A stretch of DNA of 64,000 bases, from positions 248,001 to 312,000 of the forward strand of contig NZ_MIYK01000001.1 in NCBI RefSeq assembly GCF_002907375.1, in the 5' to 3' direction. The first letter of the stretch is position 1. Each line of letters begins with the position of its first letter. Below the pieces are notes generated by a model. The model ran no database searches, had not been told where the DNA came from, and was given only the letters and a program-made list of their open reading frames with translations. The stretch comes from Fructilactobacillus lindneri DSM 20690 = JCM 11027 (GTDB taxonomy: Bacteria > Bacillota > Bacilli > Lactobacillales > Lactobacillaceae). Positions 1-64,000 of the stretch are shown in pieces. Position numbers and translations under genes: made by a program.

Positions 1-1187
1 AATTAAATTCTCAAATTCAGAACATTGAAAACGAATTAATGTCGATTGGTAAAAAATATGAAATTCAAAGTATTTCGCAAAATCAATGGACAAATGTACT
101 ACAAACTGCAATTAAGCGTCGTAATAATGAATTGGAAGAAATTAATGCTTTAAAAAATGATGCACAAAATAAATTAGTATCACTTAAAAATTATTTGGAT
201 AATTGGAGTTTTGCATTTAACGAATTAGAATTAACTGATGTTTCTGACGGAATGAAATACAATACTATTAAACAGTTTGTACTGGGTGCCAAAGACCAGG
301 AACAAAAGAGCACACAATATCATCAGAGATTACAGGAATTAGAAAATGATCGTGATCAACATCAAAAGCAACTTGATGAAATTCAAAATGAAATGCAACA
401 ATTTTATATCTCACGTGGAGCTAAAGATTTAGCTGAATTTAAATCTTTATTTGCAGAACAAAATAAGTTAAAAAAACAACTAGAACAATTAGCTAGTTTA
501 CAAAGTGAATTAGATGATTCTGTTATTATGCGATTAAAAAATTATCCTAATAAACAAGTATTAGATGATAAATTACAGATGTTAAAAGATCAACAGGAGC
601 AATTAAAACTTAAAATGGTTTCTTTAACTCAAAAACAAACTGCAGTTAAAATTAAAATTGATCAGTTAAAAAAAGATGGAACCTTTTTAGATCTAAAACA
701 AAAATTAGCTACTTCTCAAAGTGAGATTAATGATTTGACGAGTAAATGGTTGGTTTATAAGTTAACAAATGAATGGATTGAACGAGTTTTAAATCAAGCT
801 AGTCATGGAAGATTCCCTCAAGTTCAACAACAAGCACAAAAATATTTTGATATTTTGACCGATCATCATTATATTGAAATTAAATATGGTAAAAAGATTG
901 AAGTTGTTTCAAATGATGGAATGAAATTTAAGATAAAAGAGTTATCAAGAGGAACAATGCAACAACTTTATTTGTCATTGATTTTTGCTTTGACAATCTC
1001 GTTTAGTGACGAATTTCCAATGCCAATTATTATTGACGATGGTTTTGTAGAATTCGATCATGTTCGGACAAACAATGCAATTGAATTAATGAAATTAATT
1101 TCAGAAACGACTCAAATATTGTATTTTACAGCCGACGACAGAATTATGAATGAGATTTCAACGGATTTAGTATTAAAATTAGATTAA
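1..1187 (+). CDS. YhaN-type AAA ATPase, C-terminal part (5' end outside window)
   Basis: The reading frame is open from the first bases of the window, so the first in-frame ATG (39) is internal and the gene begins upstream. The visible part, about 390 residues, is charged and Gln/Lys/Glu-rich with coiled-coil character up to about residue 260. It ends in an ABC/SMC-type ATPase half: a signature-like LSRGTMQQLYLSL and a Walker B IIIDDGFVEFD. This matches the YhaN family, a RecF/SMC-like partner of the YhaO nuclease thought to act in DNA repair. The Walker A half would lie upstream. YhaN is the best family match; another SMC-like ATPase is possible. Confidence 0.75.
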   Translation, partial: LNSQIQNIENELMSIGKKYEIQSISQNQWTNVLQTAIKRRNNELEEINALKNDAQNKLVSLKNYLDNWSFAFNELELTDVSDGMKYNTIKQFVLGAKDQEQKSTQYHQRLQELENDRDQHQKQLDEIQNEMQQFYISRGAKDLAEFKSLFAEQNKLKKQLEQLASLQSELDDSVIMRLKNYPNKQVLDDKLQMLKDQQEQLKLKMVSLTQKQTAVKIKIDQLKKDGTFLDLKQKLATSQSEINDLTSKWLVYKLTNEWIERVLNQASHGRFPQVQQQAQKYFDILTDHHYIEIKYGKKIEVVSNDGMKFKIKELSRGTMQQLYLSLIFALTISFSDEFPMPIIIDDGFVEFDHVRTNNAIELMKLISETTQILYFTADDRIMNEISTDLVLKLD

Positions 1188-1190
1188 TAA

Positions 1191-1227
1191 AAAAATAATC
1201 ACCTAAATTGATTAGGTGATTATTTTT
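1191..1227. terminator. Bidirectional intrinsic terminator between yhaN and prsA
   Basis: A 16-bp perfect inverted repeat (1191-1206 with 1212-1227) has a 5-nt loop, an A-run on the left and a T-run on the right. It lies between two convergent genes, so it can end transcription from either side. Confidence 0.85.
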
Positions 1228-1233
1228 TATTAT

Positions 1234-2121
1234 TTAGTTTTTAGGGGTGTCAATATATCCAGAAAGAATGTTTTGTAAACTCTTATCTTCAATATGAACA
1301 TCACCATCTTTTAGAACCTTAGAAACAACGTTATGAAGTGTATCACTATCATTCATTCTTTGGGTTGCTAATTGATCTTTAACTTCTGCTTTGTGGTCGT
1401 TTAAAGATCCCTTAGATGGATGGTTAACCATTTCGATTACTTGGTAACCTTCCTTAGTCTTAACAGGGGTCTTAGTATATTCACCATTCTTAAGCTTAAA
1501 TGAAGCTTTCTTGAATGATGAATCAACCGTTGAATTACTGTTATCAAATGCTGGTAATTTACCACCATCATTTTTATTTGAAGAGTTGATTGAGTATTTC
1601 TTAGCTAAAGTATCCCATTTTTGACCATTATCCAAGTCTGAGATTACAGTTTCAGCTGTACTCTTATCTTTAGTAACGATTGCTTTAACAGTTACCTTAG
1701 GTTGATAACTCTTAAATTGCTTTTCAAGATCTTTGTTTGAGAAGCTTGTTTTATCTAGGACAGCTTGTTTTAATAATAAATTATCTCTAATTGAATCTTT
1801 AAGCTGTGATTCAGTCATACCCTGCTGTTGTAACATAGCAGAGAATTGACTACCATATTGTTTTTTGTATTTATCAAGTTGACTGTTTACTTCTGATTCT
1901 TTAACTTTATCTCCGTATTTATGTTCCAATACTTTGTTTAGAATCATTTGTTGAAGTTCTTGCTTACCTTGTTGGGTACCCTTCATTTTGTTGTAATATT
2001 GTTCTTGAGTTATTTTTCCGCCATCAGTTGTGGCAACAGTTTTACTACTTTCACCACATGCAACAAGTGAAAGACTCATAAGAATACCAGTTGCGCCAAC
2101 AGCCCATTTTTTCTTACTCAT
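1234..2121 (-). CDS. prsA: Foldase lipoprotein PrsA (parvulin-type peptidyl-prolyl isomerase)
   Basis: PrsA is a membrane-anchored extracellular foldase that helps secreted proteins and penicillin-binding proteins fold after Sec export. The N-terminus is a lipoprotein signal: a basic start, a hydrophobic stretch and the lipobox LVAC with Cys22 as the lipidation site. A helical SurA-like region follows, then a parvulin domain at about residues 140-235 (KVTVKAIVTKD through GYQVIEMV), and a charged tail. At 295 residues it has the usual length. A GGATGTG ribosome-binding site precedes the start. It is transcribed toward yhaN; a 125-nt AT-rich gap separates it from hit, so it may have its own promoter. 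Confidence 0.93.
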   Translation of the reverse strand: MSKKKWAVGATGILMSLSLVACGESSKTVATTDGGKITQEQYYNKMKGTQQGKQELQQMILNKVLEHKYGDKVKESEVNSQLDKYKKQYGSQFSAMLQQQGMTESQLKDSIRDNLLLKQAVLDKTSFSNKDLEKQFKSYQPKVTVKAIVTKDKSTAETVISDLDNGQKWDTLAKKYSINSSNKNDGGKLPAFDNSNSTVDSSFKKASFKLKNGEYTKTPVKTKEGYQVIEMVNHPSKGSLNDHKAEVKDQLATQRMNDSDTLHNVVSKVLKDGDVHIEDKSLQNILSGYIDTPKN

Positions 2122-2246
2122 ATATACACATCCATTCTTAAAATTTGAAGATTTAAATTCTCAAAGAAAGATAATCTTACTTACAAATATACCATATCTA
2201 AATTAATGGTGATTATTTACTAATTAAATTTAATCTTATTTTAATC

Positions 2247-2681
2247 TTATTGTCTAATTTTATTTATAATTGAATCTTGGATTGCTTGATATTTAGATTT
2301 ATTATAATCGTTTTCATTATTGCCAAAATGAATTGAAAAATCATCATCTTTTGTATAGCGTGGAATAAGATGAAAATGAGCATGAAATACTGATTGATAG
2401 GCTAATTCACCATTATCATTTACAATATTCATTCCCTTGATTTCAGGATTTGAATCTTTAATAGCTGTTGCAATTGCTGGTATTCTTGCGAATACTTCGC
2501 CTGCAGTTTTGGCATCGAAATCATAAATATTTTTAATATGTTTTTTGGGAATCACTAATGTATGTCCAGGTGTAGTTTGTGAAATATCAAGAAATGCTAA
2601 AACTGCGTCATCTTCATAGACTTTATAACTAGGAATTTCACCACTTACAATTTTACAAAAAATACAATTTGAATCAGTCAT
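2247..2681 (-). CDS. hit: HIT family nucleotide-binding hydrolase
   Basis: A histidine-triad protein of 144 residues. The triad HxHxH is at His100, His102 and His104 (HAHFHLIPR), and the N-terminus CIFCKIVSGEIPS is typical of the HinT/Hit branch. The family hydrolyses nucleoside phosphoramidates and related adenylates; the physiological substrate in lactobacilli is not known. CxxC at residues 6-9 could bind zinc, as in other HIT proteins. The start follows an AAGGAGC ribosome-binding site. It is divergent from ecsA, with the shared control region at 2682-2791. Confidence 0.93.
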   Translation of the reverse strand: MTDSNCIFCKIVSGEIPSYKVYEDDAVLAFLDISQTTPGHTLVIPKKHIKNIYDFDAKTAGEVFARIPAIATAIKDSNPEIKGMNIVNDNGELAYQSVFHAHFHLIPRYTKDDDFSIHFGNNENDYNKSKYQAIQDSIINKIRQ

Positions 2682-2724
2682 AGATAAAGCTCCTTTCTCT
2701 GTAAGTATACACTATCTTATAAAA

Positions 2725-2751
2725 TTATTGAGCTTTGCCATATGATATAAT
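2725..2751 (+). promoter_or_regulatory. Probable promoter of ecsAB
   Basis: A consensus -10 box TATAAT lies at 2746-2751, about 40 nt before the ecsA start. The best -35 (TTATTG, 2725-2730) is only 15 nt away, so the -35 assignment is weak. Confidence 0.45.
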
Positions 2752-2791
2752 TAGCTTAATTACTATATCTTAATGAGTTGGGAGTGTTTCA

Positions 2792-3529
2792 ATGAGTTTA
2801 GAAGTTAATAAGTTGACCGGTGGATATTCTAGTATTCCTGTTTTAAAAAATGAGAGTTTCGATGTTAAAGATGGGGAACTAGTTTCTTTAATTGGCCTTA
2901 ATGGAGCTGGAAAATCAACTACCATTAATCACATTATGGGTTTAATGACACCATTTTCTGGAACTATTAAAGTAAATGGGATTCAAATTAATGAAGATGT
3001 TGAAAAATATAAGCAGGAAATTGCTTATGTTCCTGAAATGCCAATTTTATATCCTGAATTGACTTTAAAGGAACATATTGATACTACAATCATGGCATAT
3101 AATCTTAATTATGCATCAGCTTGGGAGAAGGCACATCAATTATTAAAGACTTTTCGGTTGAATAATAAATTAGATTGGTTTCCAGCTAATTTTTCTAAAG
3201 GAATGCGTCAAAAAGTCATGATTGTTTGTGCTTTTATTACTAACGCTAAATTATTTGTGATTGATGAGCCATTTTTAGGATTGGATCCATTGGCAGTAAA
3301 TGATTTACTTAAAATAATTGAAAATAAGAAAAAAATGGGTGCCAGTATTTTGATGTCCACTCACGTGTTAGATACTGCTGAAAAATATTGTGATCGATTT
3401 GTATTGCTTAATGATGGTAAAGTTAATTACGAGGGAACAATGACAGATATTAAGCAGCGATATTCAAATTATGGAAATTCATTAAATGATATTTATTTAG
3501 CATTGGCAAGGAATGATAGTCATGAATAA
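2792..3529 (+). CDS. ecsA: ABC transporter ATP-binding protein EcsA
   Basis: ATPase subunit of the Ecs transporter. In Bacillus this system affects protein secretion and intramembrane proteolysis; its cargo is still debated. Visible motifs are Walker A GLNGAGKST (35-43), the signature SKGMRQK, Walker B LFVIDEPFLGLDP and the switch histidine in STHVLDTAE. The length of 245 residues is normal. A GGGAG ribosome-binding site precedes the ATG. The 3' end overlaps ecsB, giving translational coupling with its membrane partner. Confidence 0.93.
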   Translation: MSLEVNKLTGGYSSIPVLKNESFDVKDGELVSLIGLNGAGKSTTINHIMGLMTPFSGTIKVNGIQINEDVEKYKQEIAYVPEMPILYPELTLKEHIDTTIMAYNLNYASAWEKAHQLLKTFRLNNKLDWFPANFSKGMRQKVMIVCAFITNAKLFVIDEPFLGLDPLAVNDLLKIIENKKKMGASILMSTHVLDTAEKYCDRFVLLNDGKVNYEGTMTDIKQRYSNYGNSLNDIYLALARNDSHE

Positions 3530-4724
3530 AATTTTTAGAAAGAGACTTAATTCTCACATAATGGAAATGGTTAAATATTTACGTTATGTTTTTAATGATT
3601 TTTTTGTAATTGCGTTAATGTTTTTTATTGGAGCATTAAGTCTTTCATATTCAAATTTATTACGTAATTTACAGACTAACTTGTGGTGGGAACCATTATT
3701 AGTAATTATCGTTATTTTATTTTCAGTTCATTTGGGAACAATGGTTACGCTGATTAAACAACCAGATCAAGTGTTTTTAACGCCCAAAGAATATGATTTT
3801 AAAAGCTATTTTCAAGCTGCATTAAAATATAGCTATTTAATGGCATCACTTATTCAATTTTTGGTTTGGTTTATTTTATTACCTTTTATGAGTATTTCCT
3901 TTGGATGGAAGACCCTATATTTAGTATTTGTATTAATTCTGATGTTATTAATAAAGTTTTATTTGTTAGAAATAGAATTTTTGCAAATTAGACGTTCTCA
4001 TCCAAGTCCATTATTGAGAAAGATGCTATTTAATTGGATTATTCCAATCGGAATTTTAGGAATAGCATTTTATATTGGGTTACCAACAGCCCTTTTTTTA
4101 ACATTAGTTTGTATTTTTGGAGTTACTTATGAAAAATTACATCAGTTTAATGTAGTTAATTGGCAATATGTAATTAATACCGAAGATAAGCGTATGAATC
4201 GTGTTTATCGTTTCTTCAGTTTATTTACAGATGTCCCATCATTACCATCAAAATTGCATCGGCGTAAGTATTTGGATCCATTATTAAAACCACTAAAAAA
4301 AGATCAAAAGCATTTGTTTTCTAATTTATATTTACGTACTTTTATTCGTGATAATGATACAAGCTCCTTATATTTCAGACTTTTACTAGTTGGATTTGTT
4401 TTATTAGTTTTTGTTAATAATCAAATTTTAGCAATTTTAATTTCAGTTTTATTTATTTATTTAACCGGAATTCAAATTATTCCGTTTTTTAATTATTTTG
4501 ATGATAATGTTTTAATTCATATTTATCCAGTTAATGAAAAGATTAAAGTTAAAAATTTCAGAAAATTGCTTCAGTTATTATTAATGATTGAAATGTTACT
4601 TCTTTTAATCGGGATGTTAATTGCTAAAGATAGTTTGCAAACAATTTTAATTTCAATTGTACTATGGTTAATAGAGATTTATTTTTTAACAGTTACACTT
4701 TTAAATAAAAAAAATAAAAATTAG
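3522..4724 (+). CDS. ecsB: ABC transporter permease EcsB
   Basis: Membrane subunit of the Ecs exporter, about 400 residues. Hydrophobic segments occur near 30-50, 75-95, 110-160, 175-205, 285-315 and 350-395, separated by a basic cytoplasmic loop. I start it at the ATG at 3522 because AAGGAA (3508-3513) is then 8 nt upstream. An in-frame ATG at 3513 overlaps that ribosome-binding site and is less likely. It overlaps the ecsA stop and is followed 17 nt later by trmB. Confidence 0.9.
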   Translation: MNKIFRKRLNSHIMEMVKYLRYVFNDFFVIALMFFIGALSLSYSNLLRNLQTNLWWEPLLVIIVILFSVHLGTMVTLIKQPDQVFLTPKEYDFKSYFQAALKYSYLMASLIQFLVWFILLPFMSISFGWKTLYLVFVLILMLLIKFYLLEIEFLQIRRSHPSPLLRKMLFNWIIPIGILGIAFYIGLPTALFLTLVCIFGVTYEKLHQFNVVNWQYVINTEDKRMNRVYRFFSLFTDVPSLPSKLHRRKYLDPLLKPLKKDQKHLFSNLYLRTFIRDNDTSSLYFRLLLVGFVLLVFVNNQILAILISVLFIYLTGIQIIPFFNYFDDNVLIHIYPVNEKIKVKNFRKLLQLLLMIEMLLLLIGMLIAKDSLQTILISIVLWLIEIYFLTVTLLNKKNKN

Positions 4725-4741
4725 AATTTGGGAGATTAATT

Positions 4742-5386
4742 ATGAGGGTTAGAAAAAAGAAATGGGCAATTCCATACATGGATAAACATCCAGAATATTT
4801 AATTAATGACCCAGAAAAGTATTTAGGAAAATGGGAAAATAGATTTAAAAATAATGCTCCAATTCATGTTGAAATTGGTTCTGGGAAAGGTCAATTTATT
4901 ATTGGAATGGCTAAAAAGCATCCAGAAATTAATTATATTGGAATTGAAATTCAAGATTCAGTACTGGCAATGGCAGTAAATAAAGCAGTTGATAATCAGC
5001 TTCCCAATGTTCAATTAGTTTTAACTGATGGTAAAGATGTTGATAGTTTTTTTGAAAAGGGTGAGATTCAAAAACTATACCTTAACTTTTCTGATCCTTG
5101 GCCTAAAACTCGGCATGAAAAACGACGTTTAACTTCACCAAAATTTTTACAAAGCTATCAAAATGTTTTACCTAAGAATGCTGAGCTAGAATTTAAAACT
5201 GATAATCGGGGACTTTTTGAATATTCATTGGTTAGTTTAAATAATTTTGGAATGAAATTTAGTTCTGTTAATTTAAATCTTCATCATAGTGATGAAGAAA
5301 TTATAGCTAATAACGTGGAAACTGAATATGAAGAAAAATACAAAGAAAAAGGCCCAATCTATAAGATTGTGGCCCAATTTACTTAA
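4742..5386 (+). CDS. trmB: tRNA (guanine-N7-)-methyltransferase TrmB
   Basis: Makes m7G46 in the variable loop of tRNAs using S-adenosylmethionine. The 214-residue protein shows the SAM-binding EIGSGKGQF, the acidic GIEIQ strand, and the family signature NFSDPWPKTRHEKRRL. The ending TEYEEKY is also typical. A GGGAG ribosome-binding site precedes the ATG. A GGCC hairpin (5351-5374) lies in the last codons, next to the convergent stop of the following gene, and might help end transcription, although no long T-run follows. Confidence 0.95.
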   Translation: MRVRKKKWAIPYMDKHPEYLINDPEKYLGKWENRFKNNAPIHVEIGSGKGQFIIGMAKKHPEINYIGIEIQDSVLAMAVNKAVDNQLPNVQLVLTDGKDVDSFFEKGEIQKLYLNFSDPWPKTRHEKRRLTSPKFLQSYQNVLPKNAELEFKTDNRGLFEYSLVSLNNFGMKFSSVNLNLHHSDEEIIANNVETEYEEKYKEKGPIYKIVAQFT

Positions 5387-5390
5387 ATAA

Positions 5391-5708
5391 TTATTCATAA
5401 CTATCGTTAACTAGTTTGATGCGATATATTTCTCCGATTTCTGGAGTAAATAAGAAAGTATAGGATTCTTTCAAACCAGTTTCTTCATTTTTAATAGTTA
5501 TACCGCATTCATATTCAAGACCATTATGGTTATCAAAATCAATCCAGTAACCATTAATATTTTGATTACCAAATTCTTTTTTTATGGAGTCGGTTAACCT
5601 TTTTTTTACTAATTCTTGTTTAGCTTGTTTTCTTTTTTTGGCAAAAACATAGACTGAGGTACCTGCAACTGACAATAGAGTTGGAACTATAAATTTAGGT
5701 TTGAACAA
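5391..5708 (-). CDS. Small membrane-anchored protein, possibly PepSY-like
   Basis: Function not recognised. The 105-residue protein begins with a short hydrophobic segment (about residues 7-24) flanked by a basic KKRKQAK stretch, then a soluble domain with alternating beta-type segments (GLEYECGITIKNEETG, ESYTFLFTPEIGEIYRI). The last part resembles a PepSY repeat (Y-x-F...TGEIYRI-like), but this is inference from pattern only. It is convergent with trmB, 4 nt apart, and divergent from the thioredoxin-like gene. Confidence 0.7.
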   Translation of the reverse strand: MFKPKFIVPTLLSVAGTSVYVFAKKRKQAKQELVKKRLTDSIKKEFGNQNINGYWIDFDNHNGLEYECGITIKNEETGLKESYTFLFTPEIGEIYRIKLVNDSYE

Positions 5709-5797
5709 TTGATTTGCCCCTTTCTTTCATTTAAATTTAATTATATAACAAATTGATTAATCGTGGGCTATAATAGAATAGAAAGGAGTATTGTACT

Positions 5798-6127
5798 ATG
5801 GAACAATTACCAGTAATGAACGCACTTGAATTGAACAAAAAAATAAAAAAAGGTAAATATATTTTATTTTTTACCGCTGGCTGGTGTCCAGATTGTAACT
5901 TTATTAAACCAGTAATGCCAGAAATCGTAAAAGATTATCCAGAATACACATTTATCAAAGTCGATCGTGATGATAACATTGATTTATGTAAAGAATTGGA
6001 TGTTTTTGGTATTCCTAGTTTTATTGCATATGATAATGGCAATGAAATTGGTCGCTTAGTAAATAAAAATCGCAAGACTAAAAATGAAATTGAAGAATTC
6101 ATTAATTCACTCTCAAATAAAAAATAA
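5798..6127 (+). CDS. Thioredoxin family protein with WCPDC active site
   Basis: A single thioredoxin fold of 109 residues with the redox pair Cys30 and Cys33 in WCPDC, and the cis-proline region GIPSF further on. WCPDC differs from the WCGPC of housekeeping thioredoxin and matches the YtpP-like branch. It probably acts as a cytoplasmic thiol reductase; the partner is unknown. AAGGAG precedes the ATG. It forms a run with ytpR, 12 nt downstream, as in the Bacillus ytpP-ytpR-sftA neighbourhood. Confidence 0.88.
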   Translation: MEQLPVMNALELNKKIKKGKYILFFTAGWCPDCNFIKPVMPEIVKDYPEYTFIKVDRDDNIDLCKELDVFGIPSFIAYDNGNEIGRLVNKNRKTKNEIEEFINSLSNKK

Positions 6128-6139
6128 TACTAAGGAGAA

Positions 6140-6787
6140 ATGATTAAATTGATGATTACAAGTTATAATCCGAAACAAATTGGTGATGTTTTGATTGTTG
6201 TATTAGGTCCTAAAAAAGGAAAACAACAAATCAATAAAAAAGATGATATTGTTGAAATTAAAGATGAAGACGGAAATGTGATTGGTTACAATATTTTCAA
6301 TGTTAGCCAAATTATTCCAGATATCCAAAATCATAATGGAAAAGTTGATTTAAATGAAAATCAAATTAACCAAGTAAATGAATTTTTAACTAATCATGGC
6401 TTTAATAGTTTATTACCGAAAAAAGTTGAATCAAAATTTGTTGTTGGTTATGTTAAATCAGTTAAAGATCACCCTGATTCAAGCCATTTACGTATTACCG
6501 AGACTGAAGTTCAAGATGGTAAGACATTGCAAATTGTTAGTAGCTCTCCAAATATGCGAGAAGGTATTAAAGTAGTAGTTGCTGAAAGTGGTGCAATGAT
6601 GCCTAATGGTCTTATTATTTGGCCTAGTGAATTAAAATCAGTTGAAAGTGATGGGATGATTTGTTCTGGAAGAGAATTGAGAATTCCTAATGCTCCCGAC
6701 AAACCGGGGGCATTGATTTTACCTGATTCATATAAAATTGGTGAACCGTTCAATTTTGAAAAAGCTAAAACACTTTTTGACGAATAG
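6140..6787 (+). CDS. ytpR: YtpR-like tRNA-binding domain protein
   Basis: Protein of about 215 residues. The N-terminal DUF4479-type domain (to about residue 90) is followed by an EMAP/Trbp111-type OB-fold from about residue 95 (FVVGYVKSVKDHPDSSHLRI through the SDGMICSGREL region). The OB-fold is the same type as the tRNA-binding domain of PheT, and it probably binds tRNA or another RNA. The first ATG is only 2 nt from AAGGAG (6132-6137), so translation may really begin at the TTG (6149) or ATG (6152) that give the usual MITSYNPKQ start. Confidence 0.88.
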   Translation: MIKLMITSYNPKQIGDVLIVVLGPKKGKQQINKKDDIVEIKDEDGNVIGYNIFNVSQIIPDIQNHNGKVDLNENQINQVNEFLTNHGFNSLLPKKVESKFVVGYVKSVKDHPDSSHLRITETEVQDGKTLQIVSSSPNMREGIKVVVAESGAMMPNGLIIWPSELKSVESDGMICSGRELRIPNAPDKPGALILPDSYKIGEPFNFEKAKTLFDE

Positions 6788-6804
6788 TTTCTATTCGTTT
6801 TTTT
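6781..6804 (+). terminator. Intrinsic terminator overlapping the ytpR stop codon
   Basis: The 7-bp hairpin CGAATAG/CTATTCG with a 3-nt loop is followed by seven T. The left arm contains the ytpR TAG stop codon, a very compact arrangement. Confidence 0.85.
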
Positions 6805-6836
6805 ATACATAACTTTTAATTAGGGTGAAAAACATT

Positions 6837-9101
6837 ATGGAACATTATGATGGTCCAGCATTTTTTAGGAAATATTTTAATGGGGAAAAAGCTTCAAGAA
6901 ATTTTGCAATTAATCAATTTCAAAATAAATCCAACAAAGTTAATATTGAGAAGCAATCAAAGCATTTAAGCAAAAATAATAAAAAAAATACATTTACTCC
7001 AAAAGGAAAAGACCTTGGTTTGGTTCAAAAAACCGAGTCCTTCAAACCAATTGAGAGTAATATTAAACATAATTATTACAATTTTAGTGGAAATAAGATT
7101 AGTTCACAGTATCTGAAAGCCATTAAAGAATTAGAAAAAAATACAGCGAACTTTATTTTATATGCTGAAAAGCCTAAAATTGGTGTGATTGAATCTAATT
7201 CAATCGATTTAATTAATGATGATAAAAAAGCAACCATCCAAACTATAAGTTCGGAAAAAGGCAAAAAAAAATTATATGATCAACAACCGCTTGATGATGA
7301 TGTTAAATCACAATCACATGAAAACGAAAATGAAAACACTGTGGATAACTTGGAAATTGAAAAGAAAAATCATGTTCATCATAAGGAGTTAGGTCATTCT
7401 CTTAGCGATATTTTTAATAATGAAAATGGTTTAGCTGATCATTTACCCTTGTTTAATCAACCTAAGGGAAAAACTGTTAATAATGCAGCTACGTTAAATG
7501 AAAATAAGGATGTTGACCATGATCAAATTAAATCTAAAGATGATTTTACGTCAGATCATGATGAGATTAATAATTCATTAATTGATTCCAAGTCTAATTT
7601 AAATGATGGTAGTAATAAATTAATTTCTCAAAGTAATGAAAGAGTAGAAGATAACGATAATGTTCGTCAATTTTCTGAACATAATTATCAATTTCCAAGC
7701 GACAAGCTTTTAAATCCTCCTGTTAATAGTAATGAAAATAACGATATGGATGAATGGATTGAAAATCAGGCTCAGACATTGGATGATACTTTGCAAGCCT
7801 TTCATGTTCAAGGACATGTGACCGATTGGACTAATGGTCCAACTGTAACTCAATTTCAAGTAAAACTTGATTTAGGAGTTAAAGTAAATAAAATAACTAA
7901 TTTAAATGACGATTTAAAAATGGCATTAGCTGCAAAAGATATCCGAATTGAAGCTCCCATTCCAGGCAAATCAACCGTTGGAATTGAAATCCCAAATCCT
8001 GATCCACGGCCTGTAATGTTATCAGAAATTTTGGAATCTTCTTTATTTAAACAAGAAAACTTCTCTACGGACGTTGCATTAGGAGTTAATATTGAAGGAT
8101 TCCCTGTGACAGCAGATATTCGGAAGATGCCTCATGCTTTAATTGCAGGGGCAACTGGTTCCGGTAAAAGTGTCTTTATTAATAGTTTGTTGTTATCTTT
8201 GCTTTATCACGCAACTCCTCGGGATTTAAGAATGATTTTAATAGATCCTAAGGCTGTAGAATTGGCACCATATGATGGGATTCCTCATTTGATTTCTCCA
8301 GTTATCTCAGATCCTAAAGAAGCTGCAGCTGCTTTAAAATGGGTTACAACCGAGATGGATAATCGATATGAGCGATTAGCTGCTTCTGGTGTCAGAAATA
8401 TTGAACAATATAATAAACTAGCACATGAAAATAATCGTGATGTTGATAAACTGCCTTATATTTTAGTTGTGATTGATGAATTAGCAGACTTGATGATGGT
8501 GGCTTCTAGTGAAGTGCAGGATTACATTGTTAGAATTACGCAAAAAGCACGTGCAGCAGGGATTCACTTGGTAGTAGCAACTCAGAGACCAAGTGTCGAT
8601 ATTGTAACCGGAACGATTAAAAACAATATTCCAACTCGAATTGCCTTTATGGTTTCAAGTCAGGTAGATTCTCGAACAATTATTGATCAATCTGGAGCTG
8701 AACGATTGTTAGGTAAGGGAGACATGCTTTATTTAGGTAATGGAGCTAATAAACCTGAGCGATTGCAAGGTGCATTTGTAACAAATAAAGAAGTTGAAAA
8801 AGTTACAGATTTTATTCGTACTCAGGGGAATCCTCATTATGAATTTGAGCCCAAGTCATTATTAAAGAGCGTTGATCAAGCAGCTAGTCATGATGATTTG
8901 TGGCAACAAATTTTGCAATATGTTGCCAATGAAGACACGATTTCAACTTCAAAATTACAAAGAACATTTTCGATTGGATATAATCGAGCAGCTAATATTA
9001 TTGATGATTTAGAAAGAAATAATTTTGTTTCTTCGCAACATGGGGCAAAACCTCGTGATATTTATTTGAATGAAGCTGATTTAAAAAAGCTTAATATTTA
9101 G
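6837..9101 (+). CDS. sftA: DNA translocase SftA (soluble FtsK/SpoIIIE family)
   Basis: Cytoplasmic FtsK-family motor that moves chromosome DNA clear of the closing septum. There is no transmembrane region; instead a hydrophilic Asn/Asp/His/Lys-rich linker fills roughly residues 40-300. A FtsK alpha/beta domain follows (VTQFQVKLDLGVKV), then the RecA-like motor with Walker A GATGSGKS (about 437-444) and Walker B LVVIDELADLM, then the winged-helix gamma domain at the C-terminus (SKLQRTFSIGYNRAA). I choose the ATG at 6837, with AGGGTG 9 nt upstream; an in-frame GTG (6825) lies inside that site. It follows ytpR, as in Bacillus. Confidence 0.93.
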   Translation: MEHYDGPAFFRKYFNGEKASRNFAINQFQNKSNKVNIEKQSKHLSKNNKKNTFTPKGKDLGLVQKTESFKPIESNIKHNYYNFSGNKISSQYLKAIKELEKNTANFILYAEKPKIGVIESNSIDLINDDKKATIQTISSEKGKKKLYDQQPLDDDVKSQSHENENENTVDNLEIEKKNHVHHKELGHSLSDIFNNENGLADHLPLFNQPKGKTVNNAATLNENKDVDHDQIKSKDDFTSDHDEINNSLIDSKSNLNDGSNKLISQSNERVEDNDNVRQFSEHNYQFPSDKLLNPPVNSNENNDMDEWIENQAQTLDDTLQAFHVQGHVTDWTNGPTVTQFQVKLDLGVKVNKITNLNDDLKMALAAKDIRIEAPIPGKSTVGIEIPNPDPRPVMLSEILESSLFKQENFSTDVALGVNIEGFPVTADIRKMPHALIAGATGSGKSVFINSLLLSLLYHATPRDLRMILIDPKAVELAPYDGIPHLISPVISDPKEAAAALKWVTTEMDNRYERLAASGVRNIEQYNKLAHENNRDVDKLPYILVVIDELADLMMVASSEVQDYIVRITQKARAAGIHLVVATQRPSVDIVTGTIKNNIPTRIAFMVSSQVDSRTIIDQSGAERLLGKGDMLYLGNGANKPERLQGAFVTNKEVEKVTDFIRTQGNPHYEFEPKSLLKSVDQAASHDDLWQQILQYVANEDTISTSKLQRTFSIGYNRAANIIDDLERNNFVSSQHGAKPRDIYLNEADLKKLNI

Positions 9102-9172
9102 TACTTAGACTTTAGTGTTAGAAATTGATATCATTTGAACTATATAAAATAAAAGGAGAACATCCATAAATA

Positions 9173-10522
9173 ATGATAAATAATGAACCTGAATTAAATA
9201 AAGATACAACTTATTTTTTCGTTGGAATTAAAGGAACGGGAATGAGTGCCATGGCATTAGTAGTGCATGACATGGGATGCAAAGTTGAAGGATCAGATAT
9301 TGAAAAATATACTTTTACCCAAAAGGGATTAGAAGATGAGGGGATTTCAGTATACCCATTTAATCCCGACAATATTAAACCCGGTATGACTTTAATAGTT
9401 GGAAATGCTTTTAAAGATGATCAGCCTGAGGTTGTTCGTGCTAAGGAAATGGGATTGCCAGTTTATCGTTATCCAGAATTTTTGGAAGAATTGATTAAAA
9501 ATTTTACCAGTATCGCTGTTTGTGGAGCTCACGGTAAAACAAGTACTTCTGGATTGTTAGCACATGTTTTGAGTGGGATTGCTCCAACTGATTATCTGGT
9601 TGGAGATGGTACCGGTAATGCAACACCTGATGCTAGATTCTTTGTATATGAGGCTGATGAGTATCGGAGACACTTCATGCCAACATATCCAGATTATGCA
9701 ATTATGACAAATATTGATTTTGATCATCCTGATTATTATAAAGGAATCGATGATGTTTTTGATGCCTTTCAAACTTTTGCTTCACACGTTAAAAAAGGAA
9801 TCTTTGCTTGGGGTGATGATCCTTATTTACGAAAAATTGAAGCTGATGTTCCAGTTTATTACTATGGTACAAAAGAAAAAGATGATTTTCGTGCTACTGA
9901 TATCAAAAGAACGACTACTGGATCAACTTTTAACGTTGTTTTTCGCGGCAAAAACTTAGGTCGCTTTGAAATCCCATTATTTGGTGAACATAATGTACTT
10001 AACACCCTTGCAGTAATAGCAGTTGCTTACTTTGAAGAAGTTGATTTAGATGAAATCAAACGAGAATTATTAACTTTTAAGGGAGTAAAAAGACGTTTTT
10101 CTCAAATTAAAATTGGTGATATGACAATTATTGATGATTATGCTCATCATCCATCTGAAATTAAAGCCACTTTAGATGCAGCAAGACAAGAGTATCCTAA
10201 TAAAGAAATCATTGTAGTTTTTCAACCACATACTTTTAGTAGAACAATTGCTTATTTAGATGATTTTGCCAAAACTTTGGGTAAGGCTGACAAAGTATTT
10301 GTAACTAAAATTTATGGATCTCCCCGTGAGAAATCTGGCCATGTAACTAGTCAAGATTTGGTTGATAAGATTGATAATGGTAATTTGATTAGTGAGGACA
10401 ATATGTCTCCATTGCTAGATTATAAAAATGCTGTAATTATTTTTATGGGTGCTGGGGATATTCAGAAATATGAAAGAACATATGAAGAATTACTTAGTCA
10501 TTTAAGTAAAAAAGTAAATTAG
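9173..10522 (+). CDS. murC: UDP-N-acetylmuramate--L-alanine ligase MurC
   Basis: Cytoplasmic peptidoglycan enzyme joining L-Ala to UDP-MurNAc with ATP. It shows the N-terminal Rossmann motif [13 protein letters not shown], the ATP loop [12 protein letters not shown], the central EADEYRRHF and [10 protein letters not shown] motifs, and the C-terminal [10 protein letters not shown]. The length of 449 residues is normal. The start is the first ATG after a TAA in the same frame, so it cannot begin further upstream. AAGGAG (9153-9158) is rather far away (14 nt). Confidence 0.96.
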
Positions 10523-10553
10523 AAACTTTATTTAACACTTTTACCACCTTTGG

Positions 10554-10562
10554 TGTTATGAT
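10554..10562 (+). promoter_or_regulatory. Extended -10 promoter for the murC-polA intergenic RNA
   Basis: TGTTATGAT fits the extended -10 pattern TGnTATAAT. Transcription would begin about 10568-10571, exactly where the closing helix of the candidate RNA starts. No good -35 is visible, which extended -10 promoters can tolerate. Confidence 0.45.
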
Positions 10563-10568
10563 TCAGTT

Positions 10569-10783
10569 AAGATGACGGTAACTCAACAGGCATTTTAGGT
10601 TTTTAAACACGAATGAATTAGAACGAGTTTGTTAATTAATAATTAATAAAAATTTTTGATTTTTTAGTTTTAAAGTAATGAAATAATAATAGTACTGATT
10701 AATTTCTTCCTGTCTGTTAGAGTTATCGTTATCAAGAGAATATATTCTTGCCGTCCTGCTGTGGCCACAGCAGGACGTTTTTT
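10569..10783 (+). ncRNA. Candidate structured small RNA with 6S-like closing helix
   Basis: This fills most of the 392-nt gap between murC and polA, which holds no convincing gene. Bases 10571-10584 pair with 10720-10733 over 14 positions (12 Watson-Crick, 2 G-U). After one bulged A, 10585-10592 pair with 10711-10718 for 8 more. The enclosed 118 nt are very AT-rich with only weak local hairpins visible. A GC-rich terminator follows at 10752-10783. A long closing helix around a large open interior, with the 5' end at the helix base, resembles 6S RNA, but I cannot confirm the family. A regulatory leader of polA is the alternative. Confidence 0.5.
10752..10783 (+). terminator. GC-rich intrinsic terminator upstream of polA
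   Basis: A 26-nt perfect palindrome (10752-10777; the arm reads CGTCCTGCTGTGG) is followed by TTTTTT. It is the most GC-rich stretch of this gap and lies 130 nt before polA, so it ends transcription from murC or from the candidate RNA. Confidence 0.85.
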
Positions 10784-10914
10784 GTTTAAAAATTTTAGTT
10801 AACAATATTAGATAATCGTCATGAAGTATAATAAAATTAGTATAAAAGATTATAATTATGATGAAGTAAAGATATTTAATATCAATAAATATTATTCCTA
10901 GAGGAGTTGCATTT

Positions 10915-13605
10915 ATGTCCGACAAAAAATTATTATTAATTGATGGGAACTCACTAACCTATAAGGCCTTTTTTGCATTATATACATCACTTGATCGTTT
11001 TACTAATCAAGATGGATTGCACACAAATGCAATTTATGGTTTTAACCGTATGTTGGATGATATTTTAGCACAGGTTAAACCAACTGCTGTTTTAGCAGCT
11101 TTTGATGCTGGTAAAACAACTTTCAGAACGAAAATGTTCGATGATTACAAGGCTGGTCGTGCTAAGATGCCTGAAGAATTAAAAGAGCAATTTCCTTATG
11201 TGATGGATTTATTGCATGCTCGTGGGATTAAAACATATGAATTAAAAAATTATGAAGCCGATGATATCATTGGAACTATGGCCAAAAAGGCAGAGTCAGA
11301 AGGATACCAAGTTGAAATAATAACTGGGGATCGTGATTTGACTCAGCTTTGTTCAGAAAAAACAACTGTCTCCGTTTCCAAAAAAGGAGTTAGTGATATT
11401 GAAGCTTACACTCCTAAATATGTAGAAAAATCTATGGGAATAAAACCTAGTCAAATTATTGATATAAAAGGTCTTCAGGGCGATAATTCTGATAATTATC
11501 CTGGAGTTGAAAAAGTTGGACCTAAAACTGCAATTAAGTTAATTAAACAGTTTGGGACTATTGAAAATCTTTATCAACATTTGGATGAAGTTTCTGGAAA
11601 GAAACTAAAAGAACATTTAAAAAATGATCAAGATCAAGCTTTTTTGTCAAAAAAATTAGCTACTATTGATCGAAATACTCCATTGGAAATTAAGTTATCG
11701 GAGTTATCATATCAAGGTGCAAATCAAGACGAGCTGATTGATTTTTATAAAAAAATGGGGTTTAAATCTTTTTTAAAAGATTTTGGAAGTGATGAACAAA
11801 GCTCAGAGCGAAAACTTCCAAATGTTAACTACACAATCTTAACAGAAGCAAATAGCGATGATTTAAAGCAACTTGGTGACAATTTAACTTTTAATTTAGA
11901 AATGTTATCTATGAATTATCATAATGCACAACAAGTTGGTTTTGTAATTGGTAATGGCGAAAAATGGTTTGTTAGTAAAGATTTAAATTTGTTGCAAAAT
12001 GAAAATGTTAAGAATGTATTAGAAAATGAGTCAATCAAGAAAAATGTATTTGACAATAAATCACAGATTGTGGGTTTACACCGAAATAATGTTATTTTAA
12101 AAGGCGTCGATTTTGATATGTTGCTAGTTTCATATTTGTTAAATACGTTAGATAACGCTGATGATATTGGTGAAGTGGCTAATCGACATGGATATGATGG
12201 TGTTTTACCTGATCAGGATATTTATGGAAAAGGTAAAAGTATTAAGATTCCTGATGATAAAATATTGTATGAACATATGACTCGCAAGGCTTTGGCTATT
12301 AGTAAATTAAAAGATGAAATGTTAGTAGATTTAGAAAAACATCAACAAACTGATTTGTATCGTCAGTTAGAGTTGCCACTTTCACAAGTTTTAAGTGAAA
12401 TGGAAATTGATGGTATTACTGTTGATGTTGATAAATTGGAAGAGTTAAAGAGTAAATTTACCGAGCGAGTTTCAGAATTAAAACAAACTATCTATCAAGA
12501 AGCTGGAGAGGAATTTAACATTGGTTCTCCAAAGCAATTAGGAAATATTTTATTTGAAAAAATGGGATTGCCAGTCTTAAAGAAAACTAAAACCGGTTAT
12601 TCCACTTCTGTAGATATTTTGGAAAAACTTGCTCCTGATTATCCAATCATTGATAATATTTTGATTTATCGGCAGTTAACCAAATTAATTTCTACTTATA
12701 TTGATGGAATTAAAGGTGACATTGGAAAGGATAAAAAGGTACATACAAGATATCTTCAAACTCTTACTCAAACTGGTAGGTTATCTTCTGTTGATCCAAA
12801 CTTACAAAACATACCAGTTCGAACTGAGGAAGGTCGAAAAATCCGAGAAGCTTTTGTACCTAGTCATAAGGGATGGAAATTATTTTCTTCTGATTATTCT
12901 CAAATTGAATTACGGGTTTTAGCTGCGATATCAGGTGATAAAAATATGAAAGAGGCCTTTGATAGCGGCGAAGATATTCATGCTGTCACTGCTCGCAGAA
13001 TATTTGAGCTTGATCCTGATGAAAAAGTAACTCCCGAACTAAGAAGACAAGCCAAGGCAGTAAACTTTGGAATTGTTTATGGAATTAGCTCATATGGATT
13101 AGCTCATAACACAGGTATTTCTCCTAAAGATGCCCAAAAATTTATTGATAAATATTTCAAAGAATATCCAGAAGTAAAAAAATATACTGAAGATATTGTT
13201 GAATTTGCTAAAAAAAATGGGTATGTTGAGACCATTTCTAAGAGACGAAGATATATTCCGGAAATTAATTCAAAACGCTTCCAACAACGCCAATTTGCTG
13301 AAAGAATTGCAATGAATTCACCTATCCAAGGCAGTGCGGCTGATATCATCAAAGCTGCTATGATTAAAATGCAACAAGTTTTAAAAGAGAAAGGAATGAA
13401 AGCGAGAATGTTGCTTCAAATTCATGATGAATTAATATTTGAGGCTCCAGAAGCTGAAATTCCAGAATTAGAAAAATTGGTTCCAAAAGTGATGGACTCA
13501 ATTATGAAGACGAGTCCTTTGCTAAAGGCTTCAGATGTTAACTTTAATGTTCCATTAAAAGTTGAAAGCCATTATGGCGACAATTGGTATGATATAAAAA
13601 AATAG
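10915..13605 (+). CDS. polA: DNA polymerase I
   Basis: Fills gaps and removes RNA primers in replication and repair. The 896 residues comprise an N-terminal 5' nuclease (to about 290: LLLIDGNSL, FDAGKTTFR, NYEADDIIG, GDNSDNYPGV), a central exonuclease-like domain, and the C-terminal family A polymerase (DYSQIELRVLA, RRQAKAVNFGIVYGIS, QIHDELIFE). In the central domain the expected acidic Exo I motif appears to read FNLEM, so proofreading is probably lost, as in other Firmicute Pol I. AGAGGAG precedes the ATG. A TATAAT at 10827-10832 is the likely -10 box. mutM follows 15 nt downstream. Confidence 0.96.
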   Translation: MSDKKLLLIDGNSLTYKAFFALYTSLDRFTNQDGLHTNAIYGFNRMLDDILAQVKPTAVLAAFDAGKTTFRTKMFDDYKAGRAKMPEELKEQFPYVMDLLHARGIKTYELKNYEADDIIGTMAKKAESEGYQVEIITGDRDLTQLCSEKTTVSVSKKGVSDIEAYTPKYVEKSMGIKPSQIIDIKGLQGDNSDNYPGVEKVGPKTAIKLIKQFGTIENLYQHLDEVSGKKLKEHLKNDQDQAFLSKKLATIDRNTPLEIKLSELSYQGANQDELIDFYKKMGFKSFLKDFGSDEQSSERKLPNVNYTILTEANSDDLKQLGDNLTFNLEMLSMNYHNAQQVGFVIGNGEKWFVSKDLNLLQNENVKNVLENESIKKNVFDNKSQIVGLHRNNVILKGVDFDMLLVSYLLNTLDNADDIGEVANRHGYDGVLPDQDIYGKGKSIKIPDDKILYEHMTRKALAISKLKDEMLVDLEKHQQTDLYRQLELPLSQVLSEMEIDGITVDVDKLEELKSKFTERVSELKQTIYQEAGEEFNIGSPKQLGNILFEKMGLPVLKKTKTGYSTSVDILEKLAPDYPIIDNILIYRQLTKLISTYIDGIKGDIGKDKKVHTRYLQTLTQTGRLSSVDPNLQNIPVRTEEGRKIREAFVPSHKGWKLFSSDYSQIELRVLAAISGDKNMKEAFDSGEDIHAVTARRIFELDPDEKVTPELRRQAKAVNFGIVYGISSYGLAHNTGISPKDAQKFIDKYFKEYPEVKKYTEDIVEFAKKNGYVETISKRRRYIPEINSKRFQQRQFAERIAMNSPIQGSAADIIKAAMIKMQQVLKEKGMKARMLLQIHDELIFEAPEAEIPELEKLVPKVMDSIMKTSPLLKASDVNFNVPLKVESHYGDNWYDIKK

Positions 13606-13620
13606 ATAGTAGGTGTAATG

Positions 13621-14463
13621 ATGCCCGAATTACCAGAAGTAGAAACAGTCCGTAAAGGATTAACGAGTTTAGTTGCGGGAGCAAAAATTAAATCTGTTGA
13701 AGTGATTTATTCCAAAATGCTAAATGTTTCACCAGAAGAATTTAAAGAAAAATTAGTTGGAAAAGAAATTATTAAAATTGAACGTCGTGGAAAATATCTT
13801 TTATTTCGTTTGAGTGATGACTTAACGTTGGTTTCTCATTTACGAATGGAAGGTAAATACGAGATCCAACCTGAAGGTACTGAACGTCCAAAACATACTA
13901 ATATTGTCTTTCACTTAACTGATGGACGTGAATTACGTTATAAAGATACACGAATGTTTGGAAAAATGTATTTGGTTAAAAACGAAAATGTCTTTGATTT
14001 ATCAGGCTTAAATAAAATTGGACCTGAGCCAACTGATAATGACTTGAAATTTGATTATTTAAAGCATCAGCTTCATAAATCCCACCGTAAAATCAAATCA
14101 TTTTTGTTGGACCAATCTAATTTAGCTGGATTGGGTAATATCTATTGTGATGAAGTATTATGGATGTCTAAGATTAATCCAGAGCAACAAACCAATTATT
14201 TAAACGATTCAGAAATTGAATCATTACGTAAAAATATTATTAAAGAAATTGCTGCAGCGATTAAAGGACATGGAACTACAGTTCACTCATATTCTAATGC
14301 TTATGGTGAAGCAGGAGAATTTCAAAACCAATTGCATGCATATGGCAAAAAGGGAGAAAGATGTGAACGTTGTGGAACTGTGATGGAAAAAATTAAAGTA
14401 GCTCAGCGTGGTACGACGTTTTGTCCAACCTGCCAAGTTATTCATGGTGATTTAAGTGACTAA
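13621..14463 (+). CDS. mutM: Formamidopyrimidine-DNA glycosylase MutM (Fpg)
   Basis: Bifunctional glycosylase/AP lyase that removes 8-oxoguanine and formamidopyrimidines. Two ATGs stand in tandem; the second (13621) is the right start, because the N-terminal proline of MPELPEVE must be the catalytic residue after Met removal. Glu3, Lys58-region GRRGKYL and the C-terminal zinc finger CERCGTVMEK...FCPTC are present. The length of 280 residues is normal. AGGTG sits just upstream, and the 3' end overlaps coaE by 8 nt. Confidence 0.96.
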   Translation: MPELPEVETVRKGLTSLVAGAKIKSVEVIYSKMLNVSPEEFKEKLVGKEIIKIERRGKYLLFRLSDDLTLVSHLRMEGKYEIQPEGTERPKHTNIVFHLTDGRELRYKDTRMFGKMYLVKNENVFDLSGLNKIGPEPTDNDLKFDYLKHQLHKSHRKIKSFLLDQSNLAGLGNIYCDEVLWMSKINPEQQTNYLNDSEIESLRKNIIKEIAAAIKGHGTTVHSYSNAYGEAGEFQNQLHAYGKKGERCERCGTVMEKIKVAQRGTTFCPTCQVIHGDLSD

Positions 14464-15028
14464 AATAATTGGATTGACTGGAAGTATTGCAACTGGTAAA
14501 TCCACAGTTGCAAGAATGATTGCAGAAGAAGGCATTCCAGTTCTTGATTTAGATGAAATTACTCATGATTTAGAAAATCATAATCAAAAAGTCATTGAAA
14601 TTATTGGAAAATGTTTTGGAAAAAATGTTATTAGTTCTGGAAAAGTTGATCGAAATAAATTGGGAAAAATTGTATTTAGCAATCCTAGTAAAATGAAAGA
14701 ATTAGTAAGAATAATTAATCCCTTCCTGTTTAAATTGATTGAAAAAAATACTAACGGTTGTTTAACAGTCCTTGACGCTCCAACTTTATTTGAAAATGGA
14801 TTTCAAATTATGACTGATAATGTTTTGATGGTAACTTGTGATCCGGTGATTCAGATGAGTAGATTACAAAAACGTGATAATATTTCTATTAGTAAAGCTA
14901 ATCAATTAATCTCAGCTCAATGGCCGCAATCTTTAAAAAAAGAATTAGCTGATGAATTAATCGATAGTTCCAACGGCTTTAAAGATTTAAAACAGCAAGT
15001 ATTAAAATGGTTAGACAAGCTGAGGTGA
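14456..15028 (+). CDS. coaE: Dephospho-CoA kinase
   Basis: Phosphorylates the 3' hydroxyl of dephospho-CoA, the last step of CoA synthesis. The P-loop is GLTGSIATGKST, followed by VLDLDEITH. Later LTVLDAPTLFENGF and the lid region RLQKRDNIS are recognisable. It starts with GTG overlapping the end of mutM, so it is translationally coupled. At 190 residues it is slightly shorter than the usual 200, with no missing motif seen. The coaBC gene of the same pathway is at 55221. Confidence 0.94.
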   Translation: MTKIIGLTGSIATGKSTVARMIAEEGIPVLDLDEITHDLENHNQKVIEIIGKCFGKNVISSGKVDRNKLGKIVFSNPSKMKELVRIINPFLFKLIEKNTNGCLTVLDAPTLFENGFQIMTDNVLMVTCDPVIQMSRLQKRDNISISKANQLISAQWPQSLKKELADELIDSSNGFKDLKQQVLKWLDKLR

Positions 15029-15035
15029 GAGATGA

Positions 15036-15515
15036 ATGAAATGTCCAAAGTGTTTCCATACTTCATCAAAAGTTATTGAAAGTCGACCAATTGAGGGTGG
15101 AAAATCAATTAGACGACGTCGTGAATGTGAGGATTGTGGACATCGGTTTACTACTTTTGAAACAATTGAAGATACTCCAATGTTAGTAGTTAAGAAAGAT
15201 GGAGCTCGTGAAGAATTTAGTTCAGAAAAAATTCTTCGCGGTATTATTAGATCTTGTGAAAAAAGACCGGTGTCAATGGAACAAATGAATGAGATTGTAT
15301 CTGAAACAGAAAAAAACGTTGAAAATCAGGATACTGGGAGCCATGAGGTCTCAAGTGAAGCTATTGGTAAATATGTAATGGCAGGATTAAAAAAAGTAGA
15401 TGAAATTGCTTATATTCGTTTTGCTAGTGTTTATCGTCAGTTTAAGGATATGAATGAATTTTATAGCAAAATGAAAGAACTAATGGGTGATTCTGCGGAA
15501 TCATCAGAAGAGTAA
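15036..15515 (+). CDS. nrdR: Transcriptional repressor NrdR
   Basis: Represses ribonucleotide reductase genes when dATP is high. The 159-residue protein has the N-terminal zinc ribbon Cys3-Cys6/Cys31-Cys34 (CPKC and CEDC), and an ATP-cone domain at about residues 49-139 ([26 protein letters not shown]). An ATG in another frame 4 nt upstream (15032) is not used, since only the ATG at 15036 gives MKCPKC. It sits directly before dnaB, the usual order in Firmicutes. Confidence 0.96.
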
Positions 15516-15519
15516 ACAA

Positions 15520-16866
15520 ATGGAAATAACTAACAACAAGATTATTAATCCTAAAACTAGCTATCAGGTTTTTAAACATCAATCATTAGATAATCAGAAT
15601 CGACAAAGTTTAGATGAATTGTATTTGCCAATTATTGGAAATAATGCTTATGCTTTGATTAATCAACTTTGGCATAGTGATGATCGTGAGCACGAACATT
15701 TTGAATTAATGTCTAATCTTGGAGTTGATGGAAATGAATTATATAATGCTAGATTAAAGTTAGAAGGTTCTAGTCTACTAAAAGTTTATGTTGACGAATC
15801 TGGAAGTAATAAATATCTTTTAGAAAATCCTTTATCTAGTGTACGATTTTTTAATGATAATCTTTTAAGTGAAGTGCTTTTAGAAATGGTTGGGGAATCT
15901 CAATTTCTAAATTTATCACACAAATTATTACCTAAACAATTTGATTTTTCTGCTTTTGATAATCAAACACATAACTTTTTACAAGCATTTTCAATCCGTT
16001 CAGAAAATGTTACCAACCAACCAGATATGATTAAGCAAGTCCATGATTATACTGAAGACACTTTAAATAAACAGAATCATTCTAATGATATTAATAATTT
16101 GGATTTTGATTTGATTTTGAATATTTTACAAAATTCGTTTGTAAATATAGATGATGTTAAAAAAAACAAATCTTTGTTTAGTTCAACAAAATTATTATAT
16201 GGAACTGATGAAGTTGAGATGGCTAAAATAATTGAAAAAGCAACAAGTTTAGTAAATAATCATTTTGATGTTCAAAAGTTCAAAATATTAATTTCACGTG
16301 CTCATCAAATTCGATTTAATCCGGATAGTCAGCCAGTTATTGTTAAAAATGATGAGTCAGAGATTGAATCCTTAACTAGTCAAGAACGACAACTGGTTAA
16401 AATTGCACAAAACACTGCTCCGCTTGTTTTTTTAAATTCACTTAAAAAAGAAAAAAAGGGGTTTGCAACTTCTTCTGAAGAACGTACCATCAGTCAATTA
16501 GTCGAGAGAAATGTTTTAAAAAGCGAAGTTATCAATATACTGATTTATTTATTACTAGTTGATAGAGACTATCCCACTTTAAATAAAAATTTAGTTGATA
16601 CAATCGCTAATGACTGGTTGCAACAAGGTATTAATAGTGCAGATCAAGCTCTTAATGAGATTAAAACTCGTGATAGTAAAATTGATGAAAAAAAGGTTGC
16701 TAGAAAAAAACAAAATCAGCGAAAAAACAATATTAGAGAAACATTGCCTGATTGGGCTAAAAATAATACTAAATTTGCTAAAGATGAAGTTATTTCAAAA
16801 GAACAACAACATAAAATTGCTGATAAATTAAAACAATTAAAAAAAGACGAGGGGAGTGAAAAGTAG
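15520..16866 (+). CDS. dnaB: Replication initiation and membrane attachment protein DnaB
   Basis: Gram-positive DnaB, which with DnaD and DnaI loads the replicative helicase at oriC and at restart sites. It is not the helicase. The 448 residues contain an N-terminal winged-helix DDBH1-type region (YLPIIGNNAYALINQLW) and a C-terminal DDBH2-type helical region (VINILIYLLLVDRDYPTLNKN, NDWLQQGI), then a basic tail. I use the ATG at 15520 just after the nrdR stop; an in-frame GTG at 15487 overlapping nrdR is the alternative. dnaI follows with a 1-nt overlap. Confidence 0.92.
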   Translation: MEITNNKIINPKTSYQVFKHQSLDNQNRQSLDELYLPIIGNNAYALINQLWHSDDREHEHFELMSNLGVDGNELYNARLKLEGSSLLKVYVDESGSNKYLLENPLSSVRFFNDNLLSEVLLEMVGESQFLNLSHKLLPKQFDFSAFDNQTHNFLQAFSIRSENVTNQPDMIKQVHDYTEDTLNKQNHSNDINNLDFDLILNILQNSFVNIDDVKKNKSLFSSTKLLYGTDEVEMAKIIEKATSLVNNHFDVQKFKILISRAHQIRFNPDSQPVIVKNDESEIESLTSQERQLVKIAQNTAPLVFLNSLKKEKKGFATSSEERTISQLVERNVLKSEVINILIYLLLVDRDYPTLNKNLVDTIANDWLQQGINSADQALNEIKTRDSKIDEKKVARKKQNQRKNNIRETLPDWAKNNTKFAKDEVISKEQQHKIADKLKQLKKDEGSEK

Positions 16867-17792
16867 TGGAAGATGTTGGAAAAGAAATGAAGCGAACAAT
16901 GGAATCGCATAATTTAAAGCAGCAGTATCAAGCAATTTTAAAGAGTATATATGCTGATAAGGATGTAAAAGAATTTTTGAAGATTAATCAAAACAAACTT
17001 GATAAAAATGCAGTTGAAAAATCTGCTTCAAAATTGTATGAGTTCGTTAATGAAAAGAAAAAGTTGTTAAATGGACACGGTAATTTTGCTAAAGGATACC
17101 AGCCGACCTTAATTTTAAATGATCACTTAATTGACGTATCATATCAGCCGACAAAAGACCACCTAAACTTAGAAAGACAAAAAAAATTAGCTAAGAATTT
17201 TAAAACAGTTGGAATGACTGCAGGTATTAAAAATGTTAATTTAGATGATTATGATCAAACAGCTGACAGAGCAGTTGCCCTTGAAGCCTCAATTGATTTT
17301 ATTCAAGCTTACGAAACTAACCCTAAATCATTTCATAAAGCACTTTATTTATACGGCCCATTCGGAGTAGGTAAAACATATTTATTAGCTGCTGTTGCCC
17401 ATCGTTTATCTGATGATGGATTTCAAACGTTATTGCTTCATTTTCCAAGTTTTGCAGTTGATATTAAGAATGCTATTAACAATAACCAGGTAGCAGATAA
17501 GTTAAATAATGTTAAAAAAGTTCCAGTTTTAATAATTGACGATATTGGGGCAGATGCAATGTCTACCTGGATTAGAGATGATATATTAGGTGTTATTTTA
17601 GAATATCGGATGCAGCATGAATTACCAACATTTTTTAGTTCTAATTTTTCAATGGAACAATTAGAACAAGAACATCTTTCAACTACTTCTCGCGGTGATA
17701 TAGAGCCTTTAAAAGCCAAACGATTAATGGAAAGAATTAAATTTTTAGCTCGTCCTATTCAAGTTAGTGGCCGAAATCGAAGAAATAATTAA
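16866..17792 (+). CDS. dnaI: Primosomal helicase loader DnaI
   Basis: AAA+ ATPase that loads the replicative helicase onto single-stranded DNA. An N-terminal helicase-binding region (to about 130) precedes the ATPase core with Walker A GPFGVGKTY, Walker B LIIDDIGAD and an arginine-rich end (LMERIKFLARP). The start is GTG with GGGGAG upstream. The length of 308 residues is typical. It is last in the polA-dnaI run before the thrS leader. Confidence 0.95.
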   Translation: MEDVGKEMKRTMESHNLKQQYQAILKSIYADKDVKEFLKINQNKLDKNAVEKSASKLYEFVNEKKKLLNGHGNFAKGYQPTLILNDHLIDVSYQPTKDHLNLERQKKLAKNFKTVGMTAGIKNVNLDDYDQTADRAVALEASIDFIQAYETNPKSFHKALYLYGPFGVGKTYLLAAVAHRLSDDGFQTLLLHFPSFAVDIKNAINNNQVADKLNNVKKVPVLIIDDIGADAMSTWIRDDILGVILEYRMQHELPTFFSSNFSMEQLEQEHLSTTSRGDIEPLKAKRLMERIKFLARPIQVSGRNRRNN

Positions 17793-17801
17793 GGTTATAG
17801 C

Positions 17802-17830
17802 TTGACATCCATATGGCTGATAGTTAAACT
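17802..17830 (+). promoter_or_regulatory. Sigma-A promoter of the thrS T-box leader
   Basis: A perfect TTGACA (17802-17807) and TAAACT (17825-17830) are separated by exactly 17 nt, directly after the dnaI stop. Confidence 0.8.
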
Positions 17831-17836
17831 ATCACT

Positions 17837-18036
17837 AAGGATATGGAATGATAATTGATTCACAGAGAGAACAGTATATTTCTGGAAACTGTTTGTTGAT
17901 TTTATTATTTTACCACCTTACTAAATTAAAAATTAATATGTGGTTAACGAAGATGTTCATATTTATTATGAATAAATTTGGGTGGAACCGCGTCTAATGA
18001 CGCCCCTGGTATTATAATACCAGGGGCATTTTTTAT
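17837..18036 (+). promoter_or_regulatory. T-box leader of thrS (tRNA-Thr sensing)
   Basis: The conserved T-box sequence GGGTGGAACCGCG is at about 17980-17992. It is followed by the terminator hairpin GCCCCTGGTATTA/TAATACCAGGGGC with a T-run ending near 18036. The first part carries AGAGAG and an AACAGT/ACTGTT hairpin belonging to Stem I. The likely specifier is ACC (17912-17914, followed by A), which reads Thr. Uncharged tRNA-Thr would stabilise the antiterminator and switch thrS on. Confidence 0.9.
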
Positions 18037-18050
18037 AGGAGGAAGAAATT

Positions 18051-20024
18051 ATGGCAGAGTTAACCTTTGAATTTCCTGATGGGAATAAAAAAGAATTTAA
18101 TCGAGGAATTACTGTTGAAGAAATTGCTAAATCAATTTCTGTTAGTCTAGCTAAGAAATCAGTAGCTGGTAAGGTTGATGGAAATTTAGTTGATGTAATG
18201 CAACCTTTAGATGAAGGTGGTAAGATTGAAATTATTACTTCTGGATCTGAAGAAGGGCTTCAAGTATTACGTCAAGGAGCAGCACAATTATTAGAAGCTG
18301 TAGTAAAAAAAGAATTCCCTGAAATAAGAATTGGGGAAATTTCAGCTGATGAAGATGGTTTTTACGTTGATACTGATAAAGAAGATCGCCAGGTTAGTGC
18401 TGATGAATTAGATAATCTTGCTGCAAAAATGAAAAAAGTAATTAAAAATGATGCAAGTGTAAAACGAGTTTATTTAACTAAAGAAGATGCACTTAAAGAG
18501 GTTGATGGTGATCCATATCAAGCTAAATTAATTAATCAAATTAATTCAGATAATGTGTTATTTTATGGTATTGATGGGATTTTAACTTTGGCACAAGGAG
18601 TAGTAGCTCCTAGTTTGAAAGATTTAAAACACTTTAAATTATTGTCAGTTGCTGGTGCTTATTGGGAAGGAAAATCTTCTAACCCAATGTTACAAAGAAT
18701 TTATGGAACTGCTTTTTATAAAGAAGCAGAACTAAAAGCAGATTTACAACAACGCCAAGAAGCAAAAGAGCGTGATCATCGTGTGATTGGTAATAATCTT
18801 GATTTATTCTTTGTAGATCCTAAAGTTGGAGCTGGACTTCCATACTGGATGCCAAATGGTGCAACTATTCGTCGTACGATTGAAAGATACATTACAGACA
18901 AAGAAATCGCTCATGGATATCAACATGTTTATACTCCTGTTTTAGCTAATCTTGATTTATATAAACAATCAGGTCATTGGGATCACTATCGAGAGGATAT
19001 GTTTCCACCAATGAAAATGGATGATGATGAAATGCTTGAATTACGTCCGATGAATTGTCCTTCTCATATTCAAATTTATAAACATCATATTCGTTCATAT
19101 CGTGAATTGCCTTTGCGAATTGCTGAATTAGGAATGATGCATCGTTATGAAAAATCAGGAGCTCTGAGTGGACTACAACGAGTTCGTGAAATGACTTTAA
19201 ATGACGGGCATACCTTTGTAAGTTTGGATCAAATCCAGGATGAATTTAAAAAGATTCTTAACTTAATGATGGAAGTATACAAGGATTTTGATATCGATAA
19301 CTATACTTTCCAATTAAGTTATCGTGATCCAAAGAATACTGAAAAGTATTTTGATGATGATGAAATGTGGAATAAAGCTCAATCAATGTTGAAAGGTGCT
19401 ATGGATGATCTTGGTTTAGACTATGTAGAAGCTGAAGGTGAAGCAGCATTTTATGGTCCAAAACTTGATGTGCAGACCAAGACTGCGCTAGGTAATGAAG
19501 AAACTTTATCAACTATCCAATTAGATTTCATGTTGCCAGAACGATTTGATCTTCATTATGTTGGTGAAGATGGTAAAGAACATCGTCCCGTTATGATTCA
19601 TCGTGGGATTGTATCAACTATGGAAAGATTTACTGCTTACTTAATTGAAATGTATAAAGGTGCTTTCCCAACTTGGTTAGCACCTAAACAAGTGCAAATT
19701 ATTCCCGTTAGCGATGATAAACACGGTGATTATGCTAAAGCTATCAATGAAAAATTACGTGCAGTTAACATCCGTTCCAATGTTGATGAACGAAGTGAAA
19801 AGATGGGATATTTAATTCGAGATGCACAAACTCATAAAATACCATATACGATTGTTGTTGGTGATGATGAAGTTAAAAATAATACTATTTCTGTGCGTAA
19901 ATACGGAGAAGATAACAGTCGCGACTTATCAATGGATGACTTTTTGATGGAAATTTTAAAAGATATTTCTACTTATTCGCGAAATGATGAAAAAGATAGT
20001 AGTAAGGTTGACAAAGTTAAATAA
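18051..20024 (+). CDS. thrS: Threonine--tRNA ligase
   Basis: Charges tRNA-Thr and edits Ser-tRNA-Thr. The 657 residues show a TGS domain (to about 62), then the SAD-type editing domain in shortened or diverged form, since the usual HxxxH zinc-type motif is not obvious. The class II catalytic core contains the [15 protein letters not shown] zinc cysteine, the motif 2 region [20 protein letters not shown] and motif 3 [12 protein letters not shown]. The C-terminal anticodon-binding domain (VQIIPVSD) follows. AGGAGG precedes the ATG, and expression is controlled by the T-box. Confidence 0.95.
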
Positions 20025-20039
20025 TCTTGATAATATTAA

Positions 20040-20189
20040 ATAGATAAAAGCAGAGGCTTCCCGCTTCTCGCCTTAGTGATACTGATTGCTGGGCTTTTAC
20101 GGATTAATGACCTATTTAATAGGTGTAGCGGGTATTCAGCTGAATGCCCGCTATTTTTCTGCTTTAAATATACTTGGAGGTGAACCACC
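20040..20189 (+). promoter_or_regulatory. L20 leader: autoregulatory attenuator of infC-rpmI-rplT
   Basis: This 150-nt untranslated leader precedes infC in the position of the Firmicute L20 leader. It contains a GC-rich paired region (AAAAGC at 20045-20050 with GCTTTT near 20093-20098), a small ACCTATT/AATAGGT hairpin (20110-20124), and a 13-bp attenuator hairpin (20127-20152) ending in ATTTTT. In the known system, excess protein L20 binds the leader and favours termination. Confidence 0.8.
20127..20158 (+). terminator. Attenuator terminator inside the L20 leader
   Basis: AGCGGGTATTCAG pairs with CTGAATGCCCGCT over 13 positions including one G-U, followed by ATTTTT, 31 nt before the infC start. 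Confidence 0.8.
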
Positions 20190-20714
20190 ATAGCAAAGAG
20201 AGATCAAATGGTCAATGAAGGTATTCGAGCTCATGAAATGATGATTATTGATGATAATGGTAATAAACTTGGTCTGAAGTCAAAACAGGATGCTTTACAA
20301 ATGGCGGAAGATGCTAATCTTGATTTAGTACTTGTAGCTCCTAATGCAAAACCAGCGGTTGCAAAAATACTTGATTATGGTAAGTATCGTTTTAATCGGC
20401 AAAAGAAAGAGCGTGAAGCTCGTAAAAAGCAAAAGACTGTTAGTCTTAAAGAAATTCGTTTAAGTCCTACAATTGACACTAACGACTTTAATACTAAACT
20501 TAAAAATGCACAGAAATTTTTAAATAAAGGTGAAAAAGTTAGAGTTTCAATTAGATTTAAAGGACGTGCCATTACGCATAAAGAAATTGGACGTCAGGTT
20601 CTTAATAGAATGGCTGATGCAACTTCTGATATTGCAACAGTAACTCAGAGAGCAAAAATGGATGGCCGTAGTATGTTCTTAATGCTTGCACCAAGTAATA
20701 AAAGAAAGAACTAG
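20190..20714 (+). CDS. infC: Translation initiation factor IF-3, ATA start codon
   Basis: Binds the 30S subunit and controls start-codon choice. The first in-frame ATG (20208) has no ribosome-binding site and would remove the conserved start. The strong GGAGGTGA (20177-20184) points to the in-frame ATA at 20190, giving (M)[16 protein letters not shown], which aligns with other IF-3 proteins. Rare AUU/AUC/AUA starts on infC are known and let IF-3 repress its own translation. N-domain, Lys-rich linker ([13 protein letters not shown]) and C-domain ([14 protein letters not shown]) are complete, 174 residues in all. Confidence 0.93.
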
Positions 20715-20747
20715 CTTTAACAGCTAATTAAAGAGGAGGAAATTGTT

Positions 20748-20942
20748 ATGCCAAAGATGAAATCAAATCGTGCGGTTGCCAAAAGATTTAAGAAAACTTC
20801 TAAAGGTGGACTTAAAAGTGCTCATGCCTTTACTGATCATAGATTCCACGGTAAAACTAAGAAACAACGTAGACATTTACGTGGAACACATACGCTTAGC
20901 AAAATTTGGGTTAAGACCTATACTGAACTATTAAGAAAATAA
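20748..20942 (+). CDS. rpmI: 50S ribosomal protein L35
   Basis: A 64-residue, highly basic protein with the L35 signature [15 protein letters not shown] near the start and [16 protein letters not shown] later. AGGAGG precedes the ATG. It lies between infC and rplT in the conserved operon, under the L20 leader. Confidence 0.97.
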
Positions 20943-20965
20943 TTTAATCTTAGGGGGATTTTAAT

Positions 20966-21319
20966 ATGCCACGAGTAAAAGGTGGAACTGCCACACGTAA
21001 TCGTCGGAAACGTGTTCTTAAATTAGCTAAAGGATACCGCGGTGGAAAACATCGTCTATTTAAAACAGCTAAAGATCAAGTAATGAAGTCACAGGAATAT
21101 GCTTTCCGTGATCGTCGTAACAACAAAGGTAATTTTAGAAAAATTTGGATTGCTAGAATTAATGCAGCAGCTAGAATTAATGATATTAGTTACAGCAAAC
21201 TTATGCATGGTTTAAAGGAAGCTAATATTGATATGAATCGTAAAATGTTAGCTGATTTAGCCGTTAACGATGCAGATGCATTCGCTGCATTAGCTGAACA
21301 AGCTAAAAAAGCTTTATAA
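20966..21319 (+). CDS. rplT: 50S ribosomal protein L20
   Basis: An assembly protein that binds 23S rRNA early and serves as the operon's repressor in Firmicutes. All 117 residues are present: the long basic N-terminal extension ([19 protein letters not shown]) and the globular part ([19 protein letters not shown]). An AGGGGG ribosome-binding site is upstream. It is last in its operon, followed by a terminator. Confidence 0.97.
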
Positions 21320-21337
21320 TAAAATAAATCTTATTTT

Positions 21338-21373
21338 AAACTTTCACCATTTTATGTTGGTGGAAGTTTTTTT
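21338..21373 (+). terminator. Terminator of the infC-rpmI-rplT operon
   Basis: AAACTTTCACCA pairs with TGGTGGAAGTTT (12 bp, one G-U) over an 8-nt loop, then seven T. Confidence 0.9.
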
Positions 21374-21448
21374 ATTAGAATCTTCCCAATTCATATCCAA
21401 ATGCTTTAAAATAAAGTAAGTAAATTTAGCGAAGAGAGTGGGTTTGTT

Positions 21449-21976
21449 ATGTTATCATCTTTTAAACCAACATGGATGGTACAAAGTATTTATCATATTT
21501 CACCTGAAAAATTAAAAAAACATGGAATTAATACAATTTTGACGGATCTTGATAATACTTTGATTCCTTGGAATAATGCTACTGGCACAGAAAAAGTTAT
21601 CAAATGGATTGATAAGCTGCATAGTTATGGTATTAAAGTTATTGTCGTTTCTAACAATGATCCCAAAAGAGTTAGAGTTGCTGTGAAAGATTTACAATTA
21701 CCATTTGTTTCACATGCTCTAAAACCACTTGGAATTGGAATAAAAAAAACTTTAAAGAGCTATCATCTTAAAAAAAATCAGGTAGTAATGGTGGGTGATC
21801 AATTAATGACTGACATTTGGGCAGCAAATAATTGTGGAATCGCTAGTATTTGGGTAAAACCATTAAAGTCTAGTGATATGTTACCAACCAAAATCAATCG
21901 TTATTTTGAAGCGATTGTTTATAAAATGCTCCAAAATAAATATTCTGACTTGAAATGGAAAGAGGATATTGATTAA
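21449..21976 (+). CDS. yqeG: YqeG family HAD-type phosphatase
   Basis: A 175-residue HAD phosphatase of subfamily IIIA. It shows the nucleophile motif DLDNTLIPW, motif II VVSNND, the Lys of ALKPLG and motif III VMVGDQLMTDIWAAN. The physiological substrate is not established in lactobacilli. It heads the yqeG-yqeH-yhbY-nadD-yqeK-rsfS cluster and overlaps the start of yqeH by one base. Confidence 0.92.
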   Translation: MLSSFKPTWMVQSIYHISPEKLKKHGINTILTDLDNTLIPWNNATGTEKVIKWIDKLHSYGIKVIVVSNNDPKRVRVAVKDLQLPFVSHALKPLGIGIKKTLKSYHLKKNQVVMVGDQLMTDIWAANNCGIASIWVKPLKSSDMLPTKINRYFEAIVYKMLQNKYSDLKWKEDID

Positions 21977-23118
21977 TGAAAAAAAATGATGAAACAATCA
22001 TTAATGAAGAGACAAACGAAGAACCATTGTATTGTATTGGTTGTGGAGCAGAGATTCAAACCACTAATCCTAAAGAACCTGGATATACTCCACAATCTGC
22101 CGTTGAAAAAGGATTAGATTCAGGGGAGTTATATTGTCAGCGATGTTTTAAATTACGTCATTATAATGAAATCCAACCGGTTAGTATTTCTGATGATGAT
22201 TTTTTAGAATTATTAAGTAAAATTGGGAAAACTGATTCATTGGTTGTATATGTAGTAGATATTTTTGATGTCAATGGAAGTATTATTCCAGGGATTCAAC
22301 GGTTTGTTGGAGATAATCCGATTATGGTAGTAGGTAATAAAGTTGATTTATTACCATCATCATTCAAACGAACCAAAGTAAAAGACTGGCTTCGACAAAT
22401 GGTAAATAAAGCTGGAATTAAACCAGTTGATATTGAATTAGCTTCTGCTAAAACTAATCAATCCGTGGATAATTTATTAGATGCAATTAATAAGTATGAA
22501 AAAAATCGTGATGTATATGTAGTCGGGGTTACGAATGTCGGAAAATCCACCCTGATTAATCAAATTATTCACCAAAGTTCTGGAGAAAAACAATTAATTA
22601 CGACTTCAAAATTTCCTGGAACAACGCTTGATATGATTAAAATTCCACTAGATAATGGCCATTATTTAATTGATACTCCAGGTATTATCCATGAGAGTCA
22701 GATGGCACATTATTTATCTCCTAAAGATTTAAAGTATGTTTCACCACAAAAAACAATCAAACCGCGGTCTTATCAACTTAATGAAGGACAAACATTATTT
22801 TTAGGTGCATTAGGTCGCTTTGATTATATTAAGGGATCAAAAGCAGGTTTCGTAGTATATGCTGACAATAATTTAATGATCCATAGAACGAAGCTGGAAA
22901 ATGCAGACGATTTTTTCGAAAAACATGCCGGAGAATTGTTAAATCCTCCAATTGGCAAAGAAAATGTTATTCCATTACAACGACATGAATTTAAGATAAC
23001 TGATACTTCAGATTTAGTAATTGAAGGATTAGGTTGGATAACTGTCCCTAAAGGATCAATTGTAGCAGGATGGGCTCCTAAAGGTGTCGCTGTTTTGATT
23101 CGTAAATCAATGTTTTAA
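21976..23118 (+). CDS. yqeH: Ribosome biogenesis GTPase YqeH (circularly permuted)
   Basis: Needed for 30S assembly. An N-terminal zinc finger (CIGCGAEIQ...CQRCFKLRHYN) is followed by GTPase motifs in permuted order: NKVDLLP (G4), a SAKT (G5), then P-loop GVTNVGKST (G1) and DTPG (G3). A C-terminal RNA-binding region follows. The 380 residues match the family. It is translationally coupled with yqeG. Confidence 0.95.
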   Translation: MKKNDETIINEETNEEPLYCIGCGAEIQTTNPKEPGYTPQSAVEKGLDSGELYCQRCFKLRHYNEIQPVSISDDDFLELLSKIGKTDSLVVYVVDIFDVNGSIIPGIQRFVGDNPIMVVGNKVDLLPSSFKRTKVKDWLRQMVNKAGIKPVDIELASAKTNQSVDNLLDAINKYEKNRDVYVVGVTNVGKSTLINQIIHQSSGEKQLITTSKFPGTTLDMIKIPLDNGHYLIDTPGIIHESQMAHYLSPKDLKYVSPQKTIKPRSYQLNEGQTLFLGALGRFDYIKGSKAGFVVYADNNLMIHRTKLENADDFFEKHAGELLNPPIGKENVIPLQRHEFKITDTSDLVIEGLGWITVPKGSIVAGWAPKGVAVLIRKSMF

Positions 23119-23129
23119 AAGGAGAATGT

Positions 23130-23441
23130 ATGAAATTAACTGGAAAACAAAAAAGATTTTTACGTGCAAATGCTAATCATCTTCGTCCAATTTTTTCGGT
23201 TGGAAAAAATGGATTAAATGAAGTTTGGTTAAATGAAGTTATTCAAGCAGTAAATAAACGTGAATTGGTGAAGATAAGTATTCAACAAAGTGCAGACGTT
23301 GATGTTGATGATGTTAAACAATTTGTGGAAGATAATAGTGAAATTCAAGTAGTTCAAACAATTGGAAAAACTGTTTTATTATTTAATCAATCAAATAATC
23401 CTGCTCATCGCGATATTTCCAATGGGGTTTTTAACTTGTAG
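23130..23441 (+). CDS. yhbY: YhbY family CRM-domain RNA-binding protein
   Basis: A 103-residue CRM-domain protein associated with pre-50S particles. It shows KQKRFLRANANHL at the start, the GKNGLN loop corresponding to the GxxG RNA-binding motif, and IGKTVLLFNQS near the end. AGGAG precedes the ATG. In Bacillus aroE lies between yqeH and yhbY; here the two genes are only 11 nt apart and aroE is absent. Confidence 0.93.
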   Translation: MKLTGKQKRFLRANANHLRPIFSVGKNGLNEVWLNEVIQAVNKRELVKISIQQSADVDVDDVKQFVEDNSEIQVVQTIGKTVLLFNQSNNPAHRDISNGVFNL

Positions 23442-23450
23442 GAGTATCAA

Positions 23451-24023
23451 ATGAAACATAAAAAAATAGGTATATTAGGCGGTACATTTAATCCAATTCA
23501 TATTGGTCATCTTGTGATTGCAGAACAGGCATTGGCACAATTGCAATTGGATAAAGTATATTTTATGCCCGATTTTATTCCGCCACATATTGATGCTAAA
23601 ACAGCAATTGCTGCCAAAGATCGCGTTAATATGATTAATTTAGCCATTGAAAATAATGACCAATTTGGAATTGAAATGAATGAAATAGAGCGTGGCGGAA
23701 AAAGTTATAGTTATGATACAATGATTAACTTAAAAAAAGCACATCCAATGAATGAATATTATTTTATTATTGGTGGAGATATGGTATCGTATTTGCCAAA
23801 ATGGTATCGAATTAAAGATTTACTTTCATTAGTTACGTTTGTTGGAGTTGATCGTCAAGGTAATTCGCATATGTCAAAATATCCAGTGAAGTGGATTAAA
23901 GTTCCAACCATTGCTATTTCATCTACATTTATACGGGATAGTATTAAAAGTAATAAAAATATTATATATTTAGTTCCAGATAAAGTTTTAACCTATATTA
24001 AGGAGCATCATCTTTATGAATGA
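23451..24023 (+). CDS. nadD: Nicotinate-nucleotide adenylyltransferase NadD
   Basis: Converts nicotinate mononucleotide and ATP into deamido-NAD. It shows GGTFNPIHIGHLVIAEQA with the HIGH nucleotidyltransferase motif, GGDMVSYLPKW, and the ATP-binding ISSTFIRDSI. It has 190 residues. Its last 8 nt overlap the first of yqeK. Confidence 0.95.
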   Translation: MKHKKIGILGGTFNPIHIGHLVIAEQALAQLQLDKVYFMPDFIPPHIDAKTAIAAKDRVNMINLAIENNDQFGIEMNEIERGGKSYSYDTMINLKKAHPMNEYYFIIGGDMVSYLPKWYRIKDLLSLVTFVGVDRQGNSHMSKYPVKWIKVPTIAISSTFIRDSIKSNKNIIYLVPDKVLTYIKEHHLYE

Positions 24024-24618
24024 AAATAAATTAGATTATCAAAAGTATTCATCATATAGTAGAGACGAAATTATTGCTAAAATGAAAAAAGTTTTAAAGC
24101 ATGAGCGGTTTGAACATTGTTTACGAGTTGAGCAGGTTGCAATCGATTTAGCCAGAGAAAACGAATTTGATGAAACTGTGGCTGGGTTAGCAGGATTGGT
24201 TCACGATTATGCTAAACAACGTTCTTCCAATGATTTTGAAAAAGCAATTTATGAATACCATTTAGATCTTGACTTGCTAAATTACGGAAAATCAATTTGG
24301 CATGGATATGTTGGTTATTTATTTGTTCAACACGAATTAGGTATTAATGATGTTCGAATTTTAAATGCAGTTAAATATCATACGATTGGCGCTCCTGATA
24401 TGGGCATTTGTGCGCAAATTGTATACATGGCTGATTATATTGAACCTAATCGAACTTTTGCAGGGGTAGAAGAAGCACGTCGTCTGACACATGATAATTT
24501 ATGGCGGGGTGTGGTATATCAAAATCAAAATACTATGGATTTTTTAATTAAAAAAGGGAAAGCAATTTATCCGGCTGCAGTTATTGCTTATAATTCGATT
24601 GTAGCAGGCATCAAATAG
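24016..24618 (+). CDS. yqeK: HD-domain hydrolase YqeK (bis-nucleosyl tetraphosphatase type)
   Basis: A 200-residue HD-superfamily protein with metal-binding His in HCLRVEQVA and the HD pair in GLVHDYAK, followed by KYHTIG and YMADYIEPNR. Members of this family symmetrically hydrolyse diadenosine tetraphosphate (Ap4A). AAGGAGC is inside the nadD end, and the genes overlap by 8 nt. Confidence 0.93.
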   Translation: MNENKLDYQKYSSYSRDEIIAKMKKVLKHERFEHCLRVEQVAIDLARENEFDETVAGLAGLVHDYAKQRSSNDFEKAIYEYHLDLDLLNYGKSIWHGYVGYLFVQHELGINDVRILNAVKYHTIGAPDMGICAQIVYMADYIEPNRTFAGVEEARRLTHDNLWRGVVYQNQNTMDFLIKKGKAIYPAAVIAYNSIVAGIK

Positions 24619-24626
24619 GAGAATTT

Positions 24627-24986
24627 ATGGATAACCAAGAAATTTTACAAATAATAGTTAAAGCAGCTGATGAAAGAAGAGCACATGATATTGAGGTTCT
24701 CAAGATTGAAAATCTTAGTGTTATGGGAAGATATTTTGTTATTATGGATGCTAGTTCTGAGCGACAAGTTAAAGCAATTTCTAACAATATTATTGACCAT
24801 TTAAATGAAAATCATGTAAAAATCATCCATTTAGAGGGAAAAGATAATGCCAAATGGATTTTGATTGATTTAGGAGATGTAATTGTCCATGTCTTCACTT
24901 CAGAAACACGTGAATTTTATAACTTAGAAAAATTATGGGCAGACGCGATTGTTGAAGACATATCTGATTGGATAACCGAGGATTAA
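24627..24986 (+). CDS. rsfS: Ribosomal silencing factor RsfS
   Basis: Binds L14 on the 50S subunit and blocks 30S joining during starvation. The 119 residues show the family's ADERRAHDIEVLKIENLS, YFVIMDASSERQV and WILIDLGDVIVHVF motifs. AGGAG precedes the ATG. The methyltransferase gene starts 3 nt after its stop. Confidence 0.95.
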   Translation: MDNQEILQIIVKAADERRAHDIEVLKIENLSVMGRYFVIMDASSERQVKAISNNIIDHLNENHVKIIHLEGKDNAKWILIDLGDVIVHVFTSETREFYNLEKLWADAIVEDISDWITED

Positions 24987-24988
24987 AA

Positions 24989-25726
24989 ATGATTTACAGT
25001 AAATTTGCAACATTTTACGATGAATTATTTGATAATCAATTATATAAGCGTTGGTTTTCTTTTGTTGCTAATAATGTTAAATCAGATGCTTCTCTATTAG
25101 ATTTGGCCTGTGGAACTGGACGTCTACTTGTTATTTTGAAGCAAGAACATTATCAAGTAGTGGGAGCTGATTTATCTGATGACATGCTGACAATTGCACA
25201 AATGCATTTATCTGAAAAGGATTTTTTTGATACTGAATTGATTCAAGCTAATATGTTAGATTTAAATGGTTTAACTAATTTTGATGATATTATGTGTTTT
25301 GACGACTCAATTTGTTATTTAAATAATATTGATGAAGTTCAAGAGATGTTTAGTCAAGTCCATGAGCATTTAAATAAGGGTGGTAAATTTTTGTTTGATG
25401 TCATAACCCCTTATCAAACTGATATTAAATATCCAGGATATATGTATAATTTTCATGATCAAGATCATGCATTTATGTGGACGACATATACTGGGGAACA
25501 AATTCATTCTGTTGAGCATGATTTATCATTTTTTGAATACAATGAAAAAATTAATGCTTACGATGAATACAGTGAAACTCATAAAGAACGAACTTATGAA
25601 TTAACTGAATATAAAAATGCCTTAAAACTAGCAGGATTTAATAATATTAAAGTAACAAGTGACTTTGGAGAGCAAAAAATTGATGATAAAACTACTCGTT
25701 GGTTCTTTGTTTGTGAGAAAGTATAA
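24989..25726 (+). CDS. yqeM: Class I SAM-dependent methyltransferase (YqeM type)
   Basis: A 245-residue methyltransferase with motif I LLDLACGTGRL, the acidic GADLS, and a motif IV-like region (IMCFDDSICYL). The substrate is unknown. I use the ATG at 24989, which has GAGGA 6 nt upstream; an in-frame TTG at 24968 inside rsfS is less likely. It occupies the position of Bacillus yqeM, after the rsfS homologue. The stop overlaps the tmcAL start by one base. Confidence 0.85.
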   Translation: MIYSKFATFYDELFDNQLYKRWFSFVANNVKSDASLLDLACGTGRLLVILKQEHYQVVGADLSDDMLTIAQMHLSEKDFFDTELIQANMLDLNGLTNFDDIMCFDDSICYLNNIDEVQEMFSQVHEHLNKGGKFLFDVITPYQTDIKYPGYMYNFHDQDHAFMWTTYTGEQIHSVEHDLSFFEYNEKINAYDEYSETHKERTYELTEYKNALKLAGFNNIKVTSDFGEQKIDDKTTRWFFVCEKV

Positions 25727-26856
25727 TGAAAAAATTAAAAGCAGTAGGGATTATTGCCGAATATGATCCGTTTCATAACGGTCATTTATTTCAACTTAAG
25801 ACCGCAAAAGAAAAAACTAATGCTGATTTAGTAGTAGTGGTAATGAGCAGCAATTGGACCCAACGAGGGGAACCCGCAATTTTTGATAAATGGACCCGTA
25901 CACAAATGGCATTGGATAATGGGGTTGATTTAGTAATAGAATTACCAATTCAGGACGCAGTCCAGCCAGCTGGTATCTTTGCTACTCAAGCTGTTAAATT
26001 AATTAATTATCTCCAATGTTCATTTTTATCTTTTGGAAGCGAGCATGCTGATTGGGATTTTAATCAATTTAAAAAAGTCAATTTAAATTTTGAGTTATCG
26101 TTTCATAAAGACTATCGAAAAACTTATCCCCAAGTGTTTAATCAAGCGCTTCAAGAAAATTTAGGATTGGAAATCAATAATCCCAATGATACGTTAGGAT
26201 TTTGGTATGCTCAGGCAGCTCAAAAATTTAATTCTAATTTAGAATTAGTTCCAATCGATCGAAAAGAAAGTAATCATAGTGATGAAAATTTTTCAAAGGA
26301 AATTTCAAGCGGGAAATCAATTAGAATGGCAATTAAAAATCAACAAAATGATTATTTGACTTATCTTCCTAAATCATCTATTAATCCTAACAACTTAAAA
26401 CCGCTATTTTGGGATGATTTTTGGCCATATTTAAAATATGAAATTACCCAAATTTCTTTATCTGATTTAAAAGAAATTTATCAAATGACTGATGGGTTAG
26501 AATATCGATTCAAGAAAATGGCACTTAATGCTAACACCTTTATTGAATTTGTCGATGCAGTTAAAAGTAAAAGGTATACCTATACTAGAATTCAAAGACT
26601 ATGCGTTTATGTTTTGTTTAAAATGACAGTTCAAAATATAAGTGAATGTGATAGTTGTCTTAGAATTTTAGGAACTAATCAAATTGGACGTCAATATTTA
26701 AAGCAAATTAAACATGAATGTCCAGTTCCAATTATTTCAAAGATAGATAAAAATGCTTTTGAAAATCAGCTTTATTTAGAGTGTAAAGCAGGGACTTTAA
26801 CAGAGATGGTTAATGGAAAGCAACAAGATTTATTTCAACACTCGATAATAATTTGA
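25726..26856 (+). CDS. tmcAL: tRNA(Met) cytidine acetate ligase TmcAL
   Basis: Uses ATP and acetate to form N4-acetylcytidine at the wobble position of elongator tRNA-Met. The nucleotidyltransferase N-terminus has GIIAEYDPFHNGHLFQL (the HNGH site), then SSNWTQRGEPAIFDKW. The central and C-terminal helical parts (GLEYRFKK, SKRYTYTRIQR) fit the YlbM family. It has 376 residues and follows yqeM by overlap. Confidence 0.92.
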   Translation: MKKLKAVGIIAEYDPFHNGHLFQLKTAKEKTNADLVVVVMSSNWTQRGEPAIFDKWTRTQMALDNGVDLVIELPIQDAVQPAGIFATQAVKLINYLQCSFLSFGSEHADWDFNQFKKVNLNFELSFHKDYRKTYPQVFNQALQENLGLEINNPNDTLGFWYAQAAQKFNSNLELVPIDRKESNHSDENFSKEISSGKSIRMAIKNQQNDYLTYLPKSSINPNNLKPLFWDDFWPYLKYEITQISLSDLKEIYQMTDGLEYRFKKMALNANTFIEFVDAVKSKRYTYTRIQRLCVYVLFKMTVQNISECDSCLRILGTNQIGRQYLKQIKHECPVPIISKIDKNAFENQLYLECKAGTLTEMVNGKQQDLFQHSIII

Positions 26857-26867
26857 TGAATAGCTAT

Positions 26868-26909
26868 CAAGGAGCAGTCCTTGACATTAGATTTTTTTCT
26901 AAGTATAAT
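26868..26909 (+). promoter_or_regulatory. Consensus sigma-A promoter of DUF177-rpmF, with a dyad over the -35
   Basis: A perfect TTGACA (26881-26886), a 17-nt spacer and a perfect TATAAT (26904-26909) form the best promoter in the window. The inverted repeat CAAGGA-GCAG-TCCTTG (26868-26883) overlaps the first three bases of the -35 box and could be an operator. It has no T-run, so it is not a terminator. Confidence 0.85.
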
Positions 26910-26936
26910 TAAAACTGTTGCATTGGAGGTTATTTT

Positions 26937-27491
26937 ATGAAATGGTCCTTTGAAAATTTACAAGGATATAAAGACAAACCTTACGAGGAATCTGCAGTCC
27001 TTGATTTAAAACAGGATTTAAAAGAACGATATCCAGATGAGATTTTAGATGCAACTCCACTTAATGTTTCGATTTCAAGTATTGCCAATGATGGTGATGT
27101 GATTATTGATGCAGACATTAAGGGAAGTATTACTGTCCCATCTTCAAGATCATTAGTGCCAGTTGAAATCCCGCTAGATTTTCATGTTAATGAAGTTTAT
27201 GTAAATACTAATGCTGCTTTAAATCGTTATGATGAAGAGGTGGTTGCTTTGTTAATTGATGAATCTGGAATGATTGATTTTGATAAGGCTGTTGTAGATA
27301 ATGTGATTGTTCAAATTCCAATGCAAGTTCTTTCTCCAGATGAAAAGAATGGAAAACAAATGCCATCTGGAAATGACTGGAATGTTGTTTCTGAAGATGA
27401 TTTTGACCATCAAAAGGAGAATGCTAAAAAAGTTGATCCACGTTTCGCAAGTTTGAAGAATTTTTATTCTTCTAATAATGACGAAACTTAA
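26937..27491 (+). CDS. yceD: DUF177 (YceD) family protein
   Basis: A 184-residue acidic DUF177 protein, the widely conserved partner of rpmF. The YceD family has been linked to 23S rRNA accumulation in plants and bacteria, but its biochemistry is unclear. It shows SSRSLVPVEIPLDFHVNEVY in the middle and the family ending VDPRFASLKNF. GGAGG precedes the ATG. It forms an operon with rpmF, 41 nt downstream. The usual cysteine pair seen in some DUF177 proteins is not present here. Confidence 0.9.
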   Translation: MKWSFENLQGYKDKPYEESAVLDLKQDLKERYPDEILDATPLNVSISSIANDGDVIIDADIKGSITVPSSRSLVPVEIPLDFHVNEVYVNTNAALNRYDEEVVALLIDESGMIDFDKAVVDNVIVQIPMQVLSPDEKNGKQMPSGNDWNVVSEDDFDHQKENAKKVDPRFASLKNFYSSNNDET

Positions 27492-27532
27492 TAATTCACT
27501 AGTGGAAATTAAGCAAAGGGAGGTTATTAATA

Positions 27533-27715
27533 ATGGCTGTACCAAAGAGAAAAACTTCTAAATCAAGAAGAGATAATCGTCGTGGACACATTAAATTGTC
27601 AGTTCCTGGCATGAGTCCATGTCCTAATTGTGGTGAACTCCGCAAATCACACTATGTATGTCCTAGTTGTGGATATTACGATGGTAAAGAAGTAGTTGCT
27701 AAAAAAAGTAACTAA
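27533..27715 (+). CDS. rpmF: 50S ribosomal protein L32
   Basis: A 60-residue basic protein with [18 protein letters not shown] at the start and a zinc ribbon CPNCGE...[10 protein letters not shown] (all four cysteines kept). It is therefore the zinc-dependent form rather than the Cys-less paralogue. AGGGAGG precedes the ATG. Confidence 0.97.
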
Positions 27716-27722
27716 TTAAATT

Positions 27723-27765
27723 AAAGAATCTCGAAAGCACCATGGGTTTTCGAGATTCTTTTTTT
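27723..27765 (+). terminator. Terminator of the DUF177-rpmF operon
   Basis: AAAGAATCTCGAAA pairs with TTTCGAGATTCTTT over a 10-nt loop, then a T-run. Confidence 0.92.
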
Positions 27766-27841
27766 ATATAATTTTTTCGTACGGATTGACTAATGCTTAA
27801 CTAGTAATTAAACTTAATTAAAAATAAGGTGGTGTAATCCA

Positions 27842-29290
27842 ATGAAAGAAAAAATGGACTATGATACATATCAAGCATTATTTAAAGGATTAATTGGAAT
27901 CGAAATCGAAGGTAATCGCTTTGACGTAAAACTTAATAGTTTATCTCGCTACGAGCATTCAAATGATTTAGGTGACCGTCGTAGCCAACCATATTTTCAA
28001 AATGACTTTACTGAATGTATGGAAGAATTAGTGACAGCCCCGCACTCAACTAACGGTAAAGTTATTAATCATTTACATTCACTACAATCTATTTTACAAA
28101 ATGATTTACAGCAAAATGAAATTATTTGGCCATTATCAATGCCACCTAAACTCACTTCAGCTGATTTAGCATTTTTAAAAACTACGTCTAAAAATCGCCC
28201 TTGGTATCAATCGTATCTAGATAATTTAATGCATAAATATGGACCTTACAGACAGTTAATTGCGGGAGTTCATGTGAATTATTCTCCAAATGAAAAAATA
28301 GTTGATTATTTTCAGAAAAAGCACCAAATTACAGCAAGAAAAAAAGCTAAAAATGAATTATTATTTAAGATTGGTCAGCAAATCGTTGGTTATCGTTGGC
28401 TTTTAACTTATTTATTTGGTGCAACGCCAGTTAGTGAAAATTTAAATGATACTGTTCCCCAAAATATTCGTAAAAAGGAACCTTTTCGCTCAATCCGTGC
28501 TAGTGAATATGGTTATACTAATTTTCCAGATGTTCATGTTTCCTATGTAACTTTAGATGGCTTTATTAATGATATAGTCAAATCAGTAAAAGATGGAAAG
28601 TTAAGTAGTTCTAGTGAGTTTTATGGTCCAGTTCGTTTGAAGGGTACCAATAAAATAGAAGACGTAATTAAAAAAGGAGCAAAATATGTTGAATTTAGGA
28701 TTTTTGATGATAATCCATTTTCAATCAACGGGGTTACACTTCAATCATTGAATTTTGTTCATTTGTTAGTTATTGATGAATTGATTACTGATAAAAGTTG
28801 GAATAAGTTTGAATTAAATCAGGCACATCATGATAATCAGTATACCGCCTTACAACATCCATATGATGATTTACCAGTTGATTTAAAAAATAAAGCACTA
28901 GAATTATTGAATCGATTAGACTTTCTTATAAAAAATGCTCCAGAAAATTTACAATCTCAACTAGAACAAACAGTAAAGTCAGCGCGTAAAGATATCTTAA
29001 ATCCCAAGAAGACAGTTGCTGGACAATTAATCCCATTTATTCGTAATGGATCATTAGAAAAATTTGGAATTGAACAAGGACTTAAATATAAAGATGATTT
29101 TTCTAGAGAAACATTGGCAGAAAAATTCCCAGGAATACCAAAAAATTTAATTCAAAGTTATATTCAAGCACATAAACTCGGTTTTAAAGTTAAGTTAAGT
29201 AATGATGATAATTTAATTGTTAACATTAATGGTAAAAAGCACGAATTATCCCAAAACGAAAATCTACTTAACTATATAGTTGTTAATTAG
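27842..29290 (+). CDS. gshA: Glutamate--cysteine ligase (GshAB N-terminal type, stand-alone)
   Basis: Probably forms gamma-glutamylcysteine from Glu and Cys with ATP. Family features are GIEIEGNRFD at the N-terminus, the acidic CMEELVTAPHS segment, AGVHVNYS, SIRASEYGY and YVEFRIFDDNPF. The 482 residues equal the ligase half of the bifunctional GshAB (GshF) protein; the ATP-grasp glutathione synthetase half is absent, and no such gene lies nearby. The gene stands alone with its own GGTGGTG ribosome-binding site. It may make gamma-glutamylcysteine only, or work with a synthetase elsewhere. Confidence 0.85.
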   Translation: MKEKMDYDTYQALFKGLIGIEIEGNRFDVKLNSLSRYEHSNDLGDRRSQPYFQNDFTECMEELVTAPHSTNGKVINHLHSLQSILQNDLQQNEIIWPLSMPPKLTSADLAFLKTTSKNRPWYQSYLDNLMHKYGPYRQLIAGVHVNYSPNEKIVDYFQKKHQITARKKAKNELLFKIGQQIVGYRWLLTYLFGATPVSENLNDTVPQNIRKKEPFRSIRASEYGYTNFPDVHVSYVTLDGFINDIVKSVKDGKLSSSSEFYGPVRLKGTNKIEDVIKKGAKYVEFRIFDDNPFSINGVTLQSLNFVHLLVIDELITDKSWNKFELNQAHHDNQYTALQHPYDDLPVDLKNKALELLNRLDFLIKNAPENLQSQLEQTVKSARKDILNPKKTVAGQLIPFIRNGSLEKFGIEQGLKYKDDFSRETLAEKFPGIPKNLIQSYIQAHKLGFKVKLSNDDNLIVNINGKKHELSQNENLLNYIVVN

Positions 29291-29409
29291 ATTTACTTTT
29301 ATTTATAATGAATGATTTTAATGTTCATTGGCTATCATTCATTTCTATATTTATGTTGTTAAACGTGGTACAATTCATATTGTTAAAAATATAGAAAGGG
29401 AGTTTTTGT

Positions 29410-30108
29410 ATGAACGGAGAAATTTACGGAAATACTGAAGATATGGCGCAACGATTAGTTGCTAAGACTTATCAAAAAGTTGCCATTGGTTTATTAATAA
29501 CTGGAATCGTAATGGCATTTATGTCTACATTTATGACTAAATTTGTTATGTCGATGGGAATTGGGACCTCATTATTAATTTTAGTCGTAGCATTAGGATT
29601 GATGTTTGCCCTTGGTCATTCGGTTAACGATGAAAGTACGAGTGCTTCAACAACAAATACTATTTATTACTTAATGACAATTTTGTTTGGAGTTTCTTTG
29701 AGTCCAGTATTAATTTACTATGACGTTAGAACAATTGGACTTGCTTTTCTAGGAACTGCCTTGATGTTTGGTGGTTTAACTTTGTACGCTAACAAAACGA
29801 AACGTAATTTTCTTGGAATGGGAGTATACCTATTTTGGGCATTACTTGCAGCAATTGTGCTTAGTTTAGTTGCAATGTTATTAAGAATTCCAACATTATA
29901 TATCATTATTGATGTAGTAATGCTAGTAATCTTTTCATTTTACATTATTTGGGATACTCAAAGCGTAAAGCAATATGCTAGTTCTGTTACTTCAGAAAGT
30001 CAATTACAAAAGTTTAGTGCTATGAGTGCTTTAAGTATTTATCTTGATATTCTTAATATTTTTGAAATTTTACTTGAATTAATTGGAATGAGTAGCAATA
30101 ATCGTTAA
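29410..30108 (+). CDS. Bax inhibitor-1 family integral membrane protein (YbhL/YccA type)
   Basis: A 232-residue protein with about seven transmembrane helices starting near residue 25, and the BI-1 ending SIYLDILNIFEILLELIGM. BI-1 bacterial members are pH-sensitive calcium channels or leak proteins, and some interact with FtsH; the role here is not shown. AAAGGGAG precedes the ATG. It is monocistronic, between gshA and a terminator shared with yidC. Confidence 0.9.
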   Translation: MNGEIYGNTEDMAQRLVAKTYQKVAIGLLITGIVMAFMSTFMTKFVMSMGIGTSLLILVVALGLMFALGHSVNDESTSASTTNTIYYLMTILFGVSLSPVLIYYDVRTIGLAFLGTALMFGGLTLYANKTKRNFLGMGVYLFWALLAAIVLSLVAMLLRIPTLYIIIDVVMLVIFSFYIIWDTQSVKQYASSVTSESQLQKFSAMSALSIYLDILNIFEILLELIGMSSNNR

Positions 30109-30124
30109 TTATATTTAAACTAAT

Positions 30125-30168
30125 AAAAAAGGATGGGATTAGTTATTTAACTAATCCCATCCTTTTTT
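30125..30168. terminator. Bidirectional terminator between the BI-1 gene and yidC
   Basis: A 20-bp perfect stem (30125-30144 with 30149-30168) has a 4-nt loop, with A6 on one side and T6 on the other, placed between convergent genes. Confidence 0.95.
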
Positions 30169-30176
30169 ATTATTAA

Positions 30177-31115
30177 TTATTTTTTGTGATGCTTTTGACG
30201 GTTTTTATTTCGATTTCGATTTTTTTCAGATTGTGTTTTTAGTTGTTCATTTGTTTGGTTGTGTTCTTCTTTTTCAACATCATTTTCAATTGAGTTCAAT
30301 GTGTCAGGAATAATTATTTTAGGTGGATTCTTTTTTGCTTCTTCATTTATTTTTTTGATAATTCTTGGTCGATATGAATTAACGATTAACTGTTGTAAAA
30401 TCGCAAAAACCCCTCCGATGAAAAAGTAAATTCCTAATCCAGCTGGAGATGACATTGAAACAAAAAAAATCATGATAGGACTGATTAACATCATCATTCC
30501 CATTTGTTTTCTTTGTGCTTTTGGCATCCCAAGTACAGATAAATATCCTTGAACGGCGTAAACTACAAATGACAGAACAGCAAGCAAAATACTCTTTTGA
30601 CCCAATTGAATCCCCATAAAAACAGTATGGGACAATTCTGGAGAATACCTAATGGCAGCATACAAAGCTGCAAAGATAGGGAGTTGAATCAGCATTGGTA
30701 AGCATCCAATTCCCCCAGTCATACTGATGTTATTATCACGATATAATTTCATCATTTGTTGGTTAAGTGCAACTTGTTCTTCTTGATTTTTCGCATTTTT
30801 CATTAATTTCTGTAATTTAGTTAATTGTGGTTTGACTAAATTCATTTTTTCTTGTTGAATAGTTGATTTTTTCAGTTGATTAATCATTAAGGGCAGTAAA
30901 ATACACCTTACAGCAACTGTAATTACAATCAAAGACCAACCATAACCACCTACAAACTTTGCTAGCCAATCCATTAAATGCTGTCCGGGAACAGCCAGAT
31001 AGTTATATACTAATCCGTATGGATGACCATGTGAATCAGTTCTAACACATCCTGTTAATAATAATGCCGCAGATGTGACAACCCCCAACAGTGTATATTT
31101 TTTCATGTTTTTCAT
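30177..31115 (-). CDS. yidC: Membrane protein insertase YidC/OxaA (lipoprotein type)
   Basis: Inserts and folds membrane proteins with or without Sec. The lipoprotein signal ends in the lipobox LLTGC. Five membrane segments follow (starting at YGWSLIVITVAVRCILLPLM, with the conserved Arg in the groove), a cytoplasmic coiled region, GGIGCLPMLIQLPIFAALY, and a Lys/Arg-rich tail (RNRNKNRQKHHKK) that probably contacts the ribosome. It has 312 residues. AGGAGC is 9 nt before the first ATG. It lies 78 nt downstream of acyP on the same strand. Confidence 0.94.
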   Translation of the reverse strand: MKNMKKYTLLGVVTSAALLLTGCVRTDSHGHPYGLVYNYLAVPGQHLMDWLAKFVGGYGWSLIVITVAVRCILLPLMINQLKKSTIQQEKMNLVKPQLTKLQKLMKNAKNQEEQVALNQQMMKLYRDNNISMTGGIGCLPMLIQLPIFAALYAAIRYSPELSHTVFMGIQLGQKSILLAVLSFVVYAVQGYLSVLGMPKAQRKQMGMMMLISPIMIFFVSMSSPAGLGIYFFIGGVFAILQQLIVNSYRPRIIKKINEEAKKNPPKIIIPDTLNSIENDVEKEEHNQTNEQLKTQSEKNRNRNKNRQKHHKK

Positions 31116-31193
31116 TTATACAGCTCCTAACTATAAAGTCATAATCTTAATACTAAACTAAAGCATAGTTTACTGCAATTATGTCCATAATTA

Positions 31194-31469
31194 TTATTGA
31201 ATAATTTGAAATTTATTGAATTTTTTGGTGTTTTTGATAACTTTAGTATTTATTTTATTAATTTGTGCATAAGGATTTGGAAAATTTTGTAATTGTTCAA
31301 TAAATTTTGTGATTTGCTGATTTAATCCCTGAAGATAGATTACAACTTTTCCATTTTTTGAATTTTTGACAGTTCCATTTAAGTTTAACGATTCAGCAAT
31401 CATAAAAGTAGTATAACGAAACCCACCCCCTTGAACTTTTCCAGTCACTGTTATTATTATTGTTTCCAT
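31194..31469 (-). CDS. acyP: Acylphosphatase
   Basis: Hydrolyses acyl phosphates. The catalytic Arg18 (in GKVQGGGFRYT) and Asn36 (in GTVKNSKNG) are 18 residues apart, as in the family. The usual phosphate-binding loop VQGVGFR reads VQGGGFR, a Val to Gly change. It has 91 residues, the normal length. It lies upstream of yidC and is divergent from the rRNA methyltransferase gene, an arrangement I recall from other lactobacilli. Confidence 0.9.
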   Translation of the reverse strand: METIIITVTGKVQGGGFRYTTFMIAESLNLNGTVKNSKNGKVVIYLQGLNQQITKFIEQLQNFPNPYAQINKINTKVIKNTKKFNKFQIIQ

Positions 31470-31493
31470 AGTAGAAAATCACTTTCATTTTAA

Positions 31494-31522
31494 TTGATTG
31501 TGGTAGTATTAACATATAATAT
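31494..31522 (+). promoter_or_regulatory. Sigma-A promoter of the TrmH-family methyltransferase gene
   Basis: TTGATT (31494-31499) and TAATAT (31517-31522) are spaced by 17 nt, 21 nt before the start codon. An overlapping TATAAT at 31515-31520 gives a 15-nt spacer instead. Confidence 0.65.
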
Positions 31523-31543
31523 AATAATCTAATGGAGTTACTA

Positions 31544-32311
31544 ATGGAACAAATTTCGTCAAAACAAAATAAAGTAATTAAAGATTTAAAAAAGTTATCT
31601 ACTCATAAAGGACGTAAAAAAAATAGTCAATATGTGATTGAAAGTTGGCATTTAGTTCAAGAAGCAATTAATTATTTACCTAAAGATGAAATCATTAGGA
31701 TTTATACAACTGATGATCAATATTTAAAACATGGTAATGATATTAATGATTTTAAAATAACTTTGATTTCTGATGAAGTAGCTCAAGAATTAAGTGATAC
31801 AGCAACAACGCAGGGGATTTTTGCGGTTTGTAAGATTGTTCCCGTTAGTTTTGACGAAAATAATCTACATGGAGCTTGGTTATTGTTAGATTATGTTCAA
31901 GATCCTGGAAATATAGGAACGATGGTAAGAACTGCTGATGCGGCCGGGTTTAATGGGGTAGTTTTTGGTGAAGGAACTGCTAGCCCTTATAATAGTAAGG
32001 TTTTACGTTCAATGCAGGGAAGTCAGTTTCATATAAAAGTAGTTAAAGAATCTCTTTTAAAAGTTATGGATGCATTTGATGCCAAAAATTTCCCGATATA
32101 TGGTTCTGAATTGAATCCAGAAGCTGTTAATTATCGTAGTATTTCTCCTGCTAATGATTTTGCTTTAGTTATGGGAAATGAAGGAAACGGAATGAAGCAA
32201 GAATTGTTATCTAAAACTACTAAAAATTTATATATTCCAATTACAGGAAAATCTGAATCATTAAACGTTGCGATTGCAGCAGCAGTAATTATGTTTCGAA
32301 TTAAGAAATAA
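31544..32311 (+). CDS. TrmH/SpoU family RNA 2'-O-methyltransferase
   Basis: A 255-residue SPOUT methyltransferase, probably acting on 23S rRNA (RlmB/YsgA-like); the exact target nucleotide cannot be told from sequence. The N-terminal L30e-like substrate-binding domain (SSKQNKVIKDLKKLSTHKGR) is followed by the SPOUT motifs DYVQDPGNIGTMVRTADAAGF, VMGNEGNGM and IPITGKSESLNVAIAAAV. I start at the ATG at 31544, which has GGAGTTA just upstream; an in-frame ATG at 31532 precedes that site. Confidence 0.92.
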   Translation: MEQISSKQNKVIKDLKKLSTHKGRKKNSQYVIESWHLVQEAINYLPKDEIIRIYTTDDQYLKHGNDINDFKITLISDEVAQELSDTATTQGIFAVCKIVPVSFDENNLHGAWLLLDYVQDPGNIGTMVRTADAAGFNGVVFGEGTASPYNSKVLRSMQGSQFHIKVVKESLLKVMDAFDAKNFPIYGSELNPEAVNYRSISPANDFALVMGNEGNGMKQELLSKTTKNLYIPITGKSESLNVAIAAAVIMFRIKK

Positions 32312-32319
32312 GTACATGA

Positions 32320-32844
32320 ATGGATGTGACTGAGTTGAAAAAACAAAATTGGCAAGATGATCCAGAGTATATAACATGTGTTTCTGACTTGTTAGAATCA
32401 AATGAAATAAAAGAATTAGCTAATTATACGCAGCATCATCATTCCACTCGTTTAAAACATTGTATTGACGTATCTTATGAAAGTTATAAAATTGCTAAAA
32501 AAATGCATTTAGATTATCGGGCGGCAGCTCGCGGTGGATTATTGCATGATTTATTTTATTATGATTGGCGAACTACTAAATTTGATGTTGGTTCACATGC
32601 TTATATTCATCCTCGGGTAGCTTTACGCAATGCTAAAAAAATTACAGATTTAACTCCAAAAGAAGAAGATATAATATTAAAGCACATGTGGGGGTTAACC
32701 TTAGCAAGGCCAAAATATATGGAAAGTGTTATTGTTTCATTAGTTGATGATTATGCAGCGATTAATGAATTTATGTCCCCATTGGAAACAAAAGTTAAAA
32801 AATTGTTAGCAAAAAATGAAAAAGGTAATAATTTAAAGGGGTGA
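32320..32844 (+). CDS. HD-domain phosphohydrolase family protein
   Basis: A 174-residue HD protein with HHHSTRLKHCIDVS, the metal-binding HD pair in GGLLHDLFYYD, a later His in LKHMWGL and the Asp in SLVDDYAA. This is the complete metal set of the superfamily. The substrate is unknown. Start choice is uncertain: the ATG at 32320 has no clear ribosome-binding site, and a TTG at 32335 with GGATGTGA upstream is a fair alternative. It lies between the methyltransferase and HxlR genes with small gaps. Confidence 0.85.
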   Translation: MDVTELKKQNWQDDPEYITCVSDLLESNEIKELANYTQHHHSTRLKHCIDVSYESYKIAKKMHLDYRAAARGGLLHDLFYYDWRTTKFDVGSHAYIHPRVALRNAKKITDLTPKEEDIILKHMWGLTLARPKYMESVIVSLVDDYAAINEFMSPLETKVKKLLAKNEKGNNLKG

Positions 32845-32845
32845 T

Positions 32846-33193
32846 ATGATGAAACGGCAAACCTCCAAGGATGATGAGACAGAATGCTTATGTTCTAAGT
32901 TTCAAGAAGCTTTTTGTATTTTAGGTAAAAAGTGGAATGGTATGATTATTGAGTCATTGTTAATTGGCGATTCTTTACGTTTTGGTGAAATTGCAAAAAA
33001 AAATGAAACCTGTAGTGACCGAGTATTAACAGCAAGATTGAAAGAACTGCAAAAATTGAAGATTGTTGTTCGAAAAACTTCTCCCGAATCAACTTTAATT
33101 AAGTATGAATTAACTGAAAAAGGTCGTGGATTGGCGCCAATTATGACTGATGTACATAAATGGGCTGACAAGTGGTGCGATGGAGATAAATAA
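32846..33193 (+). CDS. HxlR/YodB-family transcriptional regulator, possible thiol sensor
   Basis: A 115-residue winged-helix regulator with the HxlR core (FCILGKKWNGMIIESLL, LRFGEIAKK, RVLTARLKELQKLKIV). Cys16 aligns with the redox-sensing Cys6 of Bacillus YodB (C-x-K-x-E-x-A-F-x-x-L-G-K), and further cysteines are at 14, 24 and in NETCSD. It may therefore sense electrophiles or disulfide stress. Targets cannot be inferred, since the neighbour genes are housekeeping. The ATG at 32849, directly after the first ATG, has better spacing from AAGGGGTGA. Confidence 0.85.
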   Translation: MMKRQTSKDDETECLCSKFQEAFCILGKKWNGMIIESLLIGDSLRFGEIAKKNETCSDRVLTARLKELQKLKIVVRKTSPESTLIKYELTEKGRGLAPIMTDVHKWADKWCDGDK

Positions 33194-33195
33194 TC

Positions 33196-33224
33196 TTGAC
33201 CATTATAAATGTTTGTTTTATAGT
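33196..33224 (+). promoter_or_regulatory. Sigma-A promoter of the pheST T-box leader
   Basis: TTGACC (33196-33201) and TATAGT (33219-33224) with a 17-nt spacer, just after the hxlR-family stop. Confidence 0.8.
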
Positions 33225-33230
33225 TTTATT

Positions 33231-33456
33231 AACTACGTGGACAAAAGAAGTAGTAGGCTGTGGATTTAATAACAGAGAGATTAGAAATGCTGAAACTAAT
33301 CATTGGAGTCGAATTCGCTTTTGAAAGTAGGCATAAATAATTAATTAAAAATGTCCGATTGATGATCGTTATCCATCTAAGAGTGCGCATTTTTTAGTGT
33401 GAATTTGGGTGGTAACGCGAAGCTTCGTCCCTATTTTAAGGGAGGGCTTTTTTTTT
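33231..33456 (+). promoter_or_regulatory. T-box leader of pheST (tRNA-Phe sensing)
   Basis: The T-box GGGTGGTAACGCG lies at about 33408-33420, followed by a terminator hairpin (GTCCCT/AGGGAGGGC) and a long T-run ending near 33455. Upstream are AGAGAG-type Stem I sequence and a likely specifier TTC (33314-33316), which reads Phe. This fits control of phenylalanyl-tRNA synthetase by uncharged tRNA-Phe. Confidence 0.9.
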
Positions 33457-33474
33457 GGAAAAAGGAAGGTAATT

Positions 33475-34512
33475 ATGAGTTTAAAAGAAGATCTAGAAAC
33501 AATTAAACAAACTGGATTACAAGAGGTAACAGCTGCGTCAGATTCTAAGGCGTTAAACGAAATTAAAGTTAAATTATTAGGTAAAAAGGGTCCTATTACT
33601 AAAGCTTTACGCGGGATATCACAATTATCGGTAGCGGAAAGACCAATTGTAGGAAGTTTTGCTAATAAAGTTCGTGATGAACTTACGGATGCTATTAATG
33701 AAAAACAAACACAACTTGAAAGAGAAATTTTAAATAAACAACTAGCATCTGAAACCATTGATGTTACTTTGCCAGGAAATAATATTCCTATGGGTCATCC
33801 ACATGTTATTCAACAAGTTATTGATGAAATTGAAGACATTTTCATTGGAATGGGATATCAAGTATTAAACGGGCCAGAAGTTGAAGAAGAACATTATAAT
33901 TTTGAAATGATGAATTTACCTAAAAATCATCCAGCCCGCGATATGCAAGATACTTTTTATATTACTAAAGAAATTTTAATGCGCACTCACACGTCACCTA
34001 TGCAAGCTCGTGCTTTACAACAGCATGATTTCAATAAAGGACCATTAAAAATGATTTCTCCTGGAGTTGTTTTTAGAAGAGATACAGATGACCCAACTCA
34101 TTCACACCAATTTCATCAAGTTGAGGGAATTGTAATCGATAAGCACATTACGATGGCTGATTTAAAAGGAACCTTAGAGGTAATGTCGCATAAATTATTT
34201 GGCGATAAATTCAAGGTTCGTGTTCGTCCTAGTTATTTTCCATTTACCGAACCTTCAGTAGAAGCAGATGTAACTTGCATGAACTGTGAAGGAAAAGGTT
34301 GTGAAGTTTGTAAAGGATCCGGTTGGATTGAAGTATTAGGGGCTGGTATGGTTCATCCCAATGTTTTGAAAATGGCAGGCGTTGACAGTCAAGAATATGG
34401 TGGTTTTGCTTTTGGAGTAGGTCCAGATCGTTTTGCAATGTTGAAATATGGAGTTAACGATATTCGTGATTTCTACCTTAATGATTTAAGATTCTTAACT
34501 CAATTTGACTAA
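33475..34512 (+). CDS. pheS: Phenylalanine--tRNA ligase alpha subunit
   Basis: Catalytic subunit of the alpha2-beta2 enzyme. An N-terminal coiled coil (to about 85) is followed by the class II core: [31 protein letters not shown]-like [27 protein letters not shown] (motif 2) and [11 protein letters not shown] (motif 3). [17 protein letters not shown] is a zinc-like insertion typical of PheS. The reading frame extends back into the leader, but the ATG at 33475 with AAGGAAGG upstream gives the proper start (345 residues). Confidence 0.96.
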
Positions 34513-34527
34513 TAAGGAGGAATAAAA

Positions 34528-36939
34528 TTGTTATTGTCTTATGATTGGCTTAGTGATTATTTAAAAATAAATCTTTCTCCTGAAGATTTGGGAGAAAAAA
34601 TTGAAAGAACTTCAGTAGAAGTTGATTCTGTTTTTAAACGAAGTGATGGTTTAAAAAAATTAGTAGTTGGTAAAATTTTATCGATTGAAAAACATCCTGA
34701 TGCAGGACATTTAAATATTTGTCAGGTTGATGTTGGAAATGACGAACCACAACAAATAGTATGTGGAGCACCTAATGTTGAAGTAGGGAAAAAGGTAATT
34801 GTTGCTTTACCCGGAGCCCGTGTTGGTGGAAATATCAAAATAAAAAAAGCCAAAATGCGAGGGGTTCAATCAAATGGTATGTTATGTGCTTTAGATGAAA
34901 TTGGTTTTCCTAAAGAAATTGTTCCTGATGAATGGAAAGATGGGATTTATTTTCTTCCTGATGATGCTAAAGTTGGAGATGAAATTTATTCATATCTAGG
35001 TATGAACGATTCATTGATTGATTTAGATGTGACTCCTAATCGTGGTGATATGTTAAGTCTTAGAGGGGCAGTCTATGATTTAGGTGCTGTTTTGGATCAA
35101 AAAGTAGATTTTGATGAAACTAGCGAACCGTCTAAAGGCGATGAATTTAGTGCTGATAGTATTAAAGCGGAAGCAAATGAATCTTTGGCTCCTATTTATC
35201 AACTTAAGGTTGTTAAAAATGTTGATGTAAAACCAAGTCCACTTTGGCTTCAAATCAAATTGTGGAATTTAGGAATTAAGCCCATAAATAATGTGGTTGA
35301 CATAACTAATTTTGTTATGATGAAATTAGGACAGCCATTACATGCTTATGATTTAGATCAAATAACTGATCATCACTTGGAAGTTCGTAAAGCGAAACAA
35401 GGCGAAAAAATAACTACTTTAGACAATCAAGAACATGAGTTAGATGATGTAGACGTTGTTATTGCTGATGCAAAAAAGCCAGTCGCACTTGCTGGATTGA
35501 TGGGTGGATTGCAAAGTAGTGTTACTGCAAAAACCAAAAATATTGTTATAGAGGCTGGCGTTTTTGACCCGGTTTTAACACGTAAGATGGCACAAAAAGA
35601 ACTTTTGCATACGGATGCTTCTCAAAGGTTTGAACGTGGTGTTGATAAGGGAAACGTGGAAAATGCACTTAACTACGCTGCTGGTATGATTCAAAAAAAC
35701 ACCAATGGAATTGCTAGTAAGGATGTTGTAACTGGCAGTATGGAAACAGTAAATCCGGTTAAAATTGCGATTACAGTTACAAAAATTAATCATGTTTTGG
35801 GAACTTCTCTAAGTGAAGCAGACGTTATTTCGATTTTTAAACGACTTGGTTTTGGAATTGAAAAACAAACTGATAAATTATTAGTAACAATTCCAACTAG
35901 ATGTTGGGATATTAAAATTGATGCTGATTTATACGAAGAAGTTGCCAGAATTTATGGCTATGATAACATTCTAAGTACACTACCAATCACAACAACAACA
36001 GAAGGTGGATTAACTCCTAAACAAAAATTAATCAAAAAATCTCGTCAAACGCTTCAAGGCATGGGGCTGAATCATGCAATTTCATATTCATTAACTAATG
36101 CAGACAAAGCTAAAATGTTTATGATTAATCCAAGTGAAGAAACAATTTTACAGTGGCCGATGACTAATGATCATTCTGTTTTGCGAATGAATTTAATTTC
36201 TGGATTGTTAGATGATATTGCGTATAATCAAGCTCGTGGAGTGGTAGACGTTCCATTTTATGAACAAGGAAGAGTCTTTTTTAGAAATAGTAATGATTCT
36301 CGACCAATTGAAGTTGAGCACATTGCTGGAGCCATTTCGGGATCATTATTTTCATCAACTTGGAATAAAAAATCTGAGCAAGTAGATTTTTTTGAAATAA
36401 AAGGAATTGTGGCTAAATACTTAGAAACGTTGTCTTTAAAGGATCAAATTAGTTTTGTTCCAAATGATAAAATAAAAGAAATGCATCCAGGAAGAACAGC
36501 ATTGATTAAACTAGGCGATGAAATAGTTGGATTTGTAGGGCAAGTTCATCCTACAATCGCTAGTCAGTTTAAAATTAAACAAACTTACGTTTTTGAGCTT
36601 GATTTAGATAAATTAATTAATGCCGATAAAACAGAGCAACAATACCAAATTGTAAGTTCATATCCCAGCATTAAACGTGATATTGCAATGTTAATTGATC
36701 AGCAAGTTACAAATGAACAAATTTATGCAATTATTAAACGCCGTGGCGGGGCTTTTTTGAAAGATATTACATTATTTGATGTATATGAGGGAGAACATGT
36801 TCCAAATGGTAAAAAATCTCTTGCATATTCATTAACATTTGAAAATTCTAATGAAACACTGAAAGACGACGTAGTGAATAATGCAGTTAAAAAAATTGAA
36901 AAATATTTGCAAGAAGAACTAAAAGTTGAAATTAGATAA
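34528..36939 (+). CDS. pheT: Phenylalanine--tRNA ligase beta subunit
   Basis: 803-residue editing and tRNA-binding subunit. Domains in order: N-terminal B1 part, EMAP-type OB-fold (about 40-150), B3/B4 editing domain (about 205-390), B5 (about 400-470), a catalytic-like inactive core, and the C-terminal FDX-ACB anticodon domain (about 705-803: YPSIKRDIAMLID). The start is TTG with AAGGAGG upstream. It is cotranscribed with pheS (15-nt gap) under the T-box. Confidence 0.96.
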   Translation: MLLSYDWLSDYLKINLSPEDLGEKIERTSVEVDSVFKRSDGLKKLVVGKILSIEKHPDAGHLNICQVDVGNDEPQQIVCGAPNVEVGKKVIVALPGARVGGNIKIKKAKMRGVQSNGMLCALDEIGFPKEIVPDEWKDGIYFLPDDAKVGDEIYSYLGMNDSLIDLDVTPNRGDMLSLRGAVYDLGAVLDQKVDFDETSEPSKGDEFSADSIKAEANESLAPIYQLKVVKNVDVKPSPLWLQIKLWNLGIKPINNVVDITNFVMMKLGQPLHAYDLDQITDHHLEVRKAKQGEKITTLDNQEHELDDVDVVIADAKKPVALAGLMGGLQSSVTAKTKNIVIEAGVFDPVLTRKMAQKELLHTDASQRFERGVDKGNVENALNYAAGMIQKNTNGIASKDVVTGSMETVNPVKIAITVTKINHVLGTSLSEADVISIFKRLGFGIEKQTDKLLVTIPTRCWDIKIDADLYEEVARIYGYDNILSTLPITTTTEGGLTPKQKLIKKSRQTLQGMGLNHAISYSLTNADKAKMFMINPSEETILQWPMTNDHSVLRMNLISGLLDDIAYNQARGVVDVPFYEQGRVFFRNSNDSRPIEVEHIAGAISGSLFSSTWNKKSEQVDFFEIKGIVAKYLETLSLKDQISFVPNDKIKEMHPGRTALIKLGDEIVGFVGQVHPTIASQFKIKQTYVFELDLDKLINADKTEQQYQIVSSYPSIKRDIAMLIDQQVTNEQIYAIIKRRGGAFLKDITLFDVYEGEHVPNGKKSLAYSLTFENSNETLKDDVVNNAVKKIEKYLQEELKVEIR

Positions 36940-36970
36940 TACTGTATGTTTAACACGATGGGAGAAATAA

Positions 36971-37630
36971 ATGGTAACTAAAAATAAGCGCCCAGTTATT
37001 ATTGGAGTAACCGGCGGCTCTAGTAGTGGGAAAACAACGGTTAGTAAAGCAATTTTGCAACGTCTTTTAGGACATTCAATTAGCATTATTCAACAGGATT
37101 CTTATTATAATGATCAGACTAATATGACAATGGAGCAAAGGAAAAACGTAAATTATGATCATCCTAATGCATTTGATAATGATCTATTAGTAGAACATTT
37201 GAATGATTTGCTTGCTTACAAAACAATTGAAAAACCAGTTTATGATTACACTACTTTTACTAGAAGCAAACAAACTGAAAAGCAGGAACCAACGGATGTT
37301 ATTATTTTGGAGGGAATTTTAACTTTAAATGATGAGCGACTTCGGAATTTAATGGATATTAAAGTATTTGTTGATACTGATGATGACATTCGCTTAATTC
37401 GTAGAATTCAACGTGATACAAAAGAACGTGATAGGAGTTTAGATTCCGTTATTCAGCAATATTTGGCAACTGTCAGACCAATGTATCATCAATTTGTAGA
37501 ACCGACTAAACGCTATGCAGATATTATTATCCCTCGCGGGGGTGAAAATGCTGTTGCAATTGATTTATTAGCTACTAAAGTCAAAGCTATTTTTGGAACT
37601 GAAGATAATAATCCAGTTGTCAATTATTAA
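36971..37630 (+). CDS. udk: Uridine kinase
   Basis: Phosphorylates uridine and cytidine for pyrimidine salvage. It shows P-loop [42 protein letters not shown] and [17 protein letters not shown]. It has 219 residues, slightly longer than the usual 210. GGGAG precedes the ATG. It sits just after pheT without a visible terminator between. Confidence 0.95.
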
Positions 37631-37639
37631 ACGTTTTAT

Positions 37640-37668
37640 TTGATAATGGTAATTTTTCATGATAAATT
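37640..37668 (+). promoter_or_regulatory. Probable promoter of greA
   Basis: TTGATA (37640-37645) and TAAATT (37663-37668) are 17 nt apart, 31 nt before the greA start. Confidence 0.5.
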
Positions 37669-37699
37669 CTATTGTGTATAAAATAATTGAGGTGTGAAA

Positions 37700-38176
37700 A
37701 TGTCAGAAGAAAAAGTATATCCAATGACTCAGGACGGGAAAGACAAGTTAGAAGTTGAACTTGAAGATTTAAAGACTAACCAGCGTCCTCACGTCATTGA
37801 ACAAATTAAAATTGCAAGAAGTTATGGTGATTTATCAGAAAATTCCGAATACAAATCGGCAAAAAATGAACAAGCTTTGTTGGAAAGCAGAATCAATACA
37901 GTTGAGCACATGCTTCAATTTGCTCAAGTTGTAGATGAAGAAGAAACTGCTTCTGATGAGGTTAGCGTCGGTAAAACAGTTGAATTTAAGGAATTACCAG
38001 ACGAAGAACCCGAAGTTTACCAGATTGTTGGTGCAGCTGAAGCTGATCCGCTTGGTGGGAAAGTTTCTAATGATTCTCCAATTGCTAAAGGATTATTAGG
38101 GCATAAAATTGGTGAAGAAGTAGATATTGACATTCCCGATGGTGTTATGCATGTAAAGATTCTTTCAGTTAAATAA
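37700..38176 (+). CDS. greA: Transcription elongation factor GreA
   Basis: Rescues backtracked RNA polymerase by stimulating transcript cleavage. The N-terminal coiled coil with the acidic tip ([16 protein letters not shown]) and the C-terminal FKBP-like domain ([16 protein letters not shown]) are both complete, 158 residues. The ATG at 37700 is chosen over an in-frame GTG (37694) that lies inside the GAGGTG ribosome-binding site. Confidence 0.96.
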
Positions 38177-38180
38177 TTAG

Positions 38181-38224
38181 AAGTTGGATTTTATTGAGAA
38201 ATATTCAATGAAATTCAACTTTTT
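38181..38224 (+). terminator. greA terminator
   Basis: A 17-bp stem with two G-U pairs (38181-38197 with 38205-38221) and a 7-nt loop is followed by a short T-run. Confidence 0.85.
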
Positions 38225-38243
38225 ATTAAAATTAATTTTTTCT

Positions 38244-38275
38244 GGACCTCAATATTGTGGTCCTAAGTGTATAAT
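38244..38275 (+). promoter_or_regulatory. Dyad and -10 box upstream of the PBP gene
   Basis: The near-perfect inverted repeat GGACC-T-CAATATTG-T-GGTCC (38244-38263) covers the -35 position of a promoter whose -10 is TATAAT (38270-38275). No T-run follows, so it looks like an operator rather than a terminator. An 86-nt leader with a small TTAAAAC/GTTTTAA hairpin (38316-38334) separates it from the start codon. Confidence 0.55.
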
Positions 38276-38361
38276 GTAATAATGGACGTAACTGTAAAAT
38301 ATAGTTTCATAGTGATTAAAACACTAAGTTTTAATTTAATTATTATTAAGGGGTAACTGTT

Positions 38362-40425
38362 GTGGGGAGTTTCTTTGGTAAATTTTTCAAAAAAAGAACA
38401 CGAGCAAATAGTCGGGAAAACGGAACAAGTAAAATTCCTTTTCGTTTAAATTTAATTTTCATAATTGTTGGGGTCTTATTTGCTGTTTTAATCTGGAAGT
38501 TAGCTGATTTACAAATTATTCAGGGTAACTATTTTAAATCAAACGTTAATCAAAGCAATAATTCCACGGTTTATGGAAACGTACAACGGGGAATGATTTA
38601 TGATTCAACTGGTAAACAAATTGCAGGAAATAAATCAGAACGTGCCATTATTTATACAAAGGGACCAGGAATAACTTCTGATGAAATGTATCAAGTTGCC
38701 ACTAAATTAAGTAGTTTTATTAAAGTTCCAGCAAAAAAATTGACTAAAAAGCAAATTGCTGAATATTATTTAGCAAATGCGAATAATAGAAAACAGGTTG
38801 CAAAATCGATACCTAATGCGGCTAATTTATCTCCTGATGCTTTACAATCATCTGAAATCAAAAAATTTAAAGATGGTTCTGTAGCTGAAATTACACCTTC
38901 AATGAAAAATGCTGCTACTATTTATACTGAAATGAGTGGGGCGTATCAATTATCAACTACTTATATTAAATATAGTGGGGTTTCTAATAAAGAAGTTGCA
39001 GAAGTTGGTGAGCATCAGAGTGAAATGCCTGGAGTCCAAGTTGGAACTAGTTGGAAGAGAAGTTATCCTGATGGGAAAGGATTCCAATCAATTACTGGAA
39101 CAGTTTCATCAAATAAAGTTGGTTTGCCAGAAGATCGGGTTAATCAATTACTTGCTCAAGGATATTCACAAGACGAATCAGTTGGTCAAAGTAATTTAGA
39201 AGAAGAATACGAGCCAATATTGAAAGGTTCAAAATCTCAGACTGATGTTAAATTAAATAGTAATAATCAAATTGTTAAACAAGTTAAAAAATATCCAGGA
39301 CAACGTGGTGACAATTTACAATTAACTATTAATGCTAAGTTCCAAAAGGATCTTCAAAAATTAGTTAAAGATGCTCAACCTGGTGGAAATGCTACTGGGA
39401 CTTATGCAGTAGCTATGAATCCAAATACTGGTGCTGTAATTGGGATGGCTGGAGTTAGTCGTGATCCTAAGACTAATAAAGTTACTCAAAATGATATTGG
39501 AAATATCAACAATGCTATTACTATGGGATCTGTGGTTAAAGGAGCCACTGTTTCTGGTGCTTTGATGGACCACGTCATCACTCCTACTAACAGTACGATG
39601 ACTGATGAACCCATTAAAAATGGTGGATCATCAAAAAGTTCATGGTTCAATAAAACCGGTAATGCAAACATGCCCGTTACTGCTTCGGATGCCTTAGAAG
39701 TTTCATCAAATTCTTATATGATGCAATTAGCCATGAAAGAAGCAAAGTTTAAATATGTTCCTGGTGGTCAATTGAACATGAACCCAAATATATTTGATAT
39801 TGAACGTGGGTATTTCAATCAATTTGGGTTGGGTATAAAAACTGGAATTGATTTACCGGGAGAATCAGCTGGTATTAAAGGACCGGGTGGATTTGAAAAC
39901 ATTGGTAAAGCACTTGATGAATCATACGGAAACTATGATGGATATACTACTATGCAAGTTGCACAATATATGTCAACCATTGCAAATGGTGGATATCGAC
40001 TCAAACCTCATGTTGTTCAGAATATTCGGGGTACGAATAGCAAAACTGGAAAATTGGGTGCGGTTAAAGAAACCATTATGCCACAAGCTTTGAATGAGAT
40101 TCCAATGACGGAAGACGAACGTAACGTTGTTAAAGATGGATTATATAAAGTAGTTCATGGTAATAATAAGTACAAAACTGGTGGAGCACTGGCAGATATT
40201 TCACCAGAAATATCTGCGAAAACTGGAACGGCCCAAACATTTTATAATGGGAAGCCTACTGTTACGTTGAGTTTAGCTTCATATGCGCCATCAACCCATC
40301 CTCAAGTAGTCGTTGCACTTGCAATGCCAAACCTTCCAACTGATGCTGAAAGTAATAATATGGATTTAGCTAAAAATATTTATAAAGCATATTGGAAAGA
40401 TGTTCAAAATAAGCCAAGCAAATAG
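38362..40425 (+). CDS. Class B penicillin-binding protein (PBP2B/PbpB type transpeptidase)
   Basis: Cell-wall transpeptidase. One N-terminal membrane anchor (about 28-46, LNLIFIIVGVLFAVLIW) is followed by the PBP dimerisation domain (starting at NVQRGMIYD, about 73) and the transpeptidase domain: SxxK at Ser390-Lys393 (GSVVKG), SxN at 448-450 (SSN) and KTG in SAKTGTAQ. It has 687 residues and no PASTA repeats after the KTG motif. GTG start with AAGGGG upstream. The position before rpmG and the rhomboid gene matches the PBP2 of other lactobacilli; whether it serves division or elongation is not decided here. Confidence 0.92.
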   Translation: MGSFFGKFFKKRTRANSRENGTSKIPFRLNLIFIIVGVLFAVLIWKLADLQIIQGNYFKSNVNQSNNSTVYGNVQRGMIYDSTGKQIAGNKSERAIIYTKGPGITSDEMYQVATKLSSFIKVPAKKLTKKQIAEYYLANANNRKQVAKSIPNAANLSPDALQSSEIKKFKDGSVAEITPSMKNAATIYTEMSGAYQLSTTYIKYSGVSNKEVAEVGEHQSEMPGVQVGTSWKRSYPDGKGFQSITGTVSSNKVGLPEDRVNQLLAQGYSQDESVGQSNLEEEYEPILKGSKSQTDVKLNSNNQIVKQVKKYPGQRGDNLQLTINAKFQKDLQKLVKDAQPGGNATGTYAVAMNPNTGAVIGMAGVSRDPKTNKVTQNDIGNINNAITMGSVVKGATVSGALMDHVITPTNSTMTDEPIKNGGSSKSSWFNKTGNANMPVTASDALEVSSNSYMMQLAMKEAKFKYVPGGQLNMNPNIFDIERGYFNQFGLGIKTGIDLPGESAGIKGPGGFENIGKALDESYGNYDGYTTMQVAQYMSTIANGGYRLKPHVVQNIRGTNSKTGKLGAVKETIMPQALNEIPMTEDERNVVKDGLYKVVHGNNKYKTGGALADISPEISAKTGTAQTFYNGKPTVTLSLASYAPSTHPQVVVALAMPNLPTDAESNNMDLAKNIYKAYWKDVQNKPSK

Positions 40426-40543
40426 CGTCAAGTATAAATACTTAACATTTATTTAGTTATTTTGTAGAATTTATTTCCAAAAGATGTTAAACTGATATTT
40501 GTTATAGTTGATGTTAAAAAGAAATTGTTTGGAGGTATTTAAC

Positions 40544-40693
40544 ATGCGTGTACACATTACTTTAGAATGTACTGAATGTCACGAGCGCAATTACTTAACT
40601 TCTAAAAATCGTCGTAATAATCCCGATCGTTTAGAATTAGATAAATATTGCCCTCGTGAAAGAAAAGTTACATTACATCGTGAAACAAAATAA
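40544..40693 (+). CDS. rpmG: 50S ribosomal protein L33
   Basis: A 49-residue protein with the L33 zinc pair CTEC and, later, a single Cys in KYCPRERK where the usual CPRC has become CPRE. The zinc site is thus incomplete (three of four cysteines). The ATG at 40544 follows GGAGG; an in-frame ATG at 40508 has no ribosome-binding site. Confidence 0.95.
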
Positions 40694-40724
40694 GATTTTG
40701 GGCTGTTGCCCAGAATCTTTTTTT
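40692..40724 (+). terminator. rpmG terminator
   Basis: AAGATTTTGGGC pairs with GCCCAGAATCTT over a TGTT loop, then a T-run. Confidence 0.9.
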
Positions 40725-40743
40725 ATTGGAATTGAAGGTACTG

Positions 40744-41283
40744 ATGAAAAAAAATGAATTAAGGCGAATTGTTTTAGAGAAATTAAAAAACAAAAAAATT
40801 ACTCCCACAATGTTTTTAAAGATGTATCGAAAAGTTTTTGATACATCAGAATGGAGAAATGCTAAAGTAATAGCTCTAACTCTTAATACAGATAATGAAA
40901 TCCCAACTTATCCTTTGATTTTTAAAGCTCTATCTGAAGGAAAACAGATCGTAATTCCAAAGACTTTTAAAAACAAAAAGATGATTTTTTATAGATTAAC
41001 CACCCATACTAAATTAAAAAAATCTAAATTTGGAATTTGGGAACCAGTTAATGGTATTGAAGCAACTAAAGATAAGATTGATTTAATTTTTATTCCTGGT
41101 GTTGCTTTTTGTATTACAACGGGTCAACGAATCGGATATGGTGGTGGATACTTCGATTGCTATCTACAAGATTATTTTGGAAGTACTATTTCTTTAGTAC
41201 AAAAAGAGCAGGTTTTTGGTGATATGATATGGGATTCAGAAAAATTTGATATTCCTGTACAAAAAATATTTGTAGGAGCATAG
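40744..41283 (+). CDS. yqgN: 5-formyltetrahydrofolate cyclo-ligase
   Basis: Converts 5-formyl-THF into methenyl-THF with ATP. A basic N-terminus (KKNELRRIVLEKL) is followed by ALTLNTDNEIPTYP, IVIPKTFKN, DLIFIPGVAF and the glycine-rich RIGYGGGYFDCYL. It has 179 residues from the ATG at 40744 (GAAGG upstream); a TTG at 40726 lies within the preceding terminator. It works next to FolD, encoded at 48312, in the one-carbon pool. Confidence 0.92.
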   Translation: MKKNELRRIVLEKLKNKKITPTMFLKMYRKVFDTSEWRNAKVIALTLNTDNEIPTYPLIFKALSEGKQIVIPKTFKNKKMIFYRLTTHTKLKKSKFGIWEPVNGIEATKDKIDLIFIPGVAFCITTGQRIGYGGGYFDCYLQDYFGSTISLVQKEQVFGDMIWDSEKFDIPVQKIFVGA

Positions 41284-41285
41284 TT

Positions 41286-41960
41286 TTGGTAAAAAAAATA
41301 ATAGAACAATGTTCAAAATATCCAATAGTAACTTGGATATTATTATTAGTTATGATTATTAATTTTATTTTAATGACCTTTTCTGGAGGATCTACTAATC
41401 CGAGTGTCTTATTAGAATTTGGTGCTGAATCAAATATTTTGATTCAACAAGGTGAATGGTGGAGATTAATAACTCCAATTTTTGTTCATATTGGATATCA
41501 ACATTTAATCATTGATGGAATATCAATTTATTTTGTAGGTAAAATTTTAGAAAATATTTTTGGACATATCCGTTATTTCATTATTTTTATGGTTTCTGGA
41601 TTTTGTGGTAATTTAATGAGTTTTGCGTTTGAAAATAGCTTGTCTGCTGGAAGCAGTACTTCTTTATTTGGATTATTTGGTTCATTTTTAATGCTGGCAT
41701 GTGTCATGAAAGATAATGAATTTATTACTCAAACAGCTAAAACTTTTTTGCTATTAATAATAATTAATTTAATTTTTGATCTTTTTGCTCCTGGTATTAA
41801 TATCTATGGTCACATTGGTGGCTTAATAGGTGGATTCATGATAAGTTTTGTAGTTGGAATCAAAGGATTCAATAATTTAAATAAAAAATGTAGTTTTCTT
41901 TATGCAAACGCTTTAATTATTGGTATAATTGTCTTGTGTTATATTGGTATAATTCGTTAA
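41286..41960 (+). CDS. Rhomboid family intramembrane serine protease (GluP-like)
   Basis: 224 residues with about six membrane helices. The catalytic dyad is Ser124 (in AGSSTSLFGLFG, where GASG is usual) and His176 (GHIGGLIGGF). The HxxxN motif of helix 2 reads His73-x-x-x-Asp77, so the oxyanion-hole Asn is replaced by Asp. TTG start 7 nt after AGGAG. It lies directly after yqgN and before yqgQ-glcK, the standard Firmicute order. Confidence 0.88.
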   Translation: MVKKIIEQCSKYPIVTWILLLVMIINFILMTFSGGSTNPSVLLEFGAESNILIQQGEWWRLITPIFVHIGYQHLIIDGISIYFVGKILENIFGHIRYFIIFMVSGFCGNLMSFAFENSLSAGSSTSLFGLFGSFLMLACVMKDNEFITQTAKTFLLLIIINLIFDLFAPGINIYGHIGGLIGGFMISFVVGIKGFNNLNKKCSFLYANALIIGIIVLCYIGIIR

Positions 41961-41997
41961 CACAGGTTAGTATAATGACTTAGGGTGAATAATACTT

Positions 41998-42252
41998 ATG
42001 GAAACATTATATGATGTTCAAAAGTTGTTAAAAAAATTCGGGATTTACGTGTATATTGGCAAACGTATTTGGGATATAGAAGTAATGGCATTAGAGCTTG
42101 ATCATCTTAGAGAAGCTCAATTAGTTACAGACAAAGAGTTTTTAGCAGCTAAAATGGTCTTAACCCGGGAACATCGAATTGAAGAAAATAAGTTAAAAGA
42201 AAATAATGAAACTGGAGGTCTTTATTATGTCAAAAAATTTAATTGGAATTGA
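41998..42252 (+). CDS. yqgQ: YqgQ family protein (DUF910)
   Basis: A small helical protein, 84 residues, recognised by YDVQKLLKKFGIYVYIGKRIWDIEVMALEL. Function unknown, but it is nearly always beside glucokinase. The last 26 nt overlap the glcK start in another frame, and the C-terminal tail (GGLYYVKKFNWN) is encoded by the glcK ribosome-binding site and first codons. The GGGTGA ribosome-binding site upstream is moderate. Confidence 0.9.
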   Translation: METLYDVQKLLKKFGIYVYIGKRIWDIEVMALELDHLREAQLVTDKEFLAAKMVLTREHRIEENKLKENNETGGLYYVKKFNWN

Positions 42253-43189
42253 TTTAGGTGGTACAACAACTAAGATGGCTTTTCTAAATGAAGATGGAGA
42301 AGTTTTAGATAAATGGAGAATTTTGACTGATATTAGTGATAATGGAAGTCATATTGTTGAAAACATTGTTAAATCAATCAGTAAACACATTGAAGATTCA
42401 GGGAAAACTACAAACGATTTTATTGGAATTGGAATGGGAACGCCTGGTGCTGTTAACAGAGAGAATGGGACTGTTACGGAAGCTTATAATTTAGGGTGGA
42501 AAACAGTACAACCAATTCGAAAACAAATTCAAGAAGGTTTAGGATTACCTTTTGAAATTGATAATGATGCAAATGTGGCTTCTTTAGGTGAATACTGGAA
42601 AGGTGCTGGAAGTAGTGAAGACGATGTTGTATTTGTTACCTTAGGTACTGGTGTTGGTGGTGGAGTTATTGCCAACGGTAAATTATTACATGGTGTTAAT
42701 GGTGGAGCAGGTGAAATTGGTCATATTGCTGTACAACCAAACGGATATTTATGTACATGTGGTAAAAAAGGATGTCTTGAAACGTATGCTTCTGCTACTG
42801 GGATCGTCCGAGTTGCTGGAGATATGGCAAAAGAATTTAATGGCACTTCAAGATTAGCTGAATTAGAGCAGACTGATGAAAAAATTACTTCAAAGTTGAT
42901 TTTTTACTTAGCTGATAATGGCGATATTTTAGCTAATCAAGTTGTTGATAAAGTTTGCTTTTATCTAGGTCTTGCATTATCTGATATAGGTAATACTCTT
43001 AATCCTGCTAGTATCATTATTGGTGGTGGAGTATCAAATGCCGGAAATACCTTGTTACAACCAACCACTAAATATTTCCAACAAAATGCTTTTACTTCAG
43101 TTCGAGACTCAACTAAAATTAAACTTGCTGAATTAGGTAATGATGCTGGTGTTATTGGTGCTGCTTCTATGGCATTACAATTTAGATAA
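42227..43189 (+). CDS. glcK: ROK family glucokinase
   Basis: Phosphorylates glucose with ATP in the cytoplasm. ROK motifs: GIDLGGTTTKM, the GIGMGTPGAV loop, DNDANVASLGE with catalytic Asp, GTGVGGGVIANG, and the zinc-binding CTCGKKGCLETYAS. It has 320 residues from the ATG at 42227 (GGAGG upstream). It overlaps yqgQ by 26 nt and is followed by the rhodanese-like gene. Confidence 0.94.
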   Translation: MSKNLIGIDLGGTTTKMAFLNEDGEVLDKWRILTDISDNGSHIVENIVKSISKHIEDSGKTTNDFIGIGMGTPGAVNRENGTVTEAYNLGWKTVQPIRKQIQEGLGLPFEIDNDANVASLGEYWKGAGSSEDDVVFVTLGTGVGGGVIANGKLLHGVNGGAGEIGHIAVQPNGYLCTCGKKGCLETYASATGIVRVAGDMAKEFNGTSRLAELEQTDEKITSKLIFYLADNGDILANQVVDKVCFYLGLALSDIGNTLNPASIIIGGGVSNAGNTLLQPTTKYFQQNAFTSVRDSTKIKLAELGNDAGVIGAASMALQFR

Positions 43190-43214
43190 AACAATATAAT
43201 TGGAGTGGATATAA

Positions 43215-43628
43215 GTGGTTATTGGAACCAGTATTTTAGAATCAATTACAATTTCTTTAGTGATAATTGCAATTTTAGTTGGTATTTGGTCGATTATTCG
43301 ATATTATAATATTTTTCGAGCAAAAAAGTATGCTAAATTTCTTTCCGAACCTGAATTCAAAAAAGGTATGCGTAAGGCTCAAGTTGTTGATTTGAGAGAA
43401 TCAAATAATTTTAAAGATGGACATATTCTTGGTGCTAGAAATATGCCATATTCGACATTTAAAAGCTTTTATACAGATTTAAGACCTGACTTACCAGTCT
43501 ATTTATATGATCAAAATAAATCTCTTAGTATGAGAGCCGCTAAATTACTTCATAAGCATGGATTTAAAGACATTTCAATTTTGGATGAAGGATATCAAAA
43601 GTGGGATGGTAAGGTTAAAAAAGAGTAA
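43215..43628 (+). CDS. Membrane-anchored rhodanese-like protein without catalytic Cys
   Basis: 137 residues: one N-terminal membrane helix (about 8-30), then a rhodanese domain (QVVDLRESNNFKDGHILGARNMP, ILDEGYQKW). The active loop, where a cysteine normally follows VYLYC, reads VYLYDQNKSLSMRAA, so no persulfide chemistry is expected. It could be a binding or scaffold protein. GTG start after GGAG. It is next to glcK, which is common in lactobacilli. Confidence 0.88.
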   Translation: MVIGTSILESITISLVIIAILVGIWSIIRYYNIFRAKKYAKFLSEPEFKKGMRKAQVVDLRESNNFKDGHILGARNMPYSTFKSFYTDLRPDLPVYLYDQNKSLSMRAAKLLHKHGFKDISILDEGYQKWDGKVKKE

Positions 43629-43630
43629 AA

Positions 43631-43660
43631 AAATAAGAACTCGGAAGAGTTCTTATTTTT
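43631..43660. terminator. Bidirectional terminator
   Basis: A 12-bp perfect stem AAATAAGAACTC/GAGTTCTTATTT with a 4-nt loop lies between the convergent rhodanese-like and DUF3042 genes. Confidence 0.92.
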
Positions 43661-43667
43661 TATTTAA

Positions 43668-43844
43668 TTAACCTAGATGTGATGATCCAGATTTTCTCAT
43701 TGATTTTTTACGGTTTTCGTCAGCTTTTTGTTCTTGCGATTCAATTGGTTCAACGACAGCTTTTTTAAAAGATAATAAAACACCAGCTGTAATTCCAATC
43801 ATTGTGGCAACCCCAGTTGCGAAACCTTTTCCAAATTTGTGCAT
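43668..43844 (-). CDS. DUF3042 family small membrane protein
   Basis: A 58-residue protein read on the minus strand. It has an MHKFGKGFATG start, a hydrophobic segment at about residues 8-26, and a charged tail rich in Glu, Lys and Ser (ESQEQKADENRKKS). The pattern matches DUF3042, which I know mainly from lactobacilli; no function is known. AGGAGG lies 7 nt before the ATG. It is divergent from miaA and convergent with the rhodanese-like gene. Confidence 0.85.
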   Translation of the reverse strand: MHKFGKGFATGVATMIGITAGVLLSFKKAVVEPIESQEQKADENRKKSMRKSGSSHLG

Positions 43845-43936
43845 AATTAGCCTCCTTTGTTATTACTTGTCTATTATGCTTTATTTACGTTAATATATCC
43901 AGTAACAAAACTCAGATTAAGTTAGGAAAGTAACAA

Positions 43937-44875
43937 ATGAAAAAAATTTTAGTAGTTGTTGGACCAACCGCAGTAGGTAAAAGTGATTTAGCAATTAAAT
44001 TAGCACAAAAATTTAATGGAGAAATAATTTCAGGAGATTCAATGCAGGTTTATCGAAACCTTGACATTGGCACTGCAAAAGTTTTAAGCTCTGAACGTGA
44101 AGGAATTAAGCATTATCTAATTGATGTTAGAGATGTAAATCAACAATATGGGGTTTCTGAATTTGTAAAAGATGCTAAAACTTTAATAAATTCAATTACT
44201 GCAACTGGTGGTTTGCCTATAATAGTAGGGGGAACAGGATACTATGTTCAAGCATTAATTAATGGTCTTACCTTGGGCGGTGAAAACAGTTCAAACAAGA
44301 AAATCAAGACTGACTTAGAAAAAAAATTAGCTAAAGTTGGGAAAATTAATTTGTGGAATGAATTAAAGCTTGTAGATACCAAGTCAGCTGAAAAAATACC
44401 ACCGGAAAATTCACGTCGGGTGATTAGAGCTTTGGAAGTTTATAAAACTACTGGTAAAAAATTTTCTGAACAAAAAAATGGAAGTTTGCAATATGATGCT
44501 TTGTTAATTGGTTTAAATTGTGATCGAAAATTATTATATAATCGAATTAATTTAAGAGTTGATCAAATGGTAAAAAATGGATTATTAGAAGAAAATCATT
44601 GGTTATATACTCATGGTGGCATCGAAAATCCTGCTAGTAAGGCAATTGGTTATCGGGAGTTTGTTAAATATTTTTCTGGAGAACGTGATTTAAATCAAAC
44701 CATTGAACAAATAAAGTTAGATTCTCGACATTATGCTAAACGTCAGCTAACTTGGTTTAGAAATAAAATGAATGTTAATTGGTTTAACTTAGTTGAGCAT
44801 CCTGAAGAAATAAATAATATTAATAAATTAGTTCAAGATTGGAGAAAAAATGAATTTACCAGAAATGAGTGCTAA
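43937..44875 (+). CDS. miaA: tRNA dimethylallyltransferase MiaA
   Basis: Adds the dimethylallyl group to A37 of tRNAs reading UNN codons. P-loop VVGPTAVGKSDLA, GDSMQVYRNLDIGTAK, VGGTGYYVQALI, and PPENSRRVIRALEVY followed by the basic KRQLTWFRN. It has 312 residues. GGAAAG precedes the ATG. Its end overlaps the next gene by 26 nt. Confidence 0.95.
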   Translation: MKKILVVVGPTAVGKSDLAIKLAQKFNGEIISGDSMQVYRNLDIGTAKVLSSEREGIKHYLIDVRDVNQQYGVSEFVKDAKTLINSITATGGLPIIVGGTGYYVQALINGLTLGGENSSNKKIKTDLEKKLAKVGKINLWNELKLVDTKSAEKIPPENSRRVIRALEVYKTTGKKFSEQKNGSLQYDALLIGLNCDRKLLYNRINLRVDQMVKNGLLEENHWLYTHGGIENPASKAIGYREFVKYFSGERDLNQTIEQIKLDSRHYAKRQLTWFRNKMNVNWFNLVEHPEEINNINKLVQDWRKNEFTRNEC

Positions 44876-45374
44876 AACAATTAATTTATACCGGCAAATT
44901 GACGCAAAAAAGAAAAACATTTGGCAAGATAATAAGCATATAAATAGTATTTTAGTGGCTTTAGATATTCATTTGAGTGATTTGGCCAAAATTAGTGGTT
45001 TAGATGTTATTGGATTAGGAAATGTATCTCAAAGTTCTCATCAAAGAAAATTAGATTACTATTTATTAGTATTACAAGATTTTTTGCTACTAGCTAATTT
45101 GTTAAACTGGAGCGATACTTTGGAAGCTTCTGATGAATTTTTCGATAAATTATCAGCATTGAAAAAAGATGATCAAACTCAAATTATGACTCTTTATTTA
45201 TCATTGAAAAATATGCTTTTAAAAGGTTATTATGAAAAAAATAAAACTTATTTAAAACATGCTTGGAAATTATTCTTAAAATGGGGGATTGTTGATTTAG
45301 GTTTTAATACTAGTGAAATTAATGATGAATTTTTAAATAAAATTCAAGAAGAACTAAATCAAGCTTTAAATTAA
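44850..45374 (+). CDS. Unrecognised helical protein downstream of miaA, possibly degenerate dUTPase-2-like
   Basis: Function not recognised. 174 residues, nearly all alpha-helical, acidic and basic patches, no signal or membrane segment. Two segments, ILVALDIHLSDLAKIS and KLDYYLLVLQDFLLLANLLNW, are spaced like the metal-binding helices of the dimeric dUTPase/MazG fold, but the Glu and Asp ligands are mostly missing, so catalysis looks unlikely. That link is inference. GGAG precedes the ATG, within the end of miaA, so the two are co-translated. Confidence 0.75.
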   Translation: MNLPEMSAKTINLYRQIDAKKKNIWQDNKHINSILVALDIHLSDLAKISGLDVIGLGNVSQSSHQRKLDYYLLVLQDFLLLANLLNWSDTLEASDEFFDKLSALKKDDQTQIMTLYLSLKNMLLKGYYEKNKTYLKHAWKLFLKWGIVDLGFNTSEINDEFLNKIQEELNQALN

Positions 45375-45393
45375 AATATATTTTAATTTGTTA

Positions 45394-45422
45394 TTGACTT
45401 ATTAATCAAAATTAAATATAAT
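45394..45422 (+). promoter_or_regulatory. Promoter of tRNA-Arg
   Basis: TTGACT (45394-45399) and a perfect TATAAT (45417-45422) are spaced by exactly 17 nt, 21 nt before the tRNA. Confidence 0.85.
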
Positions 45423-45443
45423 TATGAGTGTTGCATTGGTTAT

Positions 45444-45516
45444 GTCGCAGTAGCCCAGCTGGATAGAGCAACGGTCTTCTAAACCGTAGGTCGAGCGTTC
45501 GAATCGCTCCTGCGAC
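45444..45516 (+). tRNA. tRNA-Arg (anticodon TCT)
   Basis: Cloverleaf read by eye: acceptor stem GTCGCAG/CTGCGAC, a D-arm with AGCTGGATAGAGC, anticodon stem ACGGT/ACCGT with loop CTTCTAA (anticodon TCT), T-arm with GTTCGAATC, discriminator A. CCA is not encoded and must be added. It reads AGA and probably AGG, AGA being common in this AT-rich genome. Confidence 0.96.
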
Positions 45517-45518
45517 AT

Positions 45519-45562
45519 TAAAAAAGGAAATCTCTTAATTTTTTAAGAAGGTTTCCTTTTTT
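45519..45562 (+). terminator. Terminator of tRNA-Arg
   Basis: AAAAGGAAA pairs with TTTCCTTTT and TCTTAA with TTAAGA in one hairpin ending in a T-run, which itself runs into the next promoter. Confidence 0.88.
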
Positions 45563-45564
45563 AT

Positions 45565-45593
45565 TTGACTTATACAGTTTTATTAGATATACT
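45565..45593 (+). promoter_or_regulatory. Promoter of rplU-prp-rpmA
   Basis: TTGACT (45565-45570) and TATACT (45588-45593) with a 17-nt spacer, starting in the T-run of the preceding terminator. Confidence 0.82.
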
Positions 45594-45596
45594 TTT

Positions 45597-45705
45597 GTTG
45601 TTGTACTTGTGGACTTCCACAGCTACAACCGCGCAGTGTAAGTTTTAAGTTCGTAAAAGACACTTATCTCTGGCGAGTCTAAGCATATATTAAGAGGAGG
45701 TGCAT
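45597..45705 (+). promoter_or_regulatory. L21 leader (ribosomal protein leader of rplU operon)
   Basis: A structured 5' leader of about 110 nt. TTGTTGTACTTGTGG...CCACAGCTACAACC forms a helix with GTGG/CCAC, followed by a CGCGCAGTG segment and a further folded part (AAGACACTTATCTC...). The position and the CTACAACCGCGCAGTG box fit the Firmicute L21 leader, thought to control rplU, prp and rpmA together. Confidence 0.75.
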
Positions 45706-45709
45706 TGAA

Positions 45710-46018
45710 ATGTACGCAATTATTGAAACAGGTGGCAAACAATACAAAGTTGCTGAAGGTGAATCAATTTTCGTTGAAAAATTAGATGGTGACCAAGGCG
45801 ACAAAGTAACATTTGATCAAGTTGTTTTTGTCGGTGGAGACACTCCTAAGGTTGGAACTCCATTAGTTGATGGAGCTTCAGTTGAAGGTTCAGTTGAAAA
45901 ACAAGGTAAAAACAAAAAGATTACTATTTTTAGATACAAAGCTAAAAAAGGTGCTCGTTCTAAAAAAGGACATCGTCAACCATATACTAAGGTAAAAATT
46001 GAAAAGATTAATGCATAA
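45710..46018 (+). CDS. rplU: 50S ribosomal protein L21
   Basis: A 102-residue 23S rRNA-binding protein. It starts [17 protein letters not shown], has the [12 protein letters not shown] middle and the basic [20 protein letters not shown] end. AGGAGGTG precedes the ATG. First gene of the rplU-prp-rpmA operon. Confidence 0.97.
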
Positions 46019-46023
46019 TCATC

Positions 46024-46344
46024 ATGATTAAAGTTAAATTTGATTATAAAGATCAAGTTATGACTGGATTTAAATTATCTGGTCATGCCGATGCTGGAGA
46101 TTATGGACATGATATCGTTTGTGCAGCAGTTTCTGCTCTAGCAATTACTACAGTTAATGGATTGTCACAAGTTGCTAACATTAATCCTTTAGTGGATCAA
46201 GATAGCAAAAATGGTGGTTATCTTGCCATCACTCTTCAAGATAATGATTTAACTAATGTTATTGCACAGGCATTATTGAAAAGCTTTAAAAATGGTATTA
46301 GTGATGTTGCTAGTCAATATAATGATTATGTACAAATTAAATAA
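46024..46344 (+). CDS. prp: Ribosomal-processing cysteine protease Prp (YsxB)
   Basis: Cleaves the N-terminal extension of L27 before it enters the ribosome. Catalytic His21 (GHADAGDYG) and Cys33 ([10 protein letters not shown]) are present; 106 residues. It stands between rplU and rpmA, and the L27 gene next door carries the matching cleavage motif. It starts 5 nt after rplU. Confidence 0.94.
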
Positions 46345-46373
46345 ACTTAAATAAGTATGGAGGTGTATTGCAT

Positions 46374-46670
46374 ATGCTTAAAATGGATTTACAATTCTTC
46401 TCTCACCATAAAACAGGTGGTTCATCATCTAACGGTCGTGATTCTGCAGGTCGTCGTTTAGGAACAAAGGCTGCTGATGGTTCTTCAGTTACTGCTGGTT
46501 CAATTATTTACAGACAACGTGGAACTCATATCTATCCTGGAAAAAACGTTAAACGTGGTTCAGATGATACTTTATTCGCATTGGTTGATGGAGTCGTTCG
46601 TTTCGAACGTTTAGGTAGAGACAAACGTCAAGTTTCTGTTTATACAGAAGCTGAAACTGCAAATAAGTAA
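46374..46670 (+). CDS. rpmA: 50S ribosomal protein L27 with Prp-cleaved extension
   Basis: 98 residues at the peptidyl-transferase entrance. The N-terminus [17 protein letters not shown] carries the Firmicute extension; by homology Prp cuts after Phe9 to expose the mature end. The rest ([27 protein letters not shown]) is normal. I use the ATG at 46374, 8 nt after GGAGGTG; the upstream TTG (46368) is too close to that site. Confidence 0.97.
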
Positions 46671-46679
46671 ATAAAATTT

Positions 46680-46709
46680 GAGGCTTGCTTAACGTGGGTC
46701 TCTTTTTTT
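46680..46709 (+). terminator. Terminator of rplU-prp-rpmA
   Basis: GAGGCTTGC pairs with GTGGGTCTC using several G-U pairs, then seven T. The stem is weaker than others in this window. Confidence 0.65.
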
Positions 46710-46730
46710 ATTTTTAATTAGTGGTTTTAC

Positions 46731-46760
46731 TTGATTTGAAACTGTTAAGATTGATATGAT
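46731..46760 (+). promoter_or_regulatory. Probable promoter of efp
   Basis: TTGATT (46731-46736) and TATGAT (46755-46760) with an 18-nt spacer. Confidence 0.55.
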
Positions 46761-46787
46761 TACTGTTAATTAATAGGAGGCTTTATT

Positions 46788-47351
46788 ATGGCTATTTCTA
46801 CTGCAAAATTTAAAGCTGGATTAACAATCGAAGTTGATAACGCTATTTGGAAGATCTTGGATTTCCAACACGTTAAACCTGGTAAGGGTGGAGCATTTGT
46901 TAGAACTAAATTAAAGAATTTAAGAACTGGTGCTGTTCAGGAAAAGACTTTCCGTTCTGGTGCAAAAATGGAAAAAGCTGAAATCAATACGATGAAAATG
47001 CAATATTTGTATGATGACGGTAATGGATTGGTATTCATGGATACTGATACCTATGAACAACTTACAATTCCCCGTGAAGCAGCTGAAGAAGCAATGAAAT
47101 ACATGCAACCTAATATGGAAGTTCAAATTATGCAATATAAGGGTGAAACGATTGGAATTGATATTCCCAAAACTGTTACTCTTGAAGTTGCTGAAACTGA
47201 ACCAGGAATTAAAGGTGACACAGCTTCAGGAGGTTCAAAACCAGCTACGATGTCAACTGGTGTGACTTTACAAGTTCCGTTCTTCGTTAACCAAGGAGAT
47301 AAAGTAGTTATTAATACTACCGATGGAACGTATATTTCACGTGAAAAATAG
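46788..47351 (+). CDS. efp: Elongation factor P
   Basis: Relieves ribosome stalling at polyproline. The KOW N-domain has the loop KPGKGGAF, whose Lys (near residue 32) is the place of modification in many bacteria. OB domains II and III follow ([12 protein letters not shown], ending [16 protein letters not shown]). 187 residues, GGAGG ribosome-binding site. I see no lysine-modifying enzyme beside it. Confidence 0.96.
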
Positions 47352-47388
47352 ATAATATCTTAATTTATTTTGAGTTGGAGGTTATAAG

Positions 47389-47826
47389 ATGGCAGCAGCT
47401 GAACCATTTATTACGTTAGATATTAAAAAAGATGATTTAGGTAAAATAAAAATTTCTCCTCGAGTAATTGAAGTTATTGCTGGAATTGCTACTATTGACG
47501 TTGATGGTGTCAATAGAATGCGTGGAAATTTCTCTTCAAGTGTTAAAGGGTTGTTTGGGAAAAAAGAACGCAGCAAAGGTGTAAAACTTCTTTTTGACGA
47601 AAATAATAAACTCGATGTTTATGTTTATGTGTACCTAGATTATGGTGTTTCTGTGCCTAAAGTAGCCTTACAGATTCAGGATCAAGTTAGACAACAACTA
47701 CTTTTCATGACAGATCTTCATGTTGGATCTGTAAATGTTCACGTAGAAGGTATTGTACCTGAAAAGACTCCTAAAGTAGATACAGATAGTTTATTTGATA
47801 ATGATGGAGAGAACAGTGAGAATTAA
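47389..47826 (+). CDS. yqhY: Asp23/Gls24 family envelope stress protein (YqhY type)
   Basis: A 145-residue DUF322 protein with GKIKISPRVIEVIAGIATIDVDG and the later DYGVSVPKVALQIQDQVR. The YqhY branch is conserved beside accBC or nusB and is essential-like in Bacillus, perhaps tied to fatty-acid synthesis. GGAGG precedes the ATG. The end overlaps nusB by 11 nt. A second member, yloU, is at the right edge of the window. Confidence 0.92.
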   Translation: MAAAEPFITLDIKKDDLGKIKISPRVIEVIAGIATIDVDGVNRMRGNFSSSVKGLFGKKERSKGVKLLFDENNKLDVYVYVYLDYGVSVPKVALQIQDQVRQQLLFMTDLHVGSVNVHVEGIVPEKTPKVDTDSLFDNDGENSEN

Positions 47827-48214
47827 CAGACATCAAATAAGAGAGTTGGCATTTCAAACTCTCTTTGCAATGGATAGTAATGAAAATGTTGATCCTGAAG
47901 CATTTTTTGATTACTTAACCGAAGGTAAAATTGAAGCTGTTCCAGGCTATTATATTGAGCTTGTGAATGGTGTAAGAAATCATGAATCTGAAATCAATCA
48001 AAAAATTCAGGATAACCTAGATAATAAATGGAGTTTGAAACGACTAAATAAATCTGATTTAGTAATATTGCAAATGGCAGTTTATGAGATTGATTTTGTT
48101 GATCAAGTTCCTGCTAAAGTTGCAATTAACGAAGCATTGGAAATGACTAAAAAATACAGTGATAATAAATCAACTAATTTTATTAATGCTGTTTTGGATA
48201 AAATTATGAAATAG
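47816..48214 (+). CDS. nusB: Transcription antitermination protein NusB
   Basis: With NusE binds boxA RNA in rRNA antitermination. 132 residues, all-helical, from RINRHQIRELAFQTLFAMD to EALEMTKKYSDNKSTNFINAVLD. I use the GTG at 47816 (GGAGAG 3 nt upstream, inside yqhY) because it gives the conserved start; a longer frame begins at 47795. Confidence 0.94.
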   Translation: MRINRHQIRELAFQTLFAMDSNENVDPEAFFDYLTEGKIEAVPGYYIELVNGVRNHESEINQKIQDNLDNKWSLKRLNKSDLVILQMAVYEIDFVDQVPAKVAINEALEMTKKYSDNKSTNFINAVLDKIMK

Positions 48215-48237
48215 AACCTAATGAAGGTTCTTTTTTT
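48213..48237 (+). terminator. nusB terminator
   Basis: AGAACCT pairs with AGGTTCT over a 5-nt loop followed by seven T; it begins in the stop codon of nusB. Confidence 0.88.
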
Positions 48238-48311
48238 ATATCATTTTTTAGATCTGCCAATTGGTGGTATGCTAAACTAATATTAATAATAGTGTAATTA
48301 GGAGAGATTAA

Positions 48312-49169
48312 ATGGTCGAAATAATTGACGGTAAAAAAGAGGCGAAACATTTAAATGAGATAACCAAACAACATATTGAAAAATTAGCTAAAAGCGGAAT
48401 TGTTCCTGGAATTGCGGTTATCATTGTAGGTCATGATCAGGCTAGTGAACGTTATGTTCGTATGAAAGATAAGAAGGCTCGATCTTTGGGAATTTATTCA
48501 ATAATGAAACATTTTGAAAACGATATCAGTGAAACAGATTTAATAAAATCAATTAATGAATTAAATCATGATCCAAAAATTAATGGAATTTTAGTTCAGT
48601 TACCGTTACCTAGTCATATTAATGAACAAAATATTATTCAATCAATTGATCCTAAAAAAGATGTAGATGGATTTCATCCATTAAATATTGGAAAATTATT
48701 TTTGAATCTTAACGAACAATTTCCGGTAGCTTGTACTCCAAAAGGAATTATGACTTTACTAGCTGCTTATCAAGTTAATTTAAATGGTGCAAATGTAGTA
48801 GTTATTGGCAGAAGCCCAATTGTTGGTAAACCTCTTTTAGCTTTATTATTAAATGCTAATGCAAGCGTGACGTGTTTACATAGTCATAGTGAAAATATTA
48901 CTTTGCACACTAAAAAAGCAGACTTAGTTATCTCTGCTGTCGGAAACGCTAATACTTTAAACGACAATCATTTCAAACCAGGAGCTTATGTAATCGACGC
49001 AGGACAAAATTTGGATATAAATGGAAAACTCGTTGGAGATGTAAGTTACGATCAGAATTCAAAAAATATTGGCTTTATTACTCCTGTCCCAGGAGGAGTT
49101 GGTCCAATGACGATTGCTACACTGATGCAACAAACAGTTGAAATGTGTGAATGGAGCCATGTAGAATGA
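48312..49169 (+). CDS. folD: Bifunctional methylenetetrahydrofolate dehydrogenase/cyclohydrolase
   Basis: Interconverts methylene-, methenyl- and 10-formyl-THF, feeding formyl groups to Fmt (58853). Catalytic Lys in YVRMKDKKA, the GILVQLPLP and DVDGFHP motifs, Rossmann GRSPIVGKP and TPVPGGVGPMT are all present. 285 residues. A promoter-like TTGGTG/TAATAA pair (48261-48289) lies upstream. The stop overlaps the start of xseA (ATGA). Confidence 0.96.
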   Translation: MVEIIDGKKEAKHLNEITKQHIEKLAKSGIVPGIAVIIVGHDQASERYVRMKDKKARSLGIYSIMKHFENDISETDLIKSINELNHDPKINGILVQLPLPSHINEQNIIQSIDPKKDVDGFHPLNIGKLFLNLNEQFPVACTPKGIMTLLAAYQVNLNGANVVVIGRSPIVGKPLLALLLNANASVTCLHSHSENITLHTKKADLVISAVGNANTLNDNHFKPGAYVIDAGQNLDINGKLVGDVSYDQNSKNIGFITPVPGGVGPMTIATLMQQTVEMCEWSHVE

Positions 49170-50512
49170 AACGAGATTATTTAACTGTAACGGCATTAAA
49201 TCAATATATTAACCAAAAATTTGATAAGGATCCCTATTTAAATCGAGTTTACTTGACAGGAGAATTATCTAATTGGAGAAAACGGCCAGGGCATCAATAT
49301 TTTAGTGTTAAAGATGATAAATCAGTTATTAGTGCAGTAATGTGGAAGGGTCAATTTGGAAAGATTAAATTTGAACCAGAAGAAGGAATGAAAGTTCTTA
49401 TAACTGGGAGAGTTTCTACATTCGCACGAAGTGGACAATATCAAATATATGTTGATTCAATGGAACCAGATGGAGTTGGAAATCTTTATGTTGCTTATGA
49501 ACAATTAAAAAAGAAACTATATGATGAAGGCTTATTTGAGCAAGAACATAAACAAGCTATTCCGAATTATCCAAAACGAATTGCGGTAGTAACTTCTCAA
49601 AGTGGAGCTGTAATTCGTGATATTATTGATGCAGTCAGAAAAAGAGATCCTAAAATTCAAATTGTTCTTTTTCCAGCCGCAGTTCAAGGGGAAAATGCTG
49701 CAAAGGAAATTGTAAATCAAATTAAACATGTTAATGATCTTGGTGGTTTTGACACTATGATTATTGGTCGTGGTGGTGGGTCAATTGAAGATCTTTGGCC
49801 TTTTAACGAGGAAGAAGTAGCAAGGGCAATTTATGATAGTGATGTCCCTATTATTTCATCAGTTGGGCATCAGACTGACAATACGATTGCTGATTTTGTG
49901 GCTGATATTAGAGCATCTACGCCTACTCAAGCAGGGGTAATTGCATCTCCGGTTTTAAATGATGTGATTGAAAAGATACGAAATAATCAAAATGCATTAG
50001 AAAATGCAACTTCTAATATTATTAAAATGAAGCGACAGCAACTTAATCAACAACTTAATAGTTATATATTCAAACATCCAGAACGTTTGTATGAGTCATA
50101 TATGCAACAAAAGGATATCTTAACTGAAAAATTATTTAACGAATTTTCAAAGATTATTAATACTAATAAAAACGAACTTCAATTATTGGTTGGAAAGTTA
50201 AAAGGTATTTCGCCGCATAATCTGGTACAATCAAATTTAAAACAGTTAGATTATTTGTTTGAAACTATGCAACGAGAAACACACAATATTTTGTCGCAAA
50301 AAAATGAATTATTAGTTTCAAAAGTTGCAGCTCTCGACCATTTAAGTCCGTTAAAAATTATGGCTCGTGGTTATAGTTTGGTAAAAAATAAAAATGGTAA
50401 ATTGATTAAATCTGTGTTAGATGTTAAAAATGATGAAGAATTAAATATTGAATTTAAAGATGGAAACATAAACGCTAATGTCACAAATATAAATTCAAAA
50501 GAGGATAAATAA
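49166..50512 (+). CDS. xseA: Exodeoxyribonuclease VII large subunit
   Basis: With XseB degrades single-stranded DNA. 448 residues: OB-fold N-domain (YLTGELSNWRKRPGHQYFSVKD), the catalytic domain with the GRGGGSIEDLWPFN and VGHQTDNTIADFVADIRASTP motifs, and a long coiled C-terminal region. The ATG at 49166 is chosen over a frame extension from 49151; GGAG is 9 nt upstream. Confidence 0.95.
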   Translation: MKRDYLTVTALNQYINQKFDKDPYLNRVYLTGELSNWRKRPGHQYFSVKDDKSVISAVMWKGQFGKIKFEPEEGMKVLITGRVSTFARSGQYQIYVDSMEPDGVGNLYVAYEQLKKKLYDEGLFEQEHKQAIPNYPKRIAVVTSQSGAVIRDIIDAVRKRDPKIQIVLFPAAVQGENAAKEIVNQIKHVNDLGGFDTMIIGRGGGSIEDLWPFNEEEVARAIYDSDVPIISSVGHQTDNTIADFVADIRASTPTQAGVIASPVLNDVIEKIRNNQNALENATSNIIKMKRQQLNQQLNSYIFKHPERLYESYMQQKDILTEKLFNEFSKIINTNKNELQLLVGKLKGISPHNLVQSNLKQLDYLFETMQRETHNILSQKNELLVSKVAALDHLSPLKIMARGYSLVKNKNGKLIKSVLDVKNDEELNIEFKDGNINANVTNINSKEDK

Positions 50513-50513
50513 T

Positions 50514-50798
50514 ATGACAGAAAAAAAAGCAACTTTTGAAGAAAATATGGATAAATTAAATGAAATCGTGCAAGAATTGCAAGGTGGGAATGTTCCACTT
50601 AAAAAAGCTTTGTCTGAATTTCAAAACGGAGTTAAATTAAGTCAAGAAATGCAAAAAACATTACAAAATGCCGATAACACGTTGGCTAAAATGGTAAATT
50701 CTGATGGAGACGAAGTTCCCTTTACGCGTGATAAAGGATATGAAGAATTAAAACAACAGAAATCAGACGGAAATGAAGATGGAGCTGCTCCTTTTTAA
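50514..50798 (+). CDS. xseB: Exodeoxyribonuclease VII small subunit
   Basis: 94 residues, helical, with the XseB core TFEENMDKLNEIVQELQGGNVPLKKALSEFQNGVKLSQ (positions 6-44) and a polar tail. It starts 1 nt after xseA and ends immediately before ispA, a tight operon. Confidence 0.95.
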   Translation: MTEKKATFEENMDKLNEIVQELQGGNVPLKKALSEFQNGVKLSQEMQKTLQNADNTLAKMVNSDGDEVPFTRDKGYEELKQQKSDGNEDGAAPF

Positions 50799-51665
50799 AT
50801 GGAAAATAATAAATTAATATTAAAAAAATTTAAAAATCAATATACCCCTAAAATTGATGAAGTTTTAAAAAATAATATTCAACATCCTACCGCAGCAAAG
50901 ATTTTAGAGCAGTCAATGAATTATTCTTTACTAGCTGGTGGCAAAAGATTACGTCCGTTACTAACATTAGCAACGTTGCAGGCATTTTCCTTTCCCATTG
51001 ATGAATCAATCATTAAATTAAGTTCTGCCGTTGAATTAGTGCATACATATTCTTTAATTCACGATGATCTTCCTGCAATGGATAATAGTGACTATCGAAG
51101 AGGACGACTTTCCAATCACAAAAAATTTGGCACCGACATTGCAATTTTGGCAGGTGATGGATTATTAACGTTAGCCTTTCAATGGATAGCTGAAAGTAAT
51201 ATTAATTCTGAAAAACGGATTAAATTGATTGACTTGTTATCTAAATCTGCTGGCCCAAATGGTATGGTAGCAGGACAAGTAATCGATGTATCATCAGATA
51301 ATTTACAGCTTGATCTAAATCAATTAATGAATTTAGATCAAAAGAAGACTGGCGAATTATTTCATTATTGTATTATGGCAGGTGCTATTATTGCTGATGT
51401 TAATCAAGAAGATCAACAAATTTTATCAAAATTTGCTTGTAATTTTGGATTAGCTTTTCAAATTTATGATGATATATTAGATCATCCTTCGACAGAAATT
51501 GATGAAGACGCTAATAAAAATACTTATGTTAATCTTTTAGGAATGAAAGGTGCACAACAAAAATTACGCATTACCATTGAAGATGGAAAAAATGCTTTAA
51601 ACGAATTAAATGATTGTCAATTTGTTGATTTATTAGCTTCATTTTTTTCATATTTTGAGATATAG
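50799..51665 (+). CDS. ispA: Polyprenyl synthetase (farnesyl diphosphate synthase type)
   Basis: Makes farnesyl diphosphate from isoprenoid C5 units for undecaprenol and other lipids. First Asp-rich motif DDLPAMD, followed by RRG, then the second YDDILD, and the conserved GGKRLRPLL and KTG. 288 residues. It follows xseB with no gap, so its ribosome-binding site lies in the xseB end (GGAAATGAAGATGGAG). Confidence 0.93.
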   Translation: MENNKLILKKFKNQYTPKIDEVLKNNIQHPTAAKILEQSMNYSLLAGGKRLRPLLTLATLQAFSFPIDESIIKLSSAVELVHTYSLIHDDLPAMDNSDYRRGRLSNHKKFGTDIAILAGDGLLTLAFQWIAESNINSEKRIKLIDLLSKSAGPNGMVAGQVIDVSSDNLQLDLNQLMNLDQKKTGELFHYCIMAGAIIADVNQEDQQILSKFACNFGLAFQIYDDILDHPSTEIDEDANKNTYVNLLGMKGAQQKLRITIEDGKNALNELNDCQFVDLLASFFSYFEI

Positions 51666-51677
51666 GATAAGGTTAAA

Positions 51678-52496
51678 ATGGCAAAAGAAAAAGAAAGAAT
51701 TGATGTTTTATTAGTTAAACAAGGGCTTTTTGATAGTCGAGAACAAGCTAAACGTGCTGTAATGGCTGGAGAAATTTTAGGCAAAAATGAACAGCGTTTA
51801 GATAAGCCGGGCGTAAAAATTCCAGTTGATACTGAACTTCACTTAAAAGGAAAGGCAATGCCCTATGTCAGTCGGGGCGGTTTAAAACTTGCTAAAGCAT
51901 TAAAGAGTTTTGCGATTTCTGTTAAAGATAAAACTGTTTTGGATATTGGTTCTTCAACAGGTGGATTTACCGATGTAATGTTACAAAATGGTGCTAAAAT
52001 GAGTTACGCGTTAGATGTTGGGACTAATCAGTTAGTTTGGAAACTTCGAAATGACCCAAGAGTTGAAGTAATGGAAAATACTAATTTTAGATATAGCAAA
52101 TCAGCTGATTTTACATTGGGATTGCCAGAATTTGCATCTATTGATGTATCATTTATTTCTCTTCACTTAATTTTGCCGGCTTTAAAAAACATTTTAAAAA
52201 CAAATGGGGAAGTCGTTGCATTAATTAAACCTCAATTTGAAGCTGGACGAGAAAATGTTGGGAAACATGGAATTGTAAAAGATCGTAATGTCCATCATCA
52301 AGTAATTGAAAAGGTGATTAATTTTGCACTCGAGTCTGGATTTTCTGTATTAAATTTAGATTTTTCGCCAATTAAAGGTGGAGAAGGAAATGTTGAATTT
52401 TTAATTCATTTAAAATCGACAGATAATCCGCAGTTACAAAGTAATGTTTTAGTTGATGCAGTTCAAGAACAAGCATACAAAGCTTTAAATAATTGA
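51678..52496 (+). CDS. tlyA: TlyA-type rRNA 2'-O-methyltransferase (S4 + FtsJ domains)
   Basis: 272 residues: an N-terminal S4 RNA-binding domain (ERIDVLLVKQGLFDSREQAKRAV) and a RrmJ/FtsJ-like methyltransferase (VLDIGSSTGGFTDVMLQNGA, DVSFISL, ALIKPQFEAGR). The family methylates rRNA; some members are also called haemolysins. It lies directly before recN with 18 nt between, and argR, often found between them, is missing. Confidence 0.93.
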   Translation: MAKEKERIDVLLVKQGLFDSREQAKRAVMAGEILGKNEQRLDKPGVKIPVDTELHLKGKAMPYVSRGGLKLAKALKSFAISVKDKTVLDIGSSTGGFTDVMLQNGAKMSYALDVGTNQLVWKLRNDPRVEVMENTNFRYSKSADFTLGLPEFASIDVSFISLHLILPALKNILKTNGEVVALIKPQFEAGRENVGKHGIVKDRNVHHQVIEKVINFALESGFSVLNLDFSPIKGGEGNVEFLIHLKSTDNPQLQSNVLVDAVQEQAYKALNN

Positions 52497-52514
52497 TAGG
52501 TAGAAGGTGATGTT

Positions 52515-54218
52515 TTGTTAAAAGAAATATCAATCAAAAATTTTGCAATTATTGAACGTTTATCAGTTAATTTTGAAACTGGAATGACAGTTTTAACTGG
52601 AGAAACAGGTGCAGGGAAATCAATTATTATTGATGCAGTTGGGTTGTTAGCTGGTGGGCGTGGTTCCCAACATTTTATTCGTACTGGAGCAAATAAATCA
52701 GTGTTACAGGGCTTGTTTCAAGTTCCTAAAGGTGGATTAACCGAACAGAAACTTGATGAGTATGGAATTGACCATAGTGATGATAATGTAATTTTACAAC
52801 GTGAATTATATCGAAACGGTCGTAATATTTGTCGGATTAATGGCATGTTAGTAAATACAAATACTTTAAAACAAGTTGGAGAGACTTTAGTTGATATTTA
52901 TGGACAAAACGAACACCAACTTTTGATGCAAAGTGATCAACATTTGCATTTGTTAGATGAATTTGTTGGTAATCAAATTAAGCCTGTTTTACAAAAATAC
53001 CAGTCTAAATATACAGAATATTTAAAACTAAAAAAACAATTGGAAAATAAGAATCAAAATGAAAAAGAATGGGCTCAAAGATTAGATATGCTTAAATATC
53101 AAGTTGATGAAATTGAAAAAGCAGAGCTGACAAATGGCGAAGAAGAAGAATTGATTTCAGAAAAAGATCGACTTAATAACTTTCAAACTATTAACGAAAG
53201 CCTTAGTAATGGTTTAAATAACATTGAAGGTAATGAAACAGTTAGCCCTCTTGATATGATTGGTGAAGCAATGAGTTCTATCGAAGACATTGAACGTCTT
53301 GATGATGATTTCAAAAAAATTTCTGAGAATATTAAAGGTGCATACTATATGCTTCAAGATGCCACTGGTGAAATATCAAATCAGTTAGATTCTTTAGAAT
53401 TTGATGAGAATCGATTAAATGAAGTTCAATCACGTTTAAATACTATTTTCGAATTAAAACATAAATATGGGGATTCAATCGGTCAAATTTTACAATATTT
53501 TGAAAAAATTTCTCGTGAATTACATGAAATGGAAATTGAAGAAAATACTGGAAATGATTTAGAAAAAAATTTAGCTGATTGTGTTCTTCAATTAAATAAA
53601 TTGGGTAAAAAATTAAAAAGTATTCGTCATGATGGGGCACAAAAATTAAAAGCAGAAATTCACCAGCAGCTGGCTGATTTATATATGGATAAAACAGAAT
53701 TTGAAGTTCGTTTTAGTAGTTTGTCTAAAGATACATTTAATCGGTTTGGAATTGAAAATGTGGAGTTTTATATTCGTACTAATCCTGGAGAATCAATGCA
53801 GCCGCTTTCAAAAATAGCATCTGGAGGAGAACTGTCTCGAATTATGTTAGCGCTGAAAACTATTTTTTCCAAACTCCAAGGAATAACTTCAATTATTTTT
53901 GATGAAGTTGATACTGGGGTTTCTGGTCGAGTAGCACAAGCTATCGCTGATAAAATTCATGGAATAAGCATTCAATCTCAGGCTTTATGTATTACACACT
54001 TACCTCAAGTTGCAGCTATGGCAGACCATCAGTATTATATTTCTAAACACATCGATAAAGAACATCGAACAGAAACTACCATCAAATTAATTAAAGGCGA
54101 AGCTCGTGTAAATGAACTTGCTAGAATGCTAGCTGGTACCACGGTTACAAAATTAACTTTGGAACACGCTCAAGAATTATTAAAGTTGGCTGATAAAGAA
54201 AAAGAAACAAATGTATGA
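52515..54218 (+). CDS. recN: DNA repair protein RecN
   Basis: SMC-like ATPase recruited to double-strand breaks. Walker A GETGAGKS (29-36), a long coiled coil (about 155-370), and the C-terminal signature LSRIMLALKTIF with Walker B IIFDEVDTGVSGRVA. 567 residues. The start is TTG with GAAGGTGA upstream. Confidence 0.95.
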   Translation: MLKEISIKNFAIIERLSVNFETGMTVLTGETGAGKSIIIDAVGLLAGGRGSQHFIRTGANKSVLQGLFQVPKGGLTEQKLDEYGIDHSDDNVILQRELYRNGRNICRINGMLVNTNTLKQVGETLVDIYGQNEHQLLMQSDQHLHLLDEFVGNQIKPVLQKYQSKYTEYLKLKKQLENKNQNEKEWAQRLDMLKYQVDEIEKAELTNGEEEELISEKDRLNNFQTINESLSNGLNNIEGNETVSPLDMIGEAMSSIEDIERLDDDFKKISENIKGAYYMLQDATGEISNQLDSLEFDENRLNEVQSRLNTIFELKHKYGDSIGQILQYFEKISRELHEMEIEENTGNDLEKNLADCVLQLNKLGKKLKSIRHDGAQKLKAEIHQQLADLYMDKTEFEVRFSSLSKDTFNRFGIENVEFYIRTNPGESMQPLSKIASGGELSRIMLALKTIFSKLQGITSIIFDEVDTGVSGRVAQAIADKIHGISIQSQALCITHLPQVAAMADHQYYISKHIDKEHRTETTIKLIKGEARVNELARMLAGTTVTKLTLEHAQELLKLADKEKETNV

Positions 54219-54300
54219 GTCAATGATAATTGCTATTGATTATCGACTATAAAAAAGTCATAATAATTGTAATAATAATAAATAATGAGGAGCGATTTAA

Positions 54301-54918
54301 TTGGCAAAAAGAGGAATGCTAATTGTGCTTTCTGGTCCATCAGGTGTTGGCAAGGGAACGGTTAGAAAAGCATTATTTGAAGATCCAACAGTAGATTTTA
54401 ACTATTCAATTTCAATGACGACGCGTCAGCCTCGTGATGGTGAGAAAAATGGTGTTGATTATTTTTTCGTAACCAAAGAAGAATTTGAAGATCATATTAA
54501 AAATGGAGAAATGTTGGAATATGCCAAATACGTTGACAATTATTACGGAACACCGTTAAAATATGTTAACGATCAGCTTAATGCTGGACATGATGTATTT
54601 TTAGAAATTGAAGTCAATGGGGCCTTACAAGTTCGTGCTAACTGCCCTGATGGAGTTTTTATCTTCTTGACACCGCCTGATATTAAAGAACTACGTAATC
54701 GATTAGTAGGGCGTGGAACCGATAATATTGATATTATTAATAAACGAATTCAAAAGGCATCCAAAGAGATACGGATGATGCAGAATTATGATTATGCCGT
54801 TGTTAATGATACAATTAATAATGCCGTTTCTCAGATTAAAGATATTGTAAAAAGTGAAAGATTAAAGGTTAAAAGAGTTATGCCTGATTATTTAACTAGT
54901 TTAGGAGATGATATTTGA
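54301..54918 (+). CDS. gmk: Guanylate kinase
   Basis: Phosphorylates GMP/dGMP. P-loop [43 protein letters not shown] and the lid RLVGRGTD. 205 residues. TTG start with AGGAGCG upstream. Its stop TGA shares the A with the rpoZ start ATG, so the two are coupled. Confidence 0.95.
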
Positions 54919-55115
54919 TGCTTTATCCATCAATTGACAAGTTGTTAGAAATTGTTGATTCACGTTATTCTTTAGTAATGCTTGCAAGTAAAAGAGCAGA
55001 AGAATTAGATCAAGGGGCCGCACCAATGTTGGCCCATTACAAAAATTCAAAATCAGTTGGAATGGCACTTGAAGAAATTGCTGCAGGTGTGCTTAAAATT
55101 GAACCAGGTAGTTAG
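54918..55115 (+). CDS. rpoZ: RNA polymerase omega subunit
   Basis: A 65-residue omega subunit with [33 protein letters not shown], beginning at the ATG that overlaps the gmk stop; GGAGATG serves as ribosome-binding site. In Firmicutes it follows gmk as here. Ends at a clear terminator. Confidence 0.94.
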
Positions 55116-55127
55116 ATTATATTACTT

Positions 55128-55160
55128 GACCACTATGCCAAAGTGCATGGTGGTCTTTTT
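55128..55160 (+). terminator. Terminator after gmk-rpoZ
   Basis: GACCACTATGC pairs with GCATGGTGGTC over a 6-nt loop, then TTTTT. Confidence 0.9.
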
Positions 55161-55220
55161 ATTAATTAGATGATGAACTAATGTATAATTAATACTGTAT
55201 TAAGCAATGCGGAGGAAAAG

Positions 55221-56420
55221 ATGAACGGTAAAAAAATTGTTTTATATGTAACTGGGAGTATTGCTGCCTATAAAGCAGTTTATTTAATGCGAATTTTACA
55301 AAAAAATGGTGCAGAAGTTAGAGTTGTTATGACTCCGTTTGCAACAAAATTTGTCTCAAAAACAACTTTTCAAACGCTTTCTAAACACAAAGTTTATGAT
55401 GATGAAAGTTATTTTATTGAGGAAAGAGTTACTCATATTGAATTAGCACAATGGGCTGACATTTCAATTGTTGCGCCGGCAACAGCTGATTTTATTGCTA
55501 AAGCTGCAAATGGAATTGCTGATAATTTTGCTCAAACAGTATTTTTAGCAACTCCTAGTTTGAAAATAGTAGTTCCTGCTATGAATGATATCATGTTAAA
55601 AAATGATGCTACCCAAAAAAATATTGCAACTTTACAAAAAAACGGGGTTGATGTCATAGATTCCGATGTTGGGATGCTAGCTGAAGGATATTCAGCCAAG
55701 GGAAGAATGCCTGATCCTAAAAATATTGTGGAACATGTAATTGCTAAAATGTCAGATGGAAATAAATTAAAAGATCTCAACTTTTTAGTGACAGCTGGAG
55801 GAACTAGGGAGCAAATTGATCCAGTTCGGTTTATTTCGAATCGTTCATCTGGGAAAATGGGCTACGCCATTGCAAAAGCTGCTCGTGATCAAGGTGCAAA
55901 TGTTACATTAATCAGTGCTAATTCTAGTTTGCCTGATCCCAGAGGTATGAAAATAATAAAAGTTAATTCAGTTGATGAATTGCAAACAGAAATCTTAACT
56001 GAATTTAAAAAAAATAATGTGTTAGTAATGGCAGCGGCAGTTAGTGATTTTAAACCTAAAAAAATTGCTAAACAAAAAATTAAAAAACTTGATGATGAAA
56101 ACAGTATCAGTTTGGTTTTAGAAAAAACAACTGATATTTTAAAAGAAATTAGTAAGTTGAAAAAAAATAATCAATATGTAGTTGGATTTGCTGCTGAAAC
56201 TCAAAGTCCAGAAAAGAATGCCAAAATTAAATTAAAAAAGAAAAATTTGGACTTAATTGTTTTAAACGATGTTTCTAATCCTAAAATTGGTTTTAATAGT
56301 GATTTAAACCAGGTTACATTTATTTCTAATAATGGTATTAAAAAAACTACGGAAGTTGAAACAAAAGATAAAATTGCAACTGAATTAATGGATATTATAG
56401 TTACAAATTTCAAAGATTAA
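55221..56420 (+). CDS. coaBC: Bifunctional phosphopantothenoylcysteine decarboxylase/synthetase
   Basis: Two steps of CoA synthesis: CoaC flavoprotein domain (residues 1-180: VTGSIAAYKA, PAMND) and CoaB synthetase domain (from about 185: TAGGTREQIDPVRFISNRSSGKMG, MAAAVSDFKP, VGFAAET). 399 residues, GGAGG ribosome-binding site. It leads the coaBC-priA-fmt-rsmB-rsgA-rpe-thiN run and shares its pathway with coaE (14456). Confidence 0.95.
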   Translation: MNGKKIVLYVTGSIAAYKAVYLMRILQKNGAEVRVVMTPFATKFVSKTTFQTLSKHKVYDDESYFIEERVTHIELAQWADISIVAPATADFIAKAANGIADNFAQTVFLATPSLKIVVPAMNDIMLKNDATQKNIATLQKNGVDVIDSDVGMLAEGYSAKGRMPDPKNIVEHVIAKMSDGNKLKDLNFLVTAGGTREQIDPVRFISNRSSGKMGYAIAKAARDQGANVTLISANSSLPDPRGMKIIKVNSVDELQTEILTEFKKNNVLVMAAAVSDFKPKKIAKQKIKKLDDENSISLVLEKTTDILKEISKLKKNNQYVVGFAAETQSPEKNAKIKLKKKNLDLIVLNDVSNPKIGFNSDLNQVTFISNNGIKKTTEVETKDKIATELMDIIVTNFKD

Positions 56421-56436
56421 AGATGGGAGGGATAAT

Positions 56437-58842
56437 ATGAATGTCGCAGATGTGATTGTTGATGTTCCTACAATGCAAACAAACACACCGTATTCATATT
56501 TAATTCCTGATGATTTAAAAGGACGCTTAGAAACTGGAATGCGAGTGGTAGTTCCGTTTGGTAATGGAAATCGAAAAGTTGAGGGATTCGTAGTTGGAAT
56601 TGGTAATCTCGCGCAAGATAAAACCACTACTTTGAAAAGTATTTCTAGTATCATGGATTTAAGTCCAGTTTTAAATAATGAATTAATTAAACTTTCAAGC
56701 TGGATGGCAAACAAGACTTATTCATTTCAAATTAGTTGTCTTTTAACTATGTTACCCAGTGTTATGAAAGCTGAATATAGTAGTACGGTTGAATTAATCG
56801 GGGAAATTGATGATAAGTCGTTAGCTAATCGATTTAAAAAGCAACAAGTTATTCCATTCGATGAGGATCATTTTTCAAAAGCTGAAATGGCAAAATTATC
56901 TGATTTAAAAAAAAGAAATCAAATTAAAATGACTTATCATGTACAAAATAAGGCGAAACCTAAAACGGAATTAGCAATTTTAAACCAAATAACTGATTTT
57001 GCTGAAGTTACTCAAGAGATTTCTAAGAATGCTACTGCTCAAATAAAATTGTTAAAACTATTACAAAAATTTCCCGACCAGCCTTTAATACAAAGAAAAA
57101 TTGTAAATGAGAATGCAATCTCAATTAGTGCTATTAATAATTTTGTAAAAAAAGGATTTGTTAAAAAAATCAGGGTAGAAAAATATCGAAATCCTTATAA
57201 GCATCAAATTGTTTTGAATAAACCCAAAAAACTCAATTCTGACCAACAAATCGCGGTAAATAAAGTCGATAGAGCAATTGCACAACATCATGATAGAGTT
57301 TTTTTATTAGAAGGAGTTACTGGATCAGGGAAAACAGAAGTATATTTACAAACAATTCAACACGCCATAAATGATAAGCGACAGGCTTTAATGTTAGTTC
57401 CAGAAATTGCACTTACGCCGCAAATGGTAGGACGGGTTAAAAATAGATTTGGATCTCAAGTTGCTATTATTCATAGTGGCCTTTCAAATGGAGAAAAGTA
57501 TGACGAATGGCGACGAATTAATCAAGGAGAAGCACAAGTAGTAGTGGGTGCTCGTTCAGCTATTTTTGCGCCATTAAAAAACATTGGGTTAATAATTTTA
57601 GATGAAGAACATGATGCTAGTTATAAACAAGACGATAATCCTCGCTATCATACTAGAGATGTTGCAATTTGGAGGGCTGCTTATCATCATTGTCCTGTCA
57701 TCCTTGGTAGTGCAACTCCATCTTTAGAGTCACGGGCAAGAGCTGAAAAAGGCGTTTATGATTTGATTTTGCTTCCCAATCGAATTAATCAACAAAGTTT
57801 ACCTCAAGTAACTATTGTTGATATGACACAAGAAATTGAAAAACACGGCGACATCTTTTCAACAGAGTTATTAAATGATCTTAAGCAAACAATTAATCAA
57901 GGTAACCAAGTTGTTTTAATGTTAAATCGTCGTGGATTTTCTTCATTTATGTTATGTCGAGATTGTGGTCACGTTTTAATGTGTCCTAATTGCGATATTT
58001 CCCTTACGATGCATTTAGATTCTCATACCATGAAATGTCATTATTGTGGCTTTGAAGAAGCAATTCCGAATATATGTCCAGTTTGTCATAGTAAAAATAT
58101 TCGTTATTTTGGGACTGGGACCGAAAGAGCAGCACAACAGTTAGAAAAATTAATTCCCGAAGCTAAAATATTGCGAATGGATGTGGATACAACTAAACGT
58201 AAAGGAGCACATGAAAATATTTTACGTAAATTTGGTAATCATGAAGCTAATGTATTATTAGGAACACAAATGATTGCTAAAGGACTTGATTTTCCAGATG
58301 TTACGTTAGTTGGAGTTTTAAATGCTGACACTGGGCTCGACCTTCCTAATTTTCGGGCGAGCGAAAGGACATTTGATTTGCTGACGCAAGTTTCTGGACG
58401 AGCAGGTCGTTCTGATAAAAATGGAAAAGTTATCATTCAAACTTTCAATCCTGATAATTATGCAATTAAATTAGCAAGCACACAAAATTATGAAAAATTT
58501 TTTCAAAAAGAGATGGAGCTTCGTCATTTAGCAGATTATGCACCTTATTATTTTACGATAAAAGTGACTATTAGCTCACTGTCTGAACATCAAGCAGCTA
58601 AAGAAGCGTATCAAGTATCTAATTATTTAAAAGGAAATTTAGAAAAAGATACAATTATTTTAGGACCTACTCCTAGACCAATTGCTCGTGTTAAAAGTAG
58701 GTATTATTATCAAATCATTATCAAATATAAGCGGGATCAAAATTTAGATCAGGCCTTAAAACATGTGCAACAGGTTTCACAAAAAGAAATTAGAAAAGGC
58801 CTGAGAATTGCAATTGATCCAGAACCAGTTAACTTCATGTAG
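56437..58842 (+). CDS. priA: Primosomal replication restart helicase PriA
   Basis: Restarts stalled forks by loading the DnaB-DnaI-helicase machinery encoded in this window. 801 residues: 3'-DNA-binding domain (VADVIVDVP), winged helix, helicase lobes with GVTGSGKTEVY, LDEEHD, GSATPS, then paired zinc motifs (CRDCG, CPNC, CHYCGFE, CPVC), GTGTERA and QVSGRAGR. GGAGG upstream. Confidence 0.96.
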   Translation: MNVADVIVDVPTMQTNTPYSYLIPDDLKGRLETGMRVVVPFGNGNRKVEGFVVGIGNLAQDKTTTLKSISSIMDLSPVLNNELIKLSSWMANKTYSFQISCLLTMLPSVMKAEYSSTVELIGEIDDKSLANRFKKQQVIPFDEDHFSKAEMAKLSDLKKRNQIKMTYHVQNKAKPKTELAILNQITDFAEVTQEISKNATAQIKLLKLLQKFPDQPLIQRKIVNENAISISAINNFVKKGFVKKIRVEKYRNPYKHQIVLNKPKKLNSDQQIAVNKVDRAIAQHHDRVFLLEGVTGSGKTEVYLQTIQHAINDKRQALMLVPEIALTPQMVGRVKNRFGSQVAIIHSGLSNGEKYDEWRRINQGEAQVVVGARSAIFAPLKNIGLIILDEEHDASYKQDDNPRYHTRDVAIWRAAYHHCPVILGSATPSLESRARAEKGVYDLILLPNRINQQSLPQVTIVDMTQEIEKHGDIFSTELLNDLKQTINQGNQVVLMLNRRGFSSFMLCRDCGHVLMCPNCDISLTMHLDSHTMKCHYCGFEEAIPNICPVCHSKNIRYFGTGTERAAQQLEKLIPEAKILRMDVDTTKRKGAHENILRKFGNHEANVLLGTQMIAKGLDFPDVTLVGVLNADTGLDLPNFRASERTFDLLTQVSGRAGRSDKNGKVIIQTFNPDNYAIKLASTQNYEKFFQKEMELRHLADYAPYYFTIKVTISSLSEHQAAKEAYQVSNYLKGNLEKDTIILGPTPRPIARVKSRYYYQIIIKYKRDQNLDQALKHVQQVSQKEIRKGLRIAIDPEPVNFM

Positions 58843-58852
58843 GAGGAATAAT

Positions 58853-59797
58853 TTGAAAAAAATTGTTTTTATGGGAACACCATCTTTTAGTGTTCCAATT
58901 TTAAAGGCATTAAATGAGAAATATGATATTTTGGCGGTGGTAACGCAACCAGACCGTCCAGTTGGTAGAAAAAAGAAAATTAGTGCATCTCCAGTAAAAC
59001 AAGCGGCTAATGACTTAAATTTGAAAGTTCTACAACCAGAAAAATTAAGTGGTAGTGAAGAAATGCAATCTGTAATTGAGATGCAACCGGATTTTATTAT
59101 CACAGCAGCTTATGGGCAATTTTTGCCAACTAAATTGTTAAATGCTGCTCAGATTGCTGCAGTCAATGTTCATGGTTCATTATTACCAAAGTATCGTGGT
59201 GGTGCTCCTGTCCAATACGCCATTATGAATGGTGATAAAGAAACCGGAATTACAATTATGTATATGGTTAAAGGAATGGATGCAGGGGATATAATTGCTC
59301 AACAGGCAGTTGCAATCACTGAAACTGATGATACAGAAACAATGTTTAATAAGTTAAGTATTGTTGGTCGTGATTTATTATTAGATACTTTACCTAAAAT
59401 TGCTTCTAATGATATTAATCCAATTAAGCAAGATGAATCTCAAGTAGTTTTTTCTCCAACAATTAAGCGTTCTGAGGAAAAACTTGATTTTAATCAGACA
59501 GCTTTTGCAATTGATTGCAAGATTAGGGCTTTAAGACCAGATCCAACTGCCTATGCATATGTTGCTGGAAAGCGCTTTAAATTTTGGGATACAGAAGTAG
59601 TTGATAAGAAAACTACGCTTGAACCAGGTCAAATAGTGTATAAAGATAAGCACACATTGCAACTGGCTGCTGGAAATCAGACAGTTATTCAAGTTAATGA
59701 AATTCAGCCTTCCGGCAAACCCAAGAAATCAATTACTGATTTCTTGAATGGCAAGCAGGACATAAAAATAGGAGATCAATTTATTGATGAAAAATAA
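58853..59797 (+). CDS. fmt: Methionyl-tRNA formyltransferase
   Basis: Formylates initiator Met-tRNA with 10-formyl-THF. 314 residues: KKIVFMGTPSFSVPIL, catalytic region (AAVNVHGSLLPKYRGGAP with Asn and His), and MKGMDAGDI. Reading extends upstream, but TTG at 58853 with AGGAGG 6 nt away is the sound start. It overlaps rsmB by 11 nt. Confidence 0.95.
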   Translation: MKKIVFMGTPSFSVPILKALNEKYDILAVVTQPDRPVGRKKKISASPVKQAANDLNLKVLQPEKLSGSEEMQSVIEMQPDFIITAAYGQFLPTKLLNAAQIAAVNVHGSLLPKYRGGAPVQYAIMNGDKETGITIMYMVKGMDAGDIIAQQAVAITETDDTETMFNKLSIVGRDLLLDTLPKIASNDINPIKQDESQVVFSPTIKRSEEKLDFNQTAFAIDCKIRALRPDPTAYAYVAGKRFKFWDTEVVDKKTTLEPGQIVYKDKHTLQLAAGNQTVIQVNEIQPSGKPKKSITDFLNGKQDIKIGDQFIDEK

Positions 59798-61124
59798 TAC
59801 TAGTAACCCTCGATATTTGGCTGTAAAAACTTTAGAACGTGTTTCTAATGGTGCATACTCCAACTTACAAATTAATAATGTGATTGATTCAACTAATATG
59901 AATGAAAAAGATGTGCGCTTATTTACAACGATTGTTTATGGAGTTATTCAGCATCGCTTAACTTTTGAATATTACATTCAGAAGATGGTAAAACATCCTG
60001 ATAAATTAAAACCATGGGTTAAAGAATTGTTATATACTGCAATTTATCAAATGGTATATCTTGATAAAGTTCCTAATCGTGCAATTTTTGATGAGTCAAT
60101 TGAAATTGATAAAGCGAGGGGACATGATGGGATTCGACGATTAGTAACAGGGATTTTACATAAAATTAATCGTGATGGTCTTCCTAGCTTAGATGATATA
60201 AAAGATAAAACAGAATATTTATCTATAAAATTTAGCGTCCCAGTTTGGATTATTGAACAACTGAATAATCAATTAGGTAAAGAAAAAACGGAAAAGATTT
60301 TAGAATCAATTAATGAACCTGCTAATCAGTCACTACGAGTTAATATTAAAAGCACCAATCCATCTTCTTTAACTAAAATGTTAGAAGAAAAAGGGTTTGA
60401 AGTTGAATCAAGTAAGGTAGCTGCTAATGCTTTAGTTGTTTCAAATGGAAATGCTGCCCATACTGATTTATTTAAAGACGGACTTTTTACAATTCAAGAT
60501 GAAAGTGCAATGTTGCCAGTTCAATCAATGCAGATTGCTAGTGATGATTATATTTTGGATGCGTGTGCTGCCCCTGGTGGGAAAACTACGCAAATCGCTG
60601 AATATCTCACTACTGGAAAAGTTGAAGCATTAGATTTACATGAAAATAAGTTAAATTTAATTAAAAAAAATGCTGAAAGAATGGGAGTTGCTAATCAGAT
60701 TGAGGTTCATGCTTGTGACTCCCGTAAATTAGATAAATTATTTAATGATGAAACCTTTGATAAAATTTTAGTTGATGCTCCTTGTACTGGTATGGGATTA
60801 ATCCGTAGAAAACCTGAAATTCGTTATGATAAATCAATTAGAGATGTTGAAAGTTTAAGTAGGATTCAATCACAAATTTTAGATGCTGTTGCACCTAAAT
60901 TGAAGGTTGGTGGTCAATTGGTGTTCAGTACTTGTTCAATTATTAATCAAGAAAATTCAGCTAATGTAACAAAGTTTTTAAATGAACATCATAATTTTGC
61001 ACCGATTAGAGTGGAAACTAAAATGAATTTGAAGCCAGATCGTCCAGAAGATTATTTAAAGATATTTCCTGATGATTATGGTTCTGATGGATTCTTTATT
61101 TCTGGTTTTAAAAAGGTTAAATAG
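59787..61124 (+). CDS. rsmB: 16S rRNA (cytosine-967-C5)-methyltransferase RsmB
   Basis: 445 residues: NusB-like N-terminal domain (LAVKTLERV) and a SAM domain with LDACAAPGGKTTQIAEYL, DAPCTGMGLIRRKPEI (catalytic Cys) and VFSTCSI (second Cys). An alternative TTG lies 3 nt upstream (59784). In most Firmicutes stp and prkC come next; here rsgA follows directly. Confidence 0.95.
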   Translation: MKNNTSNPRYLAVKTLERVSNGAYSNLQINNVIDSTNMNEKDVRLFTTIVYGVIQHRLTFEYYIQKMVKHPDKLKPWVKELLYTAIYQMVYLDKVPNRAIFDESIEIDKARGHDGIRRLVTGILHKINRDGLPSLDDIKDKTEYLSIKFSVPVWIIEQLNNQLGKEKTEKILESINEPANQSLRVNIKSTNPSSLTKMLEEKGFEVESSKVAANALVVSNGNAAHTDLFKDGLFTIQDESAMLPVQSMQIASDDYILDACAAPGGKTTQIAEYLTTGKVEALDLHENKLNLIKKNAERMGVANQIEVHACDSRKLDKLFNDETFDKILVDAPCTGMGLIRRKPEIRYDKSIRDVESLSRIQSQILDAVAPKLKVGGQLVFSTCSIINQENSANVTKFLNEHHNFAPIRVETKMNLKPDRPEDYLKIFPDDYGSDGFFISGFKKVK

Positions 61125-61133
61125 GTGGATAGT

Positions 61134-62033
61134 GTGCGTGAAGGTAAAATTTATCAATCTTTAAGTGGTTTTTATGATGTTTATTCAGACGGAAAAATTT
61201 TTCGAACTCGGGCTCGAGGTAATTTTCGTAAACTTCAAATAAAGCCGTTAGTTGGTGATAAGGTTAAATTTGATATTACTAATGAAAACGAAGGATATAT
61301 TTTAGAAATTATGCCCAGATTTAATGTGTTGGTCCGTCCGCCAATCTCTAATACTAATCAAGCAATTGTTGTTGTATCAGCTGTTCAACCTGATTTTTCT
61401 ACAAGATTGCTTGATAAAGAATTAGTGGCTTTAGAACAAGAAAAAATTGTTCCATTGATTTATTTTACGAAAACTGATTTGTTAGATGAGGGACAATTAA
61501 TAAATTTCAAAAAGATTGCGTCCGATTATGAGCAAAAGGTTGGATACAAAGTCATATTACCCTCTACTGATGGTCATCAATTGAAAAAAATATTTGAATC
61601 TTTGAAAGGGAAACAAACCGTTGTTTTAGGTCAAACTGGGGCAGGGAAGTCTACTTTGCTAAATAAAATTGATTCAAATTTAAATTTAAAAACAGGAGAA
61701 GTTTCAAAAGCACTTAGTCGGGGAAAACATACTACTAGAAAAGTATCATTGTTAAATATTAACGATGGACTGGTGGCTGACACCCCTGGATTTTCTACAT
61801 TTGATGCCAATGATCTTAAAGCGAATGAATTAAAAAATTATTATCCAGACTTTGAAAAGGTTGCTGATAATTGTAAATTTAGAGAATGTTTGCACATTAA
61901 TGAACCTGGTTGTGCAGTGAAAATGGGTGTTAAAAATGGTACAATCTTAGCTAGTAGGTATGAAAATTATCTAAAACAATATGAAGTTGTAAAAAATCAA
62001 AAACCAATTTATAACAAAAAAAGGGGAAAATAA
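61134..62033 (+). CDS. rsgA: Small ribosomal subunit GTPase RsgA
   Basis: Circularly permuted GTPase that checks 30S maturation. 299 residues: OB-fold N-domain (EGKIYQSLSGFYDVYSDG), GTPase motifs in permuted order (TKTDL, GQTGAGKSTL, DTPGF), and a C-terminal zinc part (CKFRECLHINEPGCAV). GTG at 61134 with AGGTGG 5 nt upstream is preferred over the GTG at 61125. Confidence 0.95.
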   Translation: MREGKIYQSLSGFYDVYSDGKIFRTRARGNFRKLQIKPLVGDKVKFDITNENEGYILEIMPRFNVLVRPPISNTNQAIVVVSAVQPDFSTRLLDKELVALEQEKIVPLIYFTKTDLLDEGQLINFKKIASDYEQKVGYKVILPSTDGHQLKKIFESLKGKQTVVLGQTGAGKSTLLNKIDSNLNLKTGEVSKALSRGKHTTRKVSLLNINDGLVADTPGFSTFDANDLKANELKNYYPDFEKVADNCKFRECLHINEPGCAVKMGVKNGTILASRYENYLKQYEVVKNQKPIYNKKRGK

Positions 62034-62035
62034 TT

Positions 62036-62695
62036 ATGATTAAGGTTGCGCCATCAATTTTAAGTGCTGATTATGTAAATCTGCAAAAATCAATTGAAGA
62101 AGTTGATAAAGCCGGTGCAGAAATTTTACATATTGATATTATGGACGGAATGTTTGTTCCTTCTATTTCCTATGGACCTGGATGGGTAAAAGCAATTCGA
62201 CCAATAACTAAAATGGAATTAGATTGCCATTTAATGATTGAAAATCCAGAAAGATACATCGATGTTTTTGCTGATAATGGTGCAGATATCATTGGTGTGC
62301 ACGTAGAAGCCACCCAACATATTCATCGTGCTTTACAAATGATTAAAGCTAAAGGCGTAAAAGCAGAAGTAGTAATTAACCCAGGAACTCCAGTTAGCTT
62401 AATCAAACCAATTCTTTACATGATTGATCAAGTATTAGTAATGACAGTAAACCCAGGATTTGGCGGACAAAAGTTTATACCAGAAACTATTGGAAAGATT
62501 AAGCAGCTAGATCGTTTAAGAAATGAACATGATAATTATAATTACGATATTGAAATTGATGGTGGAGTTAACAATAAGACAGTTGTTAAGGCATATGAAG
62601 CTGGTGCTAATGTAGCTGTAGCTGGTTCTTATGTATTTGATGCTGAAGATCCCGCAGCTAGAATTAATGCGATTAGAGAGGCAACTAATTTCTAA
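62036..62695 (+). CDS. rpe: Ribulose-phosphate 3-epimerase
   Basis: TIM-barrel epimerase of the pentose phosphate route. APSILSADYVNL, HIDIMDGMFVPSI, DCHLMI, MTVNPGFGGQKF and EIDGGVNNKT carry the metal-binding His/Asp residues. 219 residues. It starts 2 nt after rsgA and ends 2 nt before thiN. Confidence 0.96.
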   Translation: MIKVAPSILSADYVNLQKSIEEVDKAGAEILHIDIMDGMFVPSISYGPGWVKAIRPITKMELDCHLMIENPERYIDVFADNGADIIGVHVEATQHIHRALQMIKAKGVKAEVVINPGTPVSLIKPILYMIDQVLVMTVNPGFGGQKFIPETIGKIKQLDRLRNEHDNYNYDIEIDGGVNNKTVVKAYEAGANVAVAGSYVFDAEDPAARINAIREATNF

Positions 62696-62697
62696 TT

Positions 62698-63345
62698 ATG
62701 AAAGTAGTTAATTTATTAGTAGGTGGTCCTAAAACAGAATGGCCTACTGATTTAAAGTCAGATACAAAAATAAAAGGTCCTTTTGTTGGAGTTGACCGAG
62801 GGGCATTAAGCCTTTTGGAAATGGGAATCAAACCGATTGCAGCTGTAGGGGATTTTGATTCAGTTTCATCAGTTGAATTACAACAAATTAAAAAAAATGT
62901 TTCGAATGTTTATTGTTCAAATCCAATCAAAGATGAAACGGATACAGAGTTAGGAATTAGATATGTACTTAAACACTTTCCTAATTATCAAATTAACGTT
63001 TATGGTTTTTCGGGTGGAAGATTAGATCAACTGATGACAAACTTGTTGATGGTATATAAAGATCCAATTAAATCTGTGGCCGAGAAAATAACTTTAATTG
63101 ATCGACATAATTTTGTTAATTTCTTTTTACCTGGAAAGTATCAAATTACAAAGATCTCAGGAATGAAATATTTAGATTTTGTTTCATTAGAAAAAACTAA
63201 ATTAACACTTCCAGACGAAAAATATAAATTAAATAATTATGAAATTAAGTTTCCGGTGTCTTTTTCAAGTAATGAATTTATTGGAAATCATGCCACATTT
63301 TCATTTGATAGTGGGATTCTAATGGTTATCCAAAGTTCCGATTAA
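62698..63345 (+). CDS. thiN: Thiamine pyrophosphokinase
   Basis: Makes thiamine diphosphate from thiamine and ATP. GVDRGALSLLEMGIKP, GDFDSVSSVE, DETDTELGIRY and YGFSGGRLDQLMTNLLM are the recognised catalytic and Mg-binding segments. 215 residues. The last gene of its operon, ending in a bidirectional terminator. Confidence 0.94.
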   Translation: MKVVNLLVGGPKTEWPTDLKSDTKIKGPFVGVDRGALSLLEMGIKPIAAVGDFDSVSSVELQQIKKNVSNVYCSNPIKDETDTELGIRYVLKHFPNYQINVYGFSGGRLDQLMTNLLMVYKDPIKSVAEKITLIDRHNFVNFFLPGKYQITKISGMKYLDFVSLEKTKLTLPDEKYKLNNYEIKFPVSFSSNEFIGNHATFSFDSGILMVIQSSD

Positions 63346-63383
63346 AAAAGAGAGCAGCCATATTTGTGGCTGCTCTCTTTTTT
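63344..63383. terminator. Bidirectional terminator between thiN and rpmB
   Basis: A 17-bp perfect stem (63344-63360 with 63367-63383), GC-rich in the centre, is flanked by A6 and T7 and lies between convergent genes. Confidence 0.95.
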
Positions 63384-63409
63384 TAATTAATTAATTAAAA
63401 TATTTGTAA

Positions 63410-63595
63410 TTATACACGTTTGAACTTACCAGATTTTAAGGTTCTTGCACTTAACCAAACACGTTTTGGTTTACCATCTACTAAAATACGAACTTTTTGT
63501 AGGTTTGGCTTCCAACTTCTTCTTGAAGCGTTTAAGGCATGAGAACGACGGTTACCAAAATGAGTTCTCTTTCCTGATAATTGATCTTTAGCCAT
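63410..63595 (-). CDS. rpmB: 50S ribosomal protein L28
   Basis: 61 residues: [19 protein letters not shown] then [11 protein letters not shown] and [16 protein letters not shown]. No zinc cysteines (the Cys-less form). A longer frame begins further upstream, but AGGAGGG lies 6 nt before the ATG at 63595. Divergent from yloU, as in Firmicutes generally. Confidence 0.97.
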
Positions 63596-63622
63596 GAAAA
63601 TCCCTCCTTTAAAATGCATTAA

Positions 63623-63667
63623 AGCGTAAATAAGCTATAATGATAGGTTAGCATAAATAAGCTATAA
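63623..63667. repeat. 18-bp direct repeat in the rpmB-yloU intergenic region
   Basis: AGCGTAAATAAGCTATAA (63623-63640) and AGCATAAATAAGCTATAA (63650-63667) differ at one base, with starts 27 nt apart. They lie upstream of rpmB, just before its ribosome-binding region. They might be paired regulatory sites or a small tandem duplication. Confidence 0.7.
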
Positions 63668-63700
63668 ATGCAATTGTTCTTTCAAGTAATTTTGCTTTAC

Positions 63701-63739
63701 ACCCAAAAATTTTGGATTTGGGTTTCTATATGTTATTAT
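63701..63739 (+). promoter_or_regulatory. Candidate yloU promoter overlapping a dyad
   Basis: TTGGAT (63712-63717) and TATTAT (63734-63739), 16 nt apart, lie within and after the inverted repeat ACCCAAA/TTTGGGT (63701-63723). The dyad may be an operator or a weak hairpin; the evidence is modest. Confidence 0.45.
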
Positions 63740-63781
63740 ATAGTATCGTTATTAGCTCGTTAAAATAAGGAGATGCATACG

Positions 63782-64000
63782 ATGGCAGTAAAAATGAATA
63801 CCCAATATGGGTCAATAGATATTGATAATGACGTAATTGCTACAGTAGTCGGCGGTGCGGCAACTGATAATTACGGAGTTGTGGGTATGGCCAGTAAAAA
63901 TCAATTAAAAGATAATATGAATGAAATTTTACGTAGAGATGCTTACTCACGTGGAGTTGTTGTACGTCAAGTTGATGATCAAATTGAAGTAGATGTTAAT
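63782..64000 (+). CDS. yloU: Asp23/Gls24 family protein YloU (3' end outside window)
   Basis: Starts MAVKMNTQYGSIDIDNDVIATVVGGAA and continues VVGMASKNQLKDNMNE, the DUF322 pattern of the YloU branch, which is conserved beside rpmB and before yloV. AAGGAG precedes the ATG. The window cuts it after 73 codons, so the remaining half is not seen. Confidence 0.88.
   Translation, partial: MAVKMNTQYGSIDIDNDVIATVVGGAATDNYGVVGMASKNQLKDNMNEILRRDAYSRGVVVRQVDDQIEVDVN

Follow-up and report, generated by a model that had tools for sequence, protein, structure and literature searches.

Small RNAs that derive from 3' untranslated regions (3' UTRs) or are encoded as orphans between genes, and that end at intrinsic terminators, form a general class, as do MITE-like palindromic repeats. 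The element described here, which lies between murC and polA, resembles the former in being structured, in its position beside the 3' end of a housekeeping gene and in ending with a GC-rich hairpin and a U-run. Unlike members of that class it is without a relative and known from sequence alone, and the class itself has no defining model. With MITE-like repeats it shares imperfect inverted repeats around an AT-rich centre, an intergenic position and confinement to one lineage, but it is single-copy, no target duplication was seen, and its stability is strand-biased. A third system is 6S RNA. According to the main text of a 2021 survey, 6S RNA is present in over 91% of 1,092 genomes of lactic acid bacteria (LAB), where its gene sits between rarA and uspA, its RNA carries a large central bulge on the 5' side, a terminator follows it in most species, and Weissella has a hard-to-detect form (PMC8414754). 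The murC-polA element is like 6S RNA in length (180-196 nt for the 6S matches at loci L007-L036), in its long closing stem, in its rod shape and in its downstream terminator; it differs in having no match to a 6S model and no 5' central bulge, in not lying at rarA-uspA and in not being found in relatives.

In the window, i.e. the whole stretch of 64,000 nucleotides that was analysed, murC (UDP-N-acetylmuramate--L-alanine ligase; 9173-10522, plus strand; TIGR01082 over its cut-off) lies upstream and polA (DNA polymerase I; 10915-13605, plus strand; TIGR00593 and NF004397 over their cut-offs) lies downstream of a gap of 392 nt (10523-10914). An earlier sequence-only reading had placed a structured small RNA, 6S-like in architecture, in this gap; the gap with its structured element was confirmed, as was the identity of the neighbours by TIGR01082 and TIGR00593. 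The plus strand of the element has no open reading frame of at least 20 aa. Pairing counts and pair probabilities define a closing helix whose 5' arm (10571-10592, plus strand) pairs with a 3' arm at 10711-10733 exactly as had been claimed: 10571-10584 pairs with 10720-10733 at all 14 positions, two of them G-U, and after a one-base bulge at 10719, 10585-10592 pairs with 10711-10718 at all 8, one of them a G-U pair absent from the earlier reading. Pair probabilities in the 14-bp part were 0.96-1.0 and did not change when the murC tail or the polA leader was folded in. Stacked on this helix is a predicted AT-rich apical hairpin (10593-10683), which begins with 10593-10597 paired to 10679-10683 (p 0.6-0.73) and continues into inner stems. 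The 3' strand of the interior loop (10684-10710) is U/A-rich, ends in UUUCUUCC and is largely unpaired (mean paired probability of ten-base tiles ~0.17-0.56). The interior had been described as large and AT-rich; it is AT-rich, but it is mostly paired, and only 10684-10710 is largely open. Directly after the rod sits an intrinsic terminator (10752-10783, plus strand), a 26-nt palindrome (10752-10777) followed by T6, which was the only one found by the terminator scan in 10450-10950 and was borne out against shuffled sequences (shuffle mean 0.0).

To characterize the fold, we compared its energy with that of shuffled sequences. With the terminator excluded, 10566-10740 folds at -43.2 kcal/mol (z -5.2, with 0 of 200 shuffles as low), and repeat shuffles gave z -5.1 (n=400) and z -4.6 (n=300, 0/300 as low); inclusion of the terminator lowers the energy of the element to -64.4 kcal/mol (z -6.7). 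The minus strand of the element, analyzed in the run that gave z -4.6 for the plus strand, reached -20.0 kcal/mol (z -1.2), and 34 of 300 shuffles were as low. Ranked by energy below shuffles, tile 10566-10740 stands 7th among 511 plus-strand tiles of 175 nt, and the six tiles above it contain terminators, the thrS T-box with its terminator, or tRNA-Arg. By z, in this same rough scan of 16 shuffles, it stood at -3.7, a value undercut by no fewer than 13 of the 20 listed tiles. Raw energies of this size are not rare in the window: of 1064 tiles of 180 nt on each strand, 47 on the plus strand and 9 on the minus strand are as low. A helix of 22 pairs interrupted by no more than one bulge arose in 1 of 200 shuffles of 10523-10750, indicating that the length of the helix is by itself less remarkable than the energy. 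All three non-Watson-Crick positions in the arms are G-U on the plus strand; by a rough reckoning of our own, the chance that three random substitutions all stay compatible with G-U pairing is ~0.5-4%. Given that the helix was picked for its pairing, these departures are suggestive only, as a hint at a plus-strand RNA. Together, the strand asymmetry and the three G-U departures favour a plus-strand RNA over a plain inverted repeat in the DNA.

The sequence-only reading had also proposed that an extended -10 promoter sets the 5' end at the base of the helix. The sequence is present (TGTTATGAT, 10554-10562, plus strand) and would place the transcript start near 10569, but the promoter is weak, given that the promoter scan listed no site at 10554-10562 and that the motif TGNTATRAT is common, occurring 14 times on the plus strand of this AT-rich window. 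The element would be transcribed either with murC, forming the final 260 nt of its mRNA, or separately, as an RNA of ~215 nt, from the extended -10, and either transcript would end at the terminator at 10752-10777. The long closing helix would then block exonucleases, so that a stable fragment remains, and the element may serve to stabilise a 3' end or be an orphan sRNA, the unpaired U/A- and pyrimidine-rich strand at 10684-10710 being the part open to pairing with other RNAs. A structured RNA is supported by an energy far below that of shuffles, by a helix that is stable in longer contexts and by a strong terminator, and is weakened by the weak promoter, by the 22-pair helix among 200 shuffles and by the 47 of 1064 tiles of equally low energy. 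The element probably represents either the 3'-terminal part of the murC transcript or a separate orphan sRNA of ~215 nt. The fuller proposal, that the murC-polA structure is a lineage-specific structured RNA element or insert other than 6S, acting as a murC 3' UTR or as an orphan sRNA, has in our estimate about an even chance of being correct. Of the description as a 6S-like structured RNA, the structured RNA held, by fold energy and strand asymmetry, and the likeness to 6S did not, by models, loop side, locus and relatives. The suggestion of a new family survives as an orphan of one species but not as a family. As things stand, an orphan structured element in one species carries little weight; if expressed and functional, it would matter as an sRNA of recent origin in a single lineage, with a housekeeping gene on either side.

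Ranked close behind the structured 3' UTR or sRNA, and in our view a substantial though lesser possibility, is a neutral insertion in the murC 3' UTR, i.e. the decayed remnant of a palindromic mobile element whose terminal inverted repeats are the arms, or a chance AT-rich palindrome, in either case functionless. An insert of this kind would agree with the imperfect inverted repeats that flank an AT-rich centre and with the distribution of the element, which among the genomes searched was found in one only. The comparison of murC-polA gaps that had been proposed as a search for covarying pairs had nothing to align, the element being missing from this position in all nine congeners. In seven of the nine the gap is just 81-152 nt, each with a terminator hairpin and T-run as judged by eye, and in the other two a gene separates murC and polA. 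Since no homologue was found, there is no covariation and no sign of selection, and a neutral insert would appear much alike. Against a mobile origin, no second copy was found in the genome itself and none in plasmids at E <= 1, phages gave weak partial matches, and no target-site duplication was seen by eye at the arms. Measured against the features of MITEs and insertion sequences, the arms are inverted repeats with three G-U-type differences and one bulge. The G-U compatibility of the three arm differences and the lack of special stability of the minus strand argue mildly against a decaying DNA repeat.

To search for further copies, we used a covariance model of this single sequence and its fold (R3) on the 10 genus genomes and 30 chosen from other genera, 40 in all. 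The model recovered its own copy at E 2.9e-46, and the next best match was at 0.026; any match at E <= 1 was present in 13 of the 40 genomes, comprising 12 further genomes (E 0.026-0.95) and two additional matches in the own genome (0.32 and 0.98), and no convincing second copy was found among the 40. Three matches that were inspected turned out to be a gene start, a coding region and a terminator-like hairpin. With filters off, R3 gave two hairpin-sized matches at one of the nine congener loci (43 nt, E 0.07; 36 nt, E 0.89). The DNA search of the own genome returned the element itself and the terminator palindrome against itself, with no second copy, and blastn gave no match to plasmids at E <= 1 and the weak partial matches to phages at E 0.07-0.9. 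Among 60 relatives, the DNA search found, besides the element itself, short matches in three genomes: 31 nt at 94% to 10629-10659 in G034 (E 2e-6), and matches to the part beyond the terminator in G032 (30 nt) and G003 (26-106 nt). These are AT-rich and away from murC-polA, and were taken as chance. The right arm, allowing up to 3 mismatches, occurred in the 10 genus genomes at one site, its own, and a reversed control pattern at two. In public collections, which perhaps do not include the own genome, the arm pattern was found in 2 viral and 11 genome contigs with one site each, a count that by our own estimate is about that expected by chance; the titles of the 11 genome contigs included three Clostridia, the others being from other phyla, and no lactobacillus. 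A mobile repeat was rejected for lack of further copies in the own genome, the 10 genus genomes and plasmids. Among the literature matches listed for murC-polA sRNAs there was no bacterial title.

The genes found between murC and polA elsewhere were examined as well. Among 25 loci from other genera, murC was matched upstream in 17, with 862-1147 nt separating it from polA, and in 8 it was not; for 6 of those with murC, the longest frames match the Bax1-I protein of the window. In the two congeners with an intervening gene, that gene is Bax1-I by Pfam at locus L039, and at L071 it resembles the window's Bax1-I. The own genome has no Bax1-I gene at murC-polA and encodes a Bax1-I protein at 29410-30108 of the window, 28-31% identical. 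That the element is a remnant of the Bax1-I gene of congeners was rejected, the only match being of 21 aa at E 0.41.

The remaining explanations are much less probable. The first, an unlikely one, is a cis-regulatory leader of polA (an attenuator or riboswitch), which the sequence-only reading had left as an option. Like leaders, the element lies upstream of its gene and has a terminator at its end. Nevertheless, a strong intrinsic terminator separates the structure from polA, and the predicted fold contains the closing helix and the terminator side by side rather than as alternatives, indicating that this reading is weak. Moreover, the distance from the T-run to polA is 131 nt and includes a promoter-like site (10809-10837), itself no better than chance (3 sites found, 3.2 expected). 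Nor did any Rfam family match the element at its gathering score, and at E <= 10 a search of 10350-10950 gave two eukaryotic families only, far below gathering. Across the whole window, tRNA and the L20 and L21 leaders were the only families at gathering, and there was nothing at gathering in ten of the murC-polA and rarA loci.

Very unlikely, too, is a relocated and strongly diverged 6S RNA, which would bind RNA polymerase and stand in for the 6S RNA that is absent at rarA-uspA. Its size and closing stem would fit, as would the failure to recognise a 6S RNA at another place in the own genome, or in nine congeners, and the little room at rarA-uspA. Against it, the element has no match to any of three 6S models, its loop is on the wrong strand, and the congeners, likewise without a recognised 6S RNA, do not show the element. 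The Rfam covariance search that had been suggested gave no 6S match, RF00013 scoring nothing at gathering across the window nor at E <= 10 on 10350-10950. We also used two 6S models of our own: R1, built from 25 sequences of this bacterial family, and R2, a wider one of 55 sequences. With filters off, the best R1 scores on 10350-10950 were 4.4 and 3.7 bits, both at the terminator palindrome, and R2 with default filters had no match in 10523-10914. R1 is far more sensitive than RF00013 in this family: of the 121 family genomes, RF00013 found a match in 52 at E <= 10 (in 19 over its cut-off), whereas R1 did so in 89 at E <= 1, with 86 at E below 1e-11 (25 training genomes included). Five features of 6S RNA were tested, and the element shows none of them completely, having only the closing stem. 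Past this stem another helix starts immediately on the 5' side, at 10593, and the strand left unpaired, 10684-10710, is the 3' one. Hence the claim of 6S-like architecture failed on the three models, on an unpaired strand that is 3' rather than 5', on a locus other than rarA-uspA and on absence from nine congeners. Of 30 6S loci (L007-L036), 27 have a rarA-like frame upstream and three (L032, L034 and L035) have other genes; the genes in these loci we take to be rarA and usp by the synteny in PMC8414754. The rarA of the own genome is on the same contig, ~91 kb from the element. Least probable of all is a convergent 6S analogue, in which the genus would have lost canonical 6S and a new, unrelated rod-shaped RNA next to murC would have taken over regulation of RNA polymerase in this species.

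The searches also bear on 6S RNA in the genus as a whole. No clear 6S gene, which would have counted against the earlier reading, was found elsewhere in the own genome, and no recognisable 6S RNA was found in the 10 genus genomes (RF00013 in the own genome; R1 and R2 in all 10). The best RF00013 score elsewhere in the own genome was 13.6 bits (E 1.33), and R1 and R2 listed nothing. In the nine congeners the best R1 match was at E 0.067 (47 nt), and the best R2 matches were at 0.029 (47 nt) and 0.045 (within a gene). The latter, G007:C1:242688-242872, was rejected as 6S because it falls within a 305-aa frame on the opposite strand, and two matches in G006 were rejected as short (47 and 65 nt; E 0.03-0.07). 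We treated the G007 and G006 matches as chance, about as many as expected from 38 genomes at such E-values. The R2 search behind this count of 38 took in all 10 genus genomes, G068 and 27 genomes of the family in which R1 had matched nothing (membership inferred for 12 of the 27); G094, 65% complete, was omitted. R2 added two 6S genes to those found with R1, in G035 and G127, both beside rarA. The candidates scored per genome were at most 150 for R1 in the genus, 69 for R2 in the 38 genomes and 21 for R1 in the 121 genomes; given that only part of the candidates were scored, a very diverged 6S RNA may yet lie elsewhere. R1 had no match at E <= 1 in several other genera of the family, g4, g9, g14, g24 and g49 among them. 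In these genera the best R2 match was at E 0.008 (83 nt, in G078 of g9), and 6S may be lost or diverged there.

At the LAB site itself, rarA-uspA has little or no room for 6S RNA in any of the 10 genus genomes. In all 10 (L089-L099), the start of uspA is 293-360 nt from the rarA stop, and most of this space seems to be taken up by a small membrane-protein frame that elsewhere follows 6S; an ATG-started frame of at least 60 aa was listed in five of the 10 loci, and the other five were judged from similar DNA. With filters off, the R2 scores at the rarA loci did not exceed 12.4 bits (E 0.039); that of the own genome, 11.7 bits (E 0.06), fell on the beginning of rarA. Lacking recognisable 6S RNA at the LAB 6S site, the genus might show, as an experiment of nature, how cells live without 6S, or else where an overlooked 6S has moved; this by-product may be more useful than the element. 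For the absence of recognisable 6S from the genus we claim no priority. 'Fructilactobacillus' was not found among the matches listed in the literature on 6S RNA and small RNA, and neither 'fructivorans' nor 'sanfranciscensis' is present in the main text of PMC8414754, its supplements aside.

Other observations concern the genome and the window. The own-genome rarA (G000:C1:166023-167290; L098 and L099) is split in two, the first part carrying a single in-frame TGA, and the split could be a sequencing error; in the nine congeners rarA was matched in one open frame. Within the window, a T-box leader (17829-18010) lies upstream of thrS (18051-20024), with a match to RF00230 of 45.6 bits (E 4e-9) that is below the gathering score of 93, and ribosomal-protein leaders are present at gathering score at 20042-20165 (L20) and 45617-45690 (L21).
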